From Candidatus Peregrinibacteria bacterium (GTDB taxonomy: Bacteria; Patescibacteriota; Gracilibacteria; UBA1369; LOWO2-01-FULL-3): a DNA stretch of 64,000 nt. Location: contig JAPLYN010000001.1 of the NCBI GenBank assembly GCA_026395515.1, positions 1-64,000 on the forward strand, written 5' to 3'. This document shows positions 1 through 64,000 of this stretch, in pieces. Position numbers and translations under genes: made by a program. The notes below the pieces were generated by a model that saw only the letters and a program-made list of their open reading frames with translations, was not told the origin of the DNA and did no database searches. Numbering within the stretch: the stretch's first letter is position 1; each line of letters opens with the position of its first letter.

Positions 1-1
1 C

Positions 2-1027
2 TTTCTCGCCATCATTACTTTGGTGGGTGGATTATCTAGCGGTTTAATTTTTAGAAAAATTGAGAGGACTACGGTAATGAAGGGAAGCTTGGCAATTCTA
101 GCTTTTGCTACTCTTTTTCTTATTCTAGTTACCTCTTTTGTTTCCATCGCAATTTTGATGTCGGTTAAGATTTTCTTGGAACTTCTTTTACAGATTGTTT
201 TGGCGCTTTTTATTAGAGATTTTGCTACTAAAAATAATTTAGGAAAGGAAGAAAGTCAGCGTTTTAGATTCCAAAATCTCGGAGCTTTGATTGGCTTACT
301 TTTAGGAGGTTTTCTTGCAAGCCAGCTGAACTACGAGACAGTTTTTGCAGGAGAAAGTTTGATTGCGCTTGGAGCTTTAGTTTATTTTCACAAGAAGCAT
401 GTGCTAGATAAACACCCTGCAATCATTAATAATAAAAAGACCGAGAAAGCCGAATTTGTAAAAAATATTAAAGATTTTTTTGTAAATCCAGAACGCAGAA
501 AAATTTATATTATTTCGGTGATTTACATGCTTTGGATTTCATTCAAATATCTTTATATTCCTCTATATGTAGCCAATTCTGGCTATCTGCCAAATATGAC
601 GGGACTTATTCTTGCTCTCGCAATGTTGCCGGCAATTGTTTTCGAAGTTAAGACTGGTGAATTCGGAAAAATTTATACTTCTAGAAAAGTTATTACTTTT
701 GGATTTTGTTTTATTGGAATTTTATTAGCGATTGTTTTCTTTAGTCCTTGGCCATTATTAAACTTCGGACTTCTCGCTATCACTGGTGCAGGAGCTGGTT
801 TGATTGAGCCTTTAAAAGAAGAATATTTTTTGGAAAACACTTCAGTGGCAGAGGAAGAAAGATTCTATGGAGTTTATTGTACTTATGATCCGATTTCAAA
901 TTTTACAACGCCTTTAATAGGAGTAGTTACTTTCTTGTTCCTACCTTTTAAATTTGTCTTTATTGTTTTTGGAATATTGATGTTCTCGGCTGCCTATTTT
1001 GCTTGGACTAGTCTAAAACGTTCGTAA
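2..1027 (+). CDS. MFS-type transporter, 5' end outside window
   Basis: The frame is open from the first bases of the window, so the gene starts upstream; an internal TTG at 20 is not convincing as a start. The visible ~340 residues are almost entirely hydrophobic helices separated by short basic loops (for example the RKIE and KKHVLDK stretches), as expected for the C-terminal two thirds of a major-facilitator-type permease. No substrate can be inferred. It converges on the pilB-like gene and their 3' ends overlap by about 20 bp. What is seen is a polytopic membrane protein; the MFS assignment is inferred from the hydropathy pattern and the Gly-rich segment GALIGLLLGGF. Confidence 0.6.
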   Translation, partial: FLAIITLVGGLSSGLIFRKIERTTVMKGSLAILAFATLFLILVTSFVSIAILMSVKIFLELLLQIVLALFIRDFATKNNLGKEESQRFRFQNLGALIGLLLGGFLASQLNYETVFAGESLIALGALVYFHKKHVLDKHPAIINNKKTEKAEFVKNIKDFFVNPERRKIYIISVIYMLWISFKYLYIPLYVANSGYLPNMTGLILALAMLPAIVFEVKTGEFGKIYTSRKVITFGFCFIGILLAIVFFSPWPLLNFGLLAITGAGAGLIEPLKEEYFLENTSVAEEERFYGVYCTYDPISNFTTPLIGVVTFLFLPFKFVFIVFGILMFSAAYFAWTSLKRS

Positions 1028-2816
1028 CACGATAGACTTCTTCCAGAGTAGTAAGACCCTGAGAAACTTTAATGAATCCATCTTCTTTCATGGTAATCAT
1101 TCCTTCTTTTCTTGCTACGGCAATCATATCTACAAGACTAGCTTTATTGAGAACAAGATCTTTGAGCTCATTGTTTATAGTAACGACTTCACAGATTACG
1201 AGACGGCCTTTGTAGCCAGTCTGACTACAAGCATCACAACCATGAGCTGTAGGAACTTTTTCTGGAACAGCCACGGCATCTCCAGGATTTACATTTTTCA
1301 AATTAGTCATAATTCCCTCAAATTCTTTTTTAGCTGAATCTGAAATAGGCTCCATAGTGGAACATTTATCACAAACTTTTCTCACCAACCTTTGTGCCAC
1401 GATAGTATTCAAAGAAGGTCCAATCATGAATGGAGGTAGACCCATGTTTACAAGGCGTGGAATGGTCTCAATTGCGCTATTGGTATGTAGAGTGGAAAGT
1501 ACCACGTGACCGGTCAAAGCTGCTTGAGAGGCTGTCTGAGCAGTCTCCAGGTCACGGATTTCTCCGAGCATCACGATGTCCGGATCCTGACGCAAAATTG
1601 CACGTAAACCTTTGGCGAAATCATAATCTCTTTTTTCATCGATCTGACTTTGAGTAATTCCGCGTAGATTGTATTCCACTGGATCTTCCAGAGTAATAAT
1701 TTTTGCTTCCGGCGTATTCATTTTTCCGAGAATGGAATATAGGGTTGTTGTTTTACCTGAACCAGTAGGACCTGTAACAAGCACCATTCCGTGAGAAATA
1801 CTGCAAACTTTATGTAGTTTTGCGAGAGCTAGACTCTGAAAACCTAGGTCTTCGAAACTCAAAGCAATCTCTTCACTAGGAAGGTATCTGCATACGAACG
1901 ATTCAGTGTATGGAGTAGGAATAGAAGACACACGAACTGCAATTCTTTGTTCATTAAACTTAAAATCATAACGCCCATCCTGAGGGACAGTAGTTACGTT
2001 GAGCTGCATATGACTTGAGTACTTAAGCTGATTAGCAATTCTGCGGTAAGTATCAGGTTTAATTTCGAATACTTTATGTAACACACCATCGATACGGAAT
2101 CTCACGGTTACAGTCTTTTCGCTTGGTTCATAATGGACGTCGGAAGCACCAGTTTTGATTGCACCAACATCGAGAAGATTTAATCCTTCTTCTGCAGTAA
2201 CTGTATCTAATTTAGTGGTCAATTCTTTGAGTCCGGCAATTTCTTTTTCATAAGTCTTGATAGATTTTTGTTCTACTGTTTCTACAATTTCTAACTTTTT
2301 ATATTTCTGAGTTTGAGTGTAGATATCGAGGGCATCATCAATACCCGCTGAAGATGCAAGATTCACATTAATTTCATAACCCTTATCTTGTAATACTTTA
2401 ATTGCCGCTTGTGTGTCAGGATTATTGGTGTCCTGCACAGCTACACGAACCTTTTTTCCAGTGCGGAAAAATGGAATAATTCTAGCTTTTTTAGCAGATT
2501 CTACATCTATAAGTTTTAAGAAATCAGGATTTAGTGGAGTCTTTCCAATATTTACATATGGCAAATTAAGAGATTCGGCTTGTTTAAGAACTGATTTCTC
2601 TTGGAATTCACGATTGATATTGGACATATTACCCATGGCAGCTTTGTTTTCAGCTCCTGCCATTGAGGTAGCAGATTTATCGACAGCTACTTTAGTGTCA
2701 GCAGTTTTCTTTTCTTCTGTTTTTACGCCTGCTTCAGCTGCAGCAGCTTTAGCTTTTTCTGCTGCCATCGCTTTTTCCATCTCTTGGGCGGCCTGTATTG
2801 CCTTATCATCTGACAT
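1008..2816 (-). CDS. pilB: Type IV pilus / type II secretion assembly ATPase (PilB/GspE family)
   Basis: This is a cytoplasmic hexameric ATPase that powers pilin polymerisation or secretion. An Ala/Lys-rich, low-complexity N-terminus (residues ~1-65) precedes an MshEN/GspE-N-type domain and the ATPase core. The Walker A GPTGSGKTTT is at ~347-356, followed by the Asp box, the Walker B region QDPDIVMLGEIRD, and the His box around TGHVVLSTLHT. Two CxxC pairs near residues ~485 and ~525 (VCDKC, CDACSQTG) form the zinc site of this family. Length of 602 aa is normal. Other pilus genes are not in the window, so whether it serves pili or secretion is open. Confidence 0.9.
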   Translation of the reverse strand: MSDDKAIQAAQEMEKAMAAEKAKAAAAEAGVKTEEKKTADTKVAVDKSATSMAGAENKAAMGNMSNINREFQEKSVLKQAESLNLPYVNIGKTPLNPDFLKLIDVESAKKARIIPFFRTGKKVRVAVQDTNNPDTQAAIKVLQDKGYEINVNLASSAGIDDALDIYTQTQKYKKLEIVETVEQKSIKTYEKEIAGLKELTTKLDTVTAEEGLNLLDVGAIKTGASDVHYEPSEKTVTVRFRIDGVLHKVFEIKPDTYRRIANQLKYSSHMQLNVTTVPQDGRYDFKFNEQRIAVRVSSIPTPYTESFVCRYLPSEEIALSFEDLGFQSLALAKLHKVCSISHGMVLVTGPTGSGKTTTLYSILGKMNTPEAKIITLEDPVEYNLRGITQSQIDEKRDYDFAKGLRAILRQDPDIVMLGEIRDLETAQTASQAALTGHVVLSTLHTNSAIETIPRLVNMGLPPFMIGPSLNTIVAQRLVRKVCDKCSTMEPISDSAKKEFEGIMTNLKNVNPGDAVAVPEKVPTAHGCDACSQTGYKGRLVICEVVTINNELKDLVLNKASLVDMIAVARKEGMITMKEDGFIKVSQGLTTLEEVYRVTNVLD

Positions 2817-2903
2817 AATTTTGGTTCACTTAGGGTTCGGAAATATCTAATTATTATAGCAGAAAACGGGTCGGAATAGAAGGGGAAAGGGGGTGGCAAA
2901 AGA

Positions 2904-2928
2904 AAAACCCGCCTTTTCGACGGGTTTT
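2904..2928 (-). terminator. Rho-independent terminator after nusA
   Basis: An 8-bp stem (AAAACCCG paired with CGGGTTTT) is followed on the minus strand by TTTTTCTTTT. It lies about 35 bp beyond the nusA stop and ends the recA-recX-nusA transcript. Confidence 0.8.
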
Positions 2929-2963
2929 CAGTTTTATATCTTTGAAGTCTCTTCTTAATTGCC

Positions 2964-4217
2964 TTATTTTACCTTCTTTACAGCTTCAGCAATCAATACA
3001 GCACTTTCTGGATCAATTCCTTCTACTTCCATCAAGTCTTTAGCTGATAAACCTTTGAGCTGAGCTACTTCTGTTAAGTTAGCAGTCTTCAATTTTTCAA
3101 CTACCGCTGCATCTAGTCCAAGTCCAGTTACATCCTTCACGTCAGCTTTTACTTCAGCCTTTGGTGTTCCTGGAGCACCAGCAAATTCGCTGATATCCAT
3201 AATGTCGATTTCCCAACCTGTAAGAATAGAAGCTAAACGAACATTTTGACCTTGTTTACCAATTGCTAGAGGTCTTTGATCTGGATTTACATAAACCTTA
3301 GCGCGTCTGCCTTTTTCATCTAGTTTGATTACGGCAGTTTTAGCAGGAGCCAAAGCTGTCTTGATGTAATCTTCCATATTTTCAGACCACTGGATAATAT
3401 CGATTCTTTCACCATTTAGTTCTTCCATGATGTTTTGTACACGAACACCTTTCTGACCTACGCATGAACCGATTGGATCAATTTTTTCATCATTTGATTT
3501 TACTGCCACTTTGCAACGCACACCAGGATCACGAGCAATAGATTTAACTACTACAAGTCCAGATTTAATTTCAGGGATTTCAAGTTCCAAAAGTTTCTTT
3601 ACAAGATTTGGATTTGCACGAGAAATTAGAAGTTCAGGACCTTTTGTAGTCTTAATTACTTTGTCCAAATAAAGTTTAATTCTTTGACCAGAATAATATT
3701 TTTCTCCACGAATTTGCTGATCATGTGGAAGAATAGTAGTGATTTTGTCGTCGAGATTGATGTAAACATTATTGCCATCAACGCGGTGAACTAGAGCATT
3801 TACGAGCTCGTTTTCACGGTCTTTGAACATATCGTACATTACGTCTCTTTCAGCTTCCTGAATTCTCTGGATGATAACTTGTTTCGCAGCCTGAGCAGCA
3901 ATACGACCATAGTTCATTGGAGTAACGTCGATTTTTACTTCATCGTCGATTTTAGCTTTTTTGTCATATTTATGAGCATCTTTTTCAGAAATTTCCATTC
4001 CTTCGTCTTCTACTCTTTTTACAACTTTCTTGATGATATAAACAGTAGCTAGACCAGAGTTTTCATCAATTGCCACGTCCACGTTTTCTTCTTTGTGGCC
4101 ATAGTCTTTACGATAAGCGGCACGAAGAGCAGCTTTTACAGTTTCAAGTACTTTGTCGCGAGAAATATTCTTCTCATCACAGAGCTGATTAATAGCAGCA
4201 AAAAATTGTGATTGCAT
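2964..4217 (-). CDS. nusA: Transcription termination/antitermination factor NusA
   Basis: It binds RNA polymerase and nascent RNA to modulate pausing, termination and antitermination. Domain order is the N-terminal RNAP-binding domain (DKVLETVKAALRAAYRKDY), an S1 domain around residues 120-190, two KH domains (IGSCVGQKGVRV and AIGKQGQNVRLA are the KH loops), and a C-terminal helix-hairpin-helix-like segment (VAQLKGLSAKDLMEVEG). I chose the ATG at 4217 because the family begins at the FFAAINQL region; the 14 residues upstream in the longer frame do not resemble NusA. It is the last gene of the recA-recX-nusA run, which is an unusual partnership since nusA normally sits with rimP and infB. Confidence 0.92.
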   Translation of the reverse strand: MQSQFFAAINQLCDEKNISRDKVLETVKAALRAAYRKDYGHKEENVDVAIDENSGLATVYIIKKVVKRVEDEGMEISEKDAHKYDKKAKIDDEVKIDVTPMNYGRIAAQAAKQVIIQRIQEAERDVMYDMFKDRENELVNALVHRVDGNNVYINLDDKITTILPHDQQIRGEKYYSGQRIKLYLDKVIKTTKGPELLISRANPNLVKKLLELEIPEIKSGLVVVKSIARDPGVRCKVAVKSNDEKIDPIGSCVGQKGVRVQNIMEELNGERIDIIQWSENMEDYIKTALAPAKTAVIKLDEKGRRAKVYVNPDQRPLAIGKQGQNVRLASILTGWEIDIMDISEFAGAPGTPKAEVKADVKDVTGLGLDAAVVEKLKTANLTEVAQLKGLSAKDLMEVEGIDPESAVLIAEAVKKVK

Positions 4218-4273
4218 AAAATTAAGGTTAAACGGATAAAAAAGAAAAAGCAGAATCAAATAAATGATCCTAC

Positions 4274-4804
4274 TTAAGTGAGCTTACTATAACAGCAGTT
4301 TACGGCTTTGTAAATAGCATCAGGCTCGAAGCCCTTTGAAGCGAGAAAGCGATAAGCTCGCTCTCTCTGCTTCTGCAACGGCAAGTTTTGCCATTGTCTC
4401 ATTTTCCTCTCCAGGGCTTGGGCCGCTATTCCAGACTCATCTATATTTTGCTTTTCTAGGGCGTTTTTGATTAGGTCTGAATCTAATCCTTTTAATTTTA
4501 ATTCTCGGGCGAGAAGAAATTTGCCTCGCGGCCTAAATCTTATTTTATCGGCAATGTAATCTTCAGCATAGCCAGAGTCATTCAAATATTTTAGTTCTTT
4601 CAACCTCTCTAAAACTTTTTCAATATCAGCACTGAATAATGATTTTTCAATACCTTCCTCTAAATCTTCTTCCTCATTCCTTTGTGCTATTTTCTCCTGT
4701 TTTGCTACGAAAAGTTTTAACTTTTTCTCCATTTCAAAACTGGTGTAGCGCTTCTTGGCAATGATTCTCAGAGCATACTGAATTAGTTTTTCGTAGTTGA
4801 CCAT
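4274..4804 (-). CDS. recX: RecX regulator of RecA
   Basis: RecX binds RecA filaments and restrains their activity. The 176-aa protein is helical, with the family pattern of three-helix repeats: ALRIIAKKRYTSFEMEKKL near the start, a middle repeat with YAEDYIADKIRFRPRGK, and a C-terminal repeat ending RAYRFLASKGFEPDAIYKAV. It starts 2 bp after the recA stop, so the two are translationally coupled, as in many bacteria. An acidic insert (EEEDLEEG) separates the first two repeats. Confidence 0.88.
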   Translation of the reverse strand: MVNYEKLIQYALRIIAKKRYTSFEMEKKLKLFVAKQEKIAQRNEEEDLEEGIEKSLFSADIEKVLERLKELKYLNDSGYAEDYIADKIRFRPRGKFLLARELKLKGLDSDLIKNALEKQNIDESGIAAQALERKMRQWQNLPLQKQRERAYRFLASKGFEPDAIYKAVNCCYSKLT

Positions 4805-4806
4805 TT

Positions 4807-5877
4807 TTATACTTCTTCAGGTAATTCCTCAGTTTCTTCAGCCAACTTTTCAACTAATTTTTCTACTTCCTTTGGATTACCATAGAGCAAAGTTTTTACG
4901 TCTTTCTCGATTGCTTTGCAGGCTTTTTCATTTTCCATCAAGAAGTTCTTTGCATTTTCACGACCTTGTCCAAGCTTAGTTTCTTTATATGTGTAGAAAG
5001 CACCAGACTTACGAGCAACATTGAATTTTGTTGCCAAATCCAGAAGGTCTCCTTCAAAGGAAATTCCTTTATTGTACATAATATCGAACTCAGCAACTTT
5101 GAATGGAGGAGCCATTTTATTCTTCACTATCTTCACTTTTACGTGATTACCAATCAATTCTTTTTCTACACTCGCAGGATCTTCAATTTTTCCTGCAGCA
5201 CGAATATCCATACGAATTGAGGCGTAGAATTTTAGAGCCTGACCACCAGTTGTAGTCTCAGGATTTCCAAACATTACACCAATCTTCATACGTAACTGAT
5301 TGAGGAAGATAACTGTAGTTTTTGATTTAGAAACAACCGCTGTAAGTTTGCGTAGAGCTTGACTCATTAGACGAGCCTGAAGTCCCATATGAGAATCTCC
5401 CATATCTCCATCAATTTCAGCTTTTGGTACAAGCGCCGCCACTGAATCCACTACTACTACATCGAGCGCATTACTTCTTACCAATGTTTCCACGATGTCT
5501 AGTGCTTGCTCACCACTGTCTGGTTGAGAAAGAACTAATTCATCGATATTTACACCAATTCTTTTAGCATATTCAGGATCAAGAGCATGCTCCGCATCTA
5601 TGAAACCAACCGTGCCTCCATTCTTTTGAGCCTCCGCTAGAATGTGTAGACTTAAAGTAGTTTTACCTGAACTTTCTGGTCCAAATATTTCGATGATTCT
5701 TCCACGTGGAATACCTCCACCTAGAGCTACGTCCAAAGAAATAGAACCTGTTGAAATTGTCTCAATTGGTGATTTTCCAATCTCGCCCATTTTCATAATT
5801 GAACCTTTACCAAAGTTCTTTTCGATTTGAGCAATTGCTAACTCAATAGCTTTTGCTTTTTCACTTTTTGCATCCAT
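4807..5877 (-). CDS. recA: RecA recombinase
   Basis: ATP-dependent strand exchange protein for homologous recombination and SOS signalling. The Walker A GPESSGKT is at residues 66-73, the Walker B strand is [14 protein letters not shown], and the DNA-binding loop L2 region follows around [18 protein letters not shown]. Length of 356 aa is typical, with the usual acidic C-terminus ([10 protein letters not shown]). The start is the ATG 23 nt downstream of a predicted transcription start. It leads an operon with recX and nusA and has a palindrome in its promoter (see separate entry) plus a second promoter-like element further up. Confidence 0.97.
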
Positions 5878-5906
5878 GTTGTTTTTGTTAGGGATTATTT
5901 GTCCTC

Positions 5907-5935
5907 AGTGTAGGTGAGTGTGTACTCACCGTCAA
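5907..5935 (-). promoter_or_regulatory. recA promoter with a palindrome filling the spacer
   Basis: On the minus strand, TTGACG (5935-5930), a 17-bp spacer and TACACT (5912-5907) form a sigma70-type promoter. A perfect 7+4+7 inverted repeat, GGTGAGT-GTGT-ACTCACC at 5913-5930, spans the whole spacer and the last base of the -35. That position is where a repressor would block RNA polymerase, and since this is recA the obvious candidate is a LexA-like repressor. The binding protein is inferred, not seen. Confidence 0.7.
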
Positions 5936-5966
5936 TAGTATTTTGAAAAATCTGAGAACATCAGAT

Positions 5967-6011
5967 GTAATATCACACAAAGTTAAAATTTTCTTAAATT
6001 TTTTCTAAATT
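5967..6011 (-). promoter_or_regulatory. Phased-TTTA promoter, copy a (distal recA promoter)
   Basis: In the minus-strand sense it carries TTTAGAAA, TTTAAGAA and a TTTTAAC repeat at 10-11-bp steps, then TTTG, then an extended -10 TGA-TATTAC (hexamer at 5972-5967). It points to recA, about 85 bp away, upstream of the palindrome promoter. It belongs to the eight-member family described in the findings. Confidence 0.65.
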
Positions 6012-6056
6012 CGATGGCGATTGATTTGCTAAAATGAGCGAAAAGTTTTTTAGCTA

Positions 6057-6139
6057 ACTTCCCCAAGAAATGTACTTAAAATAGAGATATTAGCTTTTGA
6101 AAGCCAATATAATAGGTGGTCCAAAGTTTTGGGGAAGTG
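6057..6139. other. Stem-closed structured segment
   Basis: ACTTCCCCAA at the left pairs perfectly with TTGGGGAAGT at the right (10 bp), enclosing about 60 nt with an inner hairpin (GCTTT/AAAGC). It follows the zinc-ribbon gene on the minus strand and may be its 3' UTR structure or a small RNA. I recognise no family. Confidence 0.45.
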
Positions 6140-6154
6140 GGAATCCGTTCCACA

Positions 6155-6502
6155 CTAGCTTGCTCGAGGCTTAATACTTTTATCTCCCATCTGCATACGA
6201 CGCTTTTCTTCACGCTTTGCCTCACGAAGTTTAGCCTTTTCTTTATCTTCAAGTTTAAAGAAGCCATAAATACTTTTCTTTGTTCCAAAAGCCACATTCT
6301 TCGTGCCACACTTCTTGCAGGTATACACATACTTACCGCCAACACGACGCACATCCACGATTTCACCACAATCCTTACAATAAAAAACTATAGGATTATC
6401 ATCCACAGGTTTTGGTGGAACTGCAGCCGCTGGCGCTGGAGCAACCGGAGTTACTGCATCAGCTGGTATCACTGGAGTTGGTGTTGTCTGTGTATCATTC
6501 AT
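6155..6502 (-). CDS. Small zinc-ribbon protein
   Basis: This 115-aa protein has a Pro/Ala-rich, probably disordered N-terminus (residues ~1-35) and a zinc ribbon with two CxxC knuckles (YCKDCGE and CKKCGTKN) about 20 residues apart, then a highly charged Lys/Arg/Glu C-terminus. The Cys spacing and basic tail suggest nucleic-acid or ribosome association, but the function is unknown. A frame shifted by one reading the same DNA is longer-looking but lacks this Cys pattern. The gene is divergent from the lipoprotein gene at 6597. Confidence 0.75.
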   Translation of the reverse strand: MNDTQTTPTPVIPADAVTPVAPAPAAAVPPKPVDDNPIVFYCKDCGEIVDVRRVGGKYVYTCKKCGTKNVAFGTKKSIYGFFKLEDKEKAKLREAKREEKRRMQMGDKSIKPRAS

Positions 6503-6561
6503 GGCGCCATTATAGCGGACTTTTTATGATTGTCATCTAAATAGCTTGTAAGGCTCATTCT

Positions 6562-6600
6562 GGGCTGATACCCTGAAACTACATTAATCAAAATATATGC
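6562..6600 (+). promoter_or_regulatory. Intergenic start region of the lipoprotein gene
   Basis: The divergent gap between 6502 and 6597 is under 100 bp and contains a TTGTAA-like -35 with a TACCCT-like -10 about 17 bp later. The match is modest and no operator is visible. Confidence 0.3.
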
Positions 6601-7166
6601 AAAAACGCTTTATTCTCACAGCTTTCACTAGCACAGTTTTATTGCTTTCTGCTTGCTCCTCTACTCAACCAGCAAAGGTAGTTATTGATAACCCTAAAGT
6701 TGAAAATTTTCCTGTTGAGGTAAAACAAACAGCTCCTATTCCTAAATCCATAGAAATAACCCAACCAACCTCCGCGAAAGAAGCTTTAATCTCTTTCTTT
6801 GACTATCTTTCCAAAAATGAATTTGAAAAAGCAGTACAGCTTTTCAGCACCGACGAAAATGATTGGTATACTCCATATATTTACAGCACTGATGAGGAGA
6901 AAAATGATAAAGCAAAAGTGTTGGCCAGATTTTGCGAAGCCACTCAAACTTGTCTAAAGGTAGAGGTTTTAAGCACTACAAAAAATTCAGACAATGACTA
7001 TACTTTTACCGTTCAATTCAGAGAAAAAGATGGCAGCATTATGAAATACGGTCCTTTTGGCGGAATGGAAAATGATCCAACTCCACCTCAAACAAAATTT
7101 GAATATAGCGTGAAAAAAGTAGGAGACTCATACAAAGTAATTACATCACCTTTATACAGACCGTAA
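6597..7166 (+). CDS. Putative lipoprotein
   Basis: A classical lipoprotein signal sequence is visible: basic start MQKR, hydrophobic core, and lipobox LLSAC with Cys at ~residue 20. The mature part is a ~100-residue alpha+beta domain (ISFFDYLSKNEFEKAVQLF onward) resembling NTF2/DUF4878-like extracytoplasmic domains that follow a short linker. That comparison is from shape only: a helix pair with an accumulation of aromatic and acidic residues, then beta strands ending VKKVGDSYKVITSP. It starts a tight three-gene run with the carbonic-anhydrase-like and DUF1697 genes. Confidence 0.7.
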   Translation: MQKRFILTAFTSTVLLLSACSSTQPAKVVIDNPKVENFPVEVKQTAPIPKSIEITQPTSAKEALISFFDYLSKNEFEKAVQLFSTDENDWYTPYIYSTDEEKNDKAKVLARFCEATQTCLKVEVLSTTKNSDNDYTFTVQFREKDGSIMKYGPFGGMENDPTPPQTKFEYSVKKVGDSYKVITSPLYRP

Positions 7167-7174
7167 ATATTCCC

Positions 7175-7717
7175 ATGAATAATTTATTGAGCATCGCCTC
7201 AAAAGAAGACATTCCAGCAGAATATAGAGACACGCCGATTGGCCAGCTTCTTGAATATCATAATCTCGAGCGTCCTTTTGAAAATTATACCAATGCTCAG
7301 CTTCTAGTCGGTATGTGCATGGATAATCGTAAGCATCTCCACATGCCTGATAATTTTGCTTTTATCATTCGTACCGGTGGGGCGAATTTACGTTATAGTG
7401 AATTCAAGGTTTCTTTTGCTCTCTCTGTTGGTGGGGTTCATTCTATTGCTCTTATAGGACATACTCAGTGTCGCATGGTGAATCTGATTTCTTATAAAAA
7501 ACAATTCATTGAAGGTTTAATGAAAAATGCCGGCTGGTCTGAGGAGGAGGCCGAAGAACATTTTGATCATTTCGCACCTATGTATGAGATTGGAGATGAA
7601 GAGGATTTTATTTTAAGTGAAGTAAAAAGACTTCGCCTTAGGTATCCAAAAACACTGGTTGCTCCTCTCATGTATCGCGTAGAAGATAATCGCCTATATC
7701 TGATAAAGGAGAAATAG
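7175..7717 (+). CDS. Beta-carbonic-anhydrase-like zinc protein
   Basis: The protein shows the beta-CA zinc signature: MCMDNR (Cys plus Asp-Arg dyad) near residue 48, then RTGGANLR where the family has RNAGN, and GHTQC (His-x-x-Cys) near residue 97. The spacing of about 50 residues between the two zinc-ligand groups fits. At 180 aa it is close to the shorter beta-CA forms. The catalytic role, interconversion of CO2 and bicarbonate, is inferred from the family; related non-catalytic homologues exist. It starts 8 bp after the lipoprotein gene and 1 bp separates it from the next gene. Confidence 0.75.
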   Translation: MNNLLSIASKEDIPAEYRDTPIGQLLEYHNLERPFENYTNAQLLVGMCMDNRKHLHMPDNFAFIIRTGGANLRYSEFKVSFALSVGGVHSIALIGHTQCRMVNLISYKKQFIEGLMKNAGWSEEEAEEHFDHFAPMYEIGDEEDFILSEVKRLRLRYPKTLVAPLMYRVEDNRLYLIKEK

Positions 7718-7718
7718 T

Positions 7719-8255
7719 ATGACTAAGTACGTCGCCTTCCTTAGGGCCATAAATGTCGGAGGAAACAATATAATAAAAATGGATGCTCTTCGTACCGAAT
7801 TTGAAAAAATGGAGTTTAGATCTGTAAAAACCTATATTCAGAGCGGCAATGTATTATTCGAATCCGACCTTTCAGATAAGTTGGAAATAGAAAAAAAGAT
7901 AGAAAAAGCTTTGGCGGAAAAGTTTAAATATAATGCCAGAGTTTTAATTAGATCTCAAAAAGATATGGAAAATATTGTCTCCAGTTTTCCAAAAATTTTC
8001 TCCGATACAAATTGGAAACACAACGTGATTTTTTTGAGCGACCTGATTGATTCTAAAGAAATTTTGAAAACATTAGAAACAAAGGGAGAAGAAATTGAGA
8101 AAACTTTCTATGCTAAAGGTGTTCTATTCTGGTCTGCAAATATGGACACAATTACCGGATCAAACATGCTGAAACTTTCCACTCGCAAAGAATACAAAGA
8201 AATGACTGTGCGTAACCTCAACACGACCAGAAAAATTCTCGAATTAATGAGCTAG
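7719..8255 (+). CDS. DUF1697 family protein
   Basis: The N-terminus reads YVAFLRAINVGGNN followed by YIQSGNVLFES, the hallmark of DUF1697 proteins, an alpha+beta fold of unknown biochemical function that is widespread in bacteria. The 178-aa length is standard. The C-terminus TVRNLNTTRKIL also matches the family. The start codon directly abuts the preceding stop, so it is co-translated with the carbonic-anhydrase-like protein. Confidence 0.88.
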   Translation: MTKYVAFLRAINVGGNNIIKMDALRTEFEKMEFRSVKTYIQSGNVLFESDLSDKLEIEKKIEKALAEKFKYNARVLIRSQKDMENIVSSFPKIFSDTNWKHNVIFLSDLIDSKEILKTLETKGEEIEKTFYAKGVLFWSANMDTITGSNMLKLSTRKEYKEMTVRNLNTTRKILELMS

Positions 8256-8264
8256 TAGAATTAT

Positions 8265-8693
8265 TTATTTGCTATATGGATTCACAAAATCTTCGTGAGT
8301 CCATACGCCATCGATGTAGTAATAAGTATTTCCATCCACGGTATATTTGTCGCCTTCGCTAGGATTACTTGGAGCTACATCATTGGCTTTAGTGGTATCG
8401 TTTCCAAAATTTATATTATCTAAGTCTGCAGCAGGATTATCCTGAATAACAGGTTCAGCAGGTTTTGTCTCTGCCACTGGTTCCACCTTTACTGGAGCTT
8501 TTTCTTTAACCTTTTCCACAGGTTTAGATTCAGGCACAACCACAGGTTCCTTCTTTTCTTCGGGCTTATTTACGGGTACCTCAACTTTTTCTGGAGTTAA
8601 ATCTTTTTCTGGCACTTTTACGTCATCTTTTGAATTACAACCTGTGCTAACAGCAATCACAACTGCCAACATCGCAACCAATGGGGATTTCAT
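8265..8693 (-). CDS. Small Pro/Lys/Glu-rich lipoprotein
   Basis: It has a signal sequence with lipobox VSTGC (Cys at ~19), then about 65 residues of low-complexity sequence dominated by K, P, E and V that should form an extended wall-spanning linker. The short C-terminal part (SEGDKYTVDGNTYYYIDGVW) is a YYxxGxW-type beta motif. The role is unknown. It converges on the DUF1697 gene and is divergent from the membrane protein at 8799. Confidence 0.65.
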   Translation of the reverse strand: MKSPLVAMLAVVIAVSTGCNSKDDVKVPEKDLTPEKVEVPVNKPEEKKEPVVVPESKPVEKVKEKAPVKVEPVAETKPAEPVIQDNPAADLDNINFGNDTTKANDVAPSNPSEGDKYTVDGNTYYYIDGVWTHEDFVNPYSK

Positions 8694-8798
8694 AAAAATT
8701 TAATTAAAAACATTTCCAAAACATAATACTCTTACGAAATTCACCTGTATATCTTGACGATTTTTGTCCATAATAAGTTCATCATTTAACGAAAATGC

Positions 8799-9119
8799 AT
8801 GACTACAATCGAATTTCTTAGACAATTTAAACTTGGTGAATATGCTATCTTTGATCTTGTAGCTTCATTTTTAGGAATATATTTACTCTCTCCATTTCTT
8901 TCTAAAATATTTAAAAAAATAAGATTAGATATACCAAAAATAAATTGGATTTATCTCACTTTGCCAATTGGAATTTTAGCCCATCTTCTTGTTGGAAAAA
9001 TAACTCCTATGACTAGAGATTTTCTCGATTTGAATAGTAGCTATTTATTGAAAATATTAATTGTTGGATTACTATTTTTTGGATTAAAGAATATTAAAAT
9101 AATTAAGCACACAAAATAA
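8799..9119 (+). CDS. Small membrane protein of unknown function
   Basis: The 106-aa protein has about three hydrophobic segments (around residues 18-35, 48-65 and 83-98) and a basic C-terminal tail. I recognise no family. It ends directly at a hairpin that serves as terminator and converges on the large RNA-like block to its right. Confidence 0.5.
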   Translation: MTTIEFLRQFKLGEYAIFDLVASFLGIYLLSPFLSKIFKKIRLDIPKINWIYLTLPIGILAHLLVGKITPMTRDFLDLNSSYLLKILIVGLLFFGLKNIKIIKHTK

Positions 9120-9152
9120 AAGGACCACCAATTTTTAATAGTGATCCTTTTA
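9110..9152. terminator. Bidirectional terminator hairpin
   Basis: AAAAGGACCAC pairs imperfectly with GTGATCCTTTT. On the minus strand it is followed by TTTTATTTTG, which would end the large RNA read from 9716; on the plus strand by a weaker TTTT, which would end the gene at 8799-9119. Confidence 0.65.
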
Positions 9153-9716
9153 ATAGCATCTTGCCTAAAACATCCCCCTGTTGTGTAAGATATTTAAAGA
9201 AACTTCACACATAAATGTGCTGCTGAATTGCTTTACGTGGCGACCTTGCGGCGACCCATAAACAGCGAATGTTTCACTGGCGAAAATGTGATGAAAGACT
9301 TCCTTTCATAGTATTAACGTCGTATGGTCTTTGCTTGAACATCATTGCTAATATTCTTGCTCAACCACTGAGAGCTTCATTCTTTATAACCTTGCGGCAA
9401 TAAAGATCGTTAGCACCCAAGAAAACATCAACCGGATCAAATCCAGTTCTTTTTATAAACATCCTTCGAGGCTTTCTCGAGAATGATTATAAAAGGGAAG
9501 TATCCCTGATAAGCATCCCTAACTTCTTGCGAAGTATCAAGCGCAGACAGAATTGTCTTTAATATCAGGTTTTCCTACAAAACTTACTCACTCATCATGA
9601 GAAGGAAAGTTTTAGGAAGAGCAGATGAACTAAGCCCAATAATTAGAGATTTAGTTACTCAACTCTTCCTAAAAGTATTTTTTTTATTTTTGTTTTATTT
9701 CAAAGATCAACTTACA
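9120..9716 (-). ncRNA. Candidate large structured non-coding RNA (~600 nt)
   Basis: This 728-bp gap has no credible ORF but has the signals of one transcript on the minus strand. A strong promoter (TTGCTT at 9750-9745, 17-bp spacer, TATAAT at 9727-9722) is at one end and a hairpin with a T-tract at the other. The body is full of hairpins: a perfect 12-bp stem at 9610-9621/9663-9674, AGACA/TGTCT near 9545-9558, TCGAG/CTCGA near 9467-9481, and ATGAAAG/CTTTCAT near 9291-9309. Stems at 9382-9405 and 9522-9535 are capped by GCAA tetraloops, and a third CC-GCAA-GG occurs near 9244-9251. GNRA loops favour the minus strand. It is not RNase P, tmRNA or SRP RNA as far as I can see. Size and ornateness recall the ROOL/GOLLD kind. 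Confidence 0.65.
9610..9690. other. 12-bp hairpin with T-tract on the plus strand
   Basis: TTTTAGGAAGAG and CTCTTCCTAAAA pair perfectly. Read on the plus strand, a long T-rich run follows, so it could also act as a plus-strand terminator. In the minus-strand RNA it would be the first helix of the 5' region. An inner AACTAA/TTAGTT pairing extends it. Confidence 0.5.
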
Positions 9717-9721
9717 ATAAC

Positions 9722-9750
9722 ATTATACAATAATTTATGGGAAAAAGCAA
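9722..9750 (-). promoter_or_regulatory. Promoter of the large RNA
   Basis: TTGCTT, 17-bp spacer, TATAAT on the minus strand. This is one of the best sigma70-type promoters in the window and has no ORF downstream, only the structured block. Confidence 0.7.
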
Positions 9751-9818
9751 GGGTGATTTTCGTATAAACCTAACCTTAAACTAACAGAAAAAGAAACATC
9801 CTAAAAACATATTTGCTT

Positions 9819-9848
9819 TTAAAAGTCAAACCCTGTAGGATGCTCGTA
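9819..9848 (+). promoter_or_regulatory. Leaderless promoter of the DEAD-box gene
   Basis: A TTGCTT-like -35 and TAGGAT (9836-9841) are 17 bp apart, and the ATG at 9848 lies only 6 bp after the -10. Transcription should therefore begin at or next to the start codon. CATCCTA (9797-9803) and TAGGATG (9836-9842) form an inverted repeat around the promoter, a possible operator. Confidence 0.6.
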
Positions 9849-11173
9849 TGACAAATACAACAAACGGCTTTAACGGCCTCGGCATAGCTCCTGCTTTGCT
9901 AGAAAAAATCGAAAAACTCGGATTTACGACACCAACGCCGATCCAGCAGAAATCAATTCCTATTGCCATTGAAGGTAAAGATATAATTGGTATTGCTCAG
10001 ACAGGAACAGGAAAAACTCTTGCCTTTGGTATTCCAATGATTCAACGTCTCGCCCAGATTAAAGGTGGAGCGTTGATCTTACTTCCTACTCGTGAATTAG
10101 CATTGCAGGTTCACGACAGCTTACTTCCTTTTGCTCAGGCTTTGGGAATTGGTATGGCTGTATTTATTGGTGGAGAATCTATGCATCACCAGATTGCTGC
10201 ACTTCGCAAATCCCCACGTATTCTTATTGCAACTCCAGGTCGTCTTCTTGACCATATGGAACGCAGAACTATTCGTCTCGATAAGGTTTGCGCACTAGTT
10301 CTAGATGAAGCAGATCGTATGCTTGATATGGGTTTTGCTCCACAAATTAAGCAAATTTTGAAAACAATTCCTAAGGATAGACATACTATGCTTTTCTCAG
10401 CGACTATGCCTGCTGAAATAGTGAAGATTGCGACTATGGAAATGAAACTTCCATTACGTGTAGAGGTGGCCCCTGAGGGTACTGCCGCAGAGAGAGTTAC
10501 TCAGGAAATATTTATCGTTAGAAAAGGAGATAAACCACGTTTATTAGTGAAGATTATAGAAGAATACAAAGGTTCAATTATTATTTTTACTCGTACAAAG
10601 AGAGGAGCACATGTAGTGAAAGCTGTTTTGACTGACAGTGGTTGCACATCTGCAGAAATTCACTCAAACCGTTCTCTTGGTCAACGTAAAGAGGCGCTTG
10701 CAGGTTTCAAATCTGGCAAATATCGCGTACTTGTGGCAACTGATATTGCTGCTCGTGGTATTGATGTGAATGGAATTGAGCTCGTGATTAATTACGATCT
10801 TCCAGACGATTCAGATAATTATATTCACCGTATTGGTAGAACAGGACGTGCCGGTAAAGAAGGTCATGCGATTTCTTTCGCAACTTCTGACCAAGGACGT
10901 GATGTAAAAGATATTGAGAGAATTATCAAAGCTGAAATTAAGCTTTCAGAACATCCAGAAGTTCCTGGTGATACATTTATTCAAGGCGCTGTTTCAAGCA
11001 CTCGTCGTTTTGGTGGAAACCGCGGCAGTGGAAGCAGTGGAGGACACCATCCATCAAGACCTAGCGGCCCAAGAGCTGGCGGACGTCCAGGTGGTGGATA
11101 CGGCAGCAGTCACGGCGGAGGACATCGTTCATCCGGTGGTGGCGGTCATCATTCCGGTCAGCACAGAAGATAA
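9848..11173 (+). CDS. DEAD-box ATP-dependent RNA helicase
   Basis: A RhlE-like RNA helicase of 441 aa, cytoplasmic, probably acting in RNA unwinding or ribosome assembly. Motifs in order: Q motif (TTPTPIQQKSIP), motif I AQTGTGKT, Ia LLPTRELALQ, DEAD box VLDEADRML, SAT (LFSATMP), and in the second RecA domain ATDIAARGID and HRIGRTGRAG. After residue ~385 the tail is Gly/Ser/Arg/His-rich (repeated GGGH, GSSGG), an RNA-binding low-complexity extension. The mRNA looks leaderless. Confidence 0.95.
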   Translation: MTNTTNGFNGLGIAPALLEKIEKLGFTTPTPIQQKSIPIAIEGKDIIGIAQTGTGKTLAFGIPMIQRLAQIKGGALILLPTRELALQVHDSLLPFAQALGIGMAVFIGGESMHHQIAALRKSPRILIATPGRLLDHMERRTIRLDKVCALVLDEADRMLDMGFAPQIKQILKTIPKDRHTMLFSATMPAEIVKIATMEMKLPLRVEVAPEGTAAERVTQEIFIVRKGDKPRLLVKIIEEYKGSIIIFTRTKRGAHVVKAVLTDSGCTSAEIHSNRSLGQRKEALAGFKSGKYRVLVATDIAARGIDVNGIELVINYDLPDDSDNYIHRIGRTGRAGKEGHAISFATSDQGRDVKDIERIIKAEIKLSEHPEVPGDTFIQGAVSSTRRFGGNRGSGSSGGHHPSRPSGPRAGGRPGGGYGSSHGGGHRSSGGGGHHSGQHRR

Positions 11174-11836
11174 TTATTCGTGTTTATTCAACTCATTGAT
11201 GGATTCTTGCACTGGCCCCCAACCGTTGGAGCGGCCACTGTAAGTTCCTTGATATTGATTTTGTCTATCGTGCATTCCATGTCTATTCATTGCTTCACCC
11301 ACAGTAACGTCTTGCATATTTAAACTAGCTTTTTCTCTATCCATATCAATCAAAGGAGCAATACTTCCTTCTGTATCAAAGCTCACTTCTTTCGCTCTTT
11401 CAGCAAGAATTCCTCCGATCATCATTACGCCAGTACCAATAAAAGCTAGAATCATTCCAAAACCTAAACTCTTATCTGTTAAATTTACTCCAAACTTTGG
11501 GTGGAAATAAGCTGAAGCTGTGAGTCCAAGCATAAACAAAGAGAGAACACTTCCAGCAATATGCATTTGAGCTTCTTTCATTGGTAATCTTGGCATATTT
11601 TTTTCCATCATTTTCATCGCAATCAAAGCCACAGAAACTGCACCAGAAACAAAAACGAAGAATCCCGCCAAATAAAGTGGACCGGAAATTCCGAGGAATG
11701 TTTCACCAATATTGAATTTATCAACGTCGCTATACCAAGGCATAAAAACGCTGAGAGCTGTAAATAAACCACCTATCATAATTGCCTTTCTTACGAGCGG
11801 CAATTTCATAAATCTTATCTTGAATGAGTCTGGCAT
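11174..11836 (-). CDS. Four-helix membrane protein of unknown function
   Basis: Four hydrophobic segments are evident (starting near AIMIGGLFTALSVFM, LYLAGFFVFVSGAV, SVLSLFMLGLTAS and FGMILAFIGTGVMM), followed by a ~70-residue hydrophilic C-terminus rich in Asn, Gln, Gly and Met. I took the ATG at 11836 because residues upstream of it in the longer frame look non-coding. No family recognised. The stop abuts the helicase stop in a convergent arrangement. Confidence 0.55.
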   Translation of the reverse strand: MPDSFKIRFMKLPLVRKAIMIGGLFTALSVFMPWYSDVDKFNIGETFLGISGPLYLAGFFVFVSGAVSVALIAMKMMEKNMPRLPMKEAQMHIAGSVLSLFMLGLTASAYFHPKFGVNLTDKSLGFGMILAFIGTGVMMIGGILAERAKEVSFDTEGSIAPLIDMDREKASLNMQDVTVGEAMNRHGMHDRQNQYQGTYSGRSNGWGPVQESINELNKHE

Positions 11837-11902
11837 AGAGAAAATTGTTAATTTCAATTTTAAGCATAACTCAAATTGCAAGAATGTAAAGATTCTCTCA
11901 AT

Positions 11903-12727
11903 CTATTTCATTCTTTTTAGTGCCGGATGCCCTAAGATTGACTTCATTTGATCAATGGCAATCTGATTAAGTTTTAATAATCTTTGTTCCGGCGCAATAT
12001 TTTGCTTAATCATTTCCGCATTTAAACTTTCAAGATTTGAAAGAACAATGAGTTGTTCAATTGTTGAATAATCTCGAATATTACCTTCCTTCTTCAAATT
12101 TTGTTCACGCCATTCTTTCGCAGTCATGTTAAATAAAGCTTTATTTAAAATGTCGCCCTCGCTCGCATAAATAAATTTAGAGGGAATTTGGGTGATTTTC
12201 ATTGGAATTAAATTTTGTTTTATTGCATCCGTATGAATCTTATAATTCACCTTTGCCAATTCTCTTTTTACACTCCAACCAAGCGACAATTTCTTATTTT
12301 CATTTTCTTTTAGTCTTTGAAATTCCTTGATTAGATAGAGTTCGAATTCCGCGCTAATCCAAGAGGCGAATTTAAAGGCAATGTCCTTGTGGGCGAAAGT
12401 GCCACCACTATGTCCTTGTTTTGATATAATTCCGACAGCATTTACACCTTCAATCCATTTTTTAGGGGTCATAATGAAATGGTTGAATCCAGATTGAGAG
12501 CTAAACCCGTCGAATTCGACGGGTTTAAAAGTTGGATTATTAATTTTTTCCCATAAACCTAAAAAAACGAGTGTATTTTTATTTCTCATCCAGTTTTTTA
12601 TGATGTCATCAGATTCTTCGGAGTTTTTATACCTCGCAATATCAGTCAGCGAGATATAATCATCCGTATTATTTTTAAATAAAGCAATCTGCATACCTTT
12701 CACTTCAATTTTTACATCTGTTTTCAT
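11903..12727 (-). CDS. KilA-N domain protein
   Basis: The first ~120 residues match the KilA-N/APSES-like DNA-binding domain common in phages and large DNA viruses: DDYISLTDIARYKN, a central KNWMRNKNTLVFLGLWE, and the C-terminal GGTFAHKDIAFKFASWISAEFE, here interrupted for quoting only. The remaining ~150 residues are helical. It is probably of phage or mobile-element origin and may regulate DNA or RNA. It is expressed from copy b of the phased promoter family, ~30 nt upstream of the ATG. Confidence 0.85.
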   Translation of the reverse strand: MKTDVKIEVKGMQIALFKNNTDDYISLTDIARYKNSEESDDIIKNWMRNKNTLVFLGLWEKINNPTFKPVEFDGFSSQSGFNHFIMTPKKWIEGVNAVGIISKQGHSGGTFAHKDIAFKFASWISAEFELYLIKEFQRLKENENKKLSLGWSVKRELAKVNYKIHTDAIKQNLIPMKITQIPSKFIYASEGDILNKALFNMTAKEWREQNLKKEGNIRDYSTIEQLIVLSNLESLNAEMIKQNIAPEQRLLKLNQIAIDQMKSILGHPALKRMK

Positions 12728-12762
12728 GGCAAATTTAGAGTTAAATATTAATTCAACTCAGA

Positions 12763-12818
12763 ACTTTACCGATCAAATCTTAAATTTTCTTAAATAAAAC
12801 TTAAATTATTTCTAAAAT
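12763..12818 (-). promoter_or_regulatory. Phased-TTTA promoter, copy b (KilA-N gene)
   Basis: In the minus sense the TTTAGAA, TTTAAG, TTTAAG and TTTAAG repeats are 10-11 bp apart, then TTTG and a -10 TAAAGT at 12768-12763 at the family's fixed spacing; the TG of the extended -10 is CG here. The KilA-N start is about 36 bp further. Confidence 0.55.
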
Positions 12819-12845
12819 CTTCTATTTTCACCTATACTGGCCATA
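12810..12845 (+). promoter_or_regulatory. Leaderless promoter of the glycosyltransferase gene
   Basis: TATACT at 12833-12838 is followed after 6 bp by the ATG at 12845, with a TTCTAA -35-like hexamer 17 bp upstream. It is divergent from the KilA-N promoter and shares the same AT-rich region. Confidence 0.55.
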
Positions 12846-13948
12846 TGAAAATCGCTATTGATATTCGTTGCGCCGGTGGAGAGAAGGCTGGAAAAGGCTG
12901 GTATACTTTTCATCTCGTACAAAACTTGCTTAAGCTCGACGATAAAAATGAATACATTCTCTACGCTCGAGATGGAATTCCTGGCTTTGGTGAATTCAAA
13001 AACGCTCGTATGAAACTTTTTTCCAGCAAGGGAATGCTCTGGCATTACCAAGTCGCTCGCGATGTAAAAAAAGAAAACGTCGATATTTTTTTCGCGCCAT
13101 CCAGCTACATTATTCCAAGTATTCTGCCAGCTACTATAAAAACTGTTTTGACTGTTCATGATCTAGTAGCCTTCATTTATCCAAATACTCACAATAAAAA
13201 AGCGACAATTATTGAGAAACTTCTCCTGCGTCGCGCTTTGCGTCGCGCCGCTCATGTCTGCGCTGTATCCGAGAATACTTGCACTGATATTTTACAAAGA
13301 TTTCACTATGAACCAAATAAAATCGATGTAATTTATTGTGGAGCGAGCGATGAATTTAAGCCTGTTTCTAAAGAAAAAATCCAGGATTTTATTGTGAAAA
13401 CAAATCTTCCTGAAAAGTTTTTTCTCGCTGTCGGCACTTTAGAACCTCGCAAAAATTATTTACATTTAATCAGAGCTTTCAAAGAGGTTAGTGATAGATA
13501 TCCAGATCATCATTTGATAATTGTCGGCAAGGAAGGTTGGGATTTTGAAAAAATTCATGAGGCAATTAGGGCAAATTATCTCAATAAAAAAGTCCATCTT
13601 CTAGGATATCTTTCCAATAAAAGTCTCGTAAATTTATTTAGTCTCGCTAAGGCTTTAGTCTTTCCATCTTTTTATGAAGGATTCGGAATTCCGCCTCTGG
13701 AAGCCATGCAATGCGGTTGTCCGGTCATTGCTTCTCACACATCTTCCATTCCCGAAGTAGTGGGAAATGCCGCGCTACTCGTGAATCCAGAAAGCCATAT
13801 GCAAATTGCTGAAGCGATGTTGAAAATAATTAAAGATCCGGAACTCGCAAAAGAACTAAAAGAAAGAGGGTTTAAACAATCTGAAAAATTTTCTTGGGAA
13901 GAGTCTGCAAAGAAACTCCTCAAAATTTTCACAAAAATCTCCAAATGA
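12845..13948 (+). CDS. GT4-family glycosyltransferase
   Basis: A GT-B fold glycosyltransferase of 367 aa. The N-terminal half has IDIRCAGG and KAGKGWYTFHL, the donor-binding half has FLAVGTLEPRKNY, and the family signature PSFYEGFGIPPLEAMQCGCPVIAS carries the EX7E pair (shortened here: EGFGIPPLE). It transfers an activated sugar to a lipid or polysaccharide acceptor at the cytoplasmic membrane. The stop overlaps the start of the phosphatase gene by ATGA, so the two are co-translated. Confidence 0.92.
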   Translation: MKIAIDIRCAGGEKAGKGWYTFHLVQNLLKLDDKNEYILYARDGIPGFGEFKNARMKLFSSKGMLWHYQVARDVKKENVDIFFAPSSYIIPSILPATIKTVLTVHDLVAFIYPNTHNKKATIIEKLLLRRALRRAAHVCAVSENTCTDILQRFHYEPNKIDVIYCGASDEFKPVSKEKIQDFIVKTNLPEKFFLAVGTLEPRKNYLHLIRAFKEVSDRYPDHHLIIVGKEGWDFEKIHEAIRANYLNKKVHLLGYLSNKSLVNLFSLAKALVFPSFYEGFGIPPLEAMQCGCPVIASHTSSIPEVVGNAALLVNPESHMQIAEAMLKIIKDPELAKELKERGFKQSEKFSWEESAKKLLKIFTKISK

Positions 13949-14586
13949 AAAAAGAAACTCTTTACGCAATCCTGAAATCTCCTAAATTTCTCCACGTCTA
14001 TTTGCCAATTTTAGTTCTAGCGGCAATTATTTTTTATATTGCTCCAGGACATCAAACTTCTACACCAGTGCCTCAATCCGAGCGTCCACTGACTTGGGCT
14101 CAGCCTCTAGCAGATAGTAAAATAGGTAATTTTTATAAAGCGACAGATGGGGTTTATCGCGGTGATAGGCCAACTACCGACGACCTCAAAGACCTTCAAA
14201 ATCGTGGTATCAAAACAATTCTCGACCTCGAATATTTTAATACCGATAGATACAACATCACCGATTCTAAAACAAATTTTAAATTTCTACATATTCGCAT
14301 GAATCCTTGGGACATTGATAATGCGGATATTGTTACTGCGCTCGACGTACTCACAGACAAAAATAATTATCCAATTTACGTACATTGCCAACACGGCTCC
14401 GATAGAACTGGCGTGGTAATTGCAATGTATAGAATTGTCGTCCAAGGCTGGACTAAAGAAGCCGCTATCACTGAAATGAAGGGAGGAGGATATGGCTTCC
14501 ATGTAATCTGGGAAAACATTCCGGAATACATTCAAAACGTCGACATCACGAAAATTAAATCGCTGATGCGGCTCGGAAGCGTCTAG
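13945..14586 (+). CDS. Membrane-anchored dual-specificity phosphatase
   Basis: Start is the ATG at 13945 that overlaps the upstream stop. Residues ~17-33 form one hydrophobic anchor, so the catalytic domain probably faces outside. The phosphatase signature HCQHGSDRTG gives nucleophile Cys148 and Arg154 (CX5R), and the general acid is probably Asp in the NPWDIDN loop at 120-126. The domain resembles the Siw14/DSP type (ATDGVYRGDRPTTDDL at its start). The substrate could be a phosphoprotein, phosphosugar or inositol phosphate; pairing with a glycosyltransferase hints at polysaccharide control. Confidence 0.85.
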   Translation: MKKETLYAILKSPKFLHVYLPILVLAAIIFYIAPGHQTSTPVPQSERPLTWAQPLADSKIGNFYKATDGVYRGDRPTTDDLKDLQNRGIKTILDLEYFNTDRYNITDSKTNFKFLHIRMNPWDIDNADIVTALDVLTDKNNYPIYVHCQHGSDRTGVVIAMYRIVVQGWTKEAAITEMKGGGYGFHVIWENIPEYIQNVDITKIKSLMRLGSV

Positions 14587-15337
14587 TAAAATCGAAACAT
14601 CTTTCAGCCAATTCTCTGGCAATTAAATTTCCACCATCGAGTTTAAATTGATCTTCTCTGGCAAGATGTTCATTCAAAAGACTTTGTAATCCAAAGTGTT
14701 GAAATTGAACTAAGAAATCCGTTATTGATCTCGCTGGCATGATGACCCTACGAGGTTCTAGCAGACGAGTGTCTATCAATACCGGAGCGCCTTCATTATC
14801 TTTTCTGAAATTATGCAGTCTTAAGTGTGCATTTTTATCAAATGGCAATCTTGATATATCTTTCATTGAATCAAAACCTACAAGATCTACCGCCATACCT
14901 TCTTTCTGATACATTTCCCAAGAAGTTATGACTACATCACGAATAGACTCACGAATTACCGTTACGTTATGCAAATCATCTTCTGATACTTCTGAACCTT
15001 CCACGGCTTCCTGAATCATTACGTAGGAAGGATAAAAAGCCGGCTTATCAGTTCTATCTACAGTTATAGAGGCATCATCTAGAATCTGTGTTTTTGCCAC
15101 TCTAGCTACACCATCCATAAATTGATCAAGTATAACTAAATCTTTTCTTGCAGATAAAGGAGAATCATTATCCCATTTTCCCATGATTTCTCTCACCCAT
15201 TTGGCATATTGATGATCCAGAGGACTTTCTCCATTAATACTAACTACTGGTGATGCGAAATGTTGCATTCCCTTCTTGAAATCAGGCTCTACAACTACCT
15301 CTGTTTCCGGAAATAATGATCTTAAAGATTCGAACAT
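14555..15337 (-). CDS. Protein of unknown function with kinase-like C-terminal motifs
   Basis: The ATG at 15337 is used because a good promoter (TTGCCA, 16 bp, TATAAT) ends at 15357, which excludes the longer GTG start at 15388. The 260-aa protein has a segment HLRLHNFRKDNEGAPVLID and then TRLLEP that resembles the catalytic-loop-to-DFG stretch of atypical kinases (N for metal, ID for DFG), preceded by MAVDLVGFD. No P-loop is visible. I infer a kinase-like or pseudokinase fold with low confidence. Its 3' end overlaps the phosphatase gene by ~30 bp in a convergent arrangement. Confidence 0.5.
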   Translation of the reverse strand: MFESLRSLFPETEVVVEPDFKKGMQHFASPVVSINGESPLDHQYAKWVREIMGKWDNDSPLSARKDLVILDQFMDGVARVAKTQILDDASITVDRTDKPAFYPSYVMIQEAVEGSEVSEDDLHNVTVIRESIRDVVITSWEMYQKEGMAVDLVGFDSMKDISRLPFDKNAHLRLHNFRKDNEGAPVLIDTRLLEPRRVIMPARSITDFLVQFQHFGLQSLLNEHLAREDQFKLDGGNLIARELAERCFDFTRRFRAASAI

Positions 15338-15356
15338 AAAATTGGTTAATGTATGA

Positions 15357-15384
15357 ATTATACGCCAAGTGGGGTTTTTGGCAA
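15357..15384 (-). promoter_or_regulatory. Promoter of the kinase-like gene
   Basis: TTGCCA (15384-15379), 16 bp, TATAAT (15362-15357) on the minus strand. The ATG at 15337 follows a ~12-nt leader. Confidence 0.65.
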
Positions 15385-15401
15385 CCACGGAGTCTACAAG
15401 A

Positions 15402-15430
15402 TTGTCGCCACCCCTGATATATGGTACAAT
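15402..15430 (+). promoter_or_regulatory. nadK promoter
   Basis: TTGTCG, 17 bp, TACAAT with an upstream TGG that makes an extended -10. It is divergent from the promoter at 15357-15384. A short leader with an AGGA-type ribosome site precedes the ATG at 15452. Confidence 0.6.
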
Positions 15431-15451
15431 TAAAGCATCCTAACTTAGGAA

Positions 15452-16342
15452 ATGACCCACAAACCAATCACAAAAGTCGGTATCATCTCAAAGCGAAATC
15501 TTTTGGAAATTCCAAAGAACCTAGCTCTTTTGAAACAGCTGACTAAATATCTCAAGGCTAAGAAAGTTGAGATTTTTTATGATAATAATTGCCACAAGAT
15601 TTATACGGATGCCAAAGGCTACAAGAAAGAAGAAATTCTTAGAACTGTAGATATGGCAATTACTCTAGGTGGTGATGGAACTATACTGAAAACAGCTCGT
15701 TCAATTTCTAAACATAAGGTTTTACTTTTCCCTGTAAATCTCGGAAATCTCGGTTTTCTTACTGAGACTAATCCTGACAAAATTTTTGAAACTCTCGATC
15801 TCGTTTTTGATGATAAGTACGTGATTGATAAGCGTTCACTTCTTCGTGCAACTCTCTATAGAAAAAATAAAAAAGTATGCACTTATCTCGCACTCAATGA
15901 TGCTGTAATTAACCAGGGTTCTTTTGCTCGCCTAATTACTATCGATTTGGAAATCAACGGACGTCGCGTCGTGAAGTTCAAAGCTGACGGGGTCATAGTT
16001 GCCACACCGACTGGTTCTACCGCGCATTCTCTTTCTGCTGGAGGGCCTATTGTTCATCCGGGCATAGAAGGTCTCATTATTACTCCGATCTGCCCTAGCT
16101 CGCTTTCTATGAGGTCTATCGTGGTGCCTGGTACGAGACAGATTACCATCACTATTGATACTCAACGTCGCAACGAAGATCTTTCCACTATTGGTCTTAC
16201 GATCGATGGTCAGGATCCTTGCATGCTAAAATTTGGAGACCAAGTAAAAGTCCGCCGCAGCAAGCGCTACCTCTACATCATCCGCACCAAAAACCGCTAC
16301 TACAAAATGCTCAGACAAAAGCTGAACTGGGGTGATGTGTAA
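15452..16342 (+). CDS. nadK: NAD kinase
   Basis: Phosphorylates NAD to NADP in the cytoplasm. The GGDGT motif is at residues 73-77, followed by LGNLGFLTE and the TPTGSTAHSLSAGGPIVHP segment. Length of 296 aa is standard. The last ~58 bp of the gene, including the stop region, occur again at 22149-22206 with two mismatches, on the far side of the giant gene; see the findings. Confidence 0.95.
   Translation: MTHKPITKVGIISKRNLLEIPKNLALLKQLTKYLKAKKVEIFYDNNCHKIYTDAKGYKKEEILRTVDMAITLGGDGTILKTARSISKHKVLLFPVNLGNLGFLTETNPDKIFETLDLVFDDKYVIDKRSLLRATLYRKNKKVCTYLALNDAVINQGSFARLITIDLEINGRRVVKFKADGVIVATPTGSTAHSLSAGGPIVHPGIEGLIITPICPSSLSMRSIVVPGTRQITITIDTQRRNEDLSTIGLTIDGQDPCMLKFGDQVKVRRSKRYLYIIRTKNRYYKMLRQKLNWGDV
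16284..16341. repeat. 58-bp direct repeat, copy 1 (nadK 3' end)
   Basis: From GCACCAAAAACCGC to GGTGATGTGTA. It matches 22149-22206 with two transitions. Together the copies bracket the 5.7-kb gene at 16348-22074. Confidence 0.92.
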
Positions 16343-16347
16343 AAAGC

Positions 16348-19300
16348 TTATTCCACTGGCGCATTTCTAACTATTGACTGTAAAGCCTGCATATCCAGAC
16401 CGCTACTCAGATAGCTGCCGGTAGCCATGGCTTTTATAAATTTAAAGAAACCCTCGTCCACCACGAATTCATCTGTGCTTATAATTTCCATGATTTTCAT
16501 AAATTGTTTTTTTCCATCTAATGTCGAATCTTTCATTATAGCTTCTATTTCAGGTAATCTAGCTTCGATATTCCCTGTGACCAAATTCTTCAACCCAGAC
16601 TGTATCAGCAATTCAGGGTTCATGCTTTTAGGCATAAAACTTCTTAGTATCTGATTGCTGGTAAAAATATAGCCATGGAAAAACTTTTTAACCGCATCCA
16701 TTCTATCCTTTTCTATTTTTCCTGCACTTCCCAAATCAATCAAAATCATTTCATTTTGAGGAGTTATTATAATATTTCCGGCATGCATATCTGCATGAAA
16801 TCGGCCCTTATTGAAAATTTGATAAATCATACTATCAAAAGCCAACGCTCTATATTGATCCAAATTAGATAGACAGGTTTCATAGAATAATTTTATTTTA
16901 GGTAATTCTTTATGTTCGCCAAATTTTTCAGCCAAAACTTCATCCAGCCCAATCTTACCTTCTTTGACTTTCATCAAATCAACCAGCTCTAAACCTTCGG
17001 CAAATTCTTCTTGAATATGTTCGGAACTATTACAGGAAAGCTTAGTAACTTTCAGCTGAACATCTGGTAGGAAATATCTGTCTCTAGTTTTATTATATTC
17101 TTCCAGAACAGACCCAACTTCTTTATGATTTTTCATTTCTAGGTCAAAATTAGCTTCTTCCTTTAACCAAGTTCGAATTTTTTTATCAATTCCTAGAGGA
17201 ACTTCTGCTCCAGCCATCCGTAAATCTTCAACTACTTTCTCCAGAACATATAAGTCTTCCTCCAAATGCTTTCCAATGGATGGGCGTCTCACTTTTACCA
17301 CCTCTTTATTCCCTTTTGCTGTGAATGACCTATATACTACTTTTAGAGAAGCAGATCCTAACTGATTTCCAAGTTCTAAAATTCTATTTTCATTATCTTC
17401 ATTGAAAGTTCCCATACTATCCAATGATTGAAAGGCTCCGATTCGGTGGAATGGTTTTACACTTTTTTTTAATTCCTGAAATTCCGTTCTCAATGTAGGT
17501 TCCAACAATGGAGTACCATCGGATTTTTCCTCCTCACTCATAACCTGTCCAGCTTTGACAAAGACCGGACCGAGTTGTTCCATCAGCATTCTAATACGCT
17601 GGGCAAAAGTACTGCTTCCCTTATCCGATCTTAAAGTTTCCATCATGCCAATGAATATTTTTGATCTTCGGAAGCTCGAGTAATTATTAAACACCGAGTT
17701 GAAAACAGTTTTAATAGTTTTTCTTCCTTCCAGCCCAGATTCACTTTCCGGAAAAATTTTATCAAAAGATTTCTCCAAAAGTTCATCAAAAATAACTTTA
17801 CCCTCAGAATTTTTCGGATCCATTACTCCATTTTCACCATAAAGCAAAGGAATAAAGAATTCTTCTCTTTCTTGAGAAGTAGCTGAAAAAATCAAATCTG
17901 GAATGCCTTCCATTGAGCAGTCGTGATGTCCTCCAAATGCCCTCAAGGTCAGAGGGGGCTCAGTTTTTGCACCTATAGTCCATAGAATGAAATCTTTTTT
18001 CTCACTACGGCTCATCTTGGCCGCAATAAGACTGAAATATTCCAGAAATTTTTGCTGTAATTTTTCTCTTTCTTTCGGTGAGCGACGTTGATTTTCAAAT
18101 AGTAAAGCTGTAATTGCCCTAGCTTGTAACGGTTCTTTCACCAAAGATTTATTACCAAGTTTAAGTAAAGCCTCATCCCTTACCTTCGAAGCACTTGGAT
18201 AAGTAATTTTAATTCTCTCCAGCTCATGACCAAAATTTTCTTTATCATCAGTCAGAAAATCACTATACAAGTCATCAGCTCTCCTCGACCATAATTGCTG
18301 TCTATCCAAATTAACCAAATGAGGGATTACAAATATATAAAAATTATATAATTCCTTAGCCGCCTTGGAGGATAAAGTGCCTTTTGTCACCAGTCTATGG
18401 CCCTCAATTTCCAGTCCAAATCTCTTTAGTTCCAGTGTTTCAATCTCTTCAAAAATATCATCTTTAAAATCAGTCTCTTCAGGAACTAATTTTACTATTT
18501 TCATTACTCTCTCCATTAGTGGAATATTTACTTCCGGCTCCGACTTATTATCCAATAACAAGCCGGTCTTTCCCAATTGATGACGTGTTTTTGACCTTTC
18601 GTCATTTGGATCATCATGAATTTGACCGTCAATATAGCCAAAACGCTTGAAGTAGCTGTATAGTAGCTTGCCTCTGGTGCCAATGAATTTATTTTTTTCA
18701 AAAACTTTCAGAAATGACTTTTGACTTTTAGGGTCATAGTTTTTAGCATCATTAAATTTCACGTCTCCCACAATAGAGGAAGAGTTTTTAGACTGGGAAT
18801 TTGGTATTGGCCTCAGTAAATTTGCAGCACCACCAGGGAATACAGCATCAGGATTATCTTCTATTGTTTCCACAAGTTTCCTCAAAACTTCATCATCTTT
18901 GTTAAATTCAGGATCAATGGTATCAAAAAGGTTATAGGCCTTCAGGCACTCGATTAGAAGTTCTTCCTGTTCACGCTCACCATTTGGAATATATTTTTTT
19001 ATATTTACTAAATTTTCTGCTACACCAATGTTCGTATTAAAAAATGATTTTGGAGAATAGAAAGCCTGCAAGTAAGTACCATCTATTTTAGTAACAGCTT
19101 GGCCGTTTAAATAAGCTAAGGCAGCACAGCCTATATCCATTACTACATTATTATTTCTGGAATAGTATTCTTTTGTGGCAAAATACTCAGCTATTTTCAG
19201 GACTTCTTCTCTGGATAATCCATTTCTTACTTGAGAGATAAACATCTCTTCAGGTGATAAATCTGCTGTAGTTATTGTTCGGTTTTTTATGTATTTTCCA

Positions 19301-22074
19301 TCATAATTATCTTCCAATTCACCTTTTCTAAGGACCAAAATTAATGGTGATTCCATTGATTCTCCAGGATGCAGATTTCTCCAAAGCATTAAATATTCTG
19401 TCGCTATATTTTTCATTTTATCTGAGCCAATAATAAACTTAAGTGACAAGAAGGCCTCCAGAAATTGCAACTGTTCAGATTCGGATAAATTATTTTTTTC
19501 CATGGGGTTGTCCCATATGCTATTAAAAAATTCACCGACGATGTACGTATCTTCCCCTTTATGGAATTTCATTAATTCAGCCATTGGCATTTTACCTTTG
19601 AAATGTTTAACAACTTCTTTGAATAATATCTTTCTATCATCTATACTTAATTCATCGGTTTTTGAAGAAATCAAAAAAGGCTCAATCAGCGTTTGTAATT
19701 CTTCTGCAGTTATTGGATGCAGACTTTCTACCAACTCGAAAATTTTTGGCATATACATATAGATCATTCCATTGGTGGACTTCTCTAGAAGATCAACCAG
19801 TTTTGACAATTCATTGATAGGATTAGGGGCATCATTTTCACCAATTTCAGATAATCGCTCTTTTGCATACTCCTCTAAATCCTTTTTTAGACACATATAC
19901 AATAATTCACACGGCCCATTAAAAACATTATTGCTATCAAGTTCTGATAGAAATAGGCTATTTGCTGAGCTTTCAGCAGTAATAAATGGGGATGGTAAGT
20001 GCGCGGTAATTTTTTTTAAATCCTCCGTTGTCATATCCTTTAAAATAATCCTCAATTGCTCAGGGGCATAACCACTTATAGGCATTTTAATTATGACTTC
20101 GGCAATGAATTTACCAAGTTTTGCTGCATCTTTTAGACCCCATTTTTCATATATTTTTTGCATTTTTTTTACAAAAATAGGGAGTATTCTCTGCGCATTC
20201 ACTCCATAATTAGTATAAGCTTCCAATCTTGGAATTCTTTGTCCATTTTCAATTGCATCACTAGCTTTTTTCATTTCTATATCTTCTAACCCTTTAATGC
20301 TTTGATTGCTGGCACGGTGAAGAATCCGTTCAGTATGACGCCTTCTTCCATCTACTGTGAACAATTCAGGGTTTTCTTCAAAGTCTTTAGGTAAAAATTT
20401 TTCATAGGAACTTTCAGTCTCCACTGTCATCCTGGAAAGGTCCATGATTTCTTGAACCATTGCCTTGTTTCTCATCTCCTCGTCACTAAAAAAAATATCT
20501 CCATGATTGGCGCACCACTTGGCAATTTCTTGAGGATTTTTTGAAGCTAAATCTTGGGGAATACCATTTTCATACCTATATTTTTTTCGTCCACTATCTA
20601 TTTCAGTCTGGATAATTATTCTTTCCAAAGTCTCTGCATCGACCTCATCAAGAGCGTTTTTTATCAGAATACCACCACCATCAGTAAATTTTTCAGTTAC
20701 GGCTAATTTTTCTGATTGGGATTGAATACTTTTTTCCAGCTTTTCAATTTCTTGTATATTGGCACTGGTTAAAAATGAAGTATTTTTTAACTTATTAACC
20801 TCTTGGATTTGCTTATCTATCAGCTTTTTGATTGCTTCATTAACATCTTCTGCCCATTTCAACAAGCCTTCGAAAGTTTTTTCCACTTCGTTTACCTCAC
20901 TTTTTTGAATTTTAGTGCTATCGAAATTTGAAATTAAATCCTGAGGGTGGTAATCGAATTCTTTTTCAAAATAGAGATCTTCTTTTAGTGGTTGTTGGAT
21001 AATAGAGGCCTGGGGATACATCACTGAGGATTGACTGCCTTTATATAAAAACGACAAAACTTTATAAAAATTAAATAGAACTATCCTTTTGGCCAAAGCA
21101 ACCTGCTGGTATTCTTTATCTTTTTCATGCTCCGCTACGGTTCTTAAATCATGAGTTTGCGCTACAGCGGCAACTTCCAATACATCATAAATATTGTTCG
21201 ATCTGTCCATAATCTCTTCCAAATTGGCTAATCCCTCTGCCCTTAAAAGTTTTGTACCTGGATGAGCTAAAGTTTCATTTTCCATGATTTTTATGGAAAG
21301 ATTAGTGGGCACTTGTATCGGCTGTTTAGTCATATTAGGCATAAATCCGTCCACGTCATCCACCATCTCCTGCAATTCTCTTTCTCTATCAAAATTCCTT
21401 GGATGCGTGGAAAAGATAGGTAAACCTTCTCCTAAACTTTTCAGAAAAGCAGTCACTTCCACGCCCTCTCTGGGATTATATCCTGCTTGCGCCATTCTTA
21501 TTATACCCGTCCTATCAGCATCATATTCTGCATTTTTACCATCTTGGTGATCGTATGTTCTTGAATTTTTTTCATCTTCATCCATCGCTTTTTCCTCAGT
21601 CCCTTGTTCAATATGAGTCATCTCGTGAGACAAAATCATAGCAATTTTATCTTCCGTAAATTTTTTTCCGTTTCGCTCGCACCACAAAGCCAGAGCGTTC
21701 AGCAAACCCATATGCACATAAATATCGCTTTTTCCACGGACCACATACGCATTGATCTGGGGTGAGTCGATTATGCGAATATTACCTTTTGGAATATTAA
21801 AAACGCCATACAATTTAGACTGAATTTTTTCCAGCATTTCTTGTATTTCTTTTCCCTCAGGTCTCTCGTTAGCATAGCCCCAGCGTAGTTCTGCATGGCT
21901 ATCATGCCTTTTCATGAAATCTTCTACTCTATCCTCTAACTTACGTTCTGTACGCATGCCAAGCATCAGAGATCCTTCAGCGCTTTTGCTGATATCTTTC
22001 ATGGAGGTTATGAGTCCATCAGTCTCAATTCCGGCTGGCTTTTCAGTACCAACTTTTTTATATAAAAACACCAT
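16348..22074 (-). CDS. Giant M48 metallopeptidase / ABC1 (UbiB-type) kinase-like fusion
   Basis: A 1908-aa protein with recognisable ends. Near residue ~150 is the zinc-protease motif SHEMTH (HExxH) with a downstream AEYDADRTG supplying the third ligand Glu, an M48-type metallopeptidase. The final ~380 residues form an ABC1/UbiB atypical-kinase domain: KAGQ (KxGQ motif), LGSASLKVVYRS (Ala/Ser-rich loop), VKVRRP with the ATP-binding Lys, FDLEMKNH, FHADMHAGN (catalytic loop) and LIDLGSAGK (DFG equivalent). The ~1100 residues between are helical and unassigned. There is no signal peptide or clear membrane segment. It stands alone, 6 bp from the nadK stop in convergent orientation, bracketed by a 58-bp duplication. 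I know of no described family with this architecture. Confidence 0.85.
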   Translation of the reverse strand: MVFLYKKVGTEKPAGIETDGLITSMKDISKSAEGSLMLGMRTERKLEDRVEDFMKRHDSHAELRWGYANERPEGKEIQEMLEKIQSKLYGVFNIPKGNIRIIDSPQINAYVVRGKSDIYVHMGLLNALALWCERNGKKFTEDKIAMILSHEMTHIEQGTEEKAMDEDEKNSRTYDHQDGKNAEYDADRTGIIRMAQAGYNPREGVEVTAFLKSLGEGLPIFSTHPRNFDRERELQEMVDDVDGFMPNMTKQPIQVPTNLSIKIMENETLAHPGTKLLRAEGLANLEEIMDRSNNIYDVLEVAAVAQTHDLRTVAEHEKDKEYQQVALAKRIVLFNFYKVLSFLYKGSQSSVMYPQASIIQQPLKEDLYFEKEFDYHPQDLISNFDSTKIQKSEVNEVEKTFEGLLKWAEDVNEAIKKLIDKQIQEVNKLKNTSFLTSANIQEIEKLEKSIQSQSEKLAVTEKFTDGGGILIKNALDEVDAETLERIIIQTEIDSGRKKYRYENGIPQDLASKNPQEIAKWCANHGDIFFSDEEMRNKAMVQEIMDLSRMTVETESSYEKFLPKDFEENPELFTVDGRRRHTERILHRASNQSIKGLEDIEMKKASDAIENGQRIPRLEAYTNYGVNAQRILPIFVKKMQKIYEKWGLKDAAKLGKFIAEVIIKMPISGYAPEQLRIILKDMTTEDLKKITAHLPSPFITAESSANSLFLSELDSNNVFNGPCELLYMCLKKDLEEYAKERLSEIGENDAPNPINELSKLVDLLEKSTNGMIYMYMPKIFELVESLHPITAEELQTLIEPFLISSKTDELSIDDRKILFKEVVKHFKGKMPMAELMKFHKGEDTYIVGEFFNSIWDNPMEKNNLSESEQLQFLEAFLSLKFIIGSDKMKNIATEYLMLWRNLHPGESMESPLILVLRKGELEDNYDGKYIKNRTITTADLSPEEMFISQVRNGLSREEVLKIAEYFATKEYYSRNNNVVMDIGCAALAYLNGQAVTKIDGTYLQAFYSPKSFFNTNIGVAENLVNIKKYIPNGEREQEELLIECLKAYNLFDTIDPEFNKDDEVLRKLVETIEDNPDAVFPGGAANLLRPIPNSQSKNSSSIVGDVKFNDAKNYDPKSQKSFLKVFEKNKFIGTRGKLLYSYFKRFGYIDGQIHDDPNDERSKTRHQLGKTGLLLDNKSEPEVNIPLMERVMKIVKLVPEETDFKDDIFEEIETLELKRFGLEIEGHRLVTKGTLSSKAAKELYNFYIFVIPHLVNLDRQQLWSRRADDLYSDFLTDDKENFGHELERIKITYPSASKVRDEALLKLGNKSLVKEPLQARAITALLFENQRRSPKEREKLQQKFLEYFSLIAAKMSRSEKKDFILWTIGAKTEPPLTLRAFGGHHDCSMEGIPDLIFSATSQEREEFFIPLLYGENGVMDPKNSEGKVIFDELLEKSFDKIFPESESGLEGRKTIKTVFNSVFNNYSSFRRSKIFIGMMETLRSDKGSSTFAQRIRMLMEQLGPVFVKAGQVMSEEEKSDGTPLLEPTLRTEFQELKKSVKPFHRIGAFQSLDSMGTFNEDNENRILELGNQLGSASLKVVYRSFTAKGNKEVVKVRRPSIGKHLEEDLYVLEKVVEDLRMAGAEVPLGIDKKIRTWLKEEANFDLEMKNHKEVGSVLEEYNKTRDRYFLPDVQLKVTKLSCNSSEHIQEEFAEGLELVDLMKVKEGKIGLDEVLAEKFGEHKELPKIKLFYETCLSNLDQYRALAFDSMIYQIFNKGRFHADMHAGNIIITPQNEMILIDLGSAGKIEKDRMDAVKKFFHGYIFTSNQILRSFMPKSMNPELLIQSGLKNLVTGNIEARLPEIEAIMKDSTLDGKKQFMKIMEIISTDEFVVDEGFFKFIKAMATGSYLSSGLDMQALQSIVRNAPVE

Positions 22075-22148
22075 AAAATAGAATTATATAAATCTATTAA
22101 TTATAGCATTTTATAGAGGAAAAAACCATGCTGAAGTGTGAGAATGAG

Positions 22149-22206
22149 GCACCAAAAACCGCTACTACAAAATGCTCAGACAGAAGCTGAATTGGGGTGA
22201 TGTGTA
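22149..22206. repeat. 58-bp direct repeat, copy 2 (nadK 3'-end remnant)
   Basis: A fragment of the nadK 3' end with no gene attached, located 75 bp upstream of the giant gene's start and just before the RelE-type toxin's stop at 22211. Confidence 0.92.
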
Positions 22207-22210
22207 GTTT

Positions 22211-22468
22211 CTATAAATTCTTATAAACTTCTTTGCGATGACGCGCTACCAGCAGGGAAATTCTATTTTCATTTAGTTCGAAAATTATTCGATAATCTCC
22301 GGATCTGAATCGAAAAATAGTTTTGTATCCTTTTAATTTCTTGGCAAAAAAGAGTGGATTTTCCTGTCCCGTAAGGAAACGAAGTTTTTGTTTAATCTCT
22401 TCACTACGAGCTTCATCTAATTTTTCTAAACTCTTAATAAACTTCTGAGTCGCTAAAAATTCAAACAT
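22211..22468 (-). CDS. RelE/ParE-type toxin
   Basis: An 85-aa basic protein of the RelE/ParE superfamily: ATQKFIKSLEKLDE at the start, a central KKLKGYKTIFRFRSGDYRIIFE segment (quoted in parts: GDYRIIFE), and C-terminal VARHRKEVYKNL. The family cleaves ribosome-bound mRNA or poisons gyrase; the GDYRIIF strand and the terminal HRKEVY favour the mRNA-interferase side. The antitoxin gene lies 8 bp upstream. Confidence 0.88.
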   Translation of the reverse strand: MFEFLATQKFIKSLEKLDEARSEEIKQKLRFLTGQENPLFFAKKLKGYKTIFRFRSGDYRIIFELNENRISLLVARHRKEVYKNL

Positions 22469-22476
22469 AAATCAAA

Positions 22477-22737
22477 TTACAAAATATCCTTCAATGGCAC
22501 TAATGGTTCATCCTTTGCACTTTTTAGACCAGCTTCTAATTCCTTTTTGAATGAATCCTTTAGTTCCAAACTTTCTTCCAAAAAGTCTTCAAATTCTTCT
22601 TTGCTCATAAAAACACCAATCTCTTTGCCATTTTTCACAATGCGTACAATTTTTGCATTTAAGGCCTTCATTGGATTCTTTTGCAAATCGGAAACTGAAA
22701 TGATTTTTTCTTTTAAAAGTGCTTCTGCAGTAGTCAT
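22477..22737 (-). CDS. YefM/Phd-type antitoxin
   Basis: Start placed at the ATG at 22737, where MTTAEALLKEKI leads into VSDLQKNPMKAL, the DNA-binding region of Phd/YefM antitoxins. VRIVKNGKEIGVFMSKEEFE follows and the C-terminal helix, rich in Lys and Glu, would wrap the toxin. The 19 extra residues of the longer frame are unlikely because they would sit in the leader. Transcribed from copy c of the phased promoter family. Confidence 0.82.
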   Translation of the reverse strand: MTTAEALLKEKIISVSDLQKNPMKALNAKIVRIVKNGKEIGVFMSKEEFEDFLEESLELKDSFKKELEAGLKSAKDEPLVPLKDIL

Positions 22738-22819
22738 GTGAAATTTAATATGAAATTCTACTATAATTTTAGCATAAAATTTATAGTAATTCAAGGATAG
22801 CCAAATACACCTACTAGAT

Positions 22820-22866
22820 TAAATAGCATACAAAGTTAAAATTTTCTTAAATTAATTCTAAATTAT
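22820..22866 (-). promoter_or_regulatory. Phased-TTTA promoter, copy c (toxin-antitoxin operon)
   Basis: Minus-sense TTTAGAATTAA, TTTAAGAAAA, TTTTAAC repeats, then TTTG and extended -10 TGC-TATTTA (hexamer 22825-22820). It lies between the 3' end of ppdK and the antitoxin gene. Confidence 0.65.
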
Positions 22867-25496
22867 TTTTTCCTCAACACCGCCTGTGCTGCCGCAAGTC
22901 TTGCAATTGGCACTCTGTATGGGCTGCAACTCACGTAGTTGAGGCCAATTTTGTGACAGAATTCTACAGACGCTGGGTCGCCGCCGTGTTCGCCGCAAAT
23001 ACCAATATCAAGGTCTGGTTTCACGCCACGTCCGAGCTCCACACAAATTTCCATCAATTTTCCTACGCCATTCTGATCAATAGTTGCTGTAGGATCATTT
23101 TCTAGAATTCCGAGGTCCATATATTTTGGTAAGAAACTTCCCGCGTCATCACGAGAATATCCGAAAGTCATTTGAGTAAGATCATTTGTTCCAAAAGAGA
23201 AGAAATCCGCTTCAGGAGCCAATTCGTGAGCCGTAATCGCTGCACGTGGCACTTCAATCATCGTTCCAATCTTGTAAACGAAACCTAAATCCGGCATCTC
23301 TTTAGAACCAGCCTCTCCATATTCTTTAATAGTTTCCACAACTAATTTCTTCATGTAAGCAAACTCACGATTTGTTCCAATTAGAGGAATTTCAATTTCC
23401 ACTTCTACTTTCACGCCAGCCTTAGTCATTGCAATTCCGGCTTCAATAATCGCCTGAACCTGCATCTTATAAATTTCTGGATGAGTAATTCCAAGACGAC
23501 AACCTCTGTGTCCAAGCATAGGATTAATCTCATGCATACTTGCAATTTGGCTCTTCACTTCTTCCACTGTAAGTTTGAAATCGTCTGCTAATTCTTTAAT
23601 TTTATTTTCTTTATCCGGTAGGAATTCATGCAAAGGTGGATCAAGCAATCTCACCAAAACAGGATACCCATCCATCGCTTTGAATATTTCTTCAAAATCT
23701 TTTTTCTGAATTTTCTTTAATTTTTCTAGTGGCTTAGCGCGTTCCTCAGCATCTTTCGCAAGAATCATTTGGCGCACCAAGTGAATGCGATCTTCCTCAA
23801 AGAACATGTGCTCTGTACGACAAAGTCCAATTCCTTCAGCACCAAAATCTAGCGCCACTTTAGCATCAAGAGGAGTATCCGCATTTGTACGAATCTTCAA
23901 AGTGCGCACTGAGTCAGCCCATTCCATCACGCGTTTGAAATTACCTATCAATTCCGGTTCCTGCATTTCCATTTCTCCGAGCATCACTTCACCAGTTGTT
24001 CCATCAAGAGTAATGATATCTCCTTCACTCAAAACTAAATCTCCAATAATTAATTTTTTCGCGCTCACATTTACCACCGCTTCTGTACATCCCGCTACAC
24101 AGCATTTACCCATTCCACGGCATACTACAGCCGCATGACTGGTCATACCTCCGCGTGAAGTAAGAATTCCTTTCGCATTGTGCATACCGGTAATATCTTC
24201 CGGACTAGTTTCCTTACGAACCAAAATCACATCTTCATGTCTATTGTGTCCGAATTCCACTGCATCTTCTGAAGTGAAAACGATTTTACCGCAAGCCGCA
24301 CCTGGGCTAGCTGGCAAACCTTTCGCAATCACATTCTTTGAAGCACTCTTTTTCAATTGTGGATGAAGAAGTTGATTCAATGATTTAGCATCGATTTTCA
24401 AGATCGCTTCGTCTCTTGTAAGAATTCCTTCATCATGAAGGTCACAAGCAATATTTACTGAAGCCTGACCTGTACGTTTTCCATTTCTTGTCTGTAATAA
24501 AAAGAGCTTACCTTCTTCAATAGTAAACTCTATATCTTGCATATCTTTATAATGTTTCTCGAGCTTATTTTTCACAGCCACGAGCTCATTGTACACATCT
24601 GCATTCACTGTCTCGAGCTCGATCAAAGACATAGGTGTACGAATTCCGGCCACCACATCTTCACCCTGAGCATTCATTAAAAATTCTCCATAAAATTCTT
24701 TACCACCATTGGATGGATTTCTTGTGAAAGCTACTCCAGTACCAGATGATTCACCCATATTTCCGAACACCATAGACTGCACATTTACCGCAGTACCACG
24801 AAGTCCAGCCACACCATTAATTGTACGGTAAGCCTTAGCTCTATCACTCATCCAAGAATTAAATACCGCTTCAATTGCTAGTTTTAATTGTTCAAATGGA
24901 TTTGCTGGGAATTCTTTTCCAGTGCTCTTTTTTACAATTTTTTTAAATACCACCACCAAATCTTTCAAATCTTCCGCATCTAATTCTGTATCATTTTTAA
25001 CACCTTTTTCTTCTTTAATTTTGTCGATTGCCTCCTCAAAAAGAGCATGTTCCACTTCCATTACCACATTTCCAAACATCTGCACAAAACGACGATAACA
25101 ATCGTAAGCGAATCTTTCATTGCCAGTTTTTTCAATTACTCCGACAACAGTATCATCATTAAGACCAAGATTTAGAATTGTATCCATCATTCCCGGCATA
25201 GAAACCGCCGCACCACTTCTTACTGAAACAAGCAGGGGATTCTTGGCATCGCCAAGTTTCTTACCCATTTTCTTTTCTAAACTTTCCAAGTTTTCACTAA
25301 GTTGATCTGCAAAACCATCTGGATAGTCGCCTTGTTCCAAGAACAAATGACAAACTTCCGTAGTAATTGTGAATCCAGGAGGAACAGGTACGCCAATATT
25401 AGTCATCTCCGCTAAATTTGCACCTTTACCACCTAGCAAATCCTTCATTTCTTTACCGCCATCCTCGAAGGCGTAAACATATTTTTTGGACATCAT
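22863..25496 (-). CDS. ppdK: Pyruvate, phosphate dikinase
   Basis: Converts PEP, AMP and PPi to pyruvate, ATP and Pi, a PPi-using glycolytic step, or the reverse. The 877-aa length is standard. Visible parts are the N-terminal ATP-grasp region (GGKGANLAEMTNIGVPVPPGF), the phospho-His swivelling domain (GILTSRGGMTSHAAVV with the catalytic His), and the C-terminal PEP/pyruvate TIM barrel (FSFGTNDLTQMTFGYSRDD, and IGICGEHGGDP with the active-site Cys). Two adjacent ATGs could start it. It is read in the same direction as gdhA 47 bp upstream but has its own promoter. Confidence 0.97.
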   Translation of the reverse strand: MMSKKYVYAFEDGGKEMKDLLGGKGANLAEMTNIGVPVPPGFTITTEVCHLFLEQGDYPDGFADQLSENLESLEKKMGKKLGDAKNPLLVSVRSGAAVSMPGMMDTILNLGLNDDTVVGVIEKTGNERFAYDCYRRFVQMFGNVVMEVEHALFEEAIDKIKEEKGVKNDTELDAEDLKDLVVVFKKIVKKSTGKEFPANPFEQLKLAIEAVFNSWMSDRAKAYRTINGVAGLRGTAVNVQSMVFGNMGESSGTGVAFTRNPSNGGKEFYGEFLMNAQGEDVVAGIRTPMSLIELETVNADVYNELVAVKNKLEKHYKDMQDIEFTIEEGKLFLLQTRNGKRTGQASVNIACDLHDEGILTRDEAILKIDAKSLNQLLHPQLKKSASKNVIAKGLPASPGAACGKIVFTSEDAVEFGHNRHEDVILVRKETSPEDITGMHNAKGILTSRGGMTSHAAVVCRGMGKCCVAGCTEAVVNVSAKKLIIGDLVLSEGDIITLDGTTGEVMLGEMEMQEPELIGNFKRVMEWADSVRTLKIRTNADTPLDAKVALDFGAEGIGLCRTEHMFFEEDRIHLVRQMILAKDAEERAKPLEKLKKIQKKDFEEIFKAMDGYPVLVRLLDPPLHEFLPDKENKIKELADDFKLTVEEVKSQIASMHEINPMLGHRGCRLGITHPEIYKMQVQAIIEAGIAMTKAGVKVEVEIEIPLIGTNREFAYMKKLVVETIKEYGEAGSKEMPDLGFVYKIGTMIEVPRAAITAHELAPEADFFSFGTNDLTQMTFGYSRDDAGSFLPKYMDLGILENDPTATIDQNGVGKLMEICVELGRGVKPDLDIGICGEHGGDPASVEFCHKIGLNYVSCSPYRVPIARLAAAQAVLRKK

Positions 25497-25522
25497 ACGG
25501 TTTAGTAAGAAAACTTGTTAAA

Positions 25523-25551
25523 AGTATAGACTATGTTCTAATCTAAATCAA
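25523..25551 (-). promoter_or_regulatory. ppdK promoter
   Basis: TTGATT, 17 bp, TATACT on the minus strand. The -35 overlaps the last codons of gdhA. Confidence 0.6.
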
Positions 25552-26805
25552 TTTCTTCTCTTTGATCTTAGCTTCGATACGAGCTAGAGCAGTGATAAAT
25601 GCCGCCTCTCTCAATGTGCATTTGAATTTATCAGCATTAGCTTTTACTTCTTGCCAAGCTTTCACCATTATATCTTTCAATTTAACTTTTACTTCGTCTT
25701 CTTCCCAATATTTATTTGCAGCATTTTGTAGCATTTCAAAGTAGCTCACAGTCACACCTCCAGCATTAGCCAAAATATCTGGAATAACGATAATTCCTTT
25801 CTTAGCCAAAATCTCATCAGCCTCAGGAGTCACCGGACCGTTTGCTAATTCAAGAATCATTTTTGCTTTAATCTTATCTGCATTGTCCACAGTAACCTGA
25901 TTTTCCAAAGCAGCTAATACGAGAATATCGCAATCAGCTTCTAGAAGTTCTTCATTTGTAACTACTTTTACTCCTTCAGCAGCAAAATGTACCACGCTCT
26001 TTTTCTCAGTCTTGCAAGCTGTCAAAGCTGGAAGGTCTAGAGCTTTGTCGCTAACTACACCTCCTTGTGAATCAGAAGTTCCAGTGATGCTGTATCCATC
26101 AGCAGCCAATAATCTCGCTGCGATTCCACCAGCATTACCATACCCTTGAATAACTACACGAGTCTTTGCAGGTTCCATTCCAATTGATTGAGCATATTCA
26201 TGAAGAACATAGCAACCACCTTGAGCAGTAGCTTCGCCTCTTCCTTTGCTTCCGCCGTTTGGTAAAGTTTTTCCTGTTACTACACCTTTCAATGCGAAAC
26301 CTTCACCGTTTAAATCTTTTCCTTGAATCTTAGCGTATTCATCAGCAAACCAGTCCATCATCTTTGGAGTAGTATTTACATCTGGAGCTGGTACATCAAT
26401 TGTTGGTCCTACGTTAGCAGCAACTAATTGAACATATTTTCTTGTTAATCTCTCTAATTCTCCTTCTGATAAAAGTTTTGGATCTACAATTACTCCACCT
26501 TTAGCACCTCCGAGTGGAATTCCCACTACAGAACACTTAATAGTCATCCAAGCTGAAAGAGCTTTTACTTCTCCTTTATCTACCTGTTGGTGATAACGGA
26601 AGCCTCCTTTGTATGGGCCACAAGCATTATTATGTTGAACACGGAAACCTGTGAAAATTCTCAAGCTACCATTATCCATTCTCACCGGCAAACTCACTTC
26701 GATTTCTCGTTGTGGTACAGACATTACTGATTTAATTTCCGGATCTAGGCTCATGATTTTTGCAGCCTTTTCGATTTGCTTGAGTGTGTTTTCAAAGAGT
26801 GACAT
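25543..26805 (-). CDS. gdhA: Glutamate dehydrogenase (Glu/Leu/Phe/Val family)
   Basis: Reversible oxidative deamination of glutamate with NAD(P). The 420-aa protein has the family signature VPLGGAKGGV-like stretch (GIPLGGAKGGVIVDPK) with the catalytic Lys, GPYKGGFRYH upstream, DVPAPDVNT with the catalytic Asp, and a Rossmann motif VVIQGYGNAGG. It lies upstream of ppdK in the same direction, linking amino-acid breakdown to pyruvate/PEP metabolism. Confidence 0.95.
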   Translation of the reverse strand: MSLFENTLKQIEKAAKIMSLDPEIKSVMSVPQREIEVSLPVRMDNGSLRIFTGFRVQHNNACGPYKGGFRYHQQVDKGEVKALSAWMTIKCSVVGIPLGGAKGGVIVDPKLLSEGELERLTRKYVQLVAANVGPTIDVPAPDVNTTPKMMDWFADEYAKIQGKDLNGEGFALKGVVTGKTLPNGGSKGRGEATAQGGCYVLHEYAQSIGMEPAKTRVVIQGYGNAGGIAARLLAADGYSITGTSDSQGGVVSDKALDLPALTACKTEKKSVVHFAAEGVKVVTNEELLEADCDILVLAALENQVTVDNADKIKAKMILELANGPVTPEADEILAKKGIIVIPDILANAGGVTVSYFEMLQNAANKYWEEDEVKVKLKDIMVKAWQEVKANADKFKCTLREAAFITALARIEAKIKEKKLI

Positions 26806-26855
26806 GTGAAAAAGAGTTTAGGAAATTTTCCACTAAATTCTAATAGTTTCCCCAT

Positions 26856-27494
26856 TTAAAACAACCCCAGAAACGTAAAATCTATTGGCGGAAGGCTGAT
26901 ATCAGTATAGTACACTATCATTTGACCCACGAAGCCGGCGAAAAGAGGAACTGTGAGGTTGTCATCGAGCTTGTGAGTAAGTAATTCTACTAAAGTTGCC
27001 ACAATTGCCATCGATACATATACGGCAGGGAATTGAGGAATGAAAAATATTCCAACAAGTAGGTTGGCTAATAACGCGGAGAAAGTACCAACCCAAGTTT
27101 TGTGTCGGTAAATTTTTTTCTTACCAAAAGATCTACCGAAAAGTGCCGCGAACATATCGCCAAACACCGTCATAAACATTGCAATCAGCGCTATCCAATA
27201 TTCAAAGGCCGAAAAAGCTATGATAGTAGAAATGATAAAGAAAGCCGCTCCGGAAACATGATTAGTTTCGCAAGGTCTGAAAATTCCACTAACTACTTTC
27301 ATCAGCTTGGGACGATGATCCAAGCGAATTCTTTCTATTTCTAAAAGAAGCAGCAAAATACCGGTGAGAACCATAATTGCCACTCTATCTGAAAAATGAT
27401 TTAAGAGTGCTGTGTAAAGAATAACTACCAGCAAACCAGAAAGATGCATTAACTTTCTAACAAACTCCCACATCAGGGAAATCTTTTTACCCAT
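26856..27494 (-). CDS. CTP-dependent polyprenol/dolichol-kinase-like membrane protein
   Basis: A 212-aa polytopic protein with about six helices. The segments KLMHLSGLLVV near the start, FGDMFAALFGRSFGKKK in the middle and KTWVGTFSALLANLLVG after it match the SEC59/phosphatidate-cytidylyltransferase-like family that phosphorylates polyprenols, dolichol or phytol using CTP. The DMFAALFGR and KTWVGT motifs carry the presumed nucleotide/metal ligands. It probably salvages lipid carriers for envelope glycosylation. Confidence 0.75.
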   Translation of the reverse strand: MGKKISLMWEFVRKLMHLSGLLVVILYTALLNHFSDRVAIMVLTGILLLLLEIERIRLDHRPKLMKVVSGIFRPCETNHVSGAAFFIISTIIAFSAFEYWIALIAMFMTVFGDMFAALFGRSFGKKKIYRHKTWVGTFSALLANLLVGIFFIPQFPAVYVSMAIVATLVELLTHKLDDNLTVPLFAGFVGQMIVYYTDISLPPIDFTFLGLF

Positions 27495-27505
27495 AATGAA
27501 CTTTT

Positions 27506-27970
27506 TTACACTTTACTCTTCCAAAGCTGATACCACTTTTTGACTTGTGGAGCCTTGAGAAGATTAATTTGATTTTCAAGAATGAAAATCTTTTCCTGCA
27601 TTGTATTTACTAGGCGAAGGAAGCTTTGTCTTTCTTCGCTGTGTTGAGAAATCATTGTTTGCATTGTCTGTACGAAAGCTTTGAAGTCGTGAGTATTTAC
27701 ATTCATTGTCTCATCATTTTGGAAAGCTACAGGTTCTGTCGTTGGAGCTTGAGCAGGTGCGGACGCAGCTGCAGCTTGTGGCTGAGTAGCGCTTGCTTGC
27801 ATTCCGTAGAACTCAAAAACTGAATCTTTGTCTATCAAATAATTAAATCCTTGTGGAGTTTTATCTCTGCGGAATTTAATTTTCTTTGATTTGATCGCAC
27901 GACGAATTGTCTGGATAGATTTTTGTGTGAGATCAGCAGCTTCTTGTATTGTAATGAGGTTGTTTGACAT
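27506..27970 (-). CDS. MerR/excisionase-type HTH protein with coiled coil
   Basis: The N-terminus (LITIQEAADLTQKSIQTIRR) is a MerR-like winged helix that reads DNA; a Ala/Gln/Pro-rich linker spans residues ~58-85, and the C-terminal ~65 residues (heptad-like MQTMISQHSEERQSFLRLV onward) form a coiled coil. No ligand domain is present. The target is unknown. It precedes the polyprenol-kinase-like gene by 11 bp in the same direction. Confidence 0.7.
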   Translation of the reverse strand: MSNNLITIQEAADLTQKSIQTIRRAIKSKKIKFRRDKTPQGFNYLIDKDSVFEFYGMQASATQPQAAAASAPAQAPTTEPVAFQNDETMNVNTHDFKAFVQTMQTMISQHSEERQSFLRLVNTMQEKIFILENQINLLKAPQVKKWYQLWKSKV

Positions 27971-28055
27971 AGGATTTTTTATGTTTGTCTACTGGACAAT
28001 TTAATACAACCACACATAAATACAAATGAGAAAACTATATTTAAAATTGACAGAA

Positions 28056-28086
28056 AGGTAAAACGGAATGCAATTCCGTTTTACCT
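28056..28086. terminator. 14-bp perfect hairpin
   Basis: AGGTAAAACGGAAT and ATTCCGTTTTACCT pair perfectly around a 3-nt loop, immediately after the stop of the cohesin gene. On the minus strand T-rich sequence follows. A rho-independent terminator with an unusually long stem. Confidence 0.75.
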
Positions 28087-28087
28087 A

Positions 28088-28876
28088 TTAAATTGAGGTA
28101 GATTGGCGAAGAGTTTTTTGTCTTTTATTATTAATAAAGATCCAAACACTCAAGCCAATTATTGCTATTCCCATTACCAAAATTATTCCAAAATTTGCTG
28201 GTGAATTGACGTCCTCTACTTCAATATTTTGTCCACTATTTAAAGTGTCTGACAAAATTTCATCAGTAATTTTTTTGCCATTTTTGTCTAGACTTAAATC
28301 ATTCCAAACGATCTTGTCTATATCTTGTCGCACCGTGTCTAGTGTCGACACGGCGCCTTGCTTGAAATTAAAATTAAGAAGCTCGCGTTTTGAAATTTGA
28401 AAATAAAAATCAGCAACTTTCCCACTGCCCTTTGGAAATTTATCATCACGTCTCAAAGTTTCGCCGAAAACGATTTGGTTTTTCTTCGCGTCATTTTGCA
28501 CGAGGTAAAATGGATCGCCGCCTTGTTCCAAAAAATCTCCCGGCTCGTATTTGAGAAATTTAATTTTATCGCCGTCATAATTCAAATGAAATGCCATTCC
28601 CAAAACCGGCGTGGACATGTCTATAGTCATCACGGAAATTTTCAAAATGTCGTGGTCAAGCGGCTCAGCTTGCATGTCTATAGAACCCGATGCTAAGGCA
28701 TCGTGTCGCTGGGGGTCAGCGACTTTAGCATCAGCAGACAAATTCACGCTCGTCATATCGCTCGTATTTTCGCTCCACCCCTCAATCACCGCCCCAAACG
28801 CCGTTTCCAAATATGTCAGAGACATCGCAGTCAGCACCAAAGCTATCGCCCCAATAAATAATATTTTTTTAGTCAT
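28088..28876 (-). CDS. Membrane-anchored cohesin-domain protein
   Basis: Start taken at ATG 28876, giving a clean signal sequence (MTKKILFIGAIALVLTAM). The mature part carries a cohesin-like domain: VLGMAFHLNYDGDKIKF, then FLEQGGDPF and a GSGKVADFYFQI strand, typical of the beta sandwich that binds dockerins. Near the C-terminus a hydrophobic helix (FGIILVMGIAIIGLSVWIF) followed by basic residues anchors it in the membrane. The upstream gene in the same direction encodes a dockerin, so the two products may pair on the cell surface. Confidence 0.75.
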   Translation of the reverse strand: MTKKILFIGAIALVLTAMSLTYLETAFGAVIEGWSENTSDMTSVNLSADAKVADPQRHDALASGSIDMQAEPLDHDILKISVMTIDMSTPVLGMAFHLNYDGDKIKFLKYEPGDFLEQGGDPFYLVQNDAKKNQIVFGETLRRDDKFPKGSGKVADFYFQISKRELLNFNFKQGAVSTLDTVRQDIDKIVWNDLSLDKNGKKITDEILSDTLNSGQNIEVEDVNSPANFGIILVMGIAIIGLSVWIFINNKRQKTLRQSTSI

Positions 28877-28939
28877 AAATAATTTAAGTTTAATTTTTTT
28901 CACGCAGGGCCCCGCCAAATGACAGGGCCCCAAATATTT

Positions 28940-30451
28940 CTAATAACTCATTCCAAAATTCACACCCACATCAATTAAATCTTTTCCATCAATAATGCCG
29001 TCAAAGTTTGTATCCATCAGAGGATTGTATTGTTCATCCGCGAGGTCACTGCCAAAAGATCTGGCCAGATTTTCAATGTCCTTTCCATTTACAATGTCAC
29101 TGCGATCATTATCGCCAGCGAGCCCACGAGTTTCTTTGCCACTAATATTTACAACATTTCCCTGCACATTATTTTTCACCGCAACCACCTGATATTGATA
29201 ATTCACACCAGGAACAAATTTCCCACCACCACTTACTGAATCATCATCCACAAAATTCCCGCTATTCACAGTGCCCAGCGTCGCAAAACTTCCATCCACT
29301 TTTTTTCTTTTAACAATGTATGAAGTCGCACCGCTAGCATCAGAGTCCCACGCCAGTTTCAAACTGTATCGTTTGTCTCCGGGAGCAATAGTCAAATTTG
29401 TCACAGTCCCGACAGTCTCCACAGAATTATTATATTTTATTACTGTTGGAGAAAATTTAGCTGCCAAGTCACCGTCAGAATTTGAAATAAAACTTCCACC
29501 GCCAAAATTCACATTTGCGCTTGAGTTACTAGTCGCGAGAATTTTAAAAGTAATATCGAAAAGTTTGCCGCTGCCATCTACGCCTTTCGGTGGATTTAGT
29601 AATCTGGCATCACCAATTATCAAACTTCCTTCCATATGATTTTTTAATGCCGCATTAAACGCGGTGCTTGTACCATCAGCTTTCAAAAATGCTGCTTCCT
29701 GAGCTGACTGAAAGGAAAGCAAATTAGTAGGATAATCAATTTCAAAACCATAAGCATAAAGATCCAAAGCATTGTCCGCATATACGCTGATATTCACAGT
29801 CGCCGTACCATTCACATTTATTTCCGCAGAATCAAAACGAATTTCTGGACCACTGCCGGCATAATTACTATTTGCTGCACGTGGTGTACCGATAATTGCT
29901 GAACCAGCACTACTCTTCGAACCATTTCCAACTTTCGCCGTAGCCCAATTACTCGCTACATCATCTTTCACATCTGGATCAATTCTCTCCATTGTAGCTT
30001 TAGTCGTAGCATTGCCTGAATACCAAACGCCGCCATTACTATTCACACTATCAATCACTGCGCTGGCAGGGTCTTTGAGTACCAAGCTGTCGCCGGAATT
30101 TGCCAATGAAATTCCCGTAATTATCTGATCGGCACTAATATTGGTCACTGCATTTTCATTTTTCTCTATCAGAAAATATCCATGCGGAGCAATACTTCCC
30201 ACCAATTTATAATTTGGCGCACCATCATCCTCTATTACCCAGCCTGCGAGATCCACAGTCTGATTGCTGCGATTGTAGAGCTCAATCCATTCATCATTGG
30301 CGCTGTCCGTGCTACCGGCCCAAGCTACTTCGTTAATCACGACATCGCCGGGACTCGCCGCAAAGGCCGAGCCAATTTCCAACGTGAAGCCTTGCATCAG
30401 CAAAGTCATCATCGCCAGTAATGAAAAAGATTTTTTTAATGTCTTTTGCAT
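28940..30451 (-). CDS. Secreted lamin-tail / cohesin / FN3 / dockerin protein
   Basis: A 503-aa extracytoplasmic protein. After a signal peptide (cleaved near SAFA-A) come a lamin-tail domain (VVINEVAWAGS, DEWIELYN, VDLAGWVIEDDG), a cohesin-like domain (EIRFDSAEINVNGTATVNI to GSGKLFDITFKI), a fibronectin-III-like domain (LKLAWDSDASGATSYIVKR) and a C-terminal type I dockerin with two Ca-binding loops (GDNDRSDIVNGKDI and DTNFDGIIDGKDL). It would assemble on cohesin-bearing partners, such as the next gene's product. Transcribed from copy d of the phased promoter family. Confidence 0.82.
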   Translation of the reverse strand: MQKTLKKSFSLLAMMTLLMQGFTLEIGSAFAASPGDVVINEVAWAGSTDSANDEWIELYNRSNQTVDLAGWVIEDDGAPNYKLVGSIAPHGYFLIEKNENAVTNISADQIITGISLANSGDSLVLKDPASAVIDSVNSNGGVWYSGNATTKATMERIDPDVKDDVASNWATAKVGNGSKSSAGSAIIGTPRAANSNYAGSGPEIRFDSAEINVNGTATVNISVYADNALDLYAYGFEIDYPTNLLSFQSAQEAAFLKADGTSTAFNAALKNHMEGSLIIGDARLLNPPKGVDGSGKLFDITFKILATSNSSANVNFGGGSFISNSDGDLAAKFSPTVIKYNNSVETVGTVTNLTIAPGDKRYSLKLAWDSDASGATSYIVKRKKVDGSFATLGTVNSGNFVDDDSVSGGGKFVPGVNYQYQVVAVKNNVQGNVVNISGKETRGLAGDNDRSDIVNGKDIENLARSFGSDLADEQYNPLMDTNFDGIIDGKDLIDVGVNFGMSY

Positions 30452-30504
30452 TTTTGTTTGTGTTAAGGGATAAAATTAAGCTTCTTGCGCAAAAAAGCTC
30501 CCCC

Positions 30505-30560
30505 ACCATAACAGGCGAACATTAAATTTTCTTAAATTTTTTCTAAATTAATTCTAAAAT
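30505..30560 (-). promoter_or_regulatory. Phased-TTTA promoter, copy d (dockerin gene)
   Basis: Full-length copy: TTTAGAATTAA, TTTAGAAAAAA, TTTAAGAAAA, TTTAATG, then TTCG and extended -10 TGT-TATGGT (hexamer 30510-30505) on the minus strand. Leader to the ATG at 30451 is about 45 nt. Confidence 0.7.
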
Positions 30561-30567
30561 TTATAAA

Positions 30568-31455
30568 TTATTTTTTTGACTCTTCTACCCTCTCCAATTT
30601 TTTCACAAATCCATTGTAGCTATCGCGATTATCAATTCTTACACGAGGTAAAAGAAGAATATTATCTTTCGCTAAGTCAGCCTCACCGTATTTAGTCGTC
30701 GCCGCGATTTTATAACCTTCATCCTTCACGGTTTGCACCGCCAAATCATTATATCTTCCAGATGGATAAATGAATCCGTCCACTTTTATTCCAAAAGTTT
30801 TTTCAAGATATGATTTACTTTCTGCTAGCTGCTTGTGTAATTGTTCCTTCGTAAGTTTGGACATATCAAAATGAGTTACCGTATGAGAAGTAATCTCAAT
30901 TCCAGCCTTTATACACTCACGAATTTGATCGTTCGTCATGTGTTCGTGCTGACCAATCATGCCAGTAATCACCGCATCAGAAGCCGTAAAACCATATTTC
31001 TGTAAAATTGGTAAAGCCGTTGTATAGAAATCTTCCAAGCCATCATCAAAACTCAAAACAATCGCTTTCTTCGGCACTTTTTTATCCAATAAATCTTCGA
31101 GATGAATCGTGGTATAGCCCTGATCTTTCAGGTATTTCATCTGTTTTTCAAAATCTGTCGGATTAATAGAAAGATCGTAACCAAGTGGATCTTTCACCTT
31201 ATCTACGATTCTCACATAGTGATACATCACAACCGGAACTTTCGATTCTGTATCTGGCAAAACTGGCGGTTTACTAGCCTCGGCAGTAATTTTTTTAATT
31301 TCATCGAATAATGAATTAAATCCAGGACTTTCTTGTCTCGAATTTACATTTGCGTCAACCGAATTGCCCACATATTGAAAGTGAAACAAAGCTCCTCCTG
31401 ACAGCACAATCAGTAGAGCAAAAAATAGATAAAATTTATTCATAGAACTTTTCAT
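30568..31455 (-). CDS. Polysaccharide deacetylase (NodB-type), membrane-anchored
   Basis: CE4-family deacetylase acting on N-acetylated cell-wall or surface glycans. An N-terminal hydrophobic anchor (FYLFFALLIVLSGGALF) precedes the NodB domain: VVMYHYVR, the catalytic LSFDDGLEDFY (Asp pair), and ITSHTVTH with the zinc-binding His pair, then FIYPSGRYND. Length of 295 aa is typical. It is divergent from the repeat-domain gene at 31517. Confidence 0.9.
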   Translation of the reverse strand: MKSSMNKFYLFFALLIVLSGGALFHFQYVGNSVDANVNSRQESPGFNSLFDEIKKITAEASKPPVLPDTESKVPVVMYHYVRIVDKVKDPLGYDLSINPTDFEKQMKYLKDQGYTTIHLEDLLDKKVPKKAIVLSFDDGLEDFYTTALPILQKYGFTASDAVITGMIGQHEHMTNDQIRECIKAGIEITSHTVTHFDMSKLTKEQLHKQLAESKSYLEKTFGIKVDGFIYPSGRYNDLAVQTVKDEGYKIAATTKYGEADLAKDNILLLPRVRIDNRDSYNGFVKKLERVEESKK

Positions 31456-31516
31456 TGGCGCTAGCTTGACATTTTATCGAAAAAAATGCAAGATAACCCT
31501 CTGTTAATGATCTAAA

Positions 31517-33061
31517 ATGAGTGAAAATAGAGATGAAATAACGACCAGCGATGAATTTACTTGTACACAAAGTGGAACAATAGATTTTAGTAGTAAAATT
31601 GCAGAGGCACGAGAAGAGTTAACACGTGCTGCCATAGAAATTGGTGGCCCCAACATGCTAGATAGTCATTGGATAGCCAGATCTGCCGCTGCAGATATGA
31701 TTAGAGAAAATGGTGTCAGAGCATCCAGAACCACATTTTTCAGAAGAGTTGTAGTTAAAGGCTTAACTTCAAAGATGAAGGAAGGAATAGACGGTAAAAA
31801 TGTACTTAGACCTTTGATTCATTATACTGATGCAAATTTTGCCGTAGAAGATTTAGCGGAATTAAAAATATCATTAGATCCAGACGGAACCTATACTTCA
31901 AAATCTGGAAGAGTTTGGGCTACAGTTCCTGCTATTGCCTCAAAACTTGGGGTTTCTGAACATGCAATTGATCTTCGTTTAGATGGAGTATCGAAATTTA
32001 GAGCAAGAAATTATCTGGGAAAACCAGTTTGGGTTTATAAATTAGATGCAATTAAGTCAAAAGTTGAAAAGGATTTATTGGAACCTAGGGCCACACGAGA
32101 GGCGAAAGTAGGCAAAAATGGGCATTACGAAAATGCAGATGGTAAATGGATAACAATAGAAGCTTTTTATAATAGTCTTACCGTCAAAGAAAAAAAGAAA
32201 ACCAGTCCAGAATCTCTTCGTCGTCGTGCTAATAAAAACTGTAGAAATTTAGATGCAATTGATCGTGAAGGAAGATCGAATTGTAAGGTCTATCATCTGG
32301 AAGATTTGAAAAAGCTTTCCATTCTTAAGCAAGAAAAAAAGGTAGATCAACGTGGAATTTACACAGACCCAGAGACAGGTATGGAGTGGGCTTCTTTAGG
32401 AAGTTGGGAGAAGATTTTTAGAGTTTCTACTCGTGCTTTAATTACAGGAATTGAACAAACTTTTGGAAGTTTAGATAGAATGAAAACAACGACAGTTTTT
32501 TCCTCTAACAAGAGGGAATATGAAATGTTCAGCCGCCAAGAAATAGAAAAAGCATTGAGCTATATTTTTGATGACGAGGATCTTTTAGTAAATGAAGTTT
32601 CTACTAAAATAGAAGAGGTTGAGGGAGAGATTAGAGAATCAATTCTAGTAACAGTTAAAGAATTTGCAGACATTATTCCACTGGATAGAATTAGTAATAA
32701 AAGATTGAATTATTATCATCGCGCCGGCATGACAGAATCTGTTGATAGGAGAAGTGGAGCTCCTAGACAGGCAGTAGATCTTAATGCTGCCATTGCCACT
32801 TTTCGTTCTGAGATTACCGACATTTTAGAGTCTATGGATACAACAAATATTGCCGACGAAGTAACGGATAAAAAAGGTCGTTGGATTACAATTACCCAGT
32901 TTTTAAATGAACGTCGCACTACCGAGGCTAAGGCTAATGTAGAAAATCCACGCCGTTTCATTGCCAATACCGACCAAGCTCAAAGAATACGCAGAATGAA
33001 TAGCAAAAACGAATTAACTTATTTATACTTAGAAAGCGACCTTAAAAAAATCACATTATGA
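31517..33061 (+). CDS. Protein with four to five repeated ~80-aa winged-helix-like units
   Basis: I recognise no named family, but the 514-aa protein is internally repetitive. Each unit has a 'YxxxxGxxW' opening (YTSKSGRVW, YENADGKWIT, YTDPETGMEWA, DKKGRWIT), then a helix-turn-helix-like stretch (IASKLGVSEHAI in the first), and a closing strand before a helix (VWVYKLDAI, CKVYHLEDL, REYEMFSRQEI, LTYLYLESDL). This is what a chain of MerR-like wings would look like, so DNA or RNA binding is inferred. Its stop overlaps the asparaginase start (ATGA), so they are co-translated. Confidence 0.6.
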   Translation: MSENRDEITTSDEFTCTQSGTIDFSSKIAEAREELTRAAIEIGGPNMLDSHWIARSAAADMIRENGVRASRTTFFRRVVVKGLTSKMKEGIDGKNVLRPLIHYTDANFAVEDLAELKISLDPDGTYTSKSGRVWATVPAIASKLGVSEHAIDLRLDGVSKFRARNYLGKPVWVYKLDAIKSKVEKDLLEPRATREAKVGKNGHYENADGKWITIEAFYNSLTVKEKKKTSPESLRRRANKNCRNLDAIDREGRSNCKVYHLEDLKKLSILKQEKKVDQRGIYTDPETGMEWASLGSWEKIFRVSTRALITGIEQTFGSLDRMKTTTVFSSNKREYEMFSRQEIEKALSYIFDDEDLLVNEVSTKIEEVEGEIRESILVTVKEFADIIPLDRISNKRLNYYHRAGMTESVDRRSGAPRQAVDLNAAIATFRSEITDILESMDTTNIADEVTDKKGRWITITQFLNERRTTEAKANVENPRRFIANTDQAQRIRRMNSKNELTYLYLESDLKKITL

Positions 33062-34053
33062 ATCGCCCAAGAATTTGTCTTTTATTCTGTGGAGGAACAA
33101 TAGGTATGGTGAAGAACCCAAAGACCGGGGCCATGCAACCTGCCGGAAATGTTTCTGAAATTATTCGTATTTTTCCAGAGATTCAAAAACACGTTCAGCT
33201 CGATTTCAAGATGGTGGTGAATATTGATAGTTCCAATATGTCTCCAGCAATTTGGACTCAGCTCGCGACAACAATTCGCGACCTATATGATCAATATGAC
33301 GGATTTGTAGTAGCTCATGGTACAGATACTATGGCTTACACTGCCTCTGCGCTTTCTTTTGCTTTGCAGAATCTCAGCAAGCCTATTGTGTTTACCGGTT
33401 CACTTATTCCGCTTAATGAAATTGGTTCTGATGGAAGAAATAATCTTATCTACGCTTGTCTTACTGCCAGTCAGGATATTGCCGAAGTGTGTATTGTAAT
33501 TGGAAATCGTATTATTCGTGGTAATCGTTCAAAGAAATATCACGAGTCTATTGTTGCCGTTTTCCATTCTCCGAATTTTCCATATCTCGGAGAGCTCGGT
33601 CGTCCGATTATGCTCAATGAATGGCGCAAAAGACGTCGCAAGAGAACTCTAGAATTTAAACCAAATTTTGATTCAAATATTTCTGTGTTGAGAATTTTTC
33701 CAGGTTTTGATCCTTACATTATTGAGAATGTTTTGCGCCGCGGAGCGCACGGTATGATTCTCGAAGGTTTTGGTCCGGGAAATGTCCCAACTCTCGATAA
33801 TTCCATTATTCCAAAAATTGAAAAAGCTGTGAAAGCTGGCGTGCCAGTGGTTATTGCCAATCAGATGGAAAAAGGTGTGACCAATCTTACAGCTTACCAA
33901 GGTGGATATCAGGCTATGAAAGCCGGGGCGATTTCTTCTAAGGGAATGACTACTGAAGCGACCATCACTAAATTGATGTGGGCTTTGGCTAATACTAAGA
34001 AGGTTTCCGAGGTTCGCGAGATCATGGAAACAGATTTAGAGGGAGAACTCTAA
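33058..34053 (+). CDS. ansA: L-asparaginase, type I
   Basis: Hydrolyses asparagine to aspartate and ammonia in the cytoplasm. The N-terminal catalytic Thr motif is CGGTIGM, the second active-site segment is VAHGTDTMAYTASAL, and a third conserved stretch is GSDGRNNLIYA. The 331-aa length fits the type I (cytoplasmic) class; no signal peptide is present. Followed by a hairpin terminator at 34083. Confidence 0.93.
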   Translation: MNRPRICLLFCGGTIGMVKNPKTGAMQPAGNVSEIIRIFPEIQKHVQLDFKMVVNIDSSNMSPAIWTQLATTIRDLYDQYDGFVVAHGTDTMAYTASALSFALQNLSKPIVFTGSLIPLNEIGSDGRNNLIYACLTASQDIAEVCIVIGNRIIRGNRSKKYHESIVAVFHSPNFPYLGELGRPIMLNEWRKRRRKRTLEFKPNFDSNISVLRIFPGFDPYIIENVLRRGAHGMILEGFGPGNVPTLDNSIIPKIEKAVKAGVPVVIANQMEKGVTNLTAYQGGYQAMKAGAISSKGMTTEATITKLMWALANTKKVSEVREIMETDLEGEL

Positions 34054-34082
34054 AAATTGAACTTCGACGACGAGCTTATCAC

Positions 34083-34104
34083 GGCTACATCTAGCCATGT
34101 TTTT
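34083..34104 (+). terminator. Terminator after asparaginase
   Basis: GGCTA/TAGCC stem with a CATC loop followed by ATGTTTTT. Confidence 0.65.
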
Positions 34105-34134
34105 GCTATAGCCAAACTTCGACACCTATTCTTT

Positions 34135-34163
34135 TTGTAAAACTTTCCTGTAGGCCCTATTAT
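34135..34163 (+). promoter_or_regulatory. Promoter of the 34-41 kb cluster
   Basis: TTGTAA, 17 bp, TATTAT, 26 bp upstream of the ATG at 34190. No further promoter is obvious before the giant gene, so 34190-41368 may be one transcript. Confidence 0.6.
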
Positions 34164-34189
34164 GCCGTCCTTTTTACATTTAAAAAGAA

Positions 34190-34435
34190 ATGACTAAATC
34201 AGATCAGCTACTTGCTTACACCCAGGAAATAGTAAAAGAAAGAATCGGAAAATTCGATTATCTTAGCGAACTAGAAAAATTAGGATTTCTTGTTTCCATT
34301 TATTCAATTTTCGAACGCAACGCCACTGTTGAAGAATCTTATTACGAGCTTTTAGATTATTTAGAAGAACAAGTCGAATTGGCCAGCCTCACCACAAAAG
34401 TAGAAATGTTTTACACCACCTCATTTAGAAATTAA
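34190..34435 (+). CDS. Small acidic helical protein of unknown function
   Basis: An 81-aa acidic protein, predicted all-helical from its composition (VEESYYELLDYLEEQVEL). I recognise no family. It lies 14 bp upstream of the 2068-aa gene in the same direction and after a good promoter, so it is probably the first gene of that cluster. Confidence 0.6.
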   Translation: MTKSDQLLAYTQEIVKERIGKFDYLSELEKLGFLVSIYSIFERNATVEESYYELLDYLEEQVELASLTTKVEMFYTTSFRN

Positions 34436-34449
34436 TAACTTAAAATAAT

Positions 34450-37400
34450 ATGGCAGGTTCACCATCAGCTAGACCAGGAGAGGCGACACAACACGTAGAT
34501 TTATTAAAGGAAATAACCGAATTAAAGAAGTTTGGAGAGTCATTGAAAGAAGAAGTAATTATTACTCCACTAATTGAGGTTATTTCTCGAGTATTAGACC
34601 TTCCAAGTAATCTGAACGAACTCGATGAAAAGCAAATTCACGAAGTTTCAAGAAGAGTAGAAGACTGTAAGAGAACTTTAGATTCTTTTGGATACAGCTA
34701 CATCCGCCGTATTATTACACGCCCACAACAATCCGACGTTTTCCAGATCGTAAATCAAGCAGATCTTTTTGCTAAGGAACTTAAGAGATCCGTTGGTAAA
34801 AAAATTACCATGGAAGACGGGACTGAAGTTGTGATGACTGAATCTCTTTGCAAAGCTCTCACAAGATTCAAATTTTCTATTGGTACACCTCCTATTACCC
34901 CAAAAGGTATAGAGGCAATTGAACAAATGATGTTTGGCGGGAATCTCCACAATATTTATCAATTCCGTGATCTTCTTGGTGGAGGGAATGCTGTTAAATA
35001 TATTTTTGATGGTTTTGTCAGAAATGTAGATAGAATGGTAAACCAAAGTACTCACTATACCACAGCAGATGAGAAACGTGATTTTGCAAAACAAGCTGTA
35101 GATTTTAATAATTTTGAAGGACTAAGAGGATTGAAAAAATCCGTAGTTAGCGGAAACGCAAAAACCGCAATTAGATTGATTAAAGAAGAGCTTTTCAGTC
35201 GCCACGTGGACGGTAGTCACCCGGTAAAAGTCATGCCGGAGATGGATTGTCTAAATGACGAGCTAATCGAAGAAATGAAAAAAGATAAGGAGACTGTCTT
35301 TGTTGTTAGAGTTTCACAAGTTCCTCATCACCTGTTAACTAGTGATAAACTTGAAGATAAATGGCATGGAATTTTGGGTCGTTTGATTTTAGTTCAAGAC
35401 TCACAAAGTTCTAGAAATGCCAGCAATACAGTTGTTTATTCTTTGATTCCAGACATTACTCAGACTTTAGATGTGATTCATGTGAAGGACTCTGGGACAC
35501 CAGCAAACACACAAATGAATTTGCGTTTAATTATTGAAAATTTTTCTAATGAAGGTTTGTCAGTTTTAGAAGATAAAGTCCAAACAAAAATTGCCGAATA
35601 TGAAGCCAGAGGAGCTGATCAGTTTACTGCCGATGAGGTTCGTCTTCAAGAATGGAAACTCACTGCTCAAAAGGATTATCTTAGCTTGAAAAAGTTCAAA
35701 TCATTCATTGAATTTATTAAAGAAATTCAAAGCGCTGATGATGAAAAATTAAAGCAAATTCAAGCAGGGCTCATTTCAAAGAATGAGAAATTTGCCATGG
35801 ATTATTTTTTCAAAGATTTGAAAGGAAAAGACTACAATATAGTATCTGTTCCACAAGGAGGAGGACGTAAAGAGATTGGTCATATTGGAAAATTCTTTTC
35901 AGGTAAGTTCGAAGAGCGTCTTGCCGGTTTTGATAAGGAGGCTTGTCGTGCTCGCCTTCAAGCTTTAAAAGCTAAAAAAGGAGTGAATCACACTGAGTCT
36001 GAGGCCTTCTCTCTCCAGACAGCCCAATTGCAAAACAGAAGTCCAGCTGCTTCTATTCGCGCTATTAAAGATATTGGTCCTATCGATAAATTAAGCAGTG
36101 ATAATTCAGTGTCTAAGCTTAAGGAAATGCTTAGGGCTGCCAGCATTAGAGGAGTCAAAGGTGCTAGTGAAAAGTTAGCTCAGCTCGAAGATGCTCTTGA
36201 AGAAGTTACTTCTACAAATATCACTGGAAAAGTGCGTGCTGGAATATCAAAAAGATTAAGCAAATTAGGAATTGGATCTTTAGCTAAGCAGATGGAAAGA
36301 GGCACTCCAAAGCAATTGGGACAATTATTGAGAGACGGTTTAGGCTTCGTGAGGAGTACTTTTGGCAATGGAATTGACGGTATGGAAGAAGTAATAAGCT
36401 CACTTGAAGCCCAGGCAAATTTCTCTGATTTAACTCTTGCCGAAAAACTTTTAAATGACATTGAGAAAGGATCATTGAAGCCGAATTTGGCGCTTAGTGA
36501 AGTAGGTTGGACCTTTGATGATGTTTTGGATGAAGATGATTTTCCAGCTTCAAATTATCTTAAAATTTCACTTGGAAAAGATGGAGAATTGGACGCTGAA
36601 TCTTTGGAAGGTCAATTGGAATACATTCAAAGTAATTTACGTGATTTCCCGGAACTTTTTCAGCTTTTCTGCTCTTCTACGATTCTAATTATTAATGATC
36701 CGCACAATCCTACTTCTCGTGTAATGAAACGTGATACGAAGTTGAAATTGCTTAGAATTGCTGCGAAATACAAACTCACAATTCTCTCAGATGACGCTTA
36801 TCACAAACAAGTCGGCAAAGAAGTAAAAGACGAGGAAACAGATATGTCTTTGATAGAATTTTACGATAAAAACAAGAGTCATTTACCTGGACCAGTTACC
36901 ATTTATTCTTCTTTGCCAACAACAAAATGGGCTATGGCAGCAGGTGAAAGAACTGGTGTGATTTTGAGTAACGATAAAGAGAGAGTAAACGGCCAAACTA
37001 TTACTGAATTTGTGCGTGCAAATACTGATTCCGTAAATACTATGTCCTTGAGAATGGACGCTGAAAAATATGATATTGGTTTGAAAGCAAAAGGAGTGTG
37101 CAAAGATCTTGAGCCTTCAATTGCAGCATTCTATGCCGCTCATGCGCTTAAGTTACCGACAATTCCGATGAGCTCTCCAATACATCCTGCCTCAATTATT
37201 GATGGAATTTTTGCTAGTGAATTTGCTGATCCAGCCTCAAAGGAATTTTGTGGACCATTATATTTTGCTCTTATTGAAGCCAGAAACGAACTAGATCGTT
37301 TAACTATTCGTGATGCTGACAATATGGAAATGGCCCAATTCACCAGCGATTTAGTTTCCAAAATAAAATTTGAATTCCGTCTTGATAAGCAAACCCAGAA

Positions 37401-40400
37401 AGATTCCGCTGAGCGTAGCAAAGTTGTTGCTGCTGCCATCGATAGAGTTGCTAAAGATTTTCCTTTTTTGAAAAGTTCTAGTATCAAGCCAGAAGGTCCT
37501 TTTTACGCTTGCGTGAAGCTAGATGGAGGCCCTAATGATCCTGCGCTTAAACCATTTTTGAAAGCTATTGCTAAAGCTAGAAATATTGCAGCTGTTCCTA
37601 CTAAAAAAGGTTACGTACGTTTCTCTTTTGGTTCCGAATTGGATGGCACTAATGATGATTATAATACTTTGGGAATTGCTGTTGAAACAGACTTGAGAAT
37701 TCTTATTGAATATTGGGAAAAATATAAAGTAGAAAGATCTCGTCTTAATAAAGCCAAAGATTCAAATCCTGAGTTAACTGCACTAGAAAATCTTTTCCCA
37801 GGTGGCGAGATAGAAATGGCTCGTACTATAAAAGAGAAAGAAGCACTTACAAGCAGAATGCTTGAATATAAAAGCAAAAAAAGAGGTCAATTGGTTTTTG
37901 ATAGGCCATCCAATGTTGCTGACAAAATGACCAGTATAGAGCCTGATTCTGCTACAAGCATTGTTACTCTTACGGAAATTAAATGTGAGACTTTGCCGGA
38001 ATTTCTTAAAAGCAGACAATTCAAGGATGTATTTAATTATTATTTGTTAAAGATTAAATCAAAAGTTCCTGCTTTGCAGCACCTCGAGGATACTGATGTA
38101 ATAGCCTTCTTCGGCGCTAGACAATTCGCGGAAAAAGAAAAATCTCGTATGTTCAAAGATAAGGAACGCGAAATTTTTGAACAGATTGCTCTAGAAATTG
38201 CTAAAATTTGGTTCAGCGATCGTACTGTTAAAATTCTTGCTTCCACTGAAGAGAATGATTCCAGCAAAAAGGCCCTTCTTGGTGCTGAAAAAATGCTTGG
38301 AGATCACATTAGGTCTTTCCTAGACGCCTTTGTTACTACTCCAGGTGCTCAGCAAAAACTTCTCCAGTCTTTCCGCGTAGTTGCTCCGGCAGTTGAAGAA
38401 TATTTGCCAGTTGAGACTGCTTATCCAGCTAGTTTTCAGGCTGGATACAAGGCAGTGAGAGGAGTAAAGGCAGATAGTAGTTTGCCAGCATGGAATCAGA
38501 AAATTATTGGGAATGGAGAATTTATCGCAAACTCCACCGCTACAGATCGTTCTCCAGTATTAAGTACTCCTGGAACAGCACGTGTACCTGGTGTAGATCG
38601 TGCGATTTTGCGTCGTGATGGTGATGGTGTAAATGCTCCGGAAAAAAGATTTTTCCAAGAGCGTTTAGAAAAATTCGCCGAAGTTATGAATCCAAAAGAG
38701 TACATCATGAAAATGGTACAAATAGGAGGAACTAAAGTTCTACTCGTGATGAATCGTTCTTACAGTCATTACATGGTTGAAGAACTTCGCCTTTTCCCTC
38801 AGACTGATTTGACTCCGGAAGAAATGGCAAATTGTAAGCCAGACGCTGTAAGTTTTCTTGGTTTGCCTACAAAAGTAATGGGTGAAGATTATCGTATTGG
38901 TTACTTTATGGATCAAGATAGTAATGGTGAAACAATTCCAGTTTCTTGGGTTGATGTTGAGAGTATTACGGATTACATGGGTTACTTGAAAAAGCCTGTT
39001 CTTACGGTTGCTAATGAAAAAGTACGTGAAAAAGAAATGATGCCGGTTCATGGTTCAGCATTCTCAATTATTTTCAAAAATGGTTTGAGAAAAACTATGG
39101 TAATGGCAGGTGATAGTGGTACCGGAAAATCCGAGACTATCATTGCAATGATAGAGCAAATCATTACTAATCAAGGACTAGCTTCTCAGGTGGAAGGAAT
39201 TGAATTCCTATCTGGAGATATGCTTTCTATGTTTGAAGGAAATGATGAGCAAATGTATATGCTTGGTACAGAACAAGGAGACTTTATGCGTATGACTGAT
39301 ATTCCGGAAGACTGGAAAAAACGTGTAAGAGATCGTATCAACGGCGGAAGCAAAACTAATATATCTGACAAGAAAAATCCACGTATTACTATCGGCAATC
39401 TTTGCAATCCTTCAGAATTCCAAAAACCAGTAAGAGTTAATGGATTTTTCAATATCAATAATTTCAAAGTACCAGCCGGATCATCTGTGAGCGAGAGTGA
39501 AAGTACCTTCAACTTAATTATGAACGAGTATGTGAAGGGTTATCGCGGAGAGAAGGGAACTAGTGGTGATCAGCCAAATTTCTTCGCTAGTATTGAGGAA
39601 ACTAATTTACCTGACAAGAATGCTGTTCTTAATGAATTTGGAAAGGAATTAGATCTTTTACTTGGATGGGATATTGTCACTGGTCCTAGTGGAAAAGCCG
39701 AAAATGCTTTTATTAAATTTAATGATATTCAAGGTGGCGTACACAAGGCTAAAGCCATGGTTGATAAATTATTTATCGGTAAAGAAGTGGATGGTAAAAA
39801 AATCACTGCTACTCGCTACGACTGTCGTCAAAATAAGTTTTTTGTAACGTTGAAAGATGAAAAGGGATCAGAGAAAGAAGTCGTCCTCGATCGTGATGGC
39901 ATCTTCTCTAAAATCTATTCTCCTATCGCTTCTACTTACGCTGGAAACCCATTCGTTGGTGCGGAAAATATGGGTCCAGTATTGGAGCGTTTTGCCGGAG
40001 TTATGGAAAGAGCTGGAGTTATCACCGGTACTCTCTATACTCAGCTCAAAGTGGCTAATATGGAAAATGATGGACCAGCCAAAGCATCTCAAGATCTTTT
40101 GAAATTCATTCTTGAAGATGAACGTATTAACGCTAGATTCCAGGCACATATTCGAAGTGTTGACGGAGCTCTACGTGACAAATATGGTACGGAAGTTCTC
40201 AACTCTTCCACGATTCCAGATGATGTAATGGCCCATAACTTATTCCTTTTGGAACGTCATGGTAGCGATAATATTTATCCAATTGATGCTAAAAAACAAA
40301 GAATAAATCTCGAAACTCCTCATTACAAATATGATCCAAGTGGAGAGAAGAAAGATTTCAGTCCTAGTCTTATTACTCCGGAAATTACAGATGCAATTGC

Positions 40401-40656
40401 TGAGGTCTGTGAAAATGAAGACTATAATAAATTCAATTTGAGATCCTTTGCCCCTGCGATGGGTGAGTATGCAAGCATTCAAGCTTGGGATTCTAAAGAG
40501 GAGCTCATTTATCAAGTACTGATTAAAAATGGTCTTGCTCGTCTAAATTATAGCGAGACAAACATTGCTCAAATTCCACCAAAAGAAGTGAAGAAAGCCG
40601 AAAAGATTGCTGAGGCTATTATGGCCGCAAGACAGACTCAGTCAAAAGCCGCTTAA
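34450..40656 (+). CDS. Giant PLP-aminotransferase-like / HPrK-PEPCK-like kinase fusion
   Basis: A 2068-aa cytoplasmic protein. Residues ~640-1090 resemble a fold-type I PLP aminotransferase: IINDPHNPTSR (NPT motif, ~746), ILSDDAYHKQ (PLP-contacting Asp/Tyr, ~780), and SSLPTTKWAMAAGERTG with the presumed PLP-binding Lys (~827). After a long helical region, residues ~1530-1800 hold a P-loop MAGDSGTGKSETI (~1552-1562), the HPr-kinase/PEP-carboxykinase type of nucleotide site, preceded by IIFKNGLRKTMV. The N-terminal ~600 residues and the final ~250 are unassigned. The two halves and the following two Cys-ending small proteins form a compact cluster. No described system with this architecture is known to me. 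Confidence 0.8.
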   Translation: MAGSPSARPGEATQHVDLLKEITELKKFGESLKEEVIITPLIEVISRVLDLPSNLNELDEKQIHEVSRRVEDCKRTLDSFGYSYIRRIITRPQQSDVFQIVNQADLFAKELKRSVGKKITMEDGTEVVMTESLCKALTRFKFSIGTPPITPKGIEAIEQMMFGGNLHNIYQFRDLLGGGNAVKYIFDGFVRNVDRMVNQSTHYTTADEKRDFAKQAVDFNNFEGLRGLKKSVVSGNAKTAIRLIKEELFSRHVDGSHPVKVMPEMDCLNDELIEEMKKDKETVFVVRVSQVPHHLLTSDKLEDKWHGILGRLILVQDSQSSRNASNTVVYSLIPDITQTLDVIHVKDSGTPANTQMNLRLIIENFSNEGLSVLEDKVQTKIAEYEARGADQFTADEVRLQEWKLTAQKDYLSLKKFKSFIEFIKEIQSADDEKLKQIQAGLISKNEKFAMDYFFKDLKGKDYNIVSVPQGGGRKEIGHIGKFFSGKFEERLAGFDKEACRARLQALKAKKGVNHTESEAFSLQTAQLQNRSPAASIRAIKDIGPIDKLSSDNSVSKLKEMLRAASIRGVKGASEKLAQLEDALEEVTSTNITGKVRAGISKRLSKLGIGSLAKQMERGTPKQLGQLLRDGLGFVRSTFGNGIDGMEEVISSLEAQANFSDLTLAEKLLNDIEKGSLKPNLALSEVGWTFDDVLDEDDFPASNYLKISLGKDGELDAESLEGQLEYIQSNLRDFPELFQLFCSSTILIINDPHNPTSRVMKRDTKLKLLRIAAKYKLTILSDDAYHKQVGKEVKDEETDMSLIEFYDKNKSHLPGPVTIYSSLPTTKWAMAAGERTGVILSNDKERVNGQTITEFVRANTDSVNTMSLRMDAEKYDIGLKAKGVCKDLEPSIAAFYAAHALKLPTIPMSSPIHPASIIDGIFASEFADPASKEFCGPLYFALIEARNELDRLTIRDADNMEMAQFTSDLVSKIKFEFRLDKQTQKDSAERSKVVAAAIDRVAKDFPFLKSSSIKPEGPFYACVKLDGGPNDPALKPFLKAIAKARNIAAVPTKKGYVRFSFGSELDGTNDDYNTLGIAVETDLRILIEYWEKYKVERSRLNKAKDSNPELTALENLFPGGEIEMARTIKEKEALTSRMLEYKSKKRGQLVFDRPSNVADKMTSIEPDSATSIVTLTEIKCETLPEFLKSRQFKDVFNYYLLKIKSKVPALQHLEDTDVIAFFGARQFAEKEKSRMFKDKEREIFEQIALEIAKIWFSDRTVKILASTEENDSSKKALLGAEKMLGDHIRSFLDAFVTTPGAQQKLLQSFRVVAPAVEEYLPVETAYPASFQAGYKAVRGVKADSSLPAWNQKIIGNGEFIANSTATDRSPVLSTPGTARVPGVDRAILRRDGDGVNAPEKRFFQERLEKFAEVMNPKEYIMKMVQIGGTKVLLVMNRSYSHYMVEELRLFPQTDLTPEEMANCKPDAVSFLGLPTKVMGEDYRIGYFMDQDSNGETIPVSWVDVESITDYMGYLKKPVLTVANEKVREKEMMPVHGSAFSIIFKNGLRKTMVMAGDSGTGKSETIIAMIEQIITNQGLASQVEGIEFLSGDMLSMFEGNDEQMYMLGTEQGDFMRMTDIPEDWKKRVRDRINGGSKTNISDKKNPRITIGNLCNPSEFQKPVRVNGFFNINNFKVPAGSSVSESESTFNLIMNEYVKGYRGEKGTSGDQPNFFASIEETNLPDKNAVLNEFGKELDLLLGWDIVTGPSGKAENAFIKFNDIQGGVHKAKAMVDKLFIGKEVDGKKITATRYDCRQNKFFVTLKDEKGSEKEVVLDRDGIFSKIYSPIASTYAGNPFVGAENMGPVLERFAGVMERAGVITGTLYTQLKVANMENDGPAKASQDLLKFILEDERINARFQAHIRSVDGALRDKYGTEVLNSSTIPDDVMAHNLFLLERHGSDNIYPIDAKKQRINLETPHYKYDPSGEKKDFSPSLITPEITDAIAEVCENEDYNKFNLRSFAPAMGEYASIQAWDSKEELIYQVLIKNGLARLNYSETNIAQIPPKEVKKAEKIAEAIMAARQTQSKAA

Positions 40657-40682
40657 CCACATAAATTTTAACCCCCAAATAC

Positions 40683-40916
40683 ATGTCCCCAGAAACTCAA
40701 GAACCAGAAATAATAGGTCAAGATAATGTCGGAGCTGAAGGCACTGGTGCGGAAGTAGCAGTTGCCCAAGAATTACTACGTCGTGCAGGTCCAGATCCTA
40801 TAGCCCAAGAAGTTGAACGTGCCGTAGCTGCTGCTCAACGCATTACGGATAGACCAAAGTGGAAGCCACAACCATCAACAAGTATCGATCTCGACGGCTC
40901 AGGAGCCAGTTGCTAA
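40683..40916 (+). CDS. Short protein ending in Cys (candidate precursor or substrate 1)
   Basis: This 77-aa protein starts MSPE, has an acidic N-terminus and an Ala/Arg-rich helix (VERAVAAAQRITDR), and ends with a Pro/Ser-rich segment and the tail DLDGSGASC. It follows the giant gene by 26 bp. The next protein also starts MSPE and ends Gly-rich with Cys. This leader-like helix plus a short Gly/Ser/Cys tail resembles a RiPP precursor, or another C-terminally modified protein, but no such family is recognised. Confidence 0.6.
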   Translation: MSPETQEPEIIGQDNVGAEGTGAEVAVAQELLRRAGPDPIAQEVERAVAAAQRITDRPKWKPQPSTSIDLDGSGASC

Positions 40917-40945
40917 ATAAATATTTAATTTTTAACTCTAAAAAT

Positions 40946-41368
40946 ATGTCACCAGAAGTATCAACAGAACAGGATGTAGCCTCCACTCTAGCTCAACCAG
41001 TTAATCCAGCAATGGCACCAGAATTTGCCATGCTTAGAGAGGCTGGATATCCATTAGATGCACTCAAGTTGCCAAATGTCAGGCTAGAAGGAGGTAACGT
41101 AGTTTTTTCTACAATGACAACAGACAGCACAAATTCACCAGAATACAGAAGAGCCTTTGAATCACTTCAAGCTCAGGGATGTGAAGTTAATGTTGACCCA
41201 AATGGAGCAGAAAATTTTGTAGGCGTACAGATTCTTGCCCCAGAAGCACTTTTGCCAGCAGAGGTAGTAGCAGGAATTGGTGAATCAATTGCTGCAAGAG
41301 CAGAAGCTGCAAGAAGAACCGGTCCTTCAAAACCATTTGATGCAGGTGAAATCGGAGTTGGCTGCTAA
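40946..41368 (+). CDS. Short protein ending in Cys (candidate precursor or substrate 2)
   Basis: Start placed at ATG 40946 (MSPEVSTEQ), matching the MSPE start of the preceding gene; the longer frame overlaps that gene. The 140-aa protein contains a compact alpha+beta middle (YPLDALKLPNVRLEGGNVVF; LQAQGCEVNVDPNG), an Ala/Arg helix (GESIAARAEAARRTGPSKP) and ends DAGEIGVGC. The middle resembles nitrile-hydratase-alpha/NHLP-type leader domains in length and layout only; that is a guess. The shared tail pattern with its neighbour is what is seen. Confidence 0.6.
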   Translation: MSPEVSTEQDVASTLAQPVNPAMAPEFAMLREAGYPLDALKLPNVRLEGGNVVFSTMTTDSTNSPEYRRAFESLQAQGCEVNVDPNGAENFVGVQILAPEALLPAEVVAGIGESIAARAEAARRTGPSKPFDAGEIGVGC

Positions 41369-41433
41369 TTTGATTTTGATTTTTAGTTGGTGCTATAATA
41401 AAAACATCGTAGGCCTCGGCTGAAACTGCCAGG

Positions 41434-41468
41434 AAAAAAGAGCCCTCCATAATTGGAGAGCTCTTTTG
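41434..41468 (-). terminator. Terminator after the tRNA-like RNA
   Basis: An 11-bp stem with one mismatch (AGAGCTCTCCA/TGGAGGGCTCT) followed on the minus strand by TTTTTT. It lies about 10 nt beyond the CCA of the tRNA-like segment. The other direction could serve the gene ending at 41368. Confidence 0.7.
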
Positions 41469-41477
41469 CGTCTAATC

Positions 41478-41547
41478 TGGTTGAGATGCCGGGAGTTGAA
41501 CCCGGAGTTGATGGTTTCGTAGGCCCCAACTGCGACCTGCCATCCCA
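41478..41547 (-). ncRNA. Compact tRNA-like RNA (67 nt + encoded CCA)
   Basis: A 7-bp acceptor (TGGGATG with CATCTCA, one G-U), discriminator A and encoded CCA, and a perfect T-arm (CCGGG-TTCAACT-CCCGG) are clear. Between acceptor and T-arm there are 35 nt, about 6 fewer than in a normal tRNA. They fit either a D-arm (GGTC-GCAGTTGG-GGCC) with no room for a real anticodon arm, or a single AGTTG/CAACT hairpin with a 16-nt loop and no D-arm. So it is not a standard tRNA. It has a promoter (copy e) and terminator of its own. It lies just outside the left end of the mobile element. Confidence 0.55.
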
Positions 41548-41560
41548 ATAAATTAAACGC

Positions 41561-41623
41561 ACCATAATTAAATCAAACAAACATTAAATTTTCTTAAATT
41601 TTTTCTAAATTAATTCTAAAATT
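41561..41623 (-). promoter_or_regulatory. Phased-TTTA promoter, copy e (tRNA-like RNA)
   Basis: Full set of four TTTA repeats, TTTG, then extended -10 TGA-TTTAAT (41572-41567) or, six bases on, TATGGT (41566-41561). The tRNA-like 5' end is at 41547. Confidence 0.65.
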
Positions 41624-41673
41624 CCTAAAATCTCCACACGCCAAAATCGCCCAGCACTAATTACTGAGAACAA

Positions 41674-41722
41674 AAATGGTGGGTCGGGCGGGAATCGAAC
41701 CCGCGACCATCAGCTTAAAAGG
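41674..41722. repeat. Left attachment repeat (tRNA-Lys 3' fragment)
   Basis: 49 bp identical to 54624-54672, covering the anticodon loop to CCA end of the tRNA-Lys gene. The sequence diverges from the tRNA immediately inside (TGCTACCC instead of CTGTTGC), so this is a truncated copy and marks the left end of the integrated element. Confidence 0.92.
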
Positions 41723-41855
41723 TGCTACCCAAAGCCATTTGTGAGCGATCTTGGCTAGCTACAGGGGACATTGAGTCCATGTATTTCCAAGACCTTCAAT
41801 TACTCCACGACCACAAGCTACAATAGAATGTAAAATTGGGCAAATAGAATTACAT

Positions 41856-41903
41856 TTGACATTTATTGAAAAGAGGCTAACTTTAGTGGTGTCACTTTAG
41901 TTA
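41856..41903 (+). promoter_or_regulatory. TIR-fusion promoter with 26-bp dyad operator
   Basis: TTGACA (41856-41861), 16 bp, TAACTT (41878-41883). A dyad at 41878-41903 (TAACT..AGTG....CACT..AGTTA, 9 of 11 outer pairs symmetric) overlaps the -10 and the likely start site. Its geometry suits a dimeric winged-helix repressor such as the LexA-like domain of the gene itself, so autoregulation is inferred. Confidence 0.6.
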
Positions 41904-41918
41904 CTAACTTCAATTTTA

Positions 41919-43304
41919 ATGCTTACGGAAAGACAACAAGAAATTTTTAATCACATTAAAAAAGCCTTTGATGAAAAGGGTCGGCCACCTCGTTTAATGG
42001 AATTAACAGAAAAATTTCAAATAACAAACAAAGCTATTTTGGATCATCTAGATGCCATAGAAAAAGAGGGATTCATATCTATGCCCGAAGGAGTATTGTC
42101 TCTTAAAATAGTAAAAAGACATGAAAATGATATTTTTATTAGTTATAGCTCGGAAGACAGAGAGATTGCGGGAAAAATATACGACTATTTTCTGAATGAG
42201 GGTTTCAGGGTATGGAAGGATAATCTTTTAAGATCTGGAGATAGTTTTATTAGTGAGGTATTCGAAAATATTAAAAAATCAAAAACTGTAATTGTCTTAC
42301 TATCAAACAATTCATTAAACTCAGAATTTGTAAAAAAGGAGATAGAATGTGCTTTAGGTTACCAAATAGAAAGAGGGTCGCCACTTATTATTCCGCTTAA
42401 AATTGATGATTTGCTTGATAAGCAAAAAATATTTTCATCAATTAAATCTATTCACTATGAAAAATATGATAAAAACCAACCGGAGAAATCTTTAATGATC
42501 CTTGCAGATAGAATCCATATTTTAGCTTATGAGCATCAAGAGTCAGAAGTGAAAAAGAGTAAGGAAACAGTAAATTTAAATCTCAATAAATTTCTCGCCT
42601 TGGCAAAAAAAGATATTGATGATGAACTCAAAAAAAATCCACCACCTAATGGCTTTTTTCCATTTAAGGAAGTCATTATTAATCCTATTGAGAAGAAGGA
42701 GTATTTACAAAACGAACTTGAAGACCTCATCAAAAAAGGGATAGTCAAAATAAATGGTTGGGGAGGAGATAGATTTCCACCATATTATCACGACTATGGA
42801 CATGATGCAGTGTATGTCACTAAGGGGTTAAAATGCTATGATGCTATGAAGTGGCCAGAGTGCAATTGGGGATTTTCATATTGGAGAATAGATAGCAACT
42901 TGAATTTCATTTGTCGTAATGTTTTGAGAGAAGCTTATAGAGAACGTCTTAAAAATAAGTCTTCAATTGAATGGTTTATTTTAGATGTTGTAAGACCTTT
43001 GATGTTTGTCCAAAACTTGAGGGAATTGACAGGTCAAGATCGCTGGAAGTTAAAATTCACATTTAGTGGTCTAAAGGGTCGCGAGTTGGTGATCCTATCT
43101 ACAAGTCGTTCGGGTTTTCTGCAGCCCTACATATGTAGCGAGGATGCAATTGAAAAAGAATTTTTAGTAAATGCCAATACAGACTTAAAAGAACTAGCCT
43201 TCCAGTTTTGCTATGAAATATGTTTATTATTTCAATGGAGAAATCCAAACGAGGAAATGTTGCGTAAAGATATTGATGCTATTCTGGGAGGAAAGTTTGT
43301 ATAA
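41919..43304 (+). CDS. LexA-DNA-binding-domain / TIR-domain fusion protein
   Basis: A 461-aa protein in three parts. Residues 1-~60 match the LexA DNA-binding winged helix (LTERQQEIFNHIKKAFDEKG, PPRLMELTEKFQI, ILDHLDAIEKEGFI). Residues ~69-200 are a TIR domain (DIFISYSSEDREIA, GFRVWKD, VIVLLSNNSLNSEFV) with Glu141 where TIR NADases have their catalytic Glu. The C-terminal ~250 residues are unassigned (possible sensor). The LexA autoprotease domain is absent. Family knowledge: many bacterial TIR proteins degrade NAD or make cyclic-ADPR signals in phage defence. It is the first gene inside the element, behind its own dyad operator. Confidence 0.85.
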   Translation: MLTERQQEIFNHIKKAFDEKGRPPRLMELTEKFQITNKAILDHLDAIEKEGFISMPEGVLSLKIVKRHENDIFISYSSEDREIAGKIYDYFLNEGFRVWKDNLLRSGDSFISEVFENIKKSKTVIVLLSNNSLNSEFVKKEIECALGYQIERGSPLIIPLKIDDLLDKQKIFSSIKSIHYEKYDKNQPEKSLMILADRIHILAYEHQESEVKKSKETVNLNLNKFLALAKKDIDDELKKNPPPNGFFPFKEVIINPIEKKEYLQNELEDLIKKGIVKINGWGGDRFPPYYHDYGHDAVYVTKGLKCYDAMKWPECNWGFSYWRIDSNLNFICRNVLREAYRERLKNKSSIEWFILDVVRPLMFVQNLRELTGQDRWKLKFTFSGLKGRELVILSTSRSGFLQPYICSEDAIEKEFLVNANTDLKELAFQFCYEICLLFQWRNPNEEMLRKDIDAILGGKFV

Positions 43305-43317
43305 TTCAAGACAGAGT

Positions 43318-44205
43318 CTAAAACAACTCCACCTTATCCAAACTCTCCTTCAGCCCCTTAGAATTCATCTTCACGTAAATCATTGTAGACATCACACTGC
43401 TATGGCCCATGATTGCCTGTAATTGGGGCAATCCAACGCCTTGCTCCACCGCAACACTACCAAACGTGTGTCGTAAGCAATGAGGCGTAAAACCCACGCC
43501 AGACGCTTTTGATACCTTATTGCAAATTCGTAGCACGTCTTTGTACAACAAAGGCTTTCCGCTTTGAGCACCAACAAACAGATACTCAGATTGTTTATGC
43601 AGCCTTTTGCACTCATCCAAATAGCGTTTCAAAGCATATTTCAGTTTATGATGAATTGGCACATTTCGATCTTTATTACCTTTACCGCTACGAATAAGCA
43701 TATTTCCAGTTTCTAAATTTACATCAAGTTTTTGTAGGTTTATTAATTCGCCACATCTCAAACCCGCATAAAGTAAAACCGCCACGATGGCATAATTTCG
43801 TGACCGCTCAAATTCATATCGCCATTCATGATTAAAAGCTTCCAATAAAAGTTTTTGCGCCTGCTCTTGTGTTAATCTTCTTGGCAAAGCTTGTGGTTTC
43901 TTTGGTTTTTTAATTTCTTTCATTGGATTATTACTGATGTGATCATTAGTCACACACCAGCCAAGAAACTTTTTCAAATATTTGTGGTAATTCATAAACG
44001 TCCAATATGACCATTGATGTTGTTCCATGCCTATATAGAAAAATTCCCTTAAAACTTCCAAAGTAATCTGGTTCACATCTTCGACACTAGTGCGCTTCAC
44101 AAAGGTAGAAATAATTGATTTCATTGCTTTGACAGTACGAGGTCTCAATTGTTCCTCAAAAGTGCAGTAGCGTCTAAATTTAGTATGTAACTCAAGAATA
44201 TTCAT
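43318..44205 (-). CDS. Tyrosine recombinase/integrase 1
   Basis: A 295-aa phage-type integrase with an N-terminal SAM-like core-binding domain and catalytic domain. The active-site set is visible: Arg in AGLRCGEL, HCLRHTF (HxxR), GHSSVMSTMIY (His and nucleophile Tyr). It is related to the integrase at 53652 but the two are clearly different. It closes the leftward operon and overlaps the zinc-ribbon gene by ATGA. Confidence 0.92.
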   Translation of the reverse strand: MNILELHTKFRRYCTFEEQLRPRTVKAMKSIISTFVKRTSVEDVNQITLEVLREFFYIGMEQHQWSYWTFMNYHKYLKKFLGWCVTNDHISNNPMKEIKKPKKPQALPRRLTQEQAQKLLLEAFNHEWRYEFERSRNYAIVAVLLYAGLRCGELINLQKLDVNLETGNMLIRSGKGNKDRNVPIHHKLKYALKRYLDECKRLHKQSEYLFVGAQSGKPLLYKDVLRICNKVSKASGVGFTPHCLRHTFGSVAVEQGVGLPQLQAIMGHSSVMSTMIYVKMNSKGLKESLDKVELF

Positions 44206-44531
44206 ATTTGTGATTCGATCATTCCTTTAAAACGTCTTTTCCTATACTCAAGATTAAGACATATGCGACAGCCTATTTGTCTGCTTAATGGATGGTAAAA
44301 TAAGATACCAATCCTTTTTTGACACGATGGACAAATAAACCAATATCGATGGCCACCATTTCCAGTTTCAGAGCTGGTTAATTTGATATTTTTATCAAGT
44401 AGTTCAATCTCAGAACTCAAGATCAAGTCCTTCAAATTTGATTTATATTTTTCAAGGAAAGGCTTGATGCCAATTTTTTTACAATCCTCAACTAAAAATC
44501 TTCCTAAATTATTGCTGGTCAATGATTTCAT
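44202..44531 (-). CDS. Zinc-ribbon protein next to integrase
   Basis: A 109-aa protein whose C-terminal half has a zinc ribbon: YWFICPSCQKRIG and CRICLNLEYRKRR, the two CxxC pairs and following basic stretch seen in recombinase-associated mobile proteins. A helical N-terminus precedes it. It overlaps the upstream gene by 23 bp and the integrase by 4 bp. A helper for DNA binding in integration or excision is inferred. Confidence 0.7.
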   Translation of the reverse strand: MKSLTSNNLGRFLVEDCKKIGIKPFLEKYKSNLKDLILSSEIELLDKNIKLTSSETGNGGHRYWFICPSCQKRIGILFYHPLSRQIGCRICLNLEYRKRRFKGMIESQI

Positions 44532-45216
44532 CGTTGTTTTTGTTAGGCGTTAGTTTGTTGTCCTCCGCAGTATTCACTTGTTGGTTTTGGCCAAAAAACG
44601 CATTATTTGTCTTTACATTAACTGATAGATTTGGAGACTTAATTTGTTTCAGTGAAGTTAATGAGGTAAGAAAATGTCTTTGAGCTCTATCTATTTCTTG
44701 GCTAAGAACAGACGTAAATTTGTTCAATATATCACTGGTAGTATCTCTATTCAGAGCATTTTTCAGCTTTCTTGCAGCCGTAATATTTCGCATGTAAGAG
44801 CTCACTATCATATCAACCATCATCTTTTCACTATACGTCTCACAAGAGTGTTCTTTAATCAATTCTCGGCGAATCTTAATTGCCATTCCTCTATTATTAT
44901 CTTCTATGGAATCTACTATTGAAGCATCATTTTCAACCCCAAAAGACATTACAGCCTCCAATTGAATAGCTTTTTCTGCCTCAGTCATTTTGGTACCATC
45001 TTCATGATTGATTATGTATTTTGGGTACAGAATTTCTGCAAACTTCCGAACATACACATCCGGATCACAAGTTAATTTATTAGCTCTTAAAAAATCTTTT
45101 TTAACAATTTCCAGAGCCTCACCGCTACGAAGCTTTTTATCCCATTCTTCAAGTTCCTTCTGTTTGTTTGGAATTATAGTTTTCTGAATTTCCTCTTTGC
45201 TTTGTTCTTCCGACAT
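44509..45216 (-). CDS. Helical protein of unknown function (mobile-element operon)
   Basis: A 235-aa, highly charged, mostly helical protein; the central DNNRGMAIKIRREL and MMVDMIVSSYMRN stretches are its most ordered-looking parts, and the C-terminal ~40 residues are Asn/Gln/Thr-rich and likely disordered. I recognise no family. It lies between the primase-helicase and the zinc-ribbon gene in a tight operon. Confidence 0.55.
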   Translation of the reverse strand: MSEEQSKEEIQKTIIPNKQKELEEWDKKLRSGEALEIVKKDFLRANKLTCDPDVYVRKFAEILYPKYIINHEDGTKMTEAEKAIQLEAVMSFGVENDASIVDSIEDNNRGMAIKIRRELIKEHSCETYSEKMMVDMIVSSYMRNITAARKLKNALNRDTTSDILNKFTSVLSQEIDRAQRHFLTSLTSLKQIKSPNLSVNVKTNNAFFGQNQQVNTAEDNKLTPNKNNDEIIDQQ

Positions 45217-45246
45217 GGTGAAATTGGGGTTAAAAATGATACTTTA

Positions 45247-47364
45247 CTAAAATGGTAGTTCAGAAATATCGTTCTCAGAGACGTTCACATTGTTCACAAT
45301 GTTCATTTCTGGCTCATTCATGCCAAATTTAACCTTGAGTTTTTCAATACGTTTTTTATTCTCAGGATTATCACAAATACAAAACCCGTTAGCTAACTTT
45401 TTTTTCTCAAGGTGGAAGATTTTTTCCACAGTGGAACCAACTTTTCTCGCCTTTACATCATATTTACGATCAGTAAAATTACTGTGAATTTTATTGTAGT
45501 CATCAGCAATGTCTTGCATTGTAGGCTCTTTAGAATCCCCAAGAACATTGAGCAAGGCTTTGAGTAACTCACCCTCAAAAGATCCGCGACGGCGTTCAAT
45601 AACCTCTACCTGCTTGCTACGAATAAAATCAAGAATAATTTCTTTGCCTGCAGGATCACTAATAACTCTGTAAAGCGGTGAAATAATCTGTTTAAGCCTA
45701 GGTTCTATATCAAGTTTAGGGAGCGGATCTTTAGAAATACCTCCACTCAGCTTTTGAAATCTAAACATCACCAGTTTATTTCGTATGAGTAAGGATCTAC
45801 TTTCAAAATCACTCTCCAAACTTTCTGGAATATCGTCTCTGGTTAAAGTTTCCATAGCATTGTTCAGGCAACGACTTTCCAGAGCGTCATCAGTAAAGTC
45901 CTTTCTAGTTGAAATAATTTTAGGACAAAAGACATCAAAAGCAGTTGGGTCATAAGACTTCATTTTGTTTCCAGTAGCCTCACTACGAAAAACAGGAATA
46001 CCTTTCTGAAAACCAGAATTGAGAATTTTTATAATTTCACTAGTTGTATCCGAAGTTCGAAAATCGGCTTCGTCAAAAATAAGAGTACCTTTTACATCAT
46101 TTATCATTCGAAAAATTGAAGAGACACTTGCTGAACCGTTTAAGAAAATTGGCCTGTAGCATAAAGCCCCCATAACCTTCAGAAATCGTGATTTACCGCT
46201 TCCATAATCTCCAATGGCTCTGAGGTAAGGTAGTTCTTCAAAATGGTCGTAAACCCATGAGAATAATGTATAGAAGGCCGCAATATCCTCAAAGCCAGTA
46301 GGAATCTGCACATAGCAGTGAATAAAAGATTTCACCTCCTGAAGTAATGACATTTCTGAATCATAGGCCAGCGTCTCAGAAGGTAGTTTAACAAAGCCTG
46401 ACTTAATGAGACTGTTGGTAGCTGGAGGAGCTGTATATACGTTGCCATCAATGATTATCTGTGGAGTTTTTTTTGCTTCGCCATTCTCAAAGACCAGTAA
46501 ACCGGTCTCTGCTTCAATAGGGTCATAATAAGCCTCTATAATGCGACCGTCACGCGTGCGTTGCCAGTATATTTCGGTGACATGTTGTTTCTCCTGTTTA
46601 GGCCTTTCGGGTTGACCTATTCCACCTCGTTTTTGATCTTCTGCCTTTTTAATACTATCCCAAACATTTCTCAGCTCACTGGTGTCCATTGGGGGCTTGC
46701 ACGATTCAGTGTTCCACAATTGAAACCCCTTCCATCCTTCCGTATCCCACAGTTTTGGGTTCATATTGTGGAGAATTTTCCCAGCCATTTTTGTTGCTGT
46801 GTCATTTCTCGCTCCCTTAGGAACGCTTGTAGCAATGTTTTCTGAACGTAGTGAACTTTGTGAACTTGTATCAGAGGGAGTGTCGAGCAACCAAGATGGA
46901 AAATCATTTAAATCCTCGCGATTCATTGTGGTTTGCCAAGTATATTTTTTCCCAGATTCATGCAAGGAAGGTGGAGCTATGATATATCCACCATTGCCTC
47001 TAATATCGGTAAGATCACGAATTCGAGTAGAATTTCTTCTTGGATATTGAGGATCATATTTGTAGTAAAGATGAAAACCATCGCCTCCTGACTGAGACAT
47101 CACAGTTTTTGGCAAATCGTCGATCTTGCCTCCTTTCTCAACATCAACCACTACAACACCAGAAATAGCGCCAGTAACAATAGCTATACCAGCTATGTTT
47201 TCATATTTATCAAACCATTCTCTGACCTCATTTTCAGTGGGGCGTTTAGTCTGAAATCTTGTCCATCCAAGAAGCGGCTTCTTATCTATCCCAATAGGAA
47301 TGATTGAAAAACCAGAATTGAGGTACTCTAAGGCTTGAAACAGTAATTCATTATTCATTTTCAT
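45247..47364 (-). CDS. Bifunctional primase-polymerase / helicase
   Basis: A 705-aa replication protein of the mobile element. The N-terminus is an archaeo-eukaryotic primase-like prim-pol domain: Asp74/Glu76 in VVVDVEKGG, and His98 in GGDGFHLYYK. The middle to C-terminal part is an AAA/superfamily-3-like helicase with Walker A GDYGSGKSRF (~388-397) and Walker B LIFDEADF. A plasmid/phage-type replication initiator is the standard interpretation. Overlaps the small upstream gene by 4 bp. Confidence 0.9.
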   Translation of the reverse strand: MKMNNELLFQALEYLNSGFSIIPIGIDKKPLLGWTRFQTKRPTENEVREWFDKYENIAGIAIVTGAISGVVVVDVEKGGKIDDLPKTVMSQSGGDGFHLYYKYDPQYPRRNSTRIRDLTDIRGNGGYIIAPPSLHESGKKYTWQTTMNREDLNDFPSWLLDTPSDTSSQSSLRSENIATSVPKGARNDTATKMAGKILHNMNPKLWDTEGWKGFQLWNTESCKPPMDTSELRNVWDSIKKAEDQKRGGIGQPERPKQEKQHVTEIYWQRTRDGRIIEAYYDPIEAETGLLVFENGEAKKTPQIIIDGNVYTAPPATNSLIKSGFVKLPSETLAYDSEMSLLQEVKSFIHCYVQIPTGFEDIAAFYTLFSWVYDHFEELPYLRAIGDYGSGKSRFLKVMGALCYRPIFLNGSASVSSIFRMINDVKGTLIFDEADFRTSDTTSEIIKILNSGFQKGIPVFRSEATGNKMKSYDPTAFDVFCPKIISTRKDFTDDALESRCLNNAMETLTRDDIPESLESDFESRSLLIRNKLVMFRFQKLSGGISKDPLPKLDIEPRLKQIISPLYRVISDPAGKEIILDFIRSKQVEVIERRRGSFEGELLKALLNVLGDSKEPTMQDIADDYNKIHSNFTDRKYDVKARKVGSTVEKIFHLEKKKLANGFCICDNPENKKRIEKLKVKFGMNEPEMNIVNNVNVSENDISELPF

Positions 47365-47636
47365 AGTGGTATATTTTTTAAAAATTCTGGATGTTTTTTA
47401 ACTCTGGTTAGATACCAGGCTGAAAGCTCTTCTATGGTTTTTATCCCCAAATCTTCAAGCATGGAAGTAAGTTTGTTTGATACCTTTTCTTTCTCTGTGC
47501 TAGTAGAGCATTGCTCCAATACGTACCTGCGAACTTGATTAAAGTTGGTGAAGTGCGAATTATTCTTGGAAACCCCGACTATCCAATTAAAGGAAGAAGT
47601 CTTGATTCTAATTTTTTGGCTTATTGGTTTAATCAT
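47361..47636 (-). CDS. Small protein of unknown function
   Basis: A 91-aa basic protein, probably helical in its C-terminal half (MLEDLGIKTIEELSAWYLTRV). Unrecognised. Its stop overlaps the primase-helicase start (ATGA), so translation is coupled. Confidence 0.55.
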   Translation of the reverse strand: MIKPISQKIRIKTSSFNWIVGVSKNNSHFTNFNQVRRYVLEQCSTSTEKEKVSNKLTSMLEDLGIKTIEELSAWYLTRVKKHPEFLKNIPL

Positions 47637-47648
47637 CTTATTGGTTTG

Positions 47649-47897
47649 TTATTTTTCATTGCGTAAACGAGCCTTCAAAAGTTTGAAAGCGTTATAGTAG
47701 GCTACGGCATTAATCATCAAAGTTCCTTTCCAGAACTGTTCCGTTATTCTTTCGATTGATTTGTCCCTTTTGAAGCAAAATTGAACACGATTTGGATTTT
47801 GTCGATCCAAATATTCAACTGGGAAATAGCATGCAATTGCCGTCGCACACCCTAAATCAGCTACACCTATTAGCTCGTTTGCATTTATTGTCTCCAT
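47649..47897 (-). CDS. DUF5659-like small protein
   Basis: Starting at ATG 47897 (METINANELIG), this 82-aa protein has ATAIACYFPVEYLDRQNPNRV, then VQFCFKRDKSIERITEQFW and YNAFKLLKARLRNE, quoted in part. The order 'locale helix, Arg/Asn-Pro-Arg-V, beta strand, W, helix with KxLKxRL' matches a small family (DUF5659) found in phage and plasmid replication regions. Function unknown. Confidence 0.6.
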   Translation of the reverse strand: METINANELIGVADLGCATAIACYFPVEYLDRQNPNRVQFCFKRDKSIERITEQFWKGTLMINAVAYYNAFKLLKARLRNEK

Positions 47898-47982
47898 GAA
47901 ATTTGCATTGTTAAAAATTTCTATTATTTTGAGATTAATAGAAATGCTCAACAAACACACAGGTACCTTATGGTACCTTATT

Positions 47983-48687
47983 TTACCCTTCTAGTCCCCA
48001 AGCTTCATGACCAGTTTTTACTTCATTAATAAACCATTCTTTCACTGTTTTATTTAGGATGCCCATACCAGCGATTTTTTTTATTAAATTTTTTTTAGTT
48101 TCCTCTAAAAAGTTTTTTATATCTTTTTCCCCTTTTTTTATGGATTCCATTTTATGTTTGCAGATAAAATCATGGATTTTTTTTAATTGAAATGATTTAC
48201 CTGGATTTTCAGTAAACAATAACCACATTCTCCTCATATTACTTTCCCTAAAACGACCAACTTGTTCTCTATAGGAATATTTTCCTTTTTTTGGAAAAAC
48301 ATTGATTCCTTTATATGAAACACAATTATCGTCAATCTGTGACTCTTGAGATTTATCAGTAAAATTCTCTTCTAAATACCATTGTATTTTCATAATCCAG
48401 TTTTTATATTCATCCAAATTAGGAATTTTTTCTTGGAATGTCTCAAAAAAATACGGCAAGTTTTTTAATGGTATTTTTTTTCTAATGGCAGAAAGGCCCT
48501 TCAGCTCATCCAGGTAATCTTTTAATTTGTGATCATTTTTGACCATGGAGTCCGCTATAATCAAAAGTTCTTTTTTAGATTCAATAAAATTAAAATATTC
48601 TTCAAGTTCTATAGATAAGTCGATTAAATTGCCCAGACTTTGTAGATGGTTATATCTTTTCTGTAGCTGCTCTAATATAATATGCAT
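47983..48687 (-). CDS. Helical protein of unknown function, first gene of replication operon
   Basis: A 234-aa Lys/Glu-rich helical protein. The C-terminal third (RFRESNMRRMWLLFTENPGKSF, quoted only as this fragment) could be a winged-helix-like region by its helical pattern. No family recognised. It is the first gene of the leftward operon; a 7+1+7 palindrome lies directly upstream of its start. Confidence 0.5.
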   Translation of the reverse strand: MHIILEQLQKRYNHLQSLGNLIDLSIELEEYFNFIESKKELLIIADSMVKNDHKLKDYLDELKGLSAIRKKIPLKNLPYFFETFQEKIPNLDEYKNWIMKIQWYLEENFTDKSQESQIDDNCVSYKGINVFPKKGKYSYREQVGRFRESNMRRMWLLFTENPGKSFQLKKIHDFICKHKMESIKKGEKDIKNFLEETKKNLIKKIAGMGILNKTVKEWFINEVKTGHEAWGLEG

Positions 48688-48693
48688 TTTTGA

Positions 48694-48708
48694 ATATTCA
48701 TTGAATAT
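48694..48708. promoter_or_regulatory. Palindrome upstream of the replication operon
   Basis: ATATTCA-T-TGAATAT lies 7 bp upstream of the ATG at 48687, within the start region of the leftward operon. Candidate repressor site. Confidence 0.5.
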
Positions 48709-48750
48709 AAGCGCAATTTTAACCTTATTCTTGCTTCAAACAAGCTTTCT

Positions 48751-48778
48751 TTGGCTTTTTCTCAGATCGTGCTAATAT
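48751..48778 (+). promoter_or_regulatory. Promoter of the nuclease cluster
   Basis: TTGGCT, 16 bp, TAATAT with upstream TGC making an extended -10. It predicts a transcription start at ~48785, exactly at the first base of the folded leader. Confidence 0.65.
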
Positions 48779-48784
48779 TCACCT

Positions 48785-48905
48785 GTTCATCCAGTGTATC
48801 AAAAGCCCCCTGCAATTTTCAGGTGTGTCGCTCATCAACGCCATTGGCGTAATGATGGGCGGCGTGCCAATGGAACCACCTGCAAAGGGGGTACACATGG
48901 ATGAA
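48785..48905 (+). ncRNA. Folded leader RNA of the nuclease gene, unclassified
   Basis: A nested fold: P1 is TTCATCCA-GTGT (48786-48797) with ACAC-TGGATGAA (48893-48905, one bulged A); then CCCCC (48806-48810) with GGGGG (48887-48891); CAGGTG (48820-48825) with CACCTG (48877-48882); then a long hairpin (CGCTCATCA/TGATGGGCG capped by ACGCC/GGCGT). CCATTGG in its loop region can also pair with CCAATGG at 48867-48873, a possible pseudoknot. P1's right strand covers the ATG at 48901. It has no Rfam-type signature that I recognise. Confidence 0.6.
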
Positions 48906-49725
48906 CCACGCCGTCCTTCTTTTGCGTTATATTTCTTTACTACTAATTAAATTGGATAATTTTTTAATCAAAATTAAGAAAGTTTCCTTCCTGTTGCTAA
49001 TAGTTATTTTATTGAATGGCTGTGCTAAAACTGAAACTCCATCAACAAAAGTTAGTACTATAGATGCTAAAACGGCTCAATCCACAATTGAACAGCAGTC
49101 AAAAAGCGAACTTCATAAAGTAATTAGTGTAACAGATGGAGATACCATCAAGGTTGATATAAACGGAAAAACAGAAACGCTAAGACTTATAGGCATAGAT
49201 ACGCCAGAAACTCTTGATCCTCGTAAACCTGTTCAGTGTTTTGGGAAGGAAGCCAGCAAGAAAGCGAAGGAGATATTAACTGACAAAAGTGTAAGGTTAG
49301 AAGCTGATAATACACAAGGGGAGAGAGATAAATATAACAGATTGTTAAGGTACGTATTTTTAGAGGATGGAACCTTTTACAATAAGTACATGATAGAAGA
49401 GGGCTATGCGCACGAGTACACGTATCAAAGTAACCCATACAAGTATCAAACAGATTTTAAGGCAGCAGAGAAAAACGCTAGAGAGAAGCTCAAAGGGCTA
49501 TGGAGTAGTGATACTTGTAACGGAGATACTACGAAGCCAGCAGACCCCCAGGCGGCCCTAGTAGAGAAAGGTAACATTGATGAACCACAGATCAAAAAGA
49601 GTACAAGCGGCATCTGTCACGAAAAAGGAGTTAGCGCTTATTACATCAACACTAAGAACTATACGCCATATTCTACTATAAAGGATTGTTTGAATAGTGG
49701 TGGCAGATTATCTAAAAAATATTAA
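48901..49725 (+). CDS. Secreted/lipoprotein thermonuclease (SNase domain)
   Basis: A SNase-like calcium-dependent nuclease (residues ~78-200): VISVTDGDTIKVDI, LRLIGIDTPE, then KYNRLLRYVF and the ELRxxE-like GERDKYNR, with the catalytic Arg/Glu set of micrococcal nuclease. Its N-terminus ends in a lipobox LLNGC. ATG 48901 gives a long hydrophobic leader; a TTG at 48952 would give a normal lipoprotein signal of 24 residues. After the nuclease is a small Cys domain (SGICHEKG ... CLNSGGRL) that recurs in the next gene. A secreted DNA/RNA-degrading enzyme. Confidence 0.85.
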   Translation: MNHAVLLLRYISLLLIKLDNFLIKIKKVSFLLLIVILLNGCAKTETPSTKVSTIDAKTAQSTIEQQSKSELHKVISVTDGDTIKVDINGKTETLRLIGIDTPETLDPRKPVQCFGKEASKKAKEILTDKSVRLEADNTQGERDKYNRLLRYVFLEDGTFYNKYMIEEGYAHEYTYQSNPYKYQTDFKAAEKNAREKLKGLWSSDTCNGDTTKPADPQAALVEKGNIDEPQIKKSTSGICHEKGVSAYYINTKNYTPYSTIKDCLNSGGRLSKKY

Positions 49726-49738
49726 CCATAAGAAAAAT

Positions 49739-49999
49739 ATGAAAAATCACGTATTTAAAGTAGGAATTATAGCTGTCTCTCTAATCAGTTTATTGGGATG
49801 TAGCCAAGGTACAGATAGTGCTACGAATACGGCAAATTCCCAAGGAACCATAGTGACCCATGAGCCCCAAGTTAAGAAGAGTACAAGCGGTATCTGTCAC
49901 GAAAGAGGATCAACCTATTATGATAAAACCAAGAATTTTCAGCCTTATCTCTCTCTTGACGATTGTTTGAATAGCGGCGGCAGGCTTCCTAAAAAATAA
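49739..49999 (+). CDS. Lipoprotein with the nuclease-associated Cys domain
   Basis: Starting at ATG 49739, this 86-aa protein has a lipobox (LISLLGC) and a C-terminal domain almost the same as the nuclease tail: STSGICHERG ... TKNFQPY ... CLNSGGRLPKK, with two Cys likely in a disulfide. The longer frame upstream is an overlap artefact. It may be a nuclease accessory or inhibitor at the surface. Confidence 0.75.
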   Translation: MKNHVFKVGIIAVSLISLLGCSQGTDSATNTANSQGTIVTHEPQVKKSTSGICHERGSTYYDKTKNFQPYLSLDDCLNSGGRLPKK

Positions 50000-50003
50000 A
50001 ATT

Positions 50004-50468
50004 ATGAACAACATATTTTCGAAACACAAAGAAAAAATAACGATGGTAATCGTGATTATTTTAATAGCAGGTTTTATCTTCTATTGGCACTCACATCGTC
50101 CAGCCGTTATAACCAACGAACAGTTAACATTCGTACCCGACCCCTATAAAGGCGGATATGCTCCCGATGGTAGTTATTGTGATGAAGGATACAAAAGAGC
50201 GACCAAGACATGTTGTGATGATGACGATTATTCTTGTGAAGAATGTGATTTATACGGAATCTATTGCAATGCAAAAGATAGTTTTCAAGATTTTTCTGAT
50301 ATAGACCAATTCCCACCAAGATATCCCAACGGAGACTATAACTGCACCGACTTTTCTACATGGGAAGAATCCCAAAAAGTATTCATAAGAGATGGTGGGC
50401 CAACAAAAGACCCTTATGGACTCGATAAAAATAAAGATGGAGTGGCATGTGAATCTTTAATTAAATAA
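50004..50468 (+). CDS. Membrane-anchored Excalibur-domain protein
   Basis: An N-terminal helix (ITMVIVIILIAGFIFYW) anchors a 130-residue extracellular part containing a Cys-rich segment (TCCDDDDYSCEECDLYGIYC) and a C-terminal Excalibur domain (YNCTDFSTWEESQKVF, then DKNKDGVACESL), the calcium-binding DxDxDGxxCE motif that often accompanies SNase domains. Third gene of the secreted-nuclease cluster. Confidence 0.82.
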   Translation: MNNIFSKHKEKITMVIVIILIAGFIFYWHSHRPAVITNEQLTFVPDPYKGGYAPDGSYCDEGYKRATKTCCDDDDYSCEECDLYGIYCNAKDSFQDFSDIDQFPPRYPNGDYNCTDFSTWEESQKVFIRDGGPTKDPYGLDKNKDGVACESLIK

Positions 50469-50505
50469 CGGTACATTCTCAATCATAAAATTTACAATAT
50501 AATTT

Positions 50506-50916
50506 ATGTCACTAGCGGAGCTACGAAAGGCAAAAAAAGAATGGTTAAAAGAAACCGCTTCACCCTTTATGATGAGAAAGTTTTATAAGCTAGAAAAAAA
50601 TGACATTCTTAACATTAAATCTGAAATAAAATACGGAGAAGAAAGATTTAATCTGAAAGATATCAAGGAATATTTAGACAGGAAAATAGCTAATAATACT
50701 GATCAGCAAGTATCCATTAATTACTCGAAAATTTCTAATGACAAGAAATGCGAACACTGTAAAAAGAATGTGAATAAGAACTGTTTTTCTAAAACAAGAT
50801 CAAATATCTGCATAATATGCGAAAGGAAAAATGAGCGTAAACACGATAAGATATTGGAACAAATTGAAATATCAAGAAGTAGACGAATACGCCCCAATCA
50901 AAGGCAAATGCTTTAA
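50506..50916 (+). CDS. Small zinc-finger-like protein
   Basis: A 136-aa basic protein with a central CEHCKKNVNKNCF and CIICERKNERK, four Cys in the CxxC...C...CxxC style of a zinc knuckle, flanked by charged helices. No family recognised. Likely a DNA/RNA-binding protein of the element. Confidence 0.6.
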   Translation: MSLAELRKAKKEWLKETASPFMMRKFYKLEKNDILNIKSEIKYGEERFNLKDIKEYLDRKIANNTDQQVSINYSKISNDKKCEHCKKNVNKNCFSKTRSNICIICERKNERKHDKILEQIEISRSRRIRPNQRQML

Positions 50917-50952
50917 TTTTAGGCGTACAATAGATACAAACAGCTTATTCTA

Positions 50953-50980
50953 TTTACTCTTTTACTCCATTTGCTACAAT
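50953..50980 (+). promoter_or_regulatory. Promoter upstream of the SAM riboswitch
   Basis: TTTACT, 16 bp, TACAAT with a TGC giving an extended -10. Transcription would begin at about 50987, just before the aptamer. Confidence 0.55.
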
Positions 50981-50989
50981 TAGCCTGCT

Positions 50990-51075
50990 TTCATCGAGAG
51001 ACGGCGAGAGACTTATGCTCTATGACCCGTCAGCAACCTACCAAAAGGCAAGGTGCTCCAACTAAGTAAGATGGA
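50990..51075 (+). ncRNA. SAM-I-superfamily riboswitch aptamer
   Basis: P1 TTCATC (50990-50995) pairs with GATGGA (51070-51075). The conserved core reads GAGAGACGG, the tract CCGTCAGCAACC (51027-51038) and AAGGTGCT (51050-51057). P2 is GACGG/CCGTC (51000-51004/51027-51031). P3 is ACCT/AGGT around CC-AAAA-GG. The 3' P4 arm is short, so it could be SAM-I or the SAM-I/IV variant. It binds S-adenosylmethionine by family. Sitting on a mobile element, upstream of a 69-aa protein, is unusual. Confidence 0.8.
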
Positions 51076-51102
51076 CTTTGATCACAGTTTTTCAATTCCA
51101 AG

Positions 51103-51138
51103 CTCGATGAAGGTTTATAAAAATAACCTTTATTTTTT
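51103..51138 (+). terminator. Riboswitch expression platform
   Basis: CTCGATGAA (51103-51111) is the exact complement of TTCATCGAG (50990-50998, the P1 5' strand), so it can compete with P1. AAGGTT/AACCTT (51110-51115/51125-51130) then forms a terminator followed by TATTTTTTT. SAM binding would favour P1 and termination; this is inference from the pairings. Confidence 0.65.
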
Positions 51139-51151
51139 TACATTCACAAAC

Positions 51152-51361
51152 ATGAAAATCAACCAACCAACAAAAATCAAGGCAATACAAATTTTGGGCA
51201 ACCACCACCGCAACCAACCAGCACAGAACTCCAGTCAGTCCATTCCAGTGGAAGAATTGCAAAAAGTTAAAGGCGAGAAGCGACTAATATGCATGATCGA
51301 TACAAAAGGCAAAACCTCGAAGGAAGTAGCCCAGGAGGCAATGGGGGCATACCAAAAGTAA
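51152..51361 (+). CDS. 69-aa protein under SAM riboswitch control
   Basis: Start at ATG 51152, the first after the terminator; the longer frame begins inside the aptamer. The protein (MKINQPTKIKAIQILGN; VEELQKVKGEKRLICMIDTKGK) is basic with a beta-rich middle. No known methionine- or SAM-metabolism family is recognised. The riboswitch implies a role tied to SAM level, but what it does is unknown. Confidence 0.5.
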   Translation: MKINQPTKIKAIQILGNHHRNQPAQNSSQSIPVEELQKVKGEKRLICMIDTKGKTSKEVAQEAMGAYQK

Positions 51362-51491
51362 AAAAAGCACAGAAAAAGATGAAACCTGAGGGATGAAGTG
51401 TCAAAAAAACTAAACTTTTATGGTCTAATAATACTTTTTCACCCCCTCGTGTCAAATTGGTGCATAAAAGCACTAGCCGAGAACCATATGC

Positions 51492-52232
51492 CTAGAAGGC
51501 ATGTGGTTCTGGGCCAAAATAAACGTCTTCAAAGTTACTTTTATAATCCATTAAAGAACGTATGGATCTGTGGTGATTTTCAAACATTTCTAAAAAAATT
51601 TCTGAAGAAGTTACCGCAAATGGACTTTTTTGTTTATCTTCAAAATTTGTTTTCTTTATGAAATCATAAATTAGAGCATGGATTGCTTTGATTAATTTCC
51701 GAGATAATTGAACAGTTTCGTCCAACTTTTTTAGGGTGAAATATTTATCCATAAAAGGTTCCGGTCCAATATTCCCAGAGACTAGTTCGTCTCGATGAAA
51801 AAGTGCGCTTCTTATTTCATAAAGCGGATAATAATAATTGTCGTATAAACACTTATTATAATCTTCATCCAATTCACAGCCAATTGCCTTAAAAAAAGTA
51901 CATACTTGAGAATTTTCCCATTTGTCAACCCTCAGTAGTTGATTATAAGAAGCCGTTGTATACCAGCTTTCAAGCAAATCCTCTCCATCGAGGGGTAAAT
52001 TTTTTCTACTAGCCTTTTCGGTCGATATAATTTGAAGATATCTTCCTTTACCCGATAGACGTTTCAGTAAATCAGGAAAAAGCCCTGACAAATATGTTTC
52101 AGTCGTAAGAATTAGAAAGACGTATGAAAGAATGTAATTTGTAGAGTTGGGATTATTCTTTAATTCACTAATTACCTTGTGCCATTGGTTACAGTACACA
52201 CTTGATATCGATATCTTTTTTGCTTCACTCAT
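51492..52232 (-). CDS. HEPN-like protein 1 (RX4H)
   Basis: Start at ATG 52232 (the longer TTG frame adds three residues). A helical 246-aa protein with a RX4H motif (R141-SALF-H146 in IRSALFHRDEL), characteristic of HEPN RNases, and an earlier helical N-half. No HEPN subfamily is recognised and the rest of the HEPN helical bundle is inferred. It lies next to another HEPN-like protein, and just beyond its stop is a 13-bp hairpin (51486-51515). Possibly an abortive-infection ribonuclease. Confidence 0.55.
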   Translation of the reverse strand: MSEAKKISISSVYCNQWHKVISELKNNPNSTNYILSYVFLILTTETYLSGLFPDLLKRLSGKGRYLQIISTEKASRKNLPLDGEDLLESWYTTASYNQLLRVDKWENSQVCTFFKAIGCELDEDYNKCLYDNYYYPLYEIRSALFHRDELVSGNIGPEPFMDKYFTLKKLDETVQLSRKLIKAIHALIYDFIKKTNFEDKQKSPFAVTSSEIFLEMFENHHRSIRSLMDYKSNFEDVYFGPEPHAF

Positions 52233-52303
52233 CGTAGTCAAAATATTTAAGTTGTATTTTTAGAAAATAAGATTCTAGCCATTCAGGCTGATGGTAGCCA
52301 GAA

Positions 52304-53635
52304 TTAACTCACCGTTGAAGTATTCAGCTTAATTTTAAGTAAAATCATTACATTCTTGATCGACTCCATAACCAATCCAAGAACTCTATCATCCCTTTTA
52401 ATAAAGCCCTTGTGAGCATAATCACATCTCAACGCATATAAACGATTAAACCATTCGAGAAGATCTGATCTTAAAGCATTTATACCACCAACTATATATT
52501 TTTTATTATCAGATCTGACATTCTCCGGCATAAATAAATGTTCAAGACAACAATATATCAAAAGAACTTTAGCCCCCAAGTCCGGTATTTGTGTGGAGGA
52601 ACTTAAGATATCTAATGTTGGAGCTACTTGAGTTAAATAGCGACTGTCCCAAGGATTTTTCAGTAAATCCAATATTTGTTTATACTCAATCAAGAAGGCT
52701 TCAATCCCATCATATGTTCTAGTATCTAGCCAAATTTTTGAAATTCCTCTGTACCCAAATGAACGCCATAAACATCCATCTGGAATTTTTGACCATGGCT
52801 CCTTTTTGTCTTCTTCCCAACAAAAACAGCCAATCGAATGTGTTCCTAAAAATACAGGAGAGGTTGGGGCTACTATTTCTACACCGCTACTTCCAAAATC
52901 TATTTGTCCAGGCTTAAGGAATCCTGCAATTTTCAGGAGACATAAAAATGTTCTTAGCCATGCTGATGCATACGCATAACAATAGAAATTGGATCCAAAA
53001 GATGTGAACCCAATAGAAGGGTAGCAGAAAAATCTTTTAGCATCTTCTAATCTGTATTTTTTAAAACCTGGCTCGAATTTCTTATAGTTTTTCACCAACT
53101 GTTTTTTATCAAAATAAGCAACAAAGGGAAAATTTAATTTTTGAAATATTCGATTAAAGAACTCTTGATGGTTTGATTTATAATCATGAAAAGAATTGAT
53201 TTGAACCATCAGGGTTTTCTCATTTTGAAAAGTTTCCAGCCTGTCTAAATACTCGTTGATTAACTCGTCTAAAGAAAGATTTTTTTTACTCCAAGGTATG
53301 GCAAAGTCATTTTCATCTACATGGGAAATGCTTCCGCCTATTCTCTGTCGATATTCCTCTTCATTTTTAACTACAAAAAACATTTTGCATTTGAATAACA
53401 CATGCATAATATCAGTTGGAATAATGGTTAAATCTTTTTCTTTAAATAATTCAAATTCCGAAAATAACATCGGAGTAACAAACCTTGTTTTGTAATATTT
53501 ATCTTGCCCATACTCATCCTTTAGAGGCATTTTCAAAGCTAGAGAAACTTCATTATTGGTTTCTTTATCAAGTTTGTTATAGGCTCCCTCTCCAATTAAA
53601 TCTTTTATTTTTTGTTGAAAAGTCATTTTTTCCAT
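52304..53635 (-). CDS. HEPN-like protein 2 (Apea-like RX4H)
   Basis: A 443-aa protein with a long N-terminal region of unknown fold and a C-terminal HEPN-type ending: WFNRLYALRCDYAHKGF, in which R403-x4-H408 is the RX4H motif as in Apea-like HEPN domains of phage-defence proteins. It lies 68 bp upstream of the HEPN-like protein 1 gene and is read in the same direction. Two adjacent HEPN-like genes may form one defence module. Confidence 0.6.
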   Translation of the reverse strand: MEKMTFQQKIKDLIGEGAYNKLDKETNNEVSLALKMPLKDEYGQDKYYKTRFVTPMLFSEFELFKEKDLTIIPTDIMHVLFKCKMFFVVKNEEEYRQRIGGSISHVDENDFAIPWSKKNLSLDELINEYLDRLETFQNEKTLMVQINSFHDYKSNHQEFFNRIFQKLNFPFVAYFDKKQLVKNYKKFEPGFKKYRLEDAKRFFCYPSIGFTSFGSNFYCYAYASAWLRTFLCLLKIAGFLKPGQIDFGSSGVEIVAPTSPVFLGTHSIGCFCWEEDKKEPWSKIPDGCLWRSFGYRGISKIWLDTRTYDGIEAFLIEYKQILDLLKNPWDSRYLTQVAPTLDILSSSTQIPDLGAKVLLIYCCLEHLFMPENVRSDNKKYIVGGINALRSDLLEWFNRLYALRCDYAHKGFIKRDDRVLGLVMESIKNVMILLKIKLNTSTVS

Positions 53636-53651
53636 AAATATCTAATAGTAT

Positions 53652-54539
53652 TCACCCCAACGGATGCTTCAATATCTGCGTCTGCAACATTCTTACACTG
53701 GCAGACAAATAGATTGTAGTAGTCTTTATATCGCTGTGTCCAAGCATTTTCTGCAAACTAAAAAGGTCACAACCACCCTCAAGCATCAAAGTCGCAAAAG
53801 TATGCCTCAACTTATGGCAGGAAAAATTGATCTTAGCATTCTTCTGCATATAGGCAACCACTCGCTTCAAACCATTGTAAGTATAAGGCCCATCACCACG
53901 CAAAGTCGTAAAGAAAAATTCAGACCCTTTATCTAGCCTCTTACGATCTCCCAAATACTCCACCAAATAGGTTCTCAATTTAGCCCCCATCGGAACAATT
54001 CTATCCTTCCCACCCTTCCCTTCAAACACATTGATCACCATATTCTCCATATCCACGTGGTGTAATTTTAGGCCCAGAACCTCTTTACACCTCAAGCCCG
54101 CATAAATCATCACTGCAAAAATTGCACGATTCCTATAGCGTTCAAAACGATAAGGACAACGCATGTTAAAAGCATACTCAATCACTCTCAAAGCTTCCTG
54201 ACTGGTAATTCTTTTCGGCAACTTCATCGATAACTTCGGCTTATCAATAGCCACAATCGGATTCTCCGCCATATATCCGCGACCGACACACCACTTCAAA
54301 TAAGCCTTCAATCCTTTGTAGTTATGCAAAAAAGTATCCGCACCCCACGTCCCATTCAACCGCCTTTCATACAAATAATTTCTCAAAACTTCCGTCGTGA
54401 TTTCATCCAATGCAACTACATCAACGCGCTTCAAAAAAGCCTTCATACAATCGCGATACCATTTCACCGTAGCAGGGGAGTAATTCCGTATCAAAAGACA
54501 CTCCTGACAAAACTGACCGTGAAGGTCTAAAATATTCAT
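53652..54539 (-). CDS. Tyrosine integrase of the element (adjacent to att)
   Basis: Start at ATG 54539 (MNILDLHGQF, matching the start of integrase 1); the longer frame runs toward the tRNA. Catalytic residues: Arg in AGLRCKEV, HKLRHTF, and GHSDIKTTTIY with nucleophile Tyr. A 295-aa protein, 35-40% similar in appearance to integrase 1. Its position beside the tRNA-Lys marks it as the recombinase for this attachment site. Confidence 0.93.
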   Translation of the reverse strand: MNILDLHGQFCQECLLIRNYSPATVKWYRDCMKAFLKRVDVVALDEITTEVLRNYLYERRLNGTWGADTFLHNYKGLKAYLKWCVGRGYMAENPIVAIDKPKLSMKLPKRITSQEALRVIEYAFNMRCPYRFERYRNRAIFAVMIYAGLRCKEVLGLKLHHVDMENMVINVFEGKGGKDRIVPMGAKLRTYLVEYLGDRKRLDKGSEFFFTTLRGDGPYTYNGLKRVVAYMQKNAKINFSCHKLRHTFATLMLEGGCDLFSLQKMLGHSDIKTTTIYLSASVRMLQTQILKHPLG

Positions 54540-54623
54540 TTTCATATAGCCGATAACCATCAGCCTATAGCTATATGTCGTGGGCTCACACACCAAAGTT
54601 GATTTTTCCGCTTAGGGAAGATC

Positions 54624-54672
54624 AAATGGTGGGTCGGGCGGGAATCGAACCCGCGACCATCAGCTTAAAAGG
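54624..54672. repeat. Right attachment repeat (inside tRNA-Lys)
   Basis: The 49-bp sequence repeated at 41674-41722. Here it is part of the intact tRNA-Lys, which is restored by the element's own attP copy. Confidence 0.92.
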
Positions 54673-54702
54673 CTGTTGCTCTACCGACTGAGCTACCGAC
54701 CC
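54627..54702 (-). tRNA. tRNA-Lys (TTT)
   Basis: 76 nt including encoded CCA. Acceptor GGGTCGG/CCGACCC, D-loop with GTCGGTAGAGC, anticodon loop CTTTTAA (TTT) and T-arm GCGGG-TTCGATT-CCCGC. Its 3' part is the attachment site of the mobile element. Confidence 0.97.
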
Positions 54703-54786
54703 ACGGTCAAAATTGCCACCACATTCTATTCAGACAGCACTTCAAAAGCAAGGTGAATTCGCCACAGACCAAAGCTGAAGCCTTTC

Positions 54787-55371
54787 CTACACCATGCTGC
54801 CTTCCTTCTTGTTGTAAATACTTTGCACCAAAAATGACAACGCCGGCACGAAGAACCAGAAGTAACTATTGCCCACTATCATCTTTATCATTTGTGACTG
54901 GCTGTAGATAGACCAGAGCGCTGTTCCAGTGGTTTGGGTATTTCCACCGCCCACGAATGGTACGCCGCTTACAAACACTAATATAACGCTAATAATGAGG
55001 CCTGCACTCATGAATGCATACATCACACTGATAATAAATCTAATTGGTCCTGATCTATCGCTTGTAGTTTGCACATAAAAAGCTCCTTTCACAGCCATTA
55101 AAATCACCATTACCACGAAAAATAATACTTTCATAAAAGCTACTGCTGCACTTTCAGTTCCCAAAGATGCAAATTTCAAAAGTTTCAAAAACATTTCTGA
55201 ACCACTAAAATATTTTCCAAAAATACTTCCACCGGCATCAGCCGCAAGAGCCGCCACGTAAGTTCCAAGTATTACTTTCAAAGTATTGTCACGACCAATA
55301 ATAAGGCTGTAAGCCAAAATAACCACAAAGAATACGATGATAAACAGGTCCCACGAAAGATGAATGTCCAT
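54787..55371 (-). CDS. Polytopic membrane protein of unknown function
   Basis: A 194-aa protein with about five hydrophobic segments (LFIIVFFVVILAYSLIIG; VAFMKVLFFVVMVILMAV; VMYAFMSAGLIISVILVF; FWFFVPALSFLV among them). No family recognised. It lies outside the element, to the right of the tRNA-Lys, with an array of palindromes in its upstream gap. Confidence 0.55.
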   Translation of the reverse strand: MDIHLSWDLFIIVFFVVILAYSLIIGRDNTLKVILGTYVAALAADAGGSIFGKYFSGSEMFLKLLKFASLGTESAAVAFMKVLFFVVMVILMAVKGAFYVQTTSDRSGPIRFIISVMYAFMSAGLIISVILVFVSGVPFVGGGNTQTTGTALWSIYSQSQMIKMIVGNSYFWFFVPALSFLVQSIYNKKEGSMV

Positions 55372-55507
55372 AAGAATTTTAGGAATGAATCACGCTATCA
55401 CGCCGAGGAGGCGTCGCGTCTCTACAAATCTAATACTAAGCAGACTTTTTTGCAAACTTCGCTCATAAAAACAAAGAGCATTTACCCAATATCTTTCCTA
55501 CTCGAAA

Positions 55508-55646
55508 TTTGTGTGTACATTGTGCATACAATATTGAAATGTTGGCTTAAAGCAGCTCTCGCTTTCGGATTGTGTGAACATTAGGCACACAAATTCAGGG
55601 GCTAAGGATATAGTAGATATATGTCGGTATGCACCAGATGCATCAA
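55508..55646. repeat. Palindrome array 1 (three copies, ~61-bp and 55-bp spacing)
   Basis: Three inverted repeats with the geometry GTRTGn-N7-GCAYnn: GTGTGT/GCATAC at 55511-55529, GTGTGA/GCACAC at 55572-55590, and GTATGC/GCATCA at 55627-55645. The same sites occur at 59187-59380. They lie in the 325-bp gap between the membrane protein and dnaJ, which otherwise holds nothing I recognise. Confidence 0.6.
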
Positions 55647-55696
55647 AAATCCTTACTCTACACTATCACCGTCGCCTCATCCGCCATAGTCCCTGC

Positions 55697-56830
55697 CTAC
55701 CACCAACCACCTTTTTTCACATCGATTCCACTCTCTTTTGCGAGTTCTATATATAATTCTTTTTCACGTTTGGATAATTTTTCCGGAATCTTTATTTTTA
55801 TCTTCACTAAATGATTTCCGCGCACAGATCCGCCCACTCTCACCACTCCTTTTTCGCTTAATTTAAATACTTTTCCATCTTGAGTTCCCGCAGGAATTCT
55901 AATTGTTTGCATGCCATCCAATATCATCACATCAATTTCACTTCCAAGCACCGCCTGCACCAAAGCCACCTCCACTTCACTGTGAATATCTGTGCCATCT
56001 CTCACGAATTTTTTGCTCGCTTCTACTGCTAAATTTATATACAAATCTCCACTTGAACCACCTCTTGCTCCGCCTTCACCTTTACCACTTACTCTGATTG
56101 TAGAGCCATTGTCTACACCTGCTGGAATTTTTACTTTCACTCTGTCTTTTACTCTTACACGCGTGGATCCATGACAAGTCGTACATTTTTTCTCGGCCAT
56201 TTTTCCTGAACCATTACATTCATCACACACATGCGCTGAACTCATTTGTCCTAAAATTGTATTTCTTACCGTGCGAATTTCTCCGCTACCATGACATTGT
56301 TTACATGTGATAATCGGAGTTCCTGGCTCTGCTCCATTGCCTTTGCAATGTCCACAAGTATCAGGCTTACTAATTTCCAATTCTTTTTCACAACCAAAAA
56401 CCGCATCTTCAAAACTAATTTTTATACTCGCTTCAATATCATTTCCACGCATCGCCCCACCGGATTTTCTGCTACTTCTGCTTGAACCGCTTTGACCGCC
56501 AAAAAAAGTTTCAAAAATATCTGCAAATCCTCCCTGATCTCCACCAAAATCAAATCCGCCAAAACCTTGTGCTCCTCCTCCAAATCCACCACCTCCGCCA
56601 CCACCTTGTCCACTTCCGGTAGAACCGAAAGTATCATATTGTTGACGCTTAGATTTATCAGACAAAACTTCGTAAGCTTGATTGATTTCTTTGAATTTTT
56701 CTTCTGCTTCTTTTTCTCCTTTATGTTTGTCTGGATGATATTTCAAAGCCTGCTTTCTGTAAGCATTTTTGATTTCTTGATCCGTAGCTCCTTTAGGTAT
56801 CCCCAGTGTTTCGTATAAATCTTTAGGCAT
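55697..56830 (-). CDS. dnaJ: Chaperone DnaJ
   Basis: Hsp40 co-chaperone. J domain with HPD (YHPDKHKG) at residues ~5-68, a Gly/Phe-rich linker, and a zinc-finger domain with four CxxCxGxG motifs ([32 protein letters not shown]), the last somewhat deviant, then the C-terminal substrate-binding part. 377 aa is standard. No dnaK or grpE is near. A CIRCE element precedes it. Confidence 0.96.
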
Positions 56831-56885
56831 AATTTTTTTTGAATCGTGATTACCTTCGCATTATAATTGGCACGCCAAAGCTTGT

Positions 56886-56912
56886 CTAGCACTCATGAGA
56901 GGTGAGTGCAAA
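56886..56912. promoter_or_regulatory. CIRCE element upstream of dnaJ
   Basis: CTAGCACTC, a 9-bp spacer and GAGTGCAAA match the HrcA operator TTAGCACTC-N9-GAGTGCTAA at 15 of 18 arm positions. It is 55 bp before the dnaJ start, so heat-shock repression by HrcA is expected. Confidence 0.85.
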
Positions 56913-56930
56913 TTAAGGTCAAATCGAACT

Positions 56931-57440
56931 TTACACATTTACGAAAACAATTTTCGCCCCAATAGCTTTTTTGTAGAAAACTACAGAATGGGCACTTTTT
57001 CTTGATAGGAAAAATACTCTATCCAAACCGCCCCAGCTCATAAACCATCCAGCCGGTTCCAAAATCACTCTAAATAGAGACATCATTTTATTGCTTTCTT
57101 GCCAGGATAAAAACCAAGCCACACACATTATTCCCAAACCAATTAATGTTAGCCAAATTCCTGAATTTATTAATTCACGTTTTTCCTTTAATAAAAACTG
57201 ATCATGCTTTTTGAAATATTCATGCAGTCTTTCTTTAATCATTTTTTCTAGTTCTGGATCTCTTTCCTTCGCAGGTAGAGAAAGAATAAGCTCAAAATCT
57301 TCAAGAGAAACTTCTCTTACCGCATTTTTTAATTCATGCAAAAAATCATCGGAAAGTCCGCGCTCCGAATAAGGTCTCGGATCAAAATCCGAAAACAAAT
57401 CTTGATAACTATCTAAGGTGAGTTGTACGACATTATTCAT
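56931..57440 (-). CDS. Membrane protein of unknown function
   Basis: A 169-aa protein: an acidic, helical N-terminal half (LKNAVREVSLEDFELILSL; PELEKMIKERLHEYFKKH) and two hydrophobic helices at residues ~92-110 and ~125-140. The N-terminus is likely cytosolic. No family recognised. Confidence 0.6.
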   Translation of the reverse strand: MNNVVQLTLDSYQDLFSDFDPRPYSERGLSDDFLHELKNAVREVSLEDFELILSLPAKERDPELEKMIKERLHEYFKKHDQFLLKEKRELINSGIWLTLIGLGIMCVAWFLSWQESNKMMSLFRVILEPAGWFMSWGGLDRVFFLSRKSAHSVVFYKKAIGAKIVFVNV

Positions 57441-57550
57441 GCGACCAATTTAGCACTCTTTTTATTGCAGGCCAAATTTAGGCAGAATTTAATCTGTTTT
57501 ATCTATCGCTTGCCTCCATGGCGGTCCTCCGCTAAAATCTCACCGTTCAT

Positions 57551-57625
57551 GGCGCCATCGTCTAATGGTTAGGACAGCGGCTTCTCAAGCCGTCAATAGG
57601 GGTTCGATTCCCCTTGGCGCTACCA
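57551..57625 (+). tRNA. tRNA-Glu (CTC)
   Basis: 75 nt with encoded CCA. Acceptor GGCGCCA/TGGCGCT, anticodon stem GCGGC/GCCGT with loop TTCTCAA (anticodon CTC), and T-arm AGGGG-TTCGATT-CCCCT. The CTC anticodon is the less usual of the two glutamate isoacceptors. Confidence 0.93.
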
Positions 57626-57626
57626 A

Positions 57627-57932
57627 TTACAAATTATATATGTCTTTTAAGCGTGGGCCTTGTATTGGTGTGCCAACCCTCCTTGTTCTCCATTCTTTTC
57701 TGAACTCCGCTTTGCCCCAAGATTGCTTATATAGCCAGCGTGAAAAAAGCTTACACAGGTCATCATCGCCTATATAAAAGCCTACACCATTCTGAGAGAC
57801 GAAAGCTTTCAGAAATACTTTTATTAGCGAACTCAACCCAATGCCAAACTGCCCATAACATTTATCTTGAGCCATTTCATAAAGATCTGAATTCATAACG
57901 ATAGTTAATTTTTTTTGTGATGGTTTTTCCAT
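57627..57932 (-). CDS. Ribbon-helix-helix-like small protein
   Basis: With the ATG at 57932 it is a 101-aa protein with an N-terminal KLTIVMNSDLYEMAQDKC, a beta strand followed by helices as in ribbon-helix-helix regulators and antitoxins. The remainder (SSLIKVFLKAFVSQNG; LYKQSWGKAEFRKEW) is unassigned. A longer frame to 58094 exists but would encode the 43-bp palindrome, so I prefer the shorter start. Its stop is 2 bp from the tRNA-Glu, on the opposite strand. Confidence 0.55.
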   Translation of the reverse strand: MEKPSQKKLTIVMNSDLYEMAQDKCYGQFGIGLSSLIKVFLKAFVSQNGVGFYIGDDDLCKLFSRWLYKQSWGKAEFRKEWRTRRVGTPIQGPRLKDIYNL

Positions 57933-58010
57933 AAATTTATATTTGGTTAATTTTATTCGATCACTTTCTTTTAAGCATAGGCCTCTTCCCTCTCCTTTCC
58001 TCCGGCCACT

Positions 58011-58053
58011 CCATGTAAAAAATGATGGCAAATTGACGGCAAAATTTACATGG
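58011..58053. repeat. 43-bp palindromic element, copy A
   Basis: Starts CCATGTA and ends TACATGG with AAATTGACGGC inside; the same length and ends as copy B at 61907-61949. Present upstream of the RHH-like gene. Confidence 0.75.
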
Positions 58054-58153
58054 TCCTCAGGGTATGTATATGTCCCAAGAACACGGTCATTCATCTGTTT
58101 TTCAACTTCTCGCCGCCATCATTTTTACTTATCACTCTGTGCTCGCATCTCGC

Positions 58154-58209
58154 ACCCTACCACCCAAACATTAAATTTTCTTAAAATTTTTCTAAATTAA
58201 TTCTAAATT
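58154..58209 (-). promoter_or_regulatory. Phased-TTTA promoter, copy f (RHH-like gene)
   Basis: Full set of four TTTA repeats, TTTG and extended -10 TGG-TAGGGT (58159-58154) on the minus strand, reading toward 57932. Confidence 0.65.
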
Positions 58210-58243
58210 CCTCCCCACGCCTCGGCGCCGACTTCACCTCTAT

Positions 58244-58272
58244 TTGCAAAAAATCTTTCAATCTGGCACAAT
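58244..58272 (+). promoter_or_regulatory. Promoter of the MscS-type gene
   Basis: TTGCAA, 17 bp, CACAAT. A GC-rich hairpin (CCCCGCT/AGCGGGG) lies between it and the ATG at 58343. Confidence 0.5.
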
Positions 58273-58342
58273 CCTAATCAATAAAGGTCCTCCTCGGGCC
58301 TAAACCCCGCTCAGCGGGGAAATATATTTTAACCCCGTTCCT

Positions 58343-59017
58343 ATGCAGTATTTCGAAACCTGGAAACAGGCTGTAACCGCTTCTTTGCAAGGTCTCTTGC
58401 TCAAAGTTACAGACTTTCTTCCAAATTTCATCGCAGCTCTTTTGGTGCTGATTATCGGCGTTATCGTAGCTGCAAGTCTAGCTAAGCTCATTAAAAAACT
58501 CGTTGAGCTTACACGTGTTGATAAACTTTTGGACAAGCTTGGAGTGAACGATGCGTTCAAGGCTTTCGGAAAAATCAGTGTTGGTGGAATTATTGGTTGG
58601 TTAGTAAAGTGGTTCCTTATCGTTGTAGTTTTGATGGCAGTTGCAGATATTCTTCAAATGTCACAAATCAATGAATTCTTGAAACAAGTTGCTGGATTCT
58701 TACCAAACGTAGTAATCGCAGTAGTAGTAATGATGATTGGTTTCGTTGGCGGAAATTTCGTTTACGAGATTGTTTATCGTTCTGTTAAAGCTACAAAAAT
58801 GCATTCGCCACGTTTCTTAGCAAATATTGCTAAGTGGTCAATTATTATTTTTGCTTTGATGGCAAGTTTGATTCAATTGAGCATCGCTGCTGCACTTGTA
58901 CAAACTCTATTCACAGGTTTCATCGCTATGATGGCTATCGCTGGAGGCATTGCTTTCGGTTTAGGTGGAAAAGAGAAGGCAAGCGATTGGTTGGACAGTT
59001 TAGAGAAGAAACTTTAA
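58343..59017 (+). CDS. Mechanosensitive-channel-type TM-helix protein
   Basis: A 224-aa membrane protein with three to five hydrophobic helices; the repeats FLPNFIAALLVLIIGVIVAA and FLPNVVIAVVVMMIGFVGGN (each shortened in quoting) are the 'conserved TM helix' unit of the MscS/YnaI-like family, and the end FGLGGKEKASDWLDSL is also typical. It lacks the cytosolic vestibule of full MscS. It probably forms a pressure-sensing or small-ion pore. Confidence 0.8.
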   Translation: MQYFETWKQAVTASLQGLLLKVTDFLPNFIAALLVLIIGVIVAASLAKLIKKLVELTRVDKLLDKLGVNDAFKAFGKISVGGIIGWLVKWFLIVVVLMAVADILQMSQINEFLKQVAGFLPNVVIAVVVMMIGFVGGNFVYEIVYRSVKATKMHSPRFLANIAKWSIIIFALMASLIQLSIAAALVQTLFTGFIAMMAIAGGIAFGLGGKEKASDWLDSLEKKL

Positions 59018-59070
59018 TAGTTTAGCGATGGATCACGCTGTGATCCGACTCGCTTCAAAATCTCAAATTT

Positions 59071-59099
59071 AAAAGGCCCCGCATGTCGGGGTCTTTTTT
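59071..59099 (+). terminator. Terminator of the MscS-type gene
   Basis: AAAGGCCCCG/CGGGGTCTTT stem followed by TTTTTTA. Confidence 0.85.
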
Positions 59100-59132
59100 A
59101 TGCGCGACTTTTGTGAACACTATCGTGCGCCG

Positions 59133-59177
59133 ATTTTAGAAAAAATTTAAGAAAATTTAATGTTTGTGTGAAATAGT
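59133..59177 (+). promoter_or_regulatory. Phased-TTTA promoter, copy g
   Basis: Plus-sense TTTAGAAA, TTTAAGAA, TTTAATG, then TTTG and TGA-AATAGT at 59172-59177. It reads into palindrome array 2 and the RelB/DinJ-like gene at 59453, about 275 bp away. Confidence 0.6.
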
Positions 59178-59186
59178 GATGAGTGT

Positions 59187-59380
59187 GCACACAAATCAGC
59201 GGAGTATTTATCCCATGTAATACGCTTGTAAAAATGTGTGCCAAACGTGCACACAAATGGGAGGAGTCCTTCACTGATCTCCCTACTCACAAAACGTATG
59301 CCTAACGTGCACACATTGTGCGAATATTCTCTTATGTAACCCAAAAACAGCACTATGTATGCACATCCGGCATACAAATT
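59187..59380. repeat. Palindrome array 2 (four copies at ~61 bp)
   Basis: Right half-sites GCAYAC at 59187, 59249, 59309 and 59370. Three copies are full: GTGTGC/GCACAC (59236-59254), GTATGC/GCACAC (59296-59314) and GTATGC/GCATAC (59357-59375), all with a 7-bp spacer. The last shows a compensated A-T pair change, as expected of a binding site or hairpin. The rest of the 435-bp gap holds copy g and no gene. Confidence 0.7.
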
Positions 59381-59452
59381 TGCAGGGGGACTATATACAG
59401 GGAATACTCTTCAGAATAGCACTCTTCACTAACAGCAAATAATAAAATCCAT

Positions 59453-59695
59453 ATGTCTCAAAATTCAAGAGTAGTAGTTCGTGTCGACGCTCAAACAAAA
59501 GCCGCAGTAGAAAAAATTCTCAAAAGAACTGGCATGAAAATGAGCGAAGCCATGAGAATTTATCTTCAAAAAATTATTATCACCAATGGTATGCCCTTCG
59601 AAATTCGCACACGCAAATTGAGTTATGATGATTTTTTGAAGCTTTCTCCAGATGAAATGTATAAATACATGGATACACTTACGGACAAAGACTAG
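59453..59695 (+). CDS. RelB/DinJ-type antitoxin, no partner visible
   Basis: An 80-aa protein with a ribbon-helix-helix N-terminus (VVVRVDAQTKAAVEKILKR; MKMSEAMRIYLQK) and ITNGMPFEIRTRKLSYDDF, the RelB/DinJ signature near 'NGxPF'. No RelE-type toxin follows; the next gene is a glycosyltransferase in the opposite direction. It lies behind palindrome array 2, so it is probably an orphan regulator. Confidence 0.82.
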   Translation: MSQNSRVVVRVDAQTKAAVEKILKRTGMKMSEAMRIYLQKIIITNGMPFEIRTRKLSYDDFLKLSPDEMYKYMDTLTDKD

Positions 59696-59708
59696 CCATC
59701 GCTCCACC

Positions 59709-61109
59709 TTATCCCTTCACCTTCTGTAAAAATTTTTGAAAAGATTTTTTGAAACCATTCGCGCGTAAATATCTCCATACCATGCGCGCCTTTGTAGCCG
59801 CCCACTTCGCACCGCCTCCAAATTTCACATCTACGCCTCTATCCGGCGCCGGTCTCGGATTTTCCAACCATTCAAGTAATGGCGCTAAAGTCACACTATA
59901 ATTACATTCAGCCTCAATATATTTCACGCCTTTTCTGCTGTATTCTTTGAATTCATCACTACCAGCACTCCATTCGCCGTAAATTCTCTTAATAGCTGCC
60001 GCCAATGCCACATGATCTCCGCTTTTTACAGATAAACCCGCGCCCACTCTCGCTACTTCATCTGCAATTTCGCTGCCACGCGTTGTAATCACCGGTAAAC
60101 CAAATTTCATCATCTCGTTAATACGATTTCTCGCACCAGTAAGCGTTTCTACGCATCTGCGGTCCACGTTTATTCCTGCCTGAGCTCTAGCATAGGCTAT
60201 TGGCATTGCCGCCGTCTCCACCCAGCCCAAGAACACAAATCTATCCTTATATTCGGACTCTACTATCATTTTTTGGAATTTTTCGAATGTTTGCCCATCT
60301 AAGCCTGAAATTTGGCCTCCTGTAGAGACAAAATAGAGGTTCGGACATTGTGCCATCGCCTCATTTACACCTTTGAATAGGGTGAATTCATCCACCCAAG
60401 TGTTATATCCACCCACCCAAAGTAGTACAAAAGCCTCTTTCGGCAGGTTTTCAATGGCTGCAAGCCTTAATTCACTCTCTTTTTTCTCACTTTCTAGCCA
60501 TTCCGTGCCATTTGGCACATGTTCCACAAATTTATAACCAAAACTCTCCTTATTTAATCTACCAAAAGCCCCTAATTCTCCTAATAAAGCACCCGCTTCT
60601 GCTTTTGATACTGCAGAAAGCTTATCGGCCGCCTCAATTACGCGCTTTTCCATCTGAAAATAGTGGTCTAAATAGTCATTAGACCCCATTTTAAAGGCTT
60701 GTGCCTGAGCTTCCGCCATAATCCAGCCATTTAGGTCTGACCAGAGGGGAGCGAGCGATTTCAGCCCCGCTGCTATATAAGAAGGATGAGTATTTACTGA
60801 GATAATCACATCTGGGTGAAAATCATCATGTAAACTTTGAATTTTTTGTGAAATTTCAGGATCGTTCTTGGAAACAATGAAATGTTCGTAGTTTTTGGCT
60901 TCTCGCTGCACTAAAACGCTACTTTCATCCGCTTGTTCGCGGCATTCCGGCATATCTATAGTAACTAATCTGATCTGGAAGCGCGCATTTTCAGCATTAG
61001 CCCTCTCCAAACCCTTCAAAAACTGCCATGTTCTTAGGGCCGCAGCCGGTCTGACAGCAGAGTTTTCTTCTGGTAATGGTGAGTTTCCAATCAGTAAAAT
61101 TCTTTTCAT
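59709..61109 (-). CDS. Glycosyltransferase (GT4-like)
   Basis: A 466-aa glycosyltransferase-like protein: MKRILLIGNSPLPEENSAV at the start, FVLLWVGGYNTWVDEFTL at the donor-domain start, GAQAGINVDRRCVETL and a MMKFGLPVITTRGSEIADE near the end match GT-B transferases. Residues of the acceptor-side domain are less clear. Likely envelope polysaccharide or lipid glycosylation. No partner gene near. Confidence 0.75.
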   Translation of the reverse strand: MKRILLIGNSPLPEENSAVRPAAALRTWQFLKGLERANAENARFQIRLVTIDMPECREQADESSVLVQREAKNYEHFIVSKNDPEISQKIQSLHDDFHPDVIISVNTHPSYIAAGLKSLAPLWSDLNGWIMAEAQAQAFKMGSNDYLDHYFQMEKRVIEAADKLSAVSKAEAGALLGELGAFGRLNKESFGYKFVEHVPNGTEWLESEKKESELRLAAIENLPKEAFVLLWVGGYNTWVDEFTLFKGVNEAMAQCPNLYFVSTGGQISGLDGQTFEKFQKMIVESEYKDRFVFLGWVETAAMPIAYARAQAGINVDRRCVETLTGARNRINEMMKFGLPVITTRGSEIADEVARVGAGLSVKSGDHVALAAAIKRIYGEWSAGSDEFKEYSRKGVKYIEAECNYSVTLAPLLEWLENPRPAPDRGVDVKFGGGAKWAATKARMVWRYLRANGFKKSFQKFLQKVKG

Positions 61110-61133
61110 GCGCTTATTCTAGCACTAAATATT

Positions 61134-61179
61134 GATTTTAGAAAAAATTTAAGAAAATTTAATGTTTGTATGATTTGAT
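61134..61179 (+). promoter_or_regulatory. Phased-TTTA promoter, copy h (TA operon)
   Basis: Plus-sense TTTAGAAA, TTTAAGAA, TTTAATG, TTTG, extended -10 TGA-TTTGAT (61174-61179). A second promoter with a palindrome is just downstream. Confidence 0.6.
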
Positions 61180-61208
61180 ATAGCTAAGCCAATTTGCAGA
61201 CCAGGCAC

Positions 61209-61237
61209 TTGCACTAACATTGTTAGTGCGCTATACT
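61209..61237 (+). promoter_or_regulatory. TA promoter with operator palindrome
   Basis: TTGCAC, 17 bp, TATACT; GCACTAAC-ATT-GTTAGTGC (61211-61229) is a perfect palindrome lying inside the spacer. Autorepression by the antitoxin encoded at 61264 is expected. Confidence 0.72.
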
Positions 61238-61263
61238 TGGAAACATAAAATAATCTGTAAACC

Positions 61264-61491
61264 ATGACGACATTAACAATTCGTATTGAAGAAGATCTTA
61301 AATCAAAGGCGTTTGATCAGGCTGAAAAGCTCGGAATTCCGCTTACTTTAGTGATAAAGAACGCTTTAGTGGAATTTGTTAGAACTCAAAGAATTACCAT
61401 AGGGGAGCCAGAAAACGTGGCTGTCACTAAGGACATTCAGTCGAAAATGGATAAAATTGGCAATTTATTAGCCAATAAAAGAAAGATGTGA
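61264..61491 (+). CDS. Ribbon-helix-helix antitoxin
   Basis: A 75-aa protein starting TLTIRIEEDLKSKAFDQAEK, then LVIKNALVEFVRTQR, an RHH (MetJ/Arc-type) antitoxin layout, with a C-terminal helix (SKMDKIGNLLANKRKM). Overlaps the next gene (ATGTGA). It sits directly after the palindromic promoter. Confidence 0.85.
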   Translation: MTTLTIRIEEDLKSKAFDQAEKLGIPLTLVIKNALVEFVRTQRITIGEPENVAVTKDIQSKMDKIGNLLANKRKM

Positions 61492-61868
61492 AGCTTATAA
61501 TAACAGATTCAATTTACGAGAAAGAATTCAAACCTTTGGAATTAATTTTTCCTATTGATTTGATGAAGCTGGCTGCCAAAAAATCCATGTGCGGTCTGGG
61601 AGAAAACATAAAAAATTCCTCTAAAATACCTTCTACTATATTAAAGAAGGTTTATTTGACGTCATCTGGTGGAGCCGGAAGAGCGATATTTTTGCTGCAG
61701 ATTGGAGGGGAGAACTCATTTCTGGTGATTTTAAGATTGAAAAACGATAAGAAGGTGGGTGAAAACATGACTATTTCCAATCCTAAATTCAAGAAAGTGC
61801 TAGAGAAAAACCTGGATTTAATCTTTGAAGAGATTAAGCAAGGAAGATATAGAGAATTTGAAATCTAA
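61488..61868 (+). CDS. RelE-fold-like toxin, partner of the RHH antitoxin
   Basis: GTG start overlapping the antitoxin stop. 126 aa: FPIDLMKLAAKKSMCGLGEN, then KKVYLTSSGGAGRAIFLLQI, a VILRLKNDKK strand and basic C-terminal EEIKQGRYREFEI. The alternation of strands and basic residues suggests a RelE/ParE-like fold, but no canonical signature is present, so it may be another toxin family. Confidence 0.65.
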   Translation: MKLIITDSIYEKEFKPLELIFPIDLMKLAAKKSMCGLGENIKNSSKIPSTILKKVYLTSSGGAGRAIFLLQIGGENSFLVILRLKNDKKVGENMTISNPKFKKVLEKNLDLIFEEIKQGRYREFEI

Positions 61869-61906
61869 AATCGCCCTCTCTTTGCTTCTCCTTCACTTCT
61901 TTCGTT

Positions 61907-61949
61907 CCATGTATTTTTTGCCGTCAAATTGACGGCATTTTTCACATGG
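61907..61949. repeat. 43-bp palindromic element, copy B
   Basis: CCATGTA ... GCCGTCAAATTGACGGC ... CACATGG. A perfect GCCGTCAATTTGACGGC-type core with shared ends as copy A. Confidence 0.75.
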
Positions 61950-62415
61950 CGATACTGATAAGGAGCAAAACCCCTCGCCGATCTTATGATAAGGCGCCTT
62001 TTCGCCATACCCACCACAACCAATTAACACAAAACCCCAATCCGTAAATACTCCAAGACCCCATTTCTCACACCAAAATCCTCAAGACTTGTCAAATTGG
62101 CTATTCATTTCTTGAAGTGCGACACGCGGAAAAAATCACTAAATTAAGCCATAAAGACAATCAAAATATACACAAAGCAAGCTTTTTACCCCAATAATTA
62201 AAAAACACTTCCCAATCCGTCAAGCACCCCACAGAAAATGTAACAACAACACAATTCCATGCCCTGTCACCTATATTTTAGAAACAAAAATCCCACTATT
62301 TAGTTATATTAGTCGAACGTTCAATCTGATTAAAAGGGCTTAAATCACGGAAAAACAAGCGTTCAGGTGTACATTGACTCGTCATCATTAACAGGAGTGA
62401 AATTACAAAATGTAA

Positions 62416-62444
62416 TTGACGATGATTAGTCAGTCTGATAAATT
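62416..62444 (+). promoter_or_regulatory. S-layer gene promoter
   Basis: TTGACG, 17 bp, TAAATT with an upstream TGA. It gives a leader of about 295 nt before the ATG at 62745. The 61950-62400 region is gene-free and holds nothing else I can name. Confidence 0.6.
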
Positions 62445-62450
62445 CTTTCC

Positions 62451-62744
62451 TGACCGCAAAAGAAGCCCAACAGATGTAGAAACCGAAAGGAGACAGACTC
62501 CGCGGTTTGTAAGCAGTATGGATATAGATGTGCGATTTTGATTATTCAAGAGGTTACTCATCAATTAGACAGTATTTACATATTAGATCTTTGAAAACCG
62601 GGAAAAACTAAAAATAAATGACAATCCTTAACAGGGCAAAGATTGTTTTTGGCTCCTTTCTATCAGGAGTTTAAAACTTTAATATATACAAACTTTTATC
62701 TGTTTCTTTATCTGTTTCACATTATTTCTTAACCCAAATAAAAC
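62451..62744 (+). promoter_or_regulatory. Long structured 5' leader of the S-layer gene
   Basis: About 294 nt with no ORF. It contains a stem GACAATC/GATTGTT followed by TTTT at about 62621-62656, which could be a terminator-type attenuator, and a long U-rich stretch before the ATG. The leader of S-layer mRNAs often sets message stability. Confidence 0.45.
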
Positions 62745-64000
62745 ATGGGTAATCTAAGAAAAGTGATTGCATCAATTTCATTGGTGGCAATCCTTTCAAC
62801 ATTTGCTGTTACAAATGCAGCATTTGCAAAGAGTCCATTTACTGACGTAGGAGACAAGCACTGGTTTACAACCGAGGGCTGGGACGTTAAGGCAAAGGAC
62901 GCTGGTATTTTCACAAAGACAACTGCTATGCCAGACGCGAGCGTGATTCGTGCTGATATGGCTATGATGGTTGCTGCTGCAGCTGGTCTAAATATGACAA
63001 GCTTAGAAGCTTTCCCATCTGGAGTATTTACAGACGTTAAATCTACAGACTATTGGTATAAATCCCTACAGGCTGGTAGACAAGCTAACGTTTTCAGCGA
63101 GAAGCCAAAGTTTGACGCTACTGGCGTTACAAACAGAGCTCAAGCTGCTAAAGTTATCGTTACTGCTTTTGGTCTAACTCCTGCTACTCCAAAGACTAAG
63201 ACAATGACAGACGTTAACCTTTCTTATACAGGTGCTGACGCTTGGATGAACAACATCTACACAGCATACTGCTACGGATTAGTTAAGGCTGGTACTTTCA
63301 ACCCTGGTGCTAACGTTACTAGAGCTGAATTCGCTAAAATGTTGATCGTTGCAAAAGACGCTCCTACATTGAAAGCTGAATGTACAAAAGGTACAGACGT
63401 AGTTCCTCCAGTTACTGTTACTGGTGGTGATGTATCTGTTTCTATGGCTGATAGCTCTCCAGACGCTTCTACTCTAGCTGATGGTACAGCTTTCGATAAA
63501 CTTCTTTCTCTTAACTTAAGCGCTGGTCCAGATGGTGCTAAAGTTGAAGAAGTTACTGTTACTAGCTTCGGAAAAGTTTCAGACTCTCTCGTTAAAGTGA
63601 GCGTTTGGAAAGACGGAGTTAGAGTTGGTAACGTAGTAAGCCTTTCAGAAAGCAAGGCTACTATCGTTTTCAATACTCCAGTAGTTATTTCTGCTAATGG
63701 TGATGTTCAATTGGACGTTGCTGTTAATCTTGATTCTACAATCGGTTCAGGAACTGTTGGTGTAAGCGTAAATGCTGCTACTGATATCGTTCTTGACGGT
63801 GGTACTGTTAATGGCTCTTTCCCAATCGAAAGTCCAGAATTCGGTATCGTTGATGGTTCAAACTCTGTAGCTGCTGCAACATTCGATGTTGTAAACTTGG
63901 CTTCTACAAATAGAGCTATCGATCCTCAACTTGCTTACAAAGTAACTACTTTCAAGATTAGCGAAACAGCTTCTAAGGAAGACGTTACATTTGAAGGTAT
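62745..64000 (+). CDS. SLH-domain S-layer protein (3' end outside window)
   Basis: Signal peptide MGNLRKVIASISLVAILS, cleaved near AFA-K. Then three S-layer-homology repeats: SPFTDVGDKHWF, FTDVKSTDYWYKSLQAG, and MTDVNLSYTGADAWM / TRAEFAKMLIVAK. The SLH repeats bind wall polysaccharide. The following Ser/Thr/Val-rich region (TVTGGDVSVSMADSSP onward) begins the exposed beta domains. Open to the window end. Codon use is Ala/Val/Thr-biased, as for an abundant surface protein. Confidence 0.85.
   Translation, partial: MGNLRKVIASISLVAILSTFAVTNAAFAKSPFTDVGDKHWFTTEGWDVKAKDAGIFTKTTAMPDASVIRADMAMMVAAAAGLNMTSLEAFPSGVFTDVKSTDYWYKSLQAGRQANVFSEKPKFDATGVTNRAQAAKVIVTAFGLTPATPKTKTMTDVNLSYTGADAWMNNIYTAYCYGLVKAGTFNPGANVTRAEFAKMLIVAKDAPTLKAECTKGTDVVPPVTVTGGDVSVSMADSSPDASTLADGTAFDKLLSLNLSAGPDGAKVEEVTVTSFGKVSDSLVKVSVWKDGVRVGNVVSLSESKATIVFNTPVVISANGDVQLDVAVNLDSTIGSGTVGVSVNAATDIVLDGGTVNGSFPIESPEFGIVDGSNSVAAATFDVVNLASTNRAIDPQLAYKVTTFKISETASKEDVTFEG

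Follow-up and report, generated by a model that had tools for sequence, protein, structure and literature searches.

A conserved structured RNA of about 600 nucleotides, probably a new non-coding RNA family, in one order of Patescibacteria

Between a 106-aa open reading frame (ORF; 8799-9119, plus strand) and a gene encoding a DEAD-box helicase, the 64,000-nucleotide stretch of Candidatus Peregrinibacteria DNA analyzed here (the window) contains a block for which a sequence-only reading had proposed a structured RNA of ~600 nt, spanning 9120-9750. The block proved to be the right one, with slightly offset limits: we infer an RNA of ~600 nt, encoded on the minus strand from ~9715 down to 9113, placing its start ~7 nt past the -10 box and its end in the T-run of the terminator. 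Comparison with related genomes indicates that this locus encodes a conserved, structured, non-coding RNA that founds a new family, a reading to which we assign a probability of about 0.85, expression not having been shown. Identity as a conserved structured non-coding RNA gene, taken by itself, we rate higher still. Its features are:

9722 to 9750, minus strand: sigma-70-like promoter (-35 element TTGCTT, 9750-9745; 17-nt spacer; -10 element TATAAT, 9727-9722)
9113 to 9715, minus strand: whole RNA gene (basis: folding and 12 full-length homologues)
9683 to 9702, minus strand: A-rich leader GAAATAAAACAAAAATAAAA, conserved and unpaired in the consensus (alignment A5)
9611 to 9673, minus strand: hairpin P1 (arms 9673-9652 and 9632-9611)
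9165 to 9615, minus strand: long-range helix P2, closing the body (9604-9615 with 9165-9176)
9180 to 9583, minus strand: long-range helix P4 (9573-9583 with 9180-9190; changes on both sides in 9 of 11 pairs)
9522 to 9535, minus strand: hairpin H7, GCAA loop (UUCG in one relative)
9263 to 9434, minus strand: 13-bp helix H11, closing the central domain (9421-9434 with 9263-9275; changes on both sides in 9 of 13 pairs)
9379 to 9409, minus strand: hairpin H13, GCAA loop (UUCG or AAAA in some relatives)
9333 to 9360, minus strand: hairpin H15, loop 9348-9345 of GNRA type in 12 of 12 sequences (GCAA, GUGA, GUAA)
9317 to 9496, minus strand: central core used for the covariance models R1 and R2
9117 to 9152, minus strand: intrinsic terminator hairpin (H19, 14 pairs in the stem) and T-run

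No Pfam family matches the ORF at 8799-9119, but at its end the DNA shows ~70% identity to that of two other genera (G036 and G012), which makes a real gene probable. The ORF and the RNA gene converge, the stop codon of the former lying within the terminator of the latter.

A DNA search recovers copies of the RNA that are 96% and 82% identical in two congeners, as well as a 68% match in another genus. The covariance model R1, built from five sequences of the 180-nt core, matches 12 loci in 11 of the 89 genomes of the order, distributed over three families (E 1e-50 to 4e-19). All of these homologues belong to one order of Patescibacteria (Ca. Peribacteria, Peregrinibacteria, Gracilibacteria); as cut for alignment they are 606-694 nt long, the distant members being 50-67% identical, and they amount to approximately six independent lineages. 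No further homologues were found in 353 genomes of the class, nor did the broader model R2 add any in the order or in a sample of 380 genomes from the phylum; the strict filters of these wide searches would have lost weak matches. Scanning ~85,000 species genomes for a sequence pattern returned eight of the same RNAs (from Candidatus Peribacteria, Peregrinibacteria and Gracilibacteria) and one chance match. As far as searched, the family is thus confined to this order, and its hosts so far are some tiny uncultured bacteria of lakes, groundwater and digesters. Its patchy presence there (11 of 89 genomes) implies that the RNA is not essential for the group. One bin (G077) holds two copies, 67% identical, on separate contigs (L047, L048), which represent either two paralogues or a mixed bin. 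Two weaker candidates were set aside: an Acidobacteria contig (L055) with the P1 pattern, which the core model does not match and which was taken as chance, and a weak R2 match in G085 (17 bits), where no P1-like hairpin was found by eye.

The RNAalifold structure computed on the full-length alignment (A5, 12 sequences) comprises 178 pairs in 19 helices, and 89.5% of its cells are paired, compared with 42-49% in slid versions of the model. Changes on both sides are seen in 102 of the 178 pairs (shuffle mean 65.5, slid controls 31-48), and the covariation score is 0.483, against 0.244 for shuffled and at most 0.146 for slid controls. The percentage paired is somewhat flattered, because the structure was derived from the alignment used for counting; the slid controls and the ratio of G-U to A-C combinations are less affected by this circularity. 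Considered alone, the core retains both-side changes in 30 of 61 pairs, with 91% of cells pairing. At paired positions G-U occurs 306 times and A-C 63 times, which identifies the minus strand as the one that folds. Predicted folding energies agree: the minus strand of the block folds at -182 kcal/mol, where 100 shuffles average -131 and none goes as low (z -7.88), folding of the plus strand is weaker (z -4.15), and the equivalent of the minus strand gives z between -5.6 and -9.7 in all 12 sequences. In the two copies of G077 (G077a, G077b), little separates the folding of the two strands; the strand is therefore assigned for the family as a whole and not member by member.

The body of the RNA is closed by the long-range helices P2, P4, H8, H10 and H11. 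Several stems picked out by the sequence-only reading have a place in this fold: its perfect 12-bp stem (UUUUAGGAAGAG/CUCUUCCUAAAA) is part of P1 (9662-9673 with 9611-9622), and its two GCAA-capped stems, at 9382-9405 and 9522-9535, are the covarying helices H13 and H7. Since the loop of H15 is GNRA throughout, and those of H7 and H13 vary, we infer that H15 is a candidate for a tertiary contact, and that the other two loops look like plain caps. Strongly conserved stretches include CGAAGGAU and YUUGAWC. A local hairpin around GGAUUUGAUCC was rejected, being only 81% paired; its strands fit H10 and H11 better.

The gene signals gain most of their weight from the homologues. A strong minus-strand promoter had been claimed for the window, and TTGCTT-17-TATAAT is indeed present; taken alone, it does not exceed chance, being equaled in 22% of shuffles. 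A promoter-like site nevertheless occurs at the same position and distance from the RNA, with 16-17 nt spacing, in 12 of 12 homologues, several of which have a perfect TTGACA -35 element. Three of the 12 sites are singly no better than chance, and together, judged as sequence, the 12 are convincing. The closing terminator hairpin noted in the window is likewise matched elsewhere, a 3' hairpin with a T-run ending the RNA in every homologue. Near-identical copies of the leader (GAAA-AAAACAAAAAT-AAAA) are found immediately 5' of ATG in relatives (L006 and L030, around position 1500), and an A-rich leader of this kind may be a general feature of the clade. A role as a genome-wide mRNA leader was rejected, the 15-mer being present once in the genome, as was a pairing of leader AAAAC with 3' GUUUU, which lacks covariation in genus g3.

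That the RNA could not be assigned to a known family, as had been stated from the sequence, was borne out by comparison with Rfam. No family reaches its cut-off in the region, and at permissive thresholds (E up to 10 in the region, up to 0.1 in nine homologous loci) matches within the RNA stay at chance level; the OLE covariance model finds nothing at these thresholds, and those of ROOL and GOLLD are unmatched at the region and the homologous loci. No earlier account of such an RNA family in Patescibacteria was found in the literature. Elsewhere in the window, at 50988-51113 on the plus strand, a SAM-I riboswitch scores 49 bits, above the Rfam cut-off. RNase P RNA and tmRNA are also long structured bacterial RNAs, there with housekeeping roles, but the locus is neither in disguise, as both families have their matches elsewhere in this 1.3-Mb genome (contigs C6 and C4).

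The likeness to ROOL and GOLLD suggested by the sequence-only reading holds for size and complexity only; the new RNA has neither the phage nor the tRNA-island surroundings of ROOL and GOLLD. OLE, a Bacillota RNA, forms a membrane-bound RNP, as a homodimer, with OapA among the OLE-associated proteins. Like the new RNA, OLE is ~600 nt long, with an ornate multi-helix fold, a patchy distribution and a precise function that remains unresolved (PMC12054373, PMC12286853); the new RNA differs in lacking a match to it in Rfam, in its phylum, and in having no conserved neighbor gene. Its neighbors vary by genus, and Pfam recognizes none of those scanned as an OLE partner, a result that does not extend to the rest of the genome. 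ROOL, which phages and prophages encode, in many cases close to tRNA islands (PMC12286853), is similarly a large ornate RNA with its own fold, many hairpins and no identified partner protein; the new RNA has no phage or viral match, no tRNA island and no match to the ROOL profile. GOLLD, also large, elaborate and of unknown function, is longer (often >800 nt) and phage- and tRNA-associated (PMC12286853), and its Rfam model does not match; GOLLD assembles into RNA-only cages. OLE, ROOL and GOLLD all form homo-oligomers without protein (PMC12286853). The descriptive group of large ornate bacterial non-coding RNAs takes as its criterion a long gene with extensive covarying structure and no coding function, which on the sequence evidence the new RNA meets, transcription not being shown; it is a member of none of the three families, and resembles them in size and complexity.

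To bind bS21, OLE mimics the Shine-Dalgarno duplex (PMC12054373). In the new family, a mimic of this kind, of the 16S rRNA 3' tail, is clear in one member only and is not conserved, and 16S-tail mimicry is for that reason not claimed; the segment in question (ACCUCCUUUUUAUG, in L033 of G003, the counterpart of window 9487-9504) resembles the 16S 3' tail of the window genome (CACCUCCUUUUAUGG). Antisense pairing to rRNA was also rejected: no 10-mer is complementary to 16S rRNA, and for 23S rRNA the only complementary 10-mers are two A-rich, overlapping ones, which shuffles also give.

Could the locus encode something other than a free-standing non-coding RNA? A dual-function RNA that also specifies a small protein, like SgrS or RNAIII, would be compatible with ORFs of 33 to 88 aa in single members, but no ORF is common to all lineages among the 12 homologues, in 11 of 12 members the longest ORF is no longer than chance would give, and hardly any indel has a length divisible by three. 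Within the window RNA the only ORFs are of 44 and 56 aa, unconserved and no longer than in shuffles, in keeping with the gene-free block originally described; we regard a coding function as extremely unlikely. Leaders are common among the structured intergenic RNAs of bacteria, and two competing pairings near the ends of this RNA might suggest a riboswitch that permits read-through into a neighboring gene upon ligand binding. The same-strand downstream gene, however, varies by genus (a VF530 protein, a kinase/deaminase fusion, a MarR regulator) and is convergent in the window, no homologue lacks a terminator after the RNA, and the competing strands lie ~430 nt apart, with the terminator not among them. 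Adjacency to the DEAD-box gene, once offered as a hint, is restricted to the window and G003, which share a genus; G002, the third member of that genus, has two other genes in between, and its RNA is flanked by NUDIX. Flanking genes elsewhere encode VF530 and a methyltransferase (genus g3), proteins without Pfam match (G087), a kinase/deaminase fusion and a ribosome-binding GTPase (G088), RecR and STAS (G077), or MarR and a methyltransferase (G080). Because neighbors differ between genera, the helicase gene is incidental and cis-regulation very unlikely; judged from gene order, the RNA is an independent gene whose helicase neighborhood reflects local history. An empty-site test in G001 was uninformative, the best match of the DEAD-box gene there having only 43% identity, with no close orthologue.

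The patchy occurrence in the order, the different genomic site in each genus and the bin with two copies might also be expected of a mobile or phage-derived RNA spread horizontally, whether a prophage analogue of ROOL or GOLLD or the remnant of an intron or retroelement. Against such an origin, no match was found in 2.9 million viral contigs (searched by pattern) or in phage and plasmid records, the site is stable within a genus, and those neighbors with Pfam matches are housekeeping or regulatory (RecR, an EngB-like GTPase, MarR, methyltransferases). No phage-like gene, reverse transcriptase, integrase or tRNA island was recognized near the homologues, which have at most single tRNA genes in their neighborhood, and we consider mobility quite unlikely. 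Catalysis is suggested by the size of the RNA, its number of helices and its strongly conserved stretches, and a ribozyme hypothesis has been voiced for OLE (PMC11332333); the RNA is nevertheless unlike any ribozyme family in Rfam, RNase P RNA is encoded elsewhere in the genome, and a ribozyme seems to us improbable.

The preferred reading remains a conserved non-coding RNA gene independent of its neighbors. What comparison establishes, at the level of sequence, is the set of homologous RNAs, their 19-helix fold and its strand, the lack of coding, and the independence from neighboring genes. On this reading the gene is free-standing and its RNA, inferred to be trans-acting, would be transcribed from the minus strand between its own sigma-70-type promoter and its own intrinsic terminator. 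Under the mechanism that we propose, the RNA would persist as a folded particle, either protein-bound like OLE or RNA-only like ROOL and GOLLD, in which the GNRA loop might make a fixed tertiary contact. Such a trans-acting particle is an inference, possible but short of even odds.

More tentative still is an exchange of strands within it. The segment CUAAAA (window 9610-9615), for which the outer part of P2 competes with P1, can pair with a 5' UUUUAG in P1 or with a 3' UUUUAG (9165-9170), the latter as an outward extension of P2. Although mutually exclusive, both alternatives are kept, with 94% and 92% of cells pairing over 12 pairs, and for 10 of 12 sequences the predicted energies with one or the other enforced differ by less than 3 kcal/mol. 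Genus g3 shows joint change in all three strands. Most of this joint change, however, is one event on one branch (g3), which makes strand exchange a lead and not a result. A U-A-U triple helix of the three strands was rejected, being broken by the g3 sequences. In a simple reading of these pairings, P1 would form first, with CUAAAA paired to the 5' strand during transcription, and the 3' strand would take over the foot of P1 once transcription is complete, so closing the particle or switching it between two states. This switch is a doubtful proposition, as is the composite picture of a new class of RNA machine specific to this branch of the candidate phyla radiation, in which a free-standing RNA of ~600 nt assembles into a particle (RNA-only or with proteins) that the 5' end, internal CUAAAA and the 3' end would toggle or seal through a conserved exchange of three strands.

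Nothing identifies a partner, ligand or phenotype, and without a known function we make no claim to a categorically new system; what is described here is a new family within a loose kind of large ornate RNAs. That its shape has been kept by evolution nonetheless implies that the RNA does some job, itself unknown. There are few classes of large structured non-coding RNA, and each has set off a prolonged hunt for its function; the present one comes from the Patescibacteria, a large, mostly uncultured group of bacteria with small genomes. With 12 full-length sequences, a structure supported by covariation, and the strand, promoter and terminator in hand, probing, cryo-EM and metatranscriptome tests can be designed now. 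Strand exchange, if true, would provide a large RNA with a built-in, testable mechanical step.
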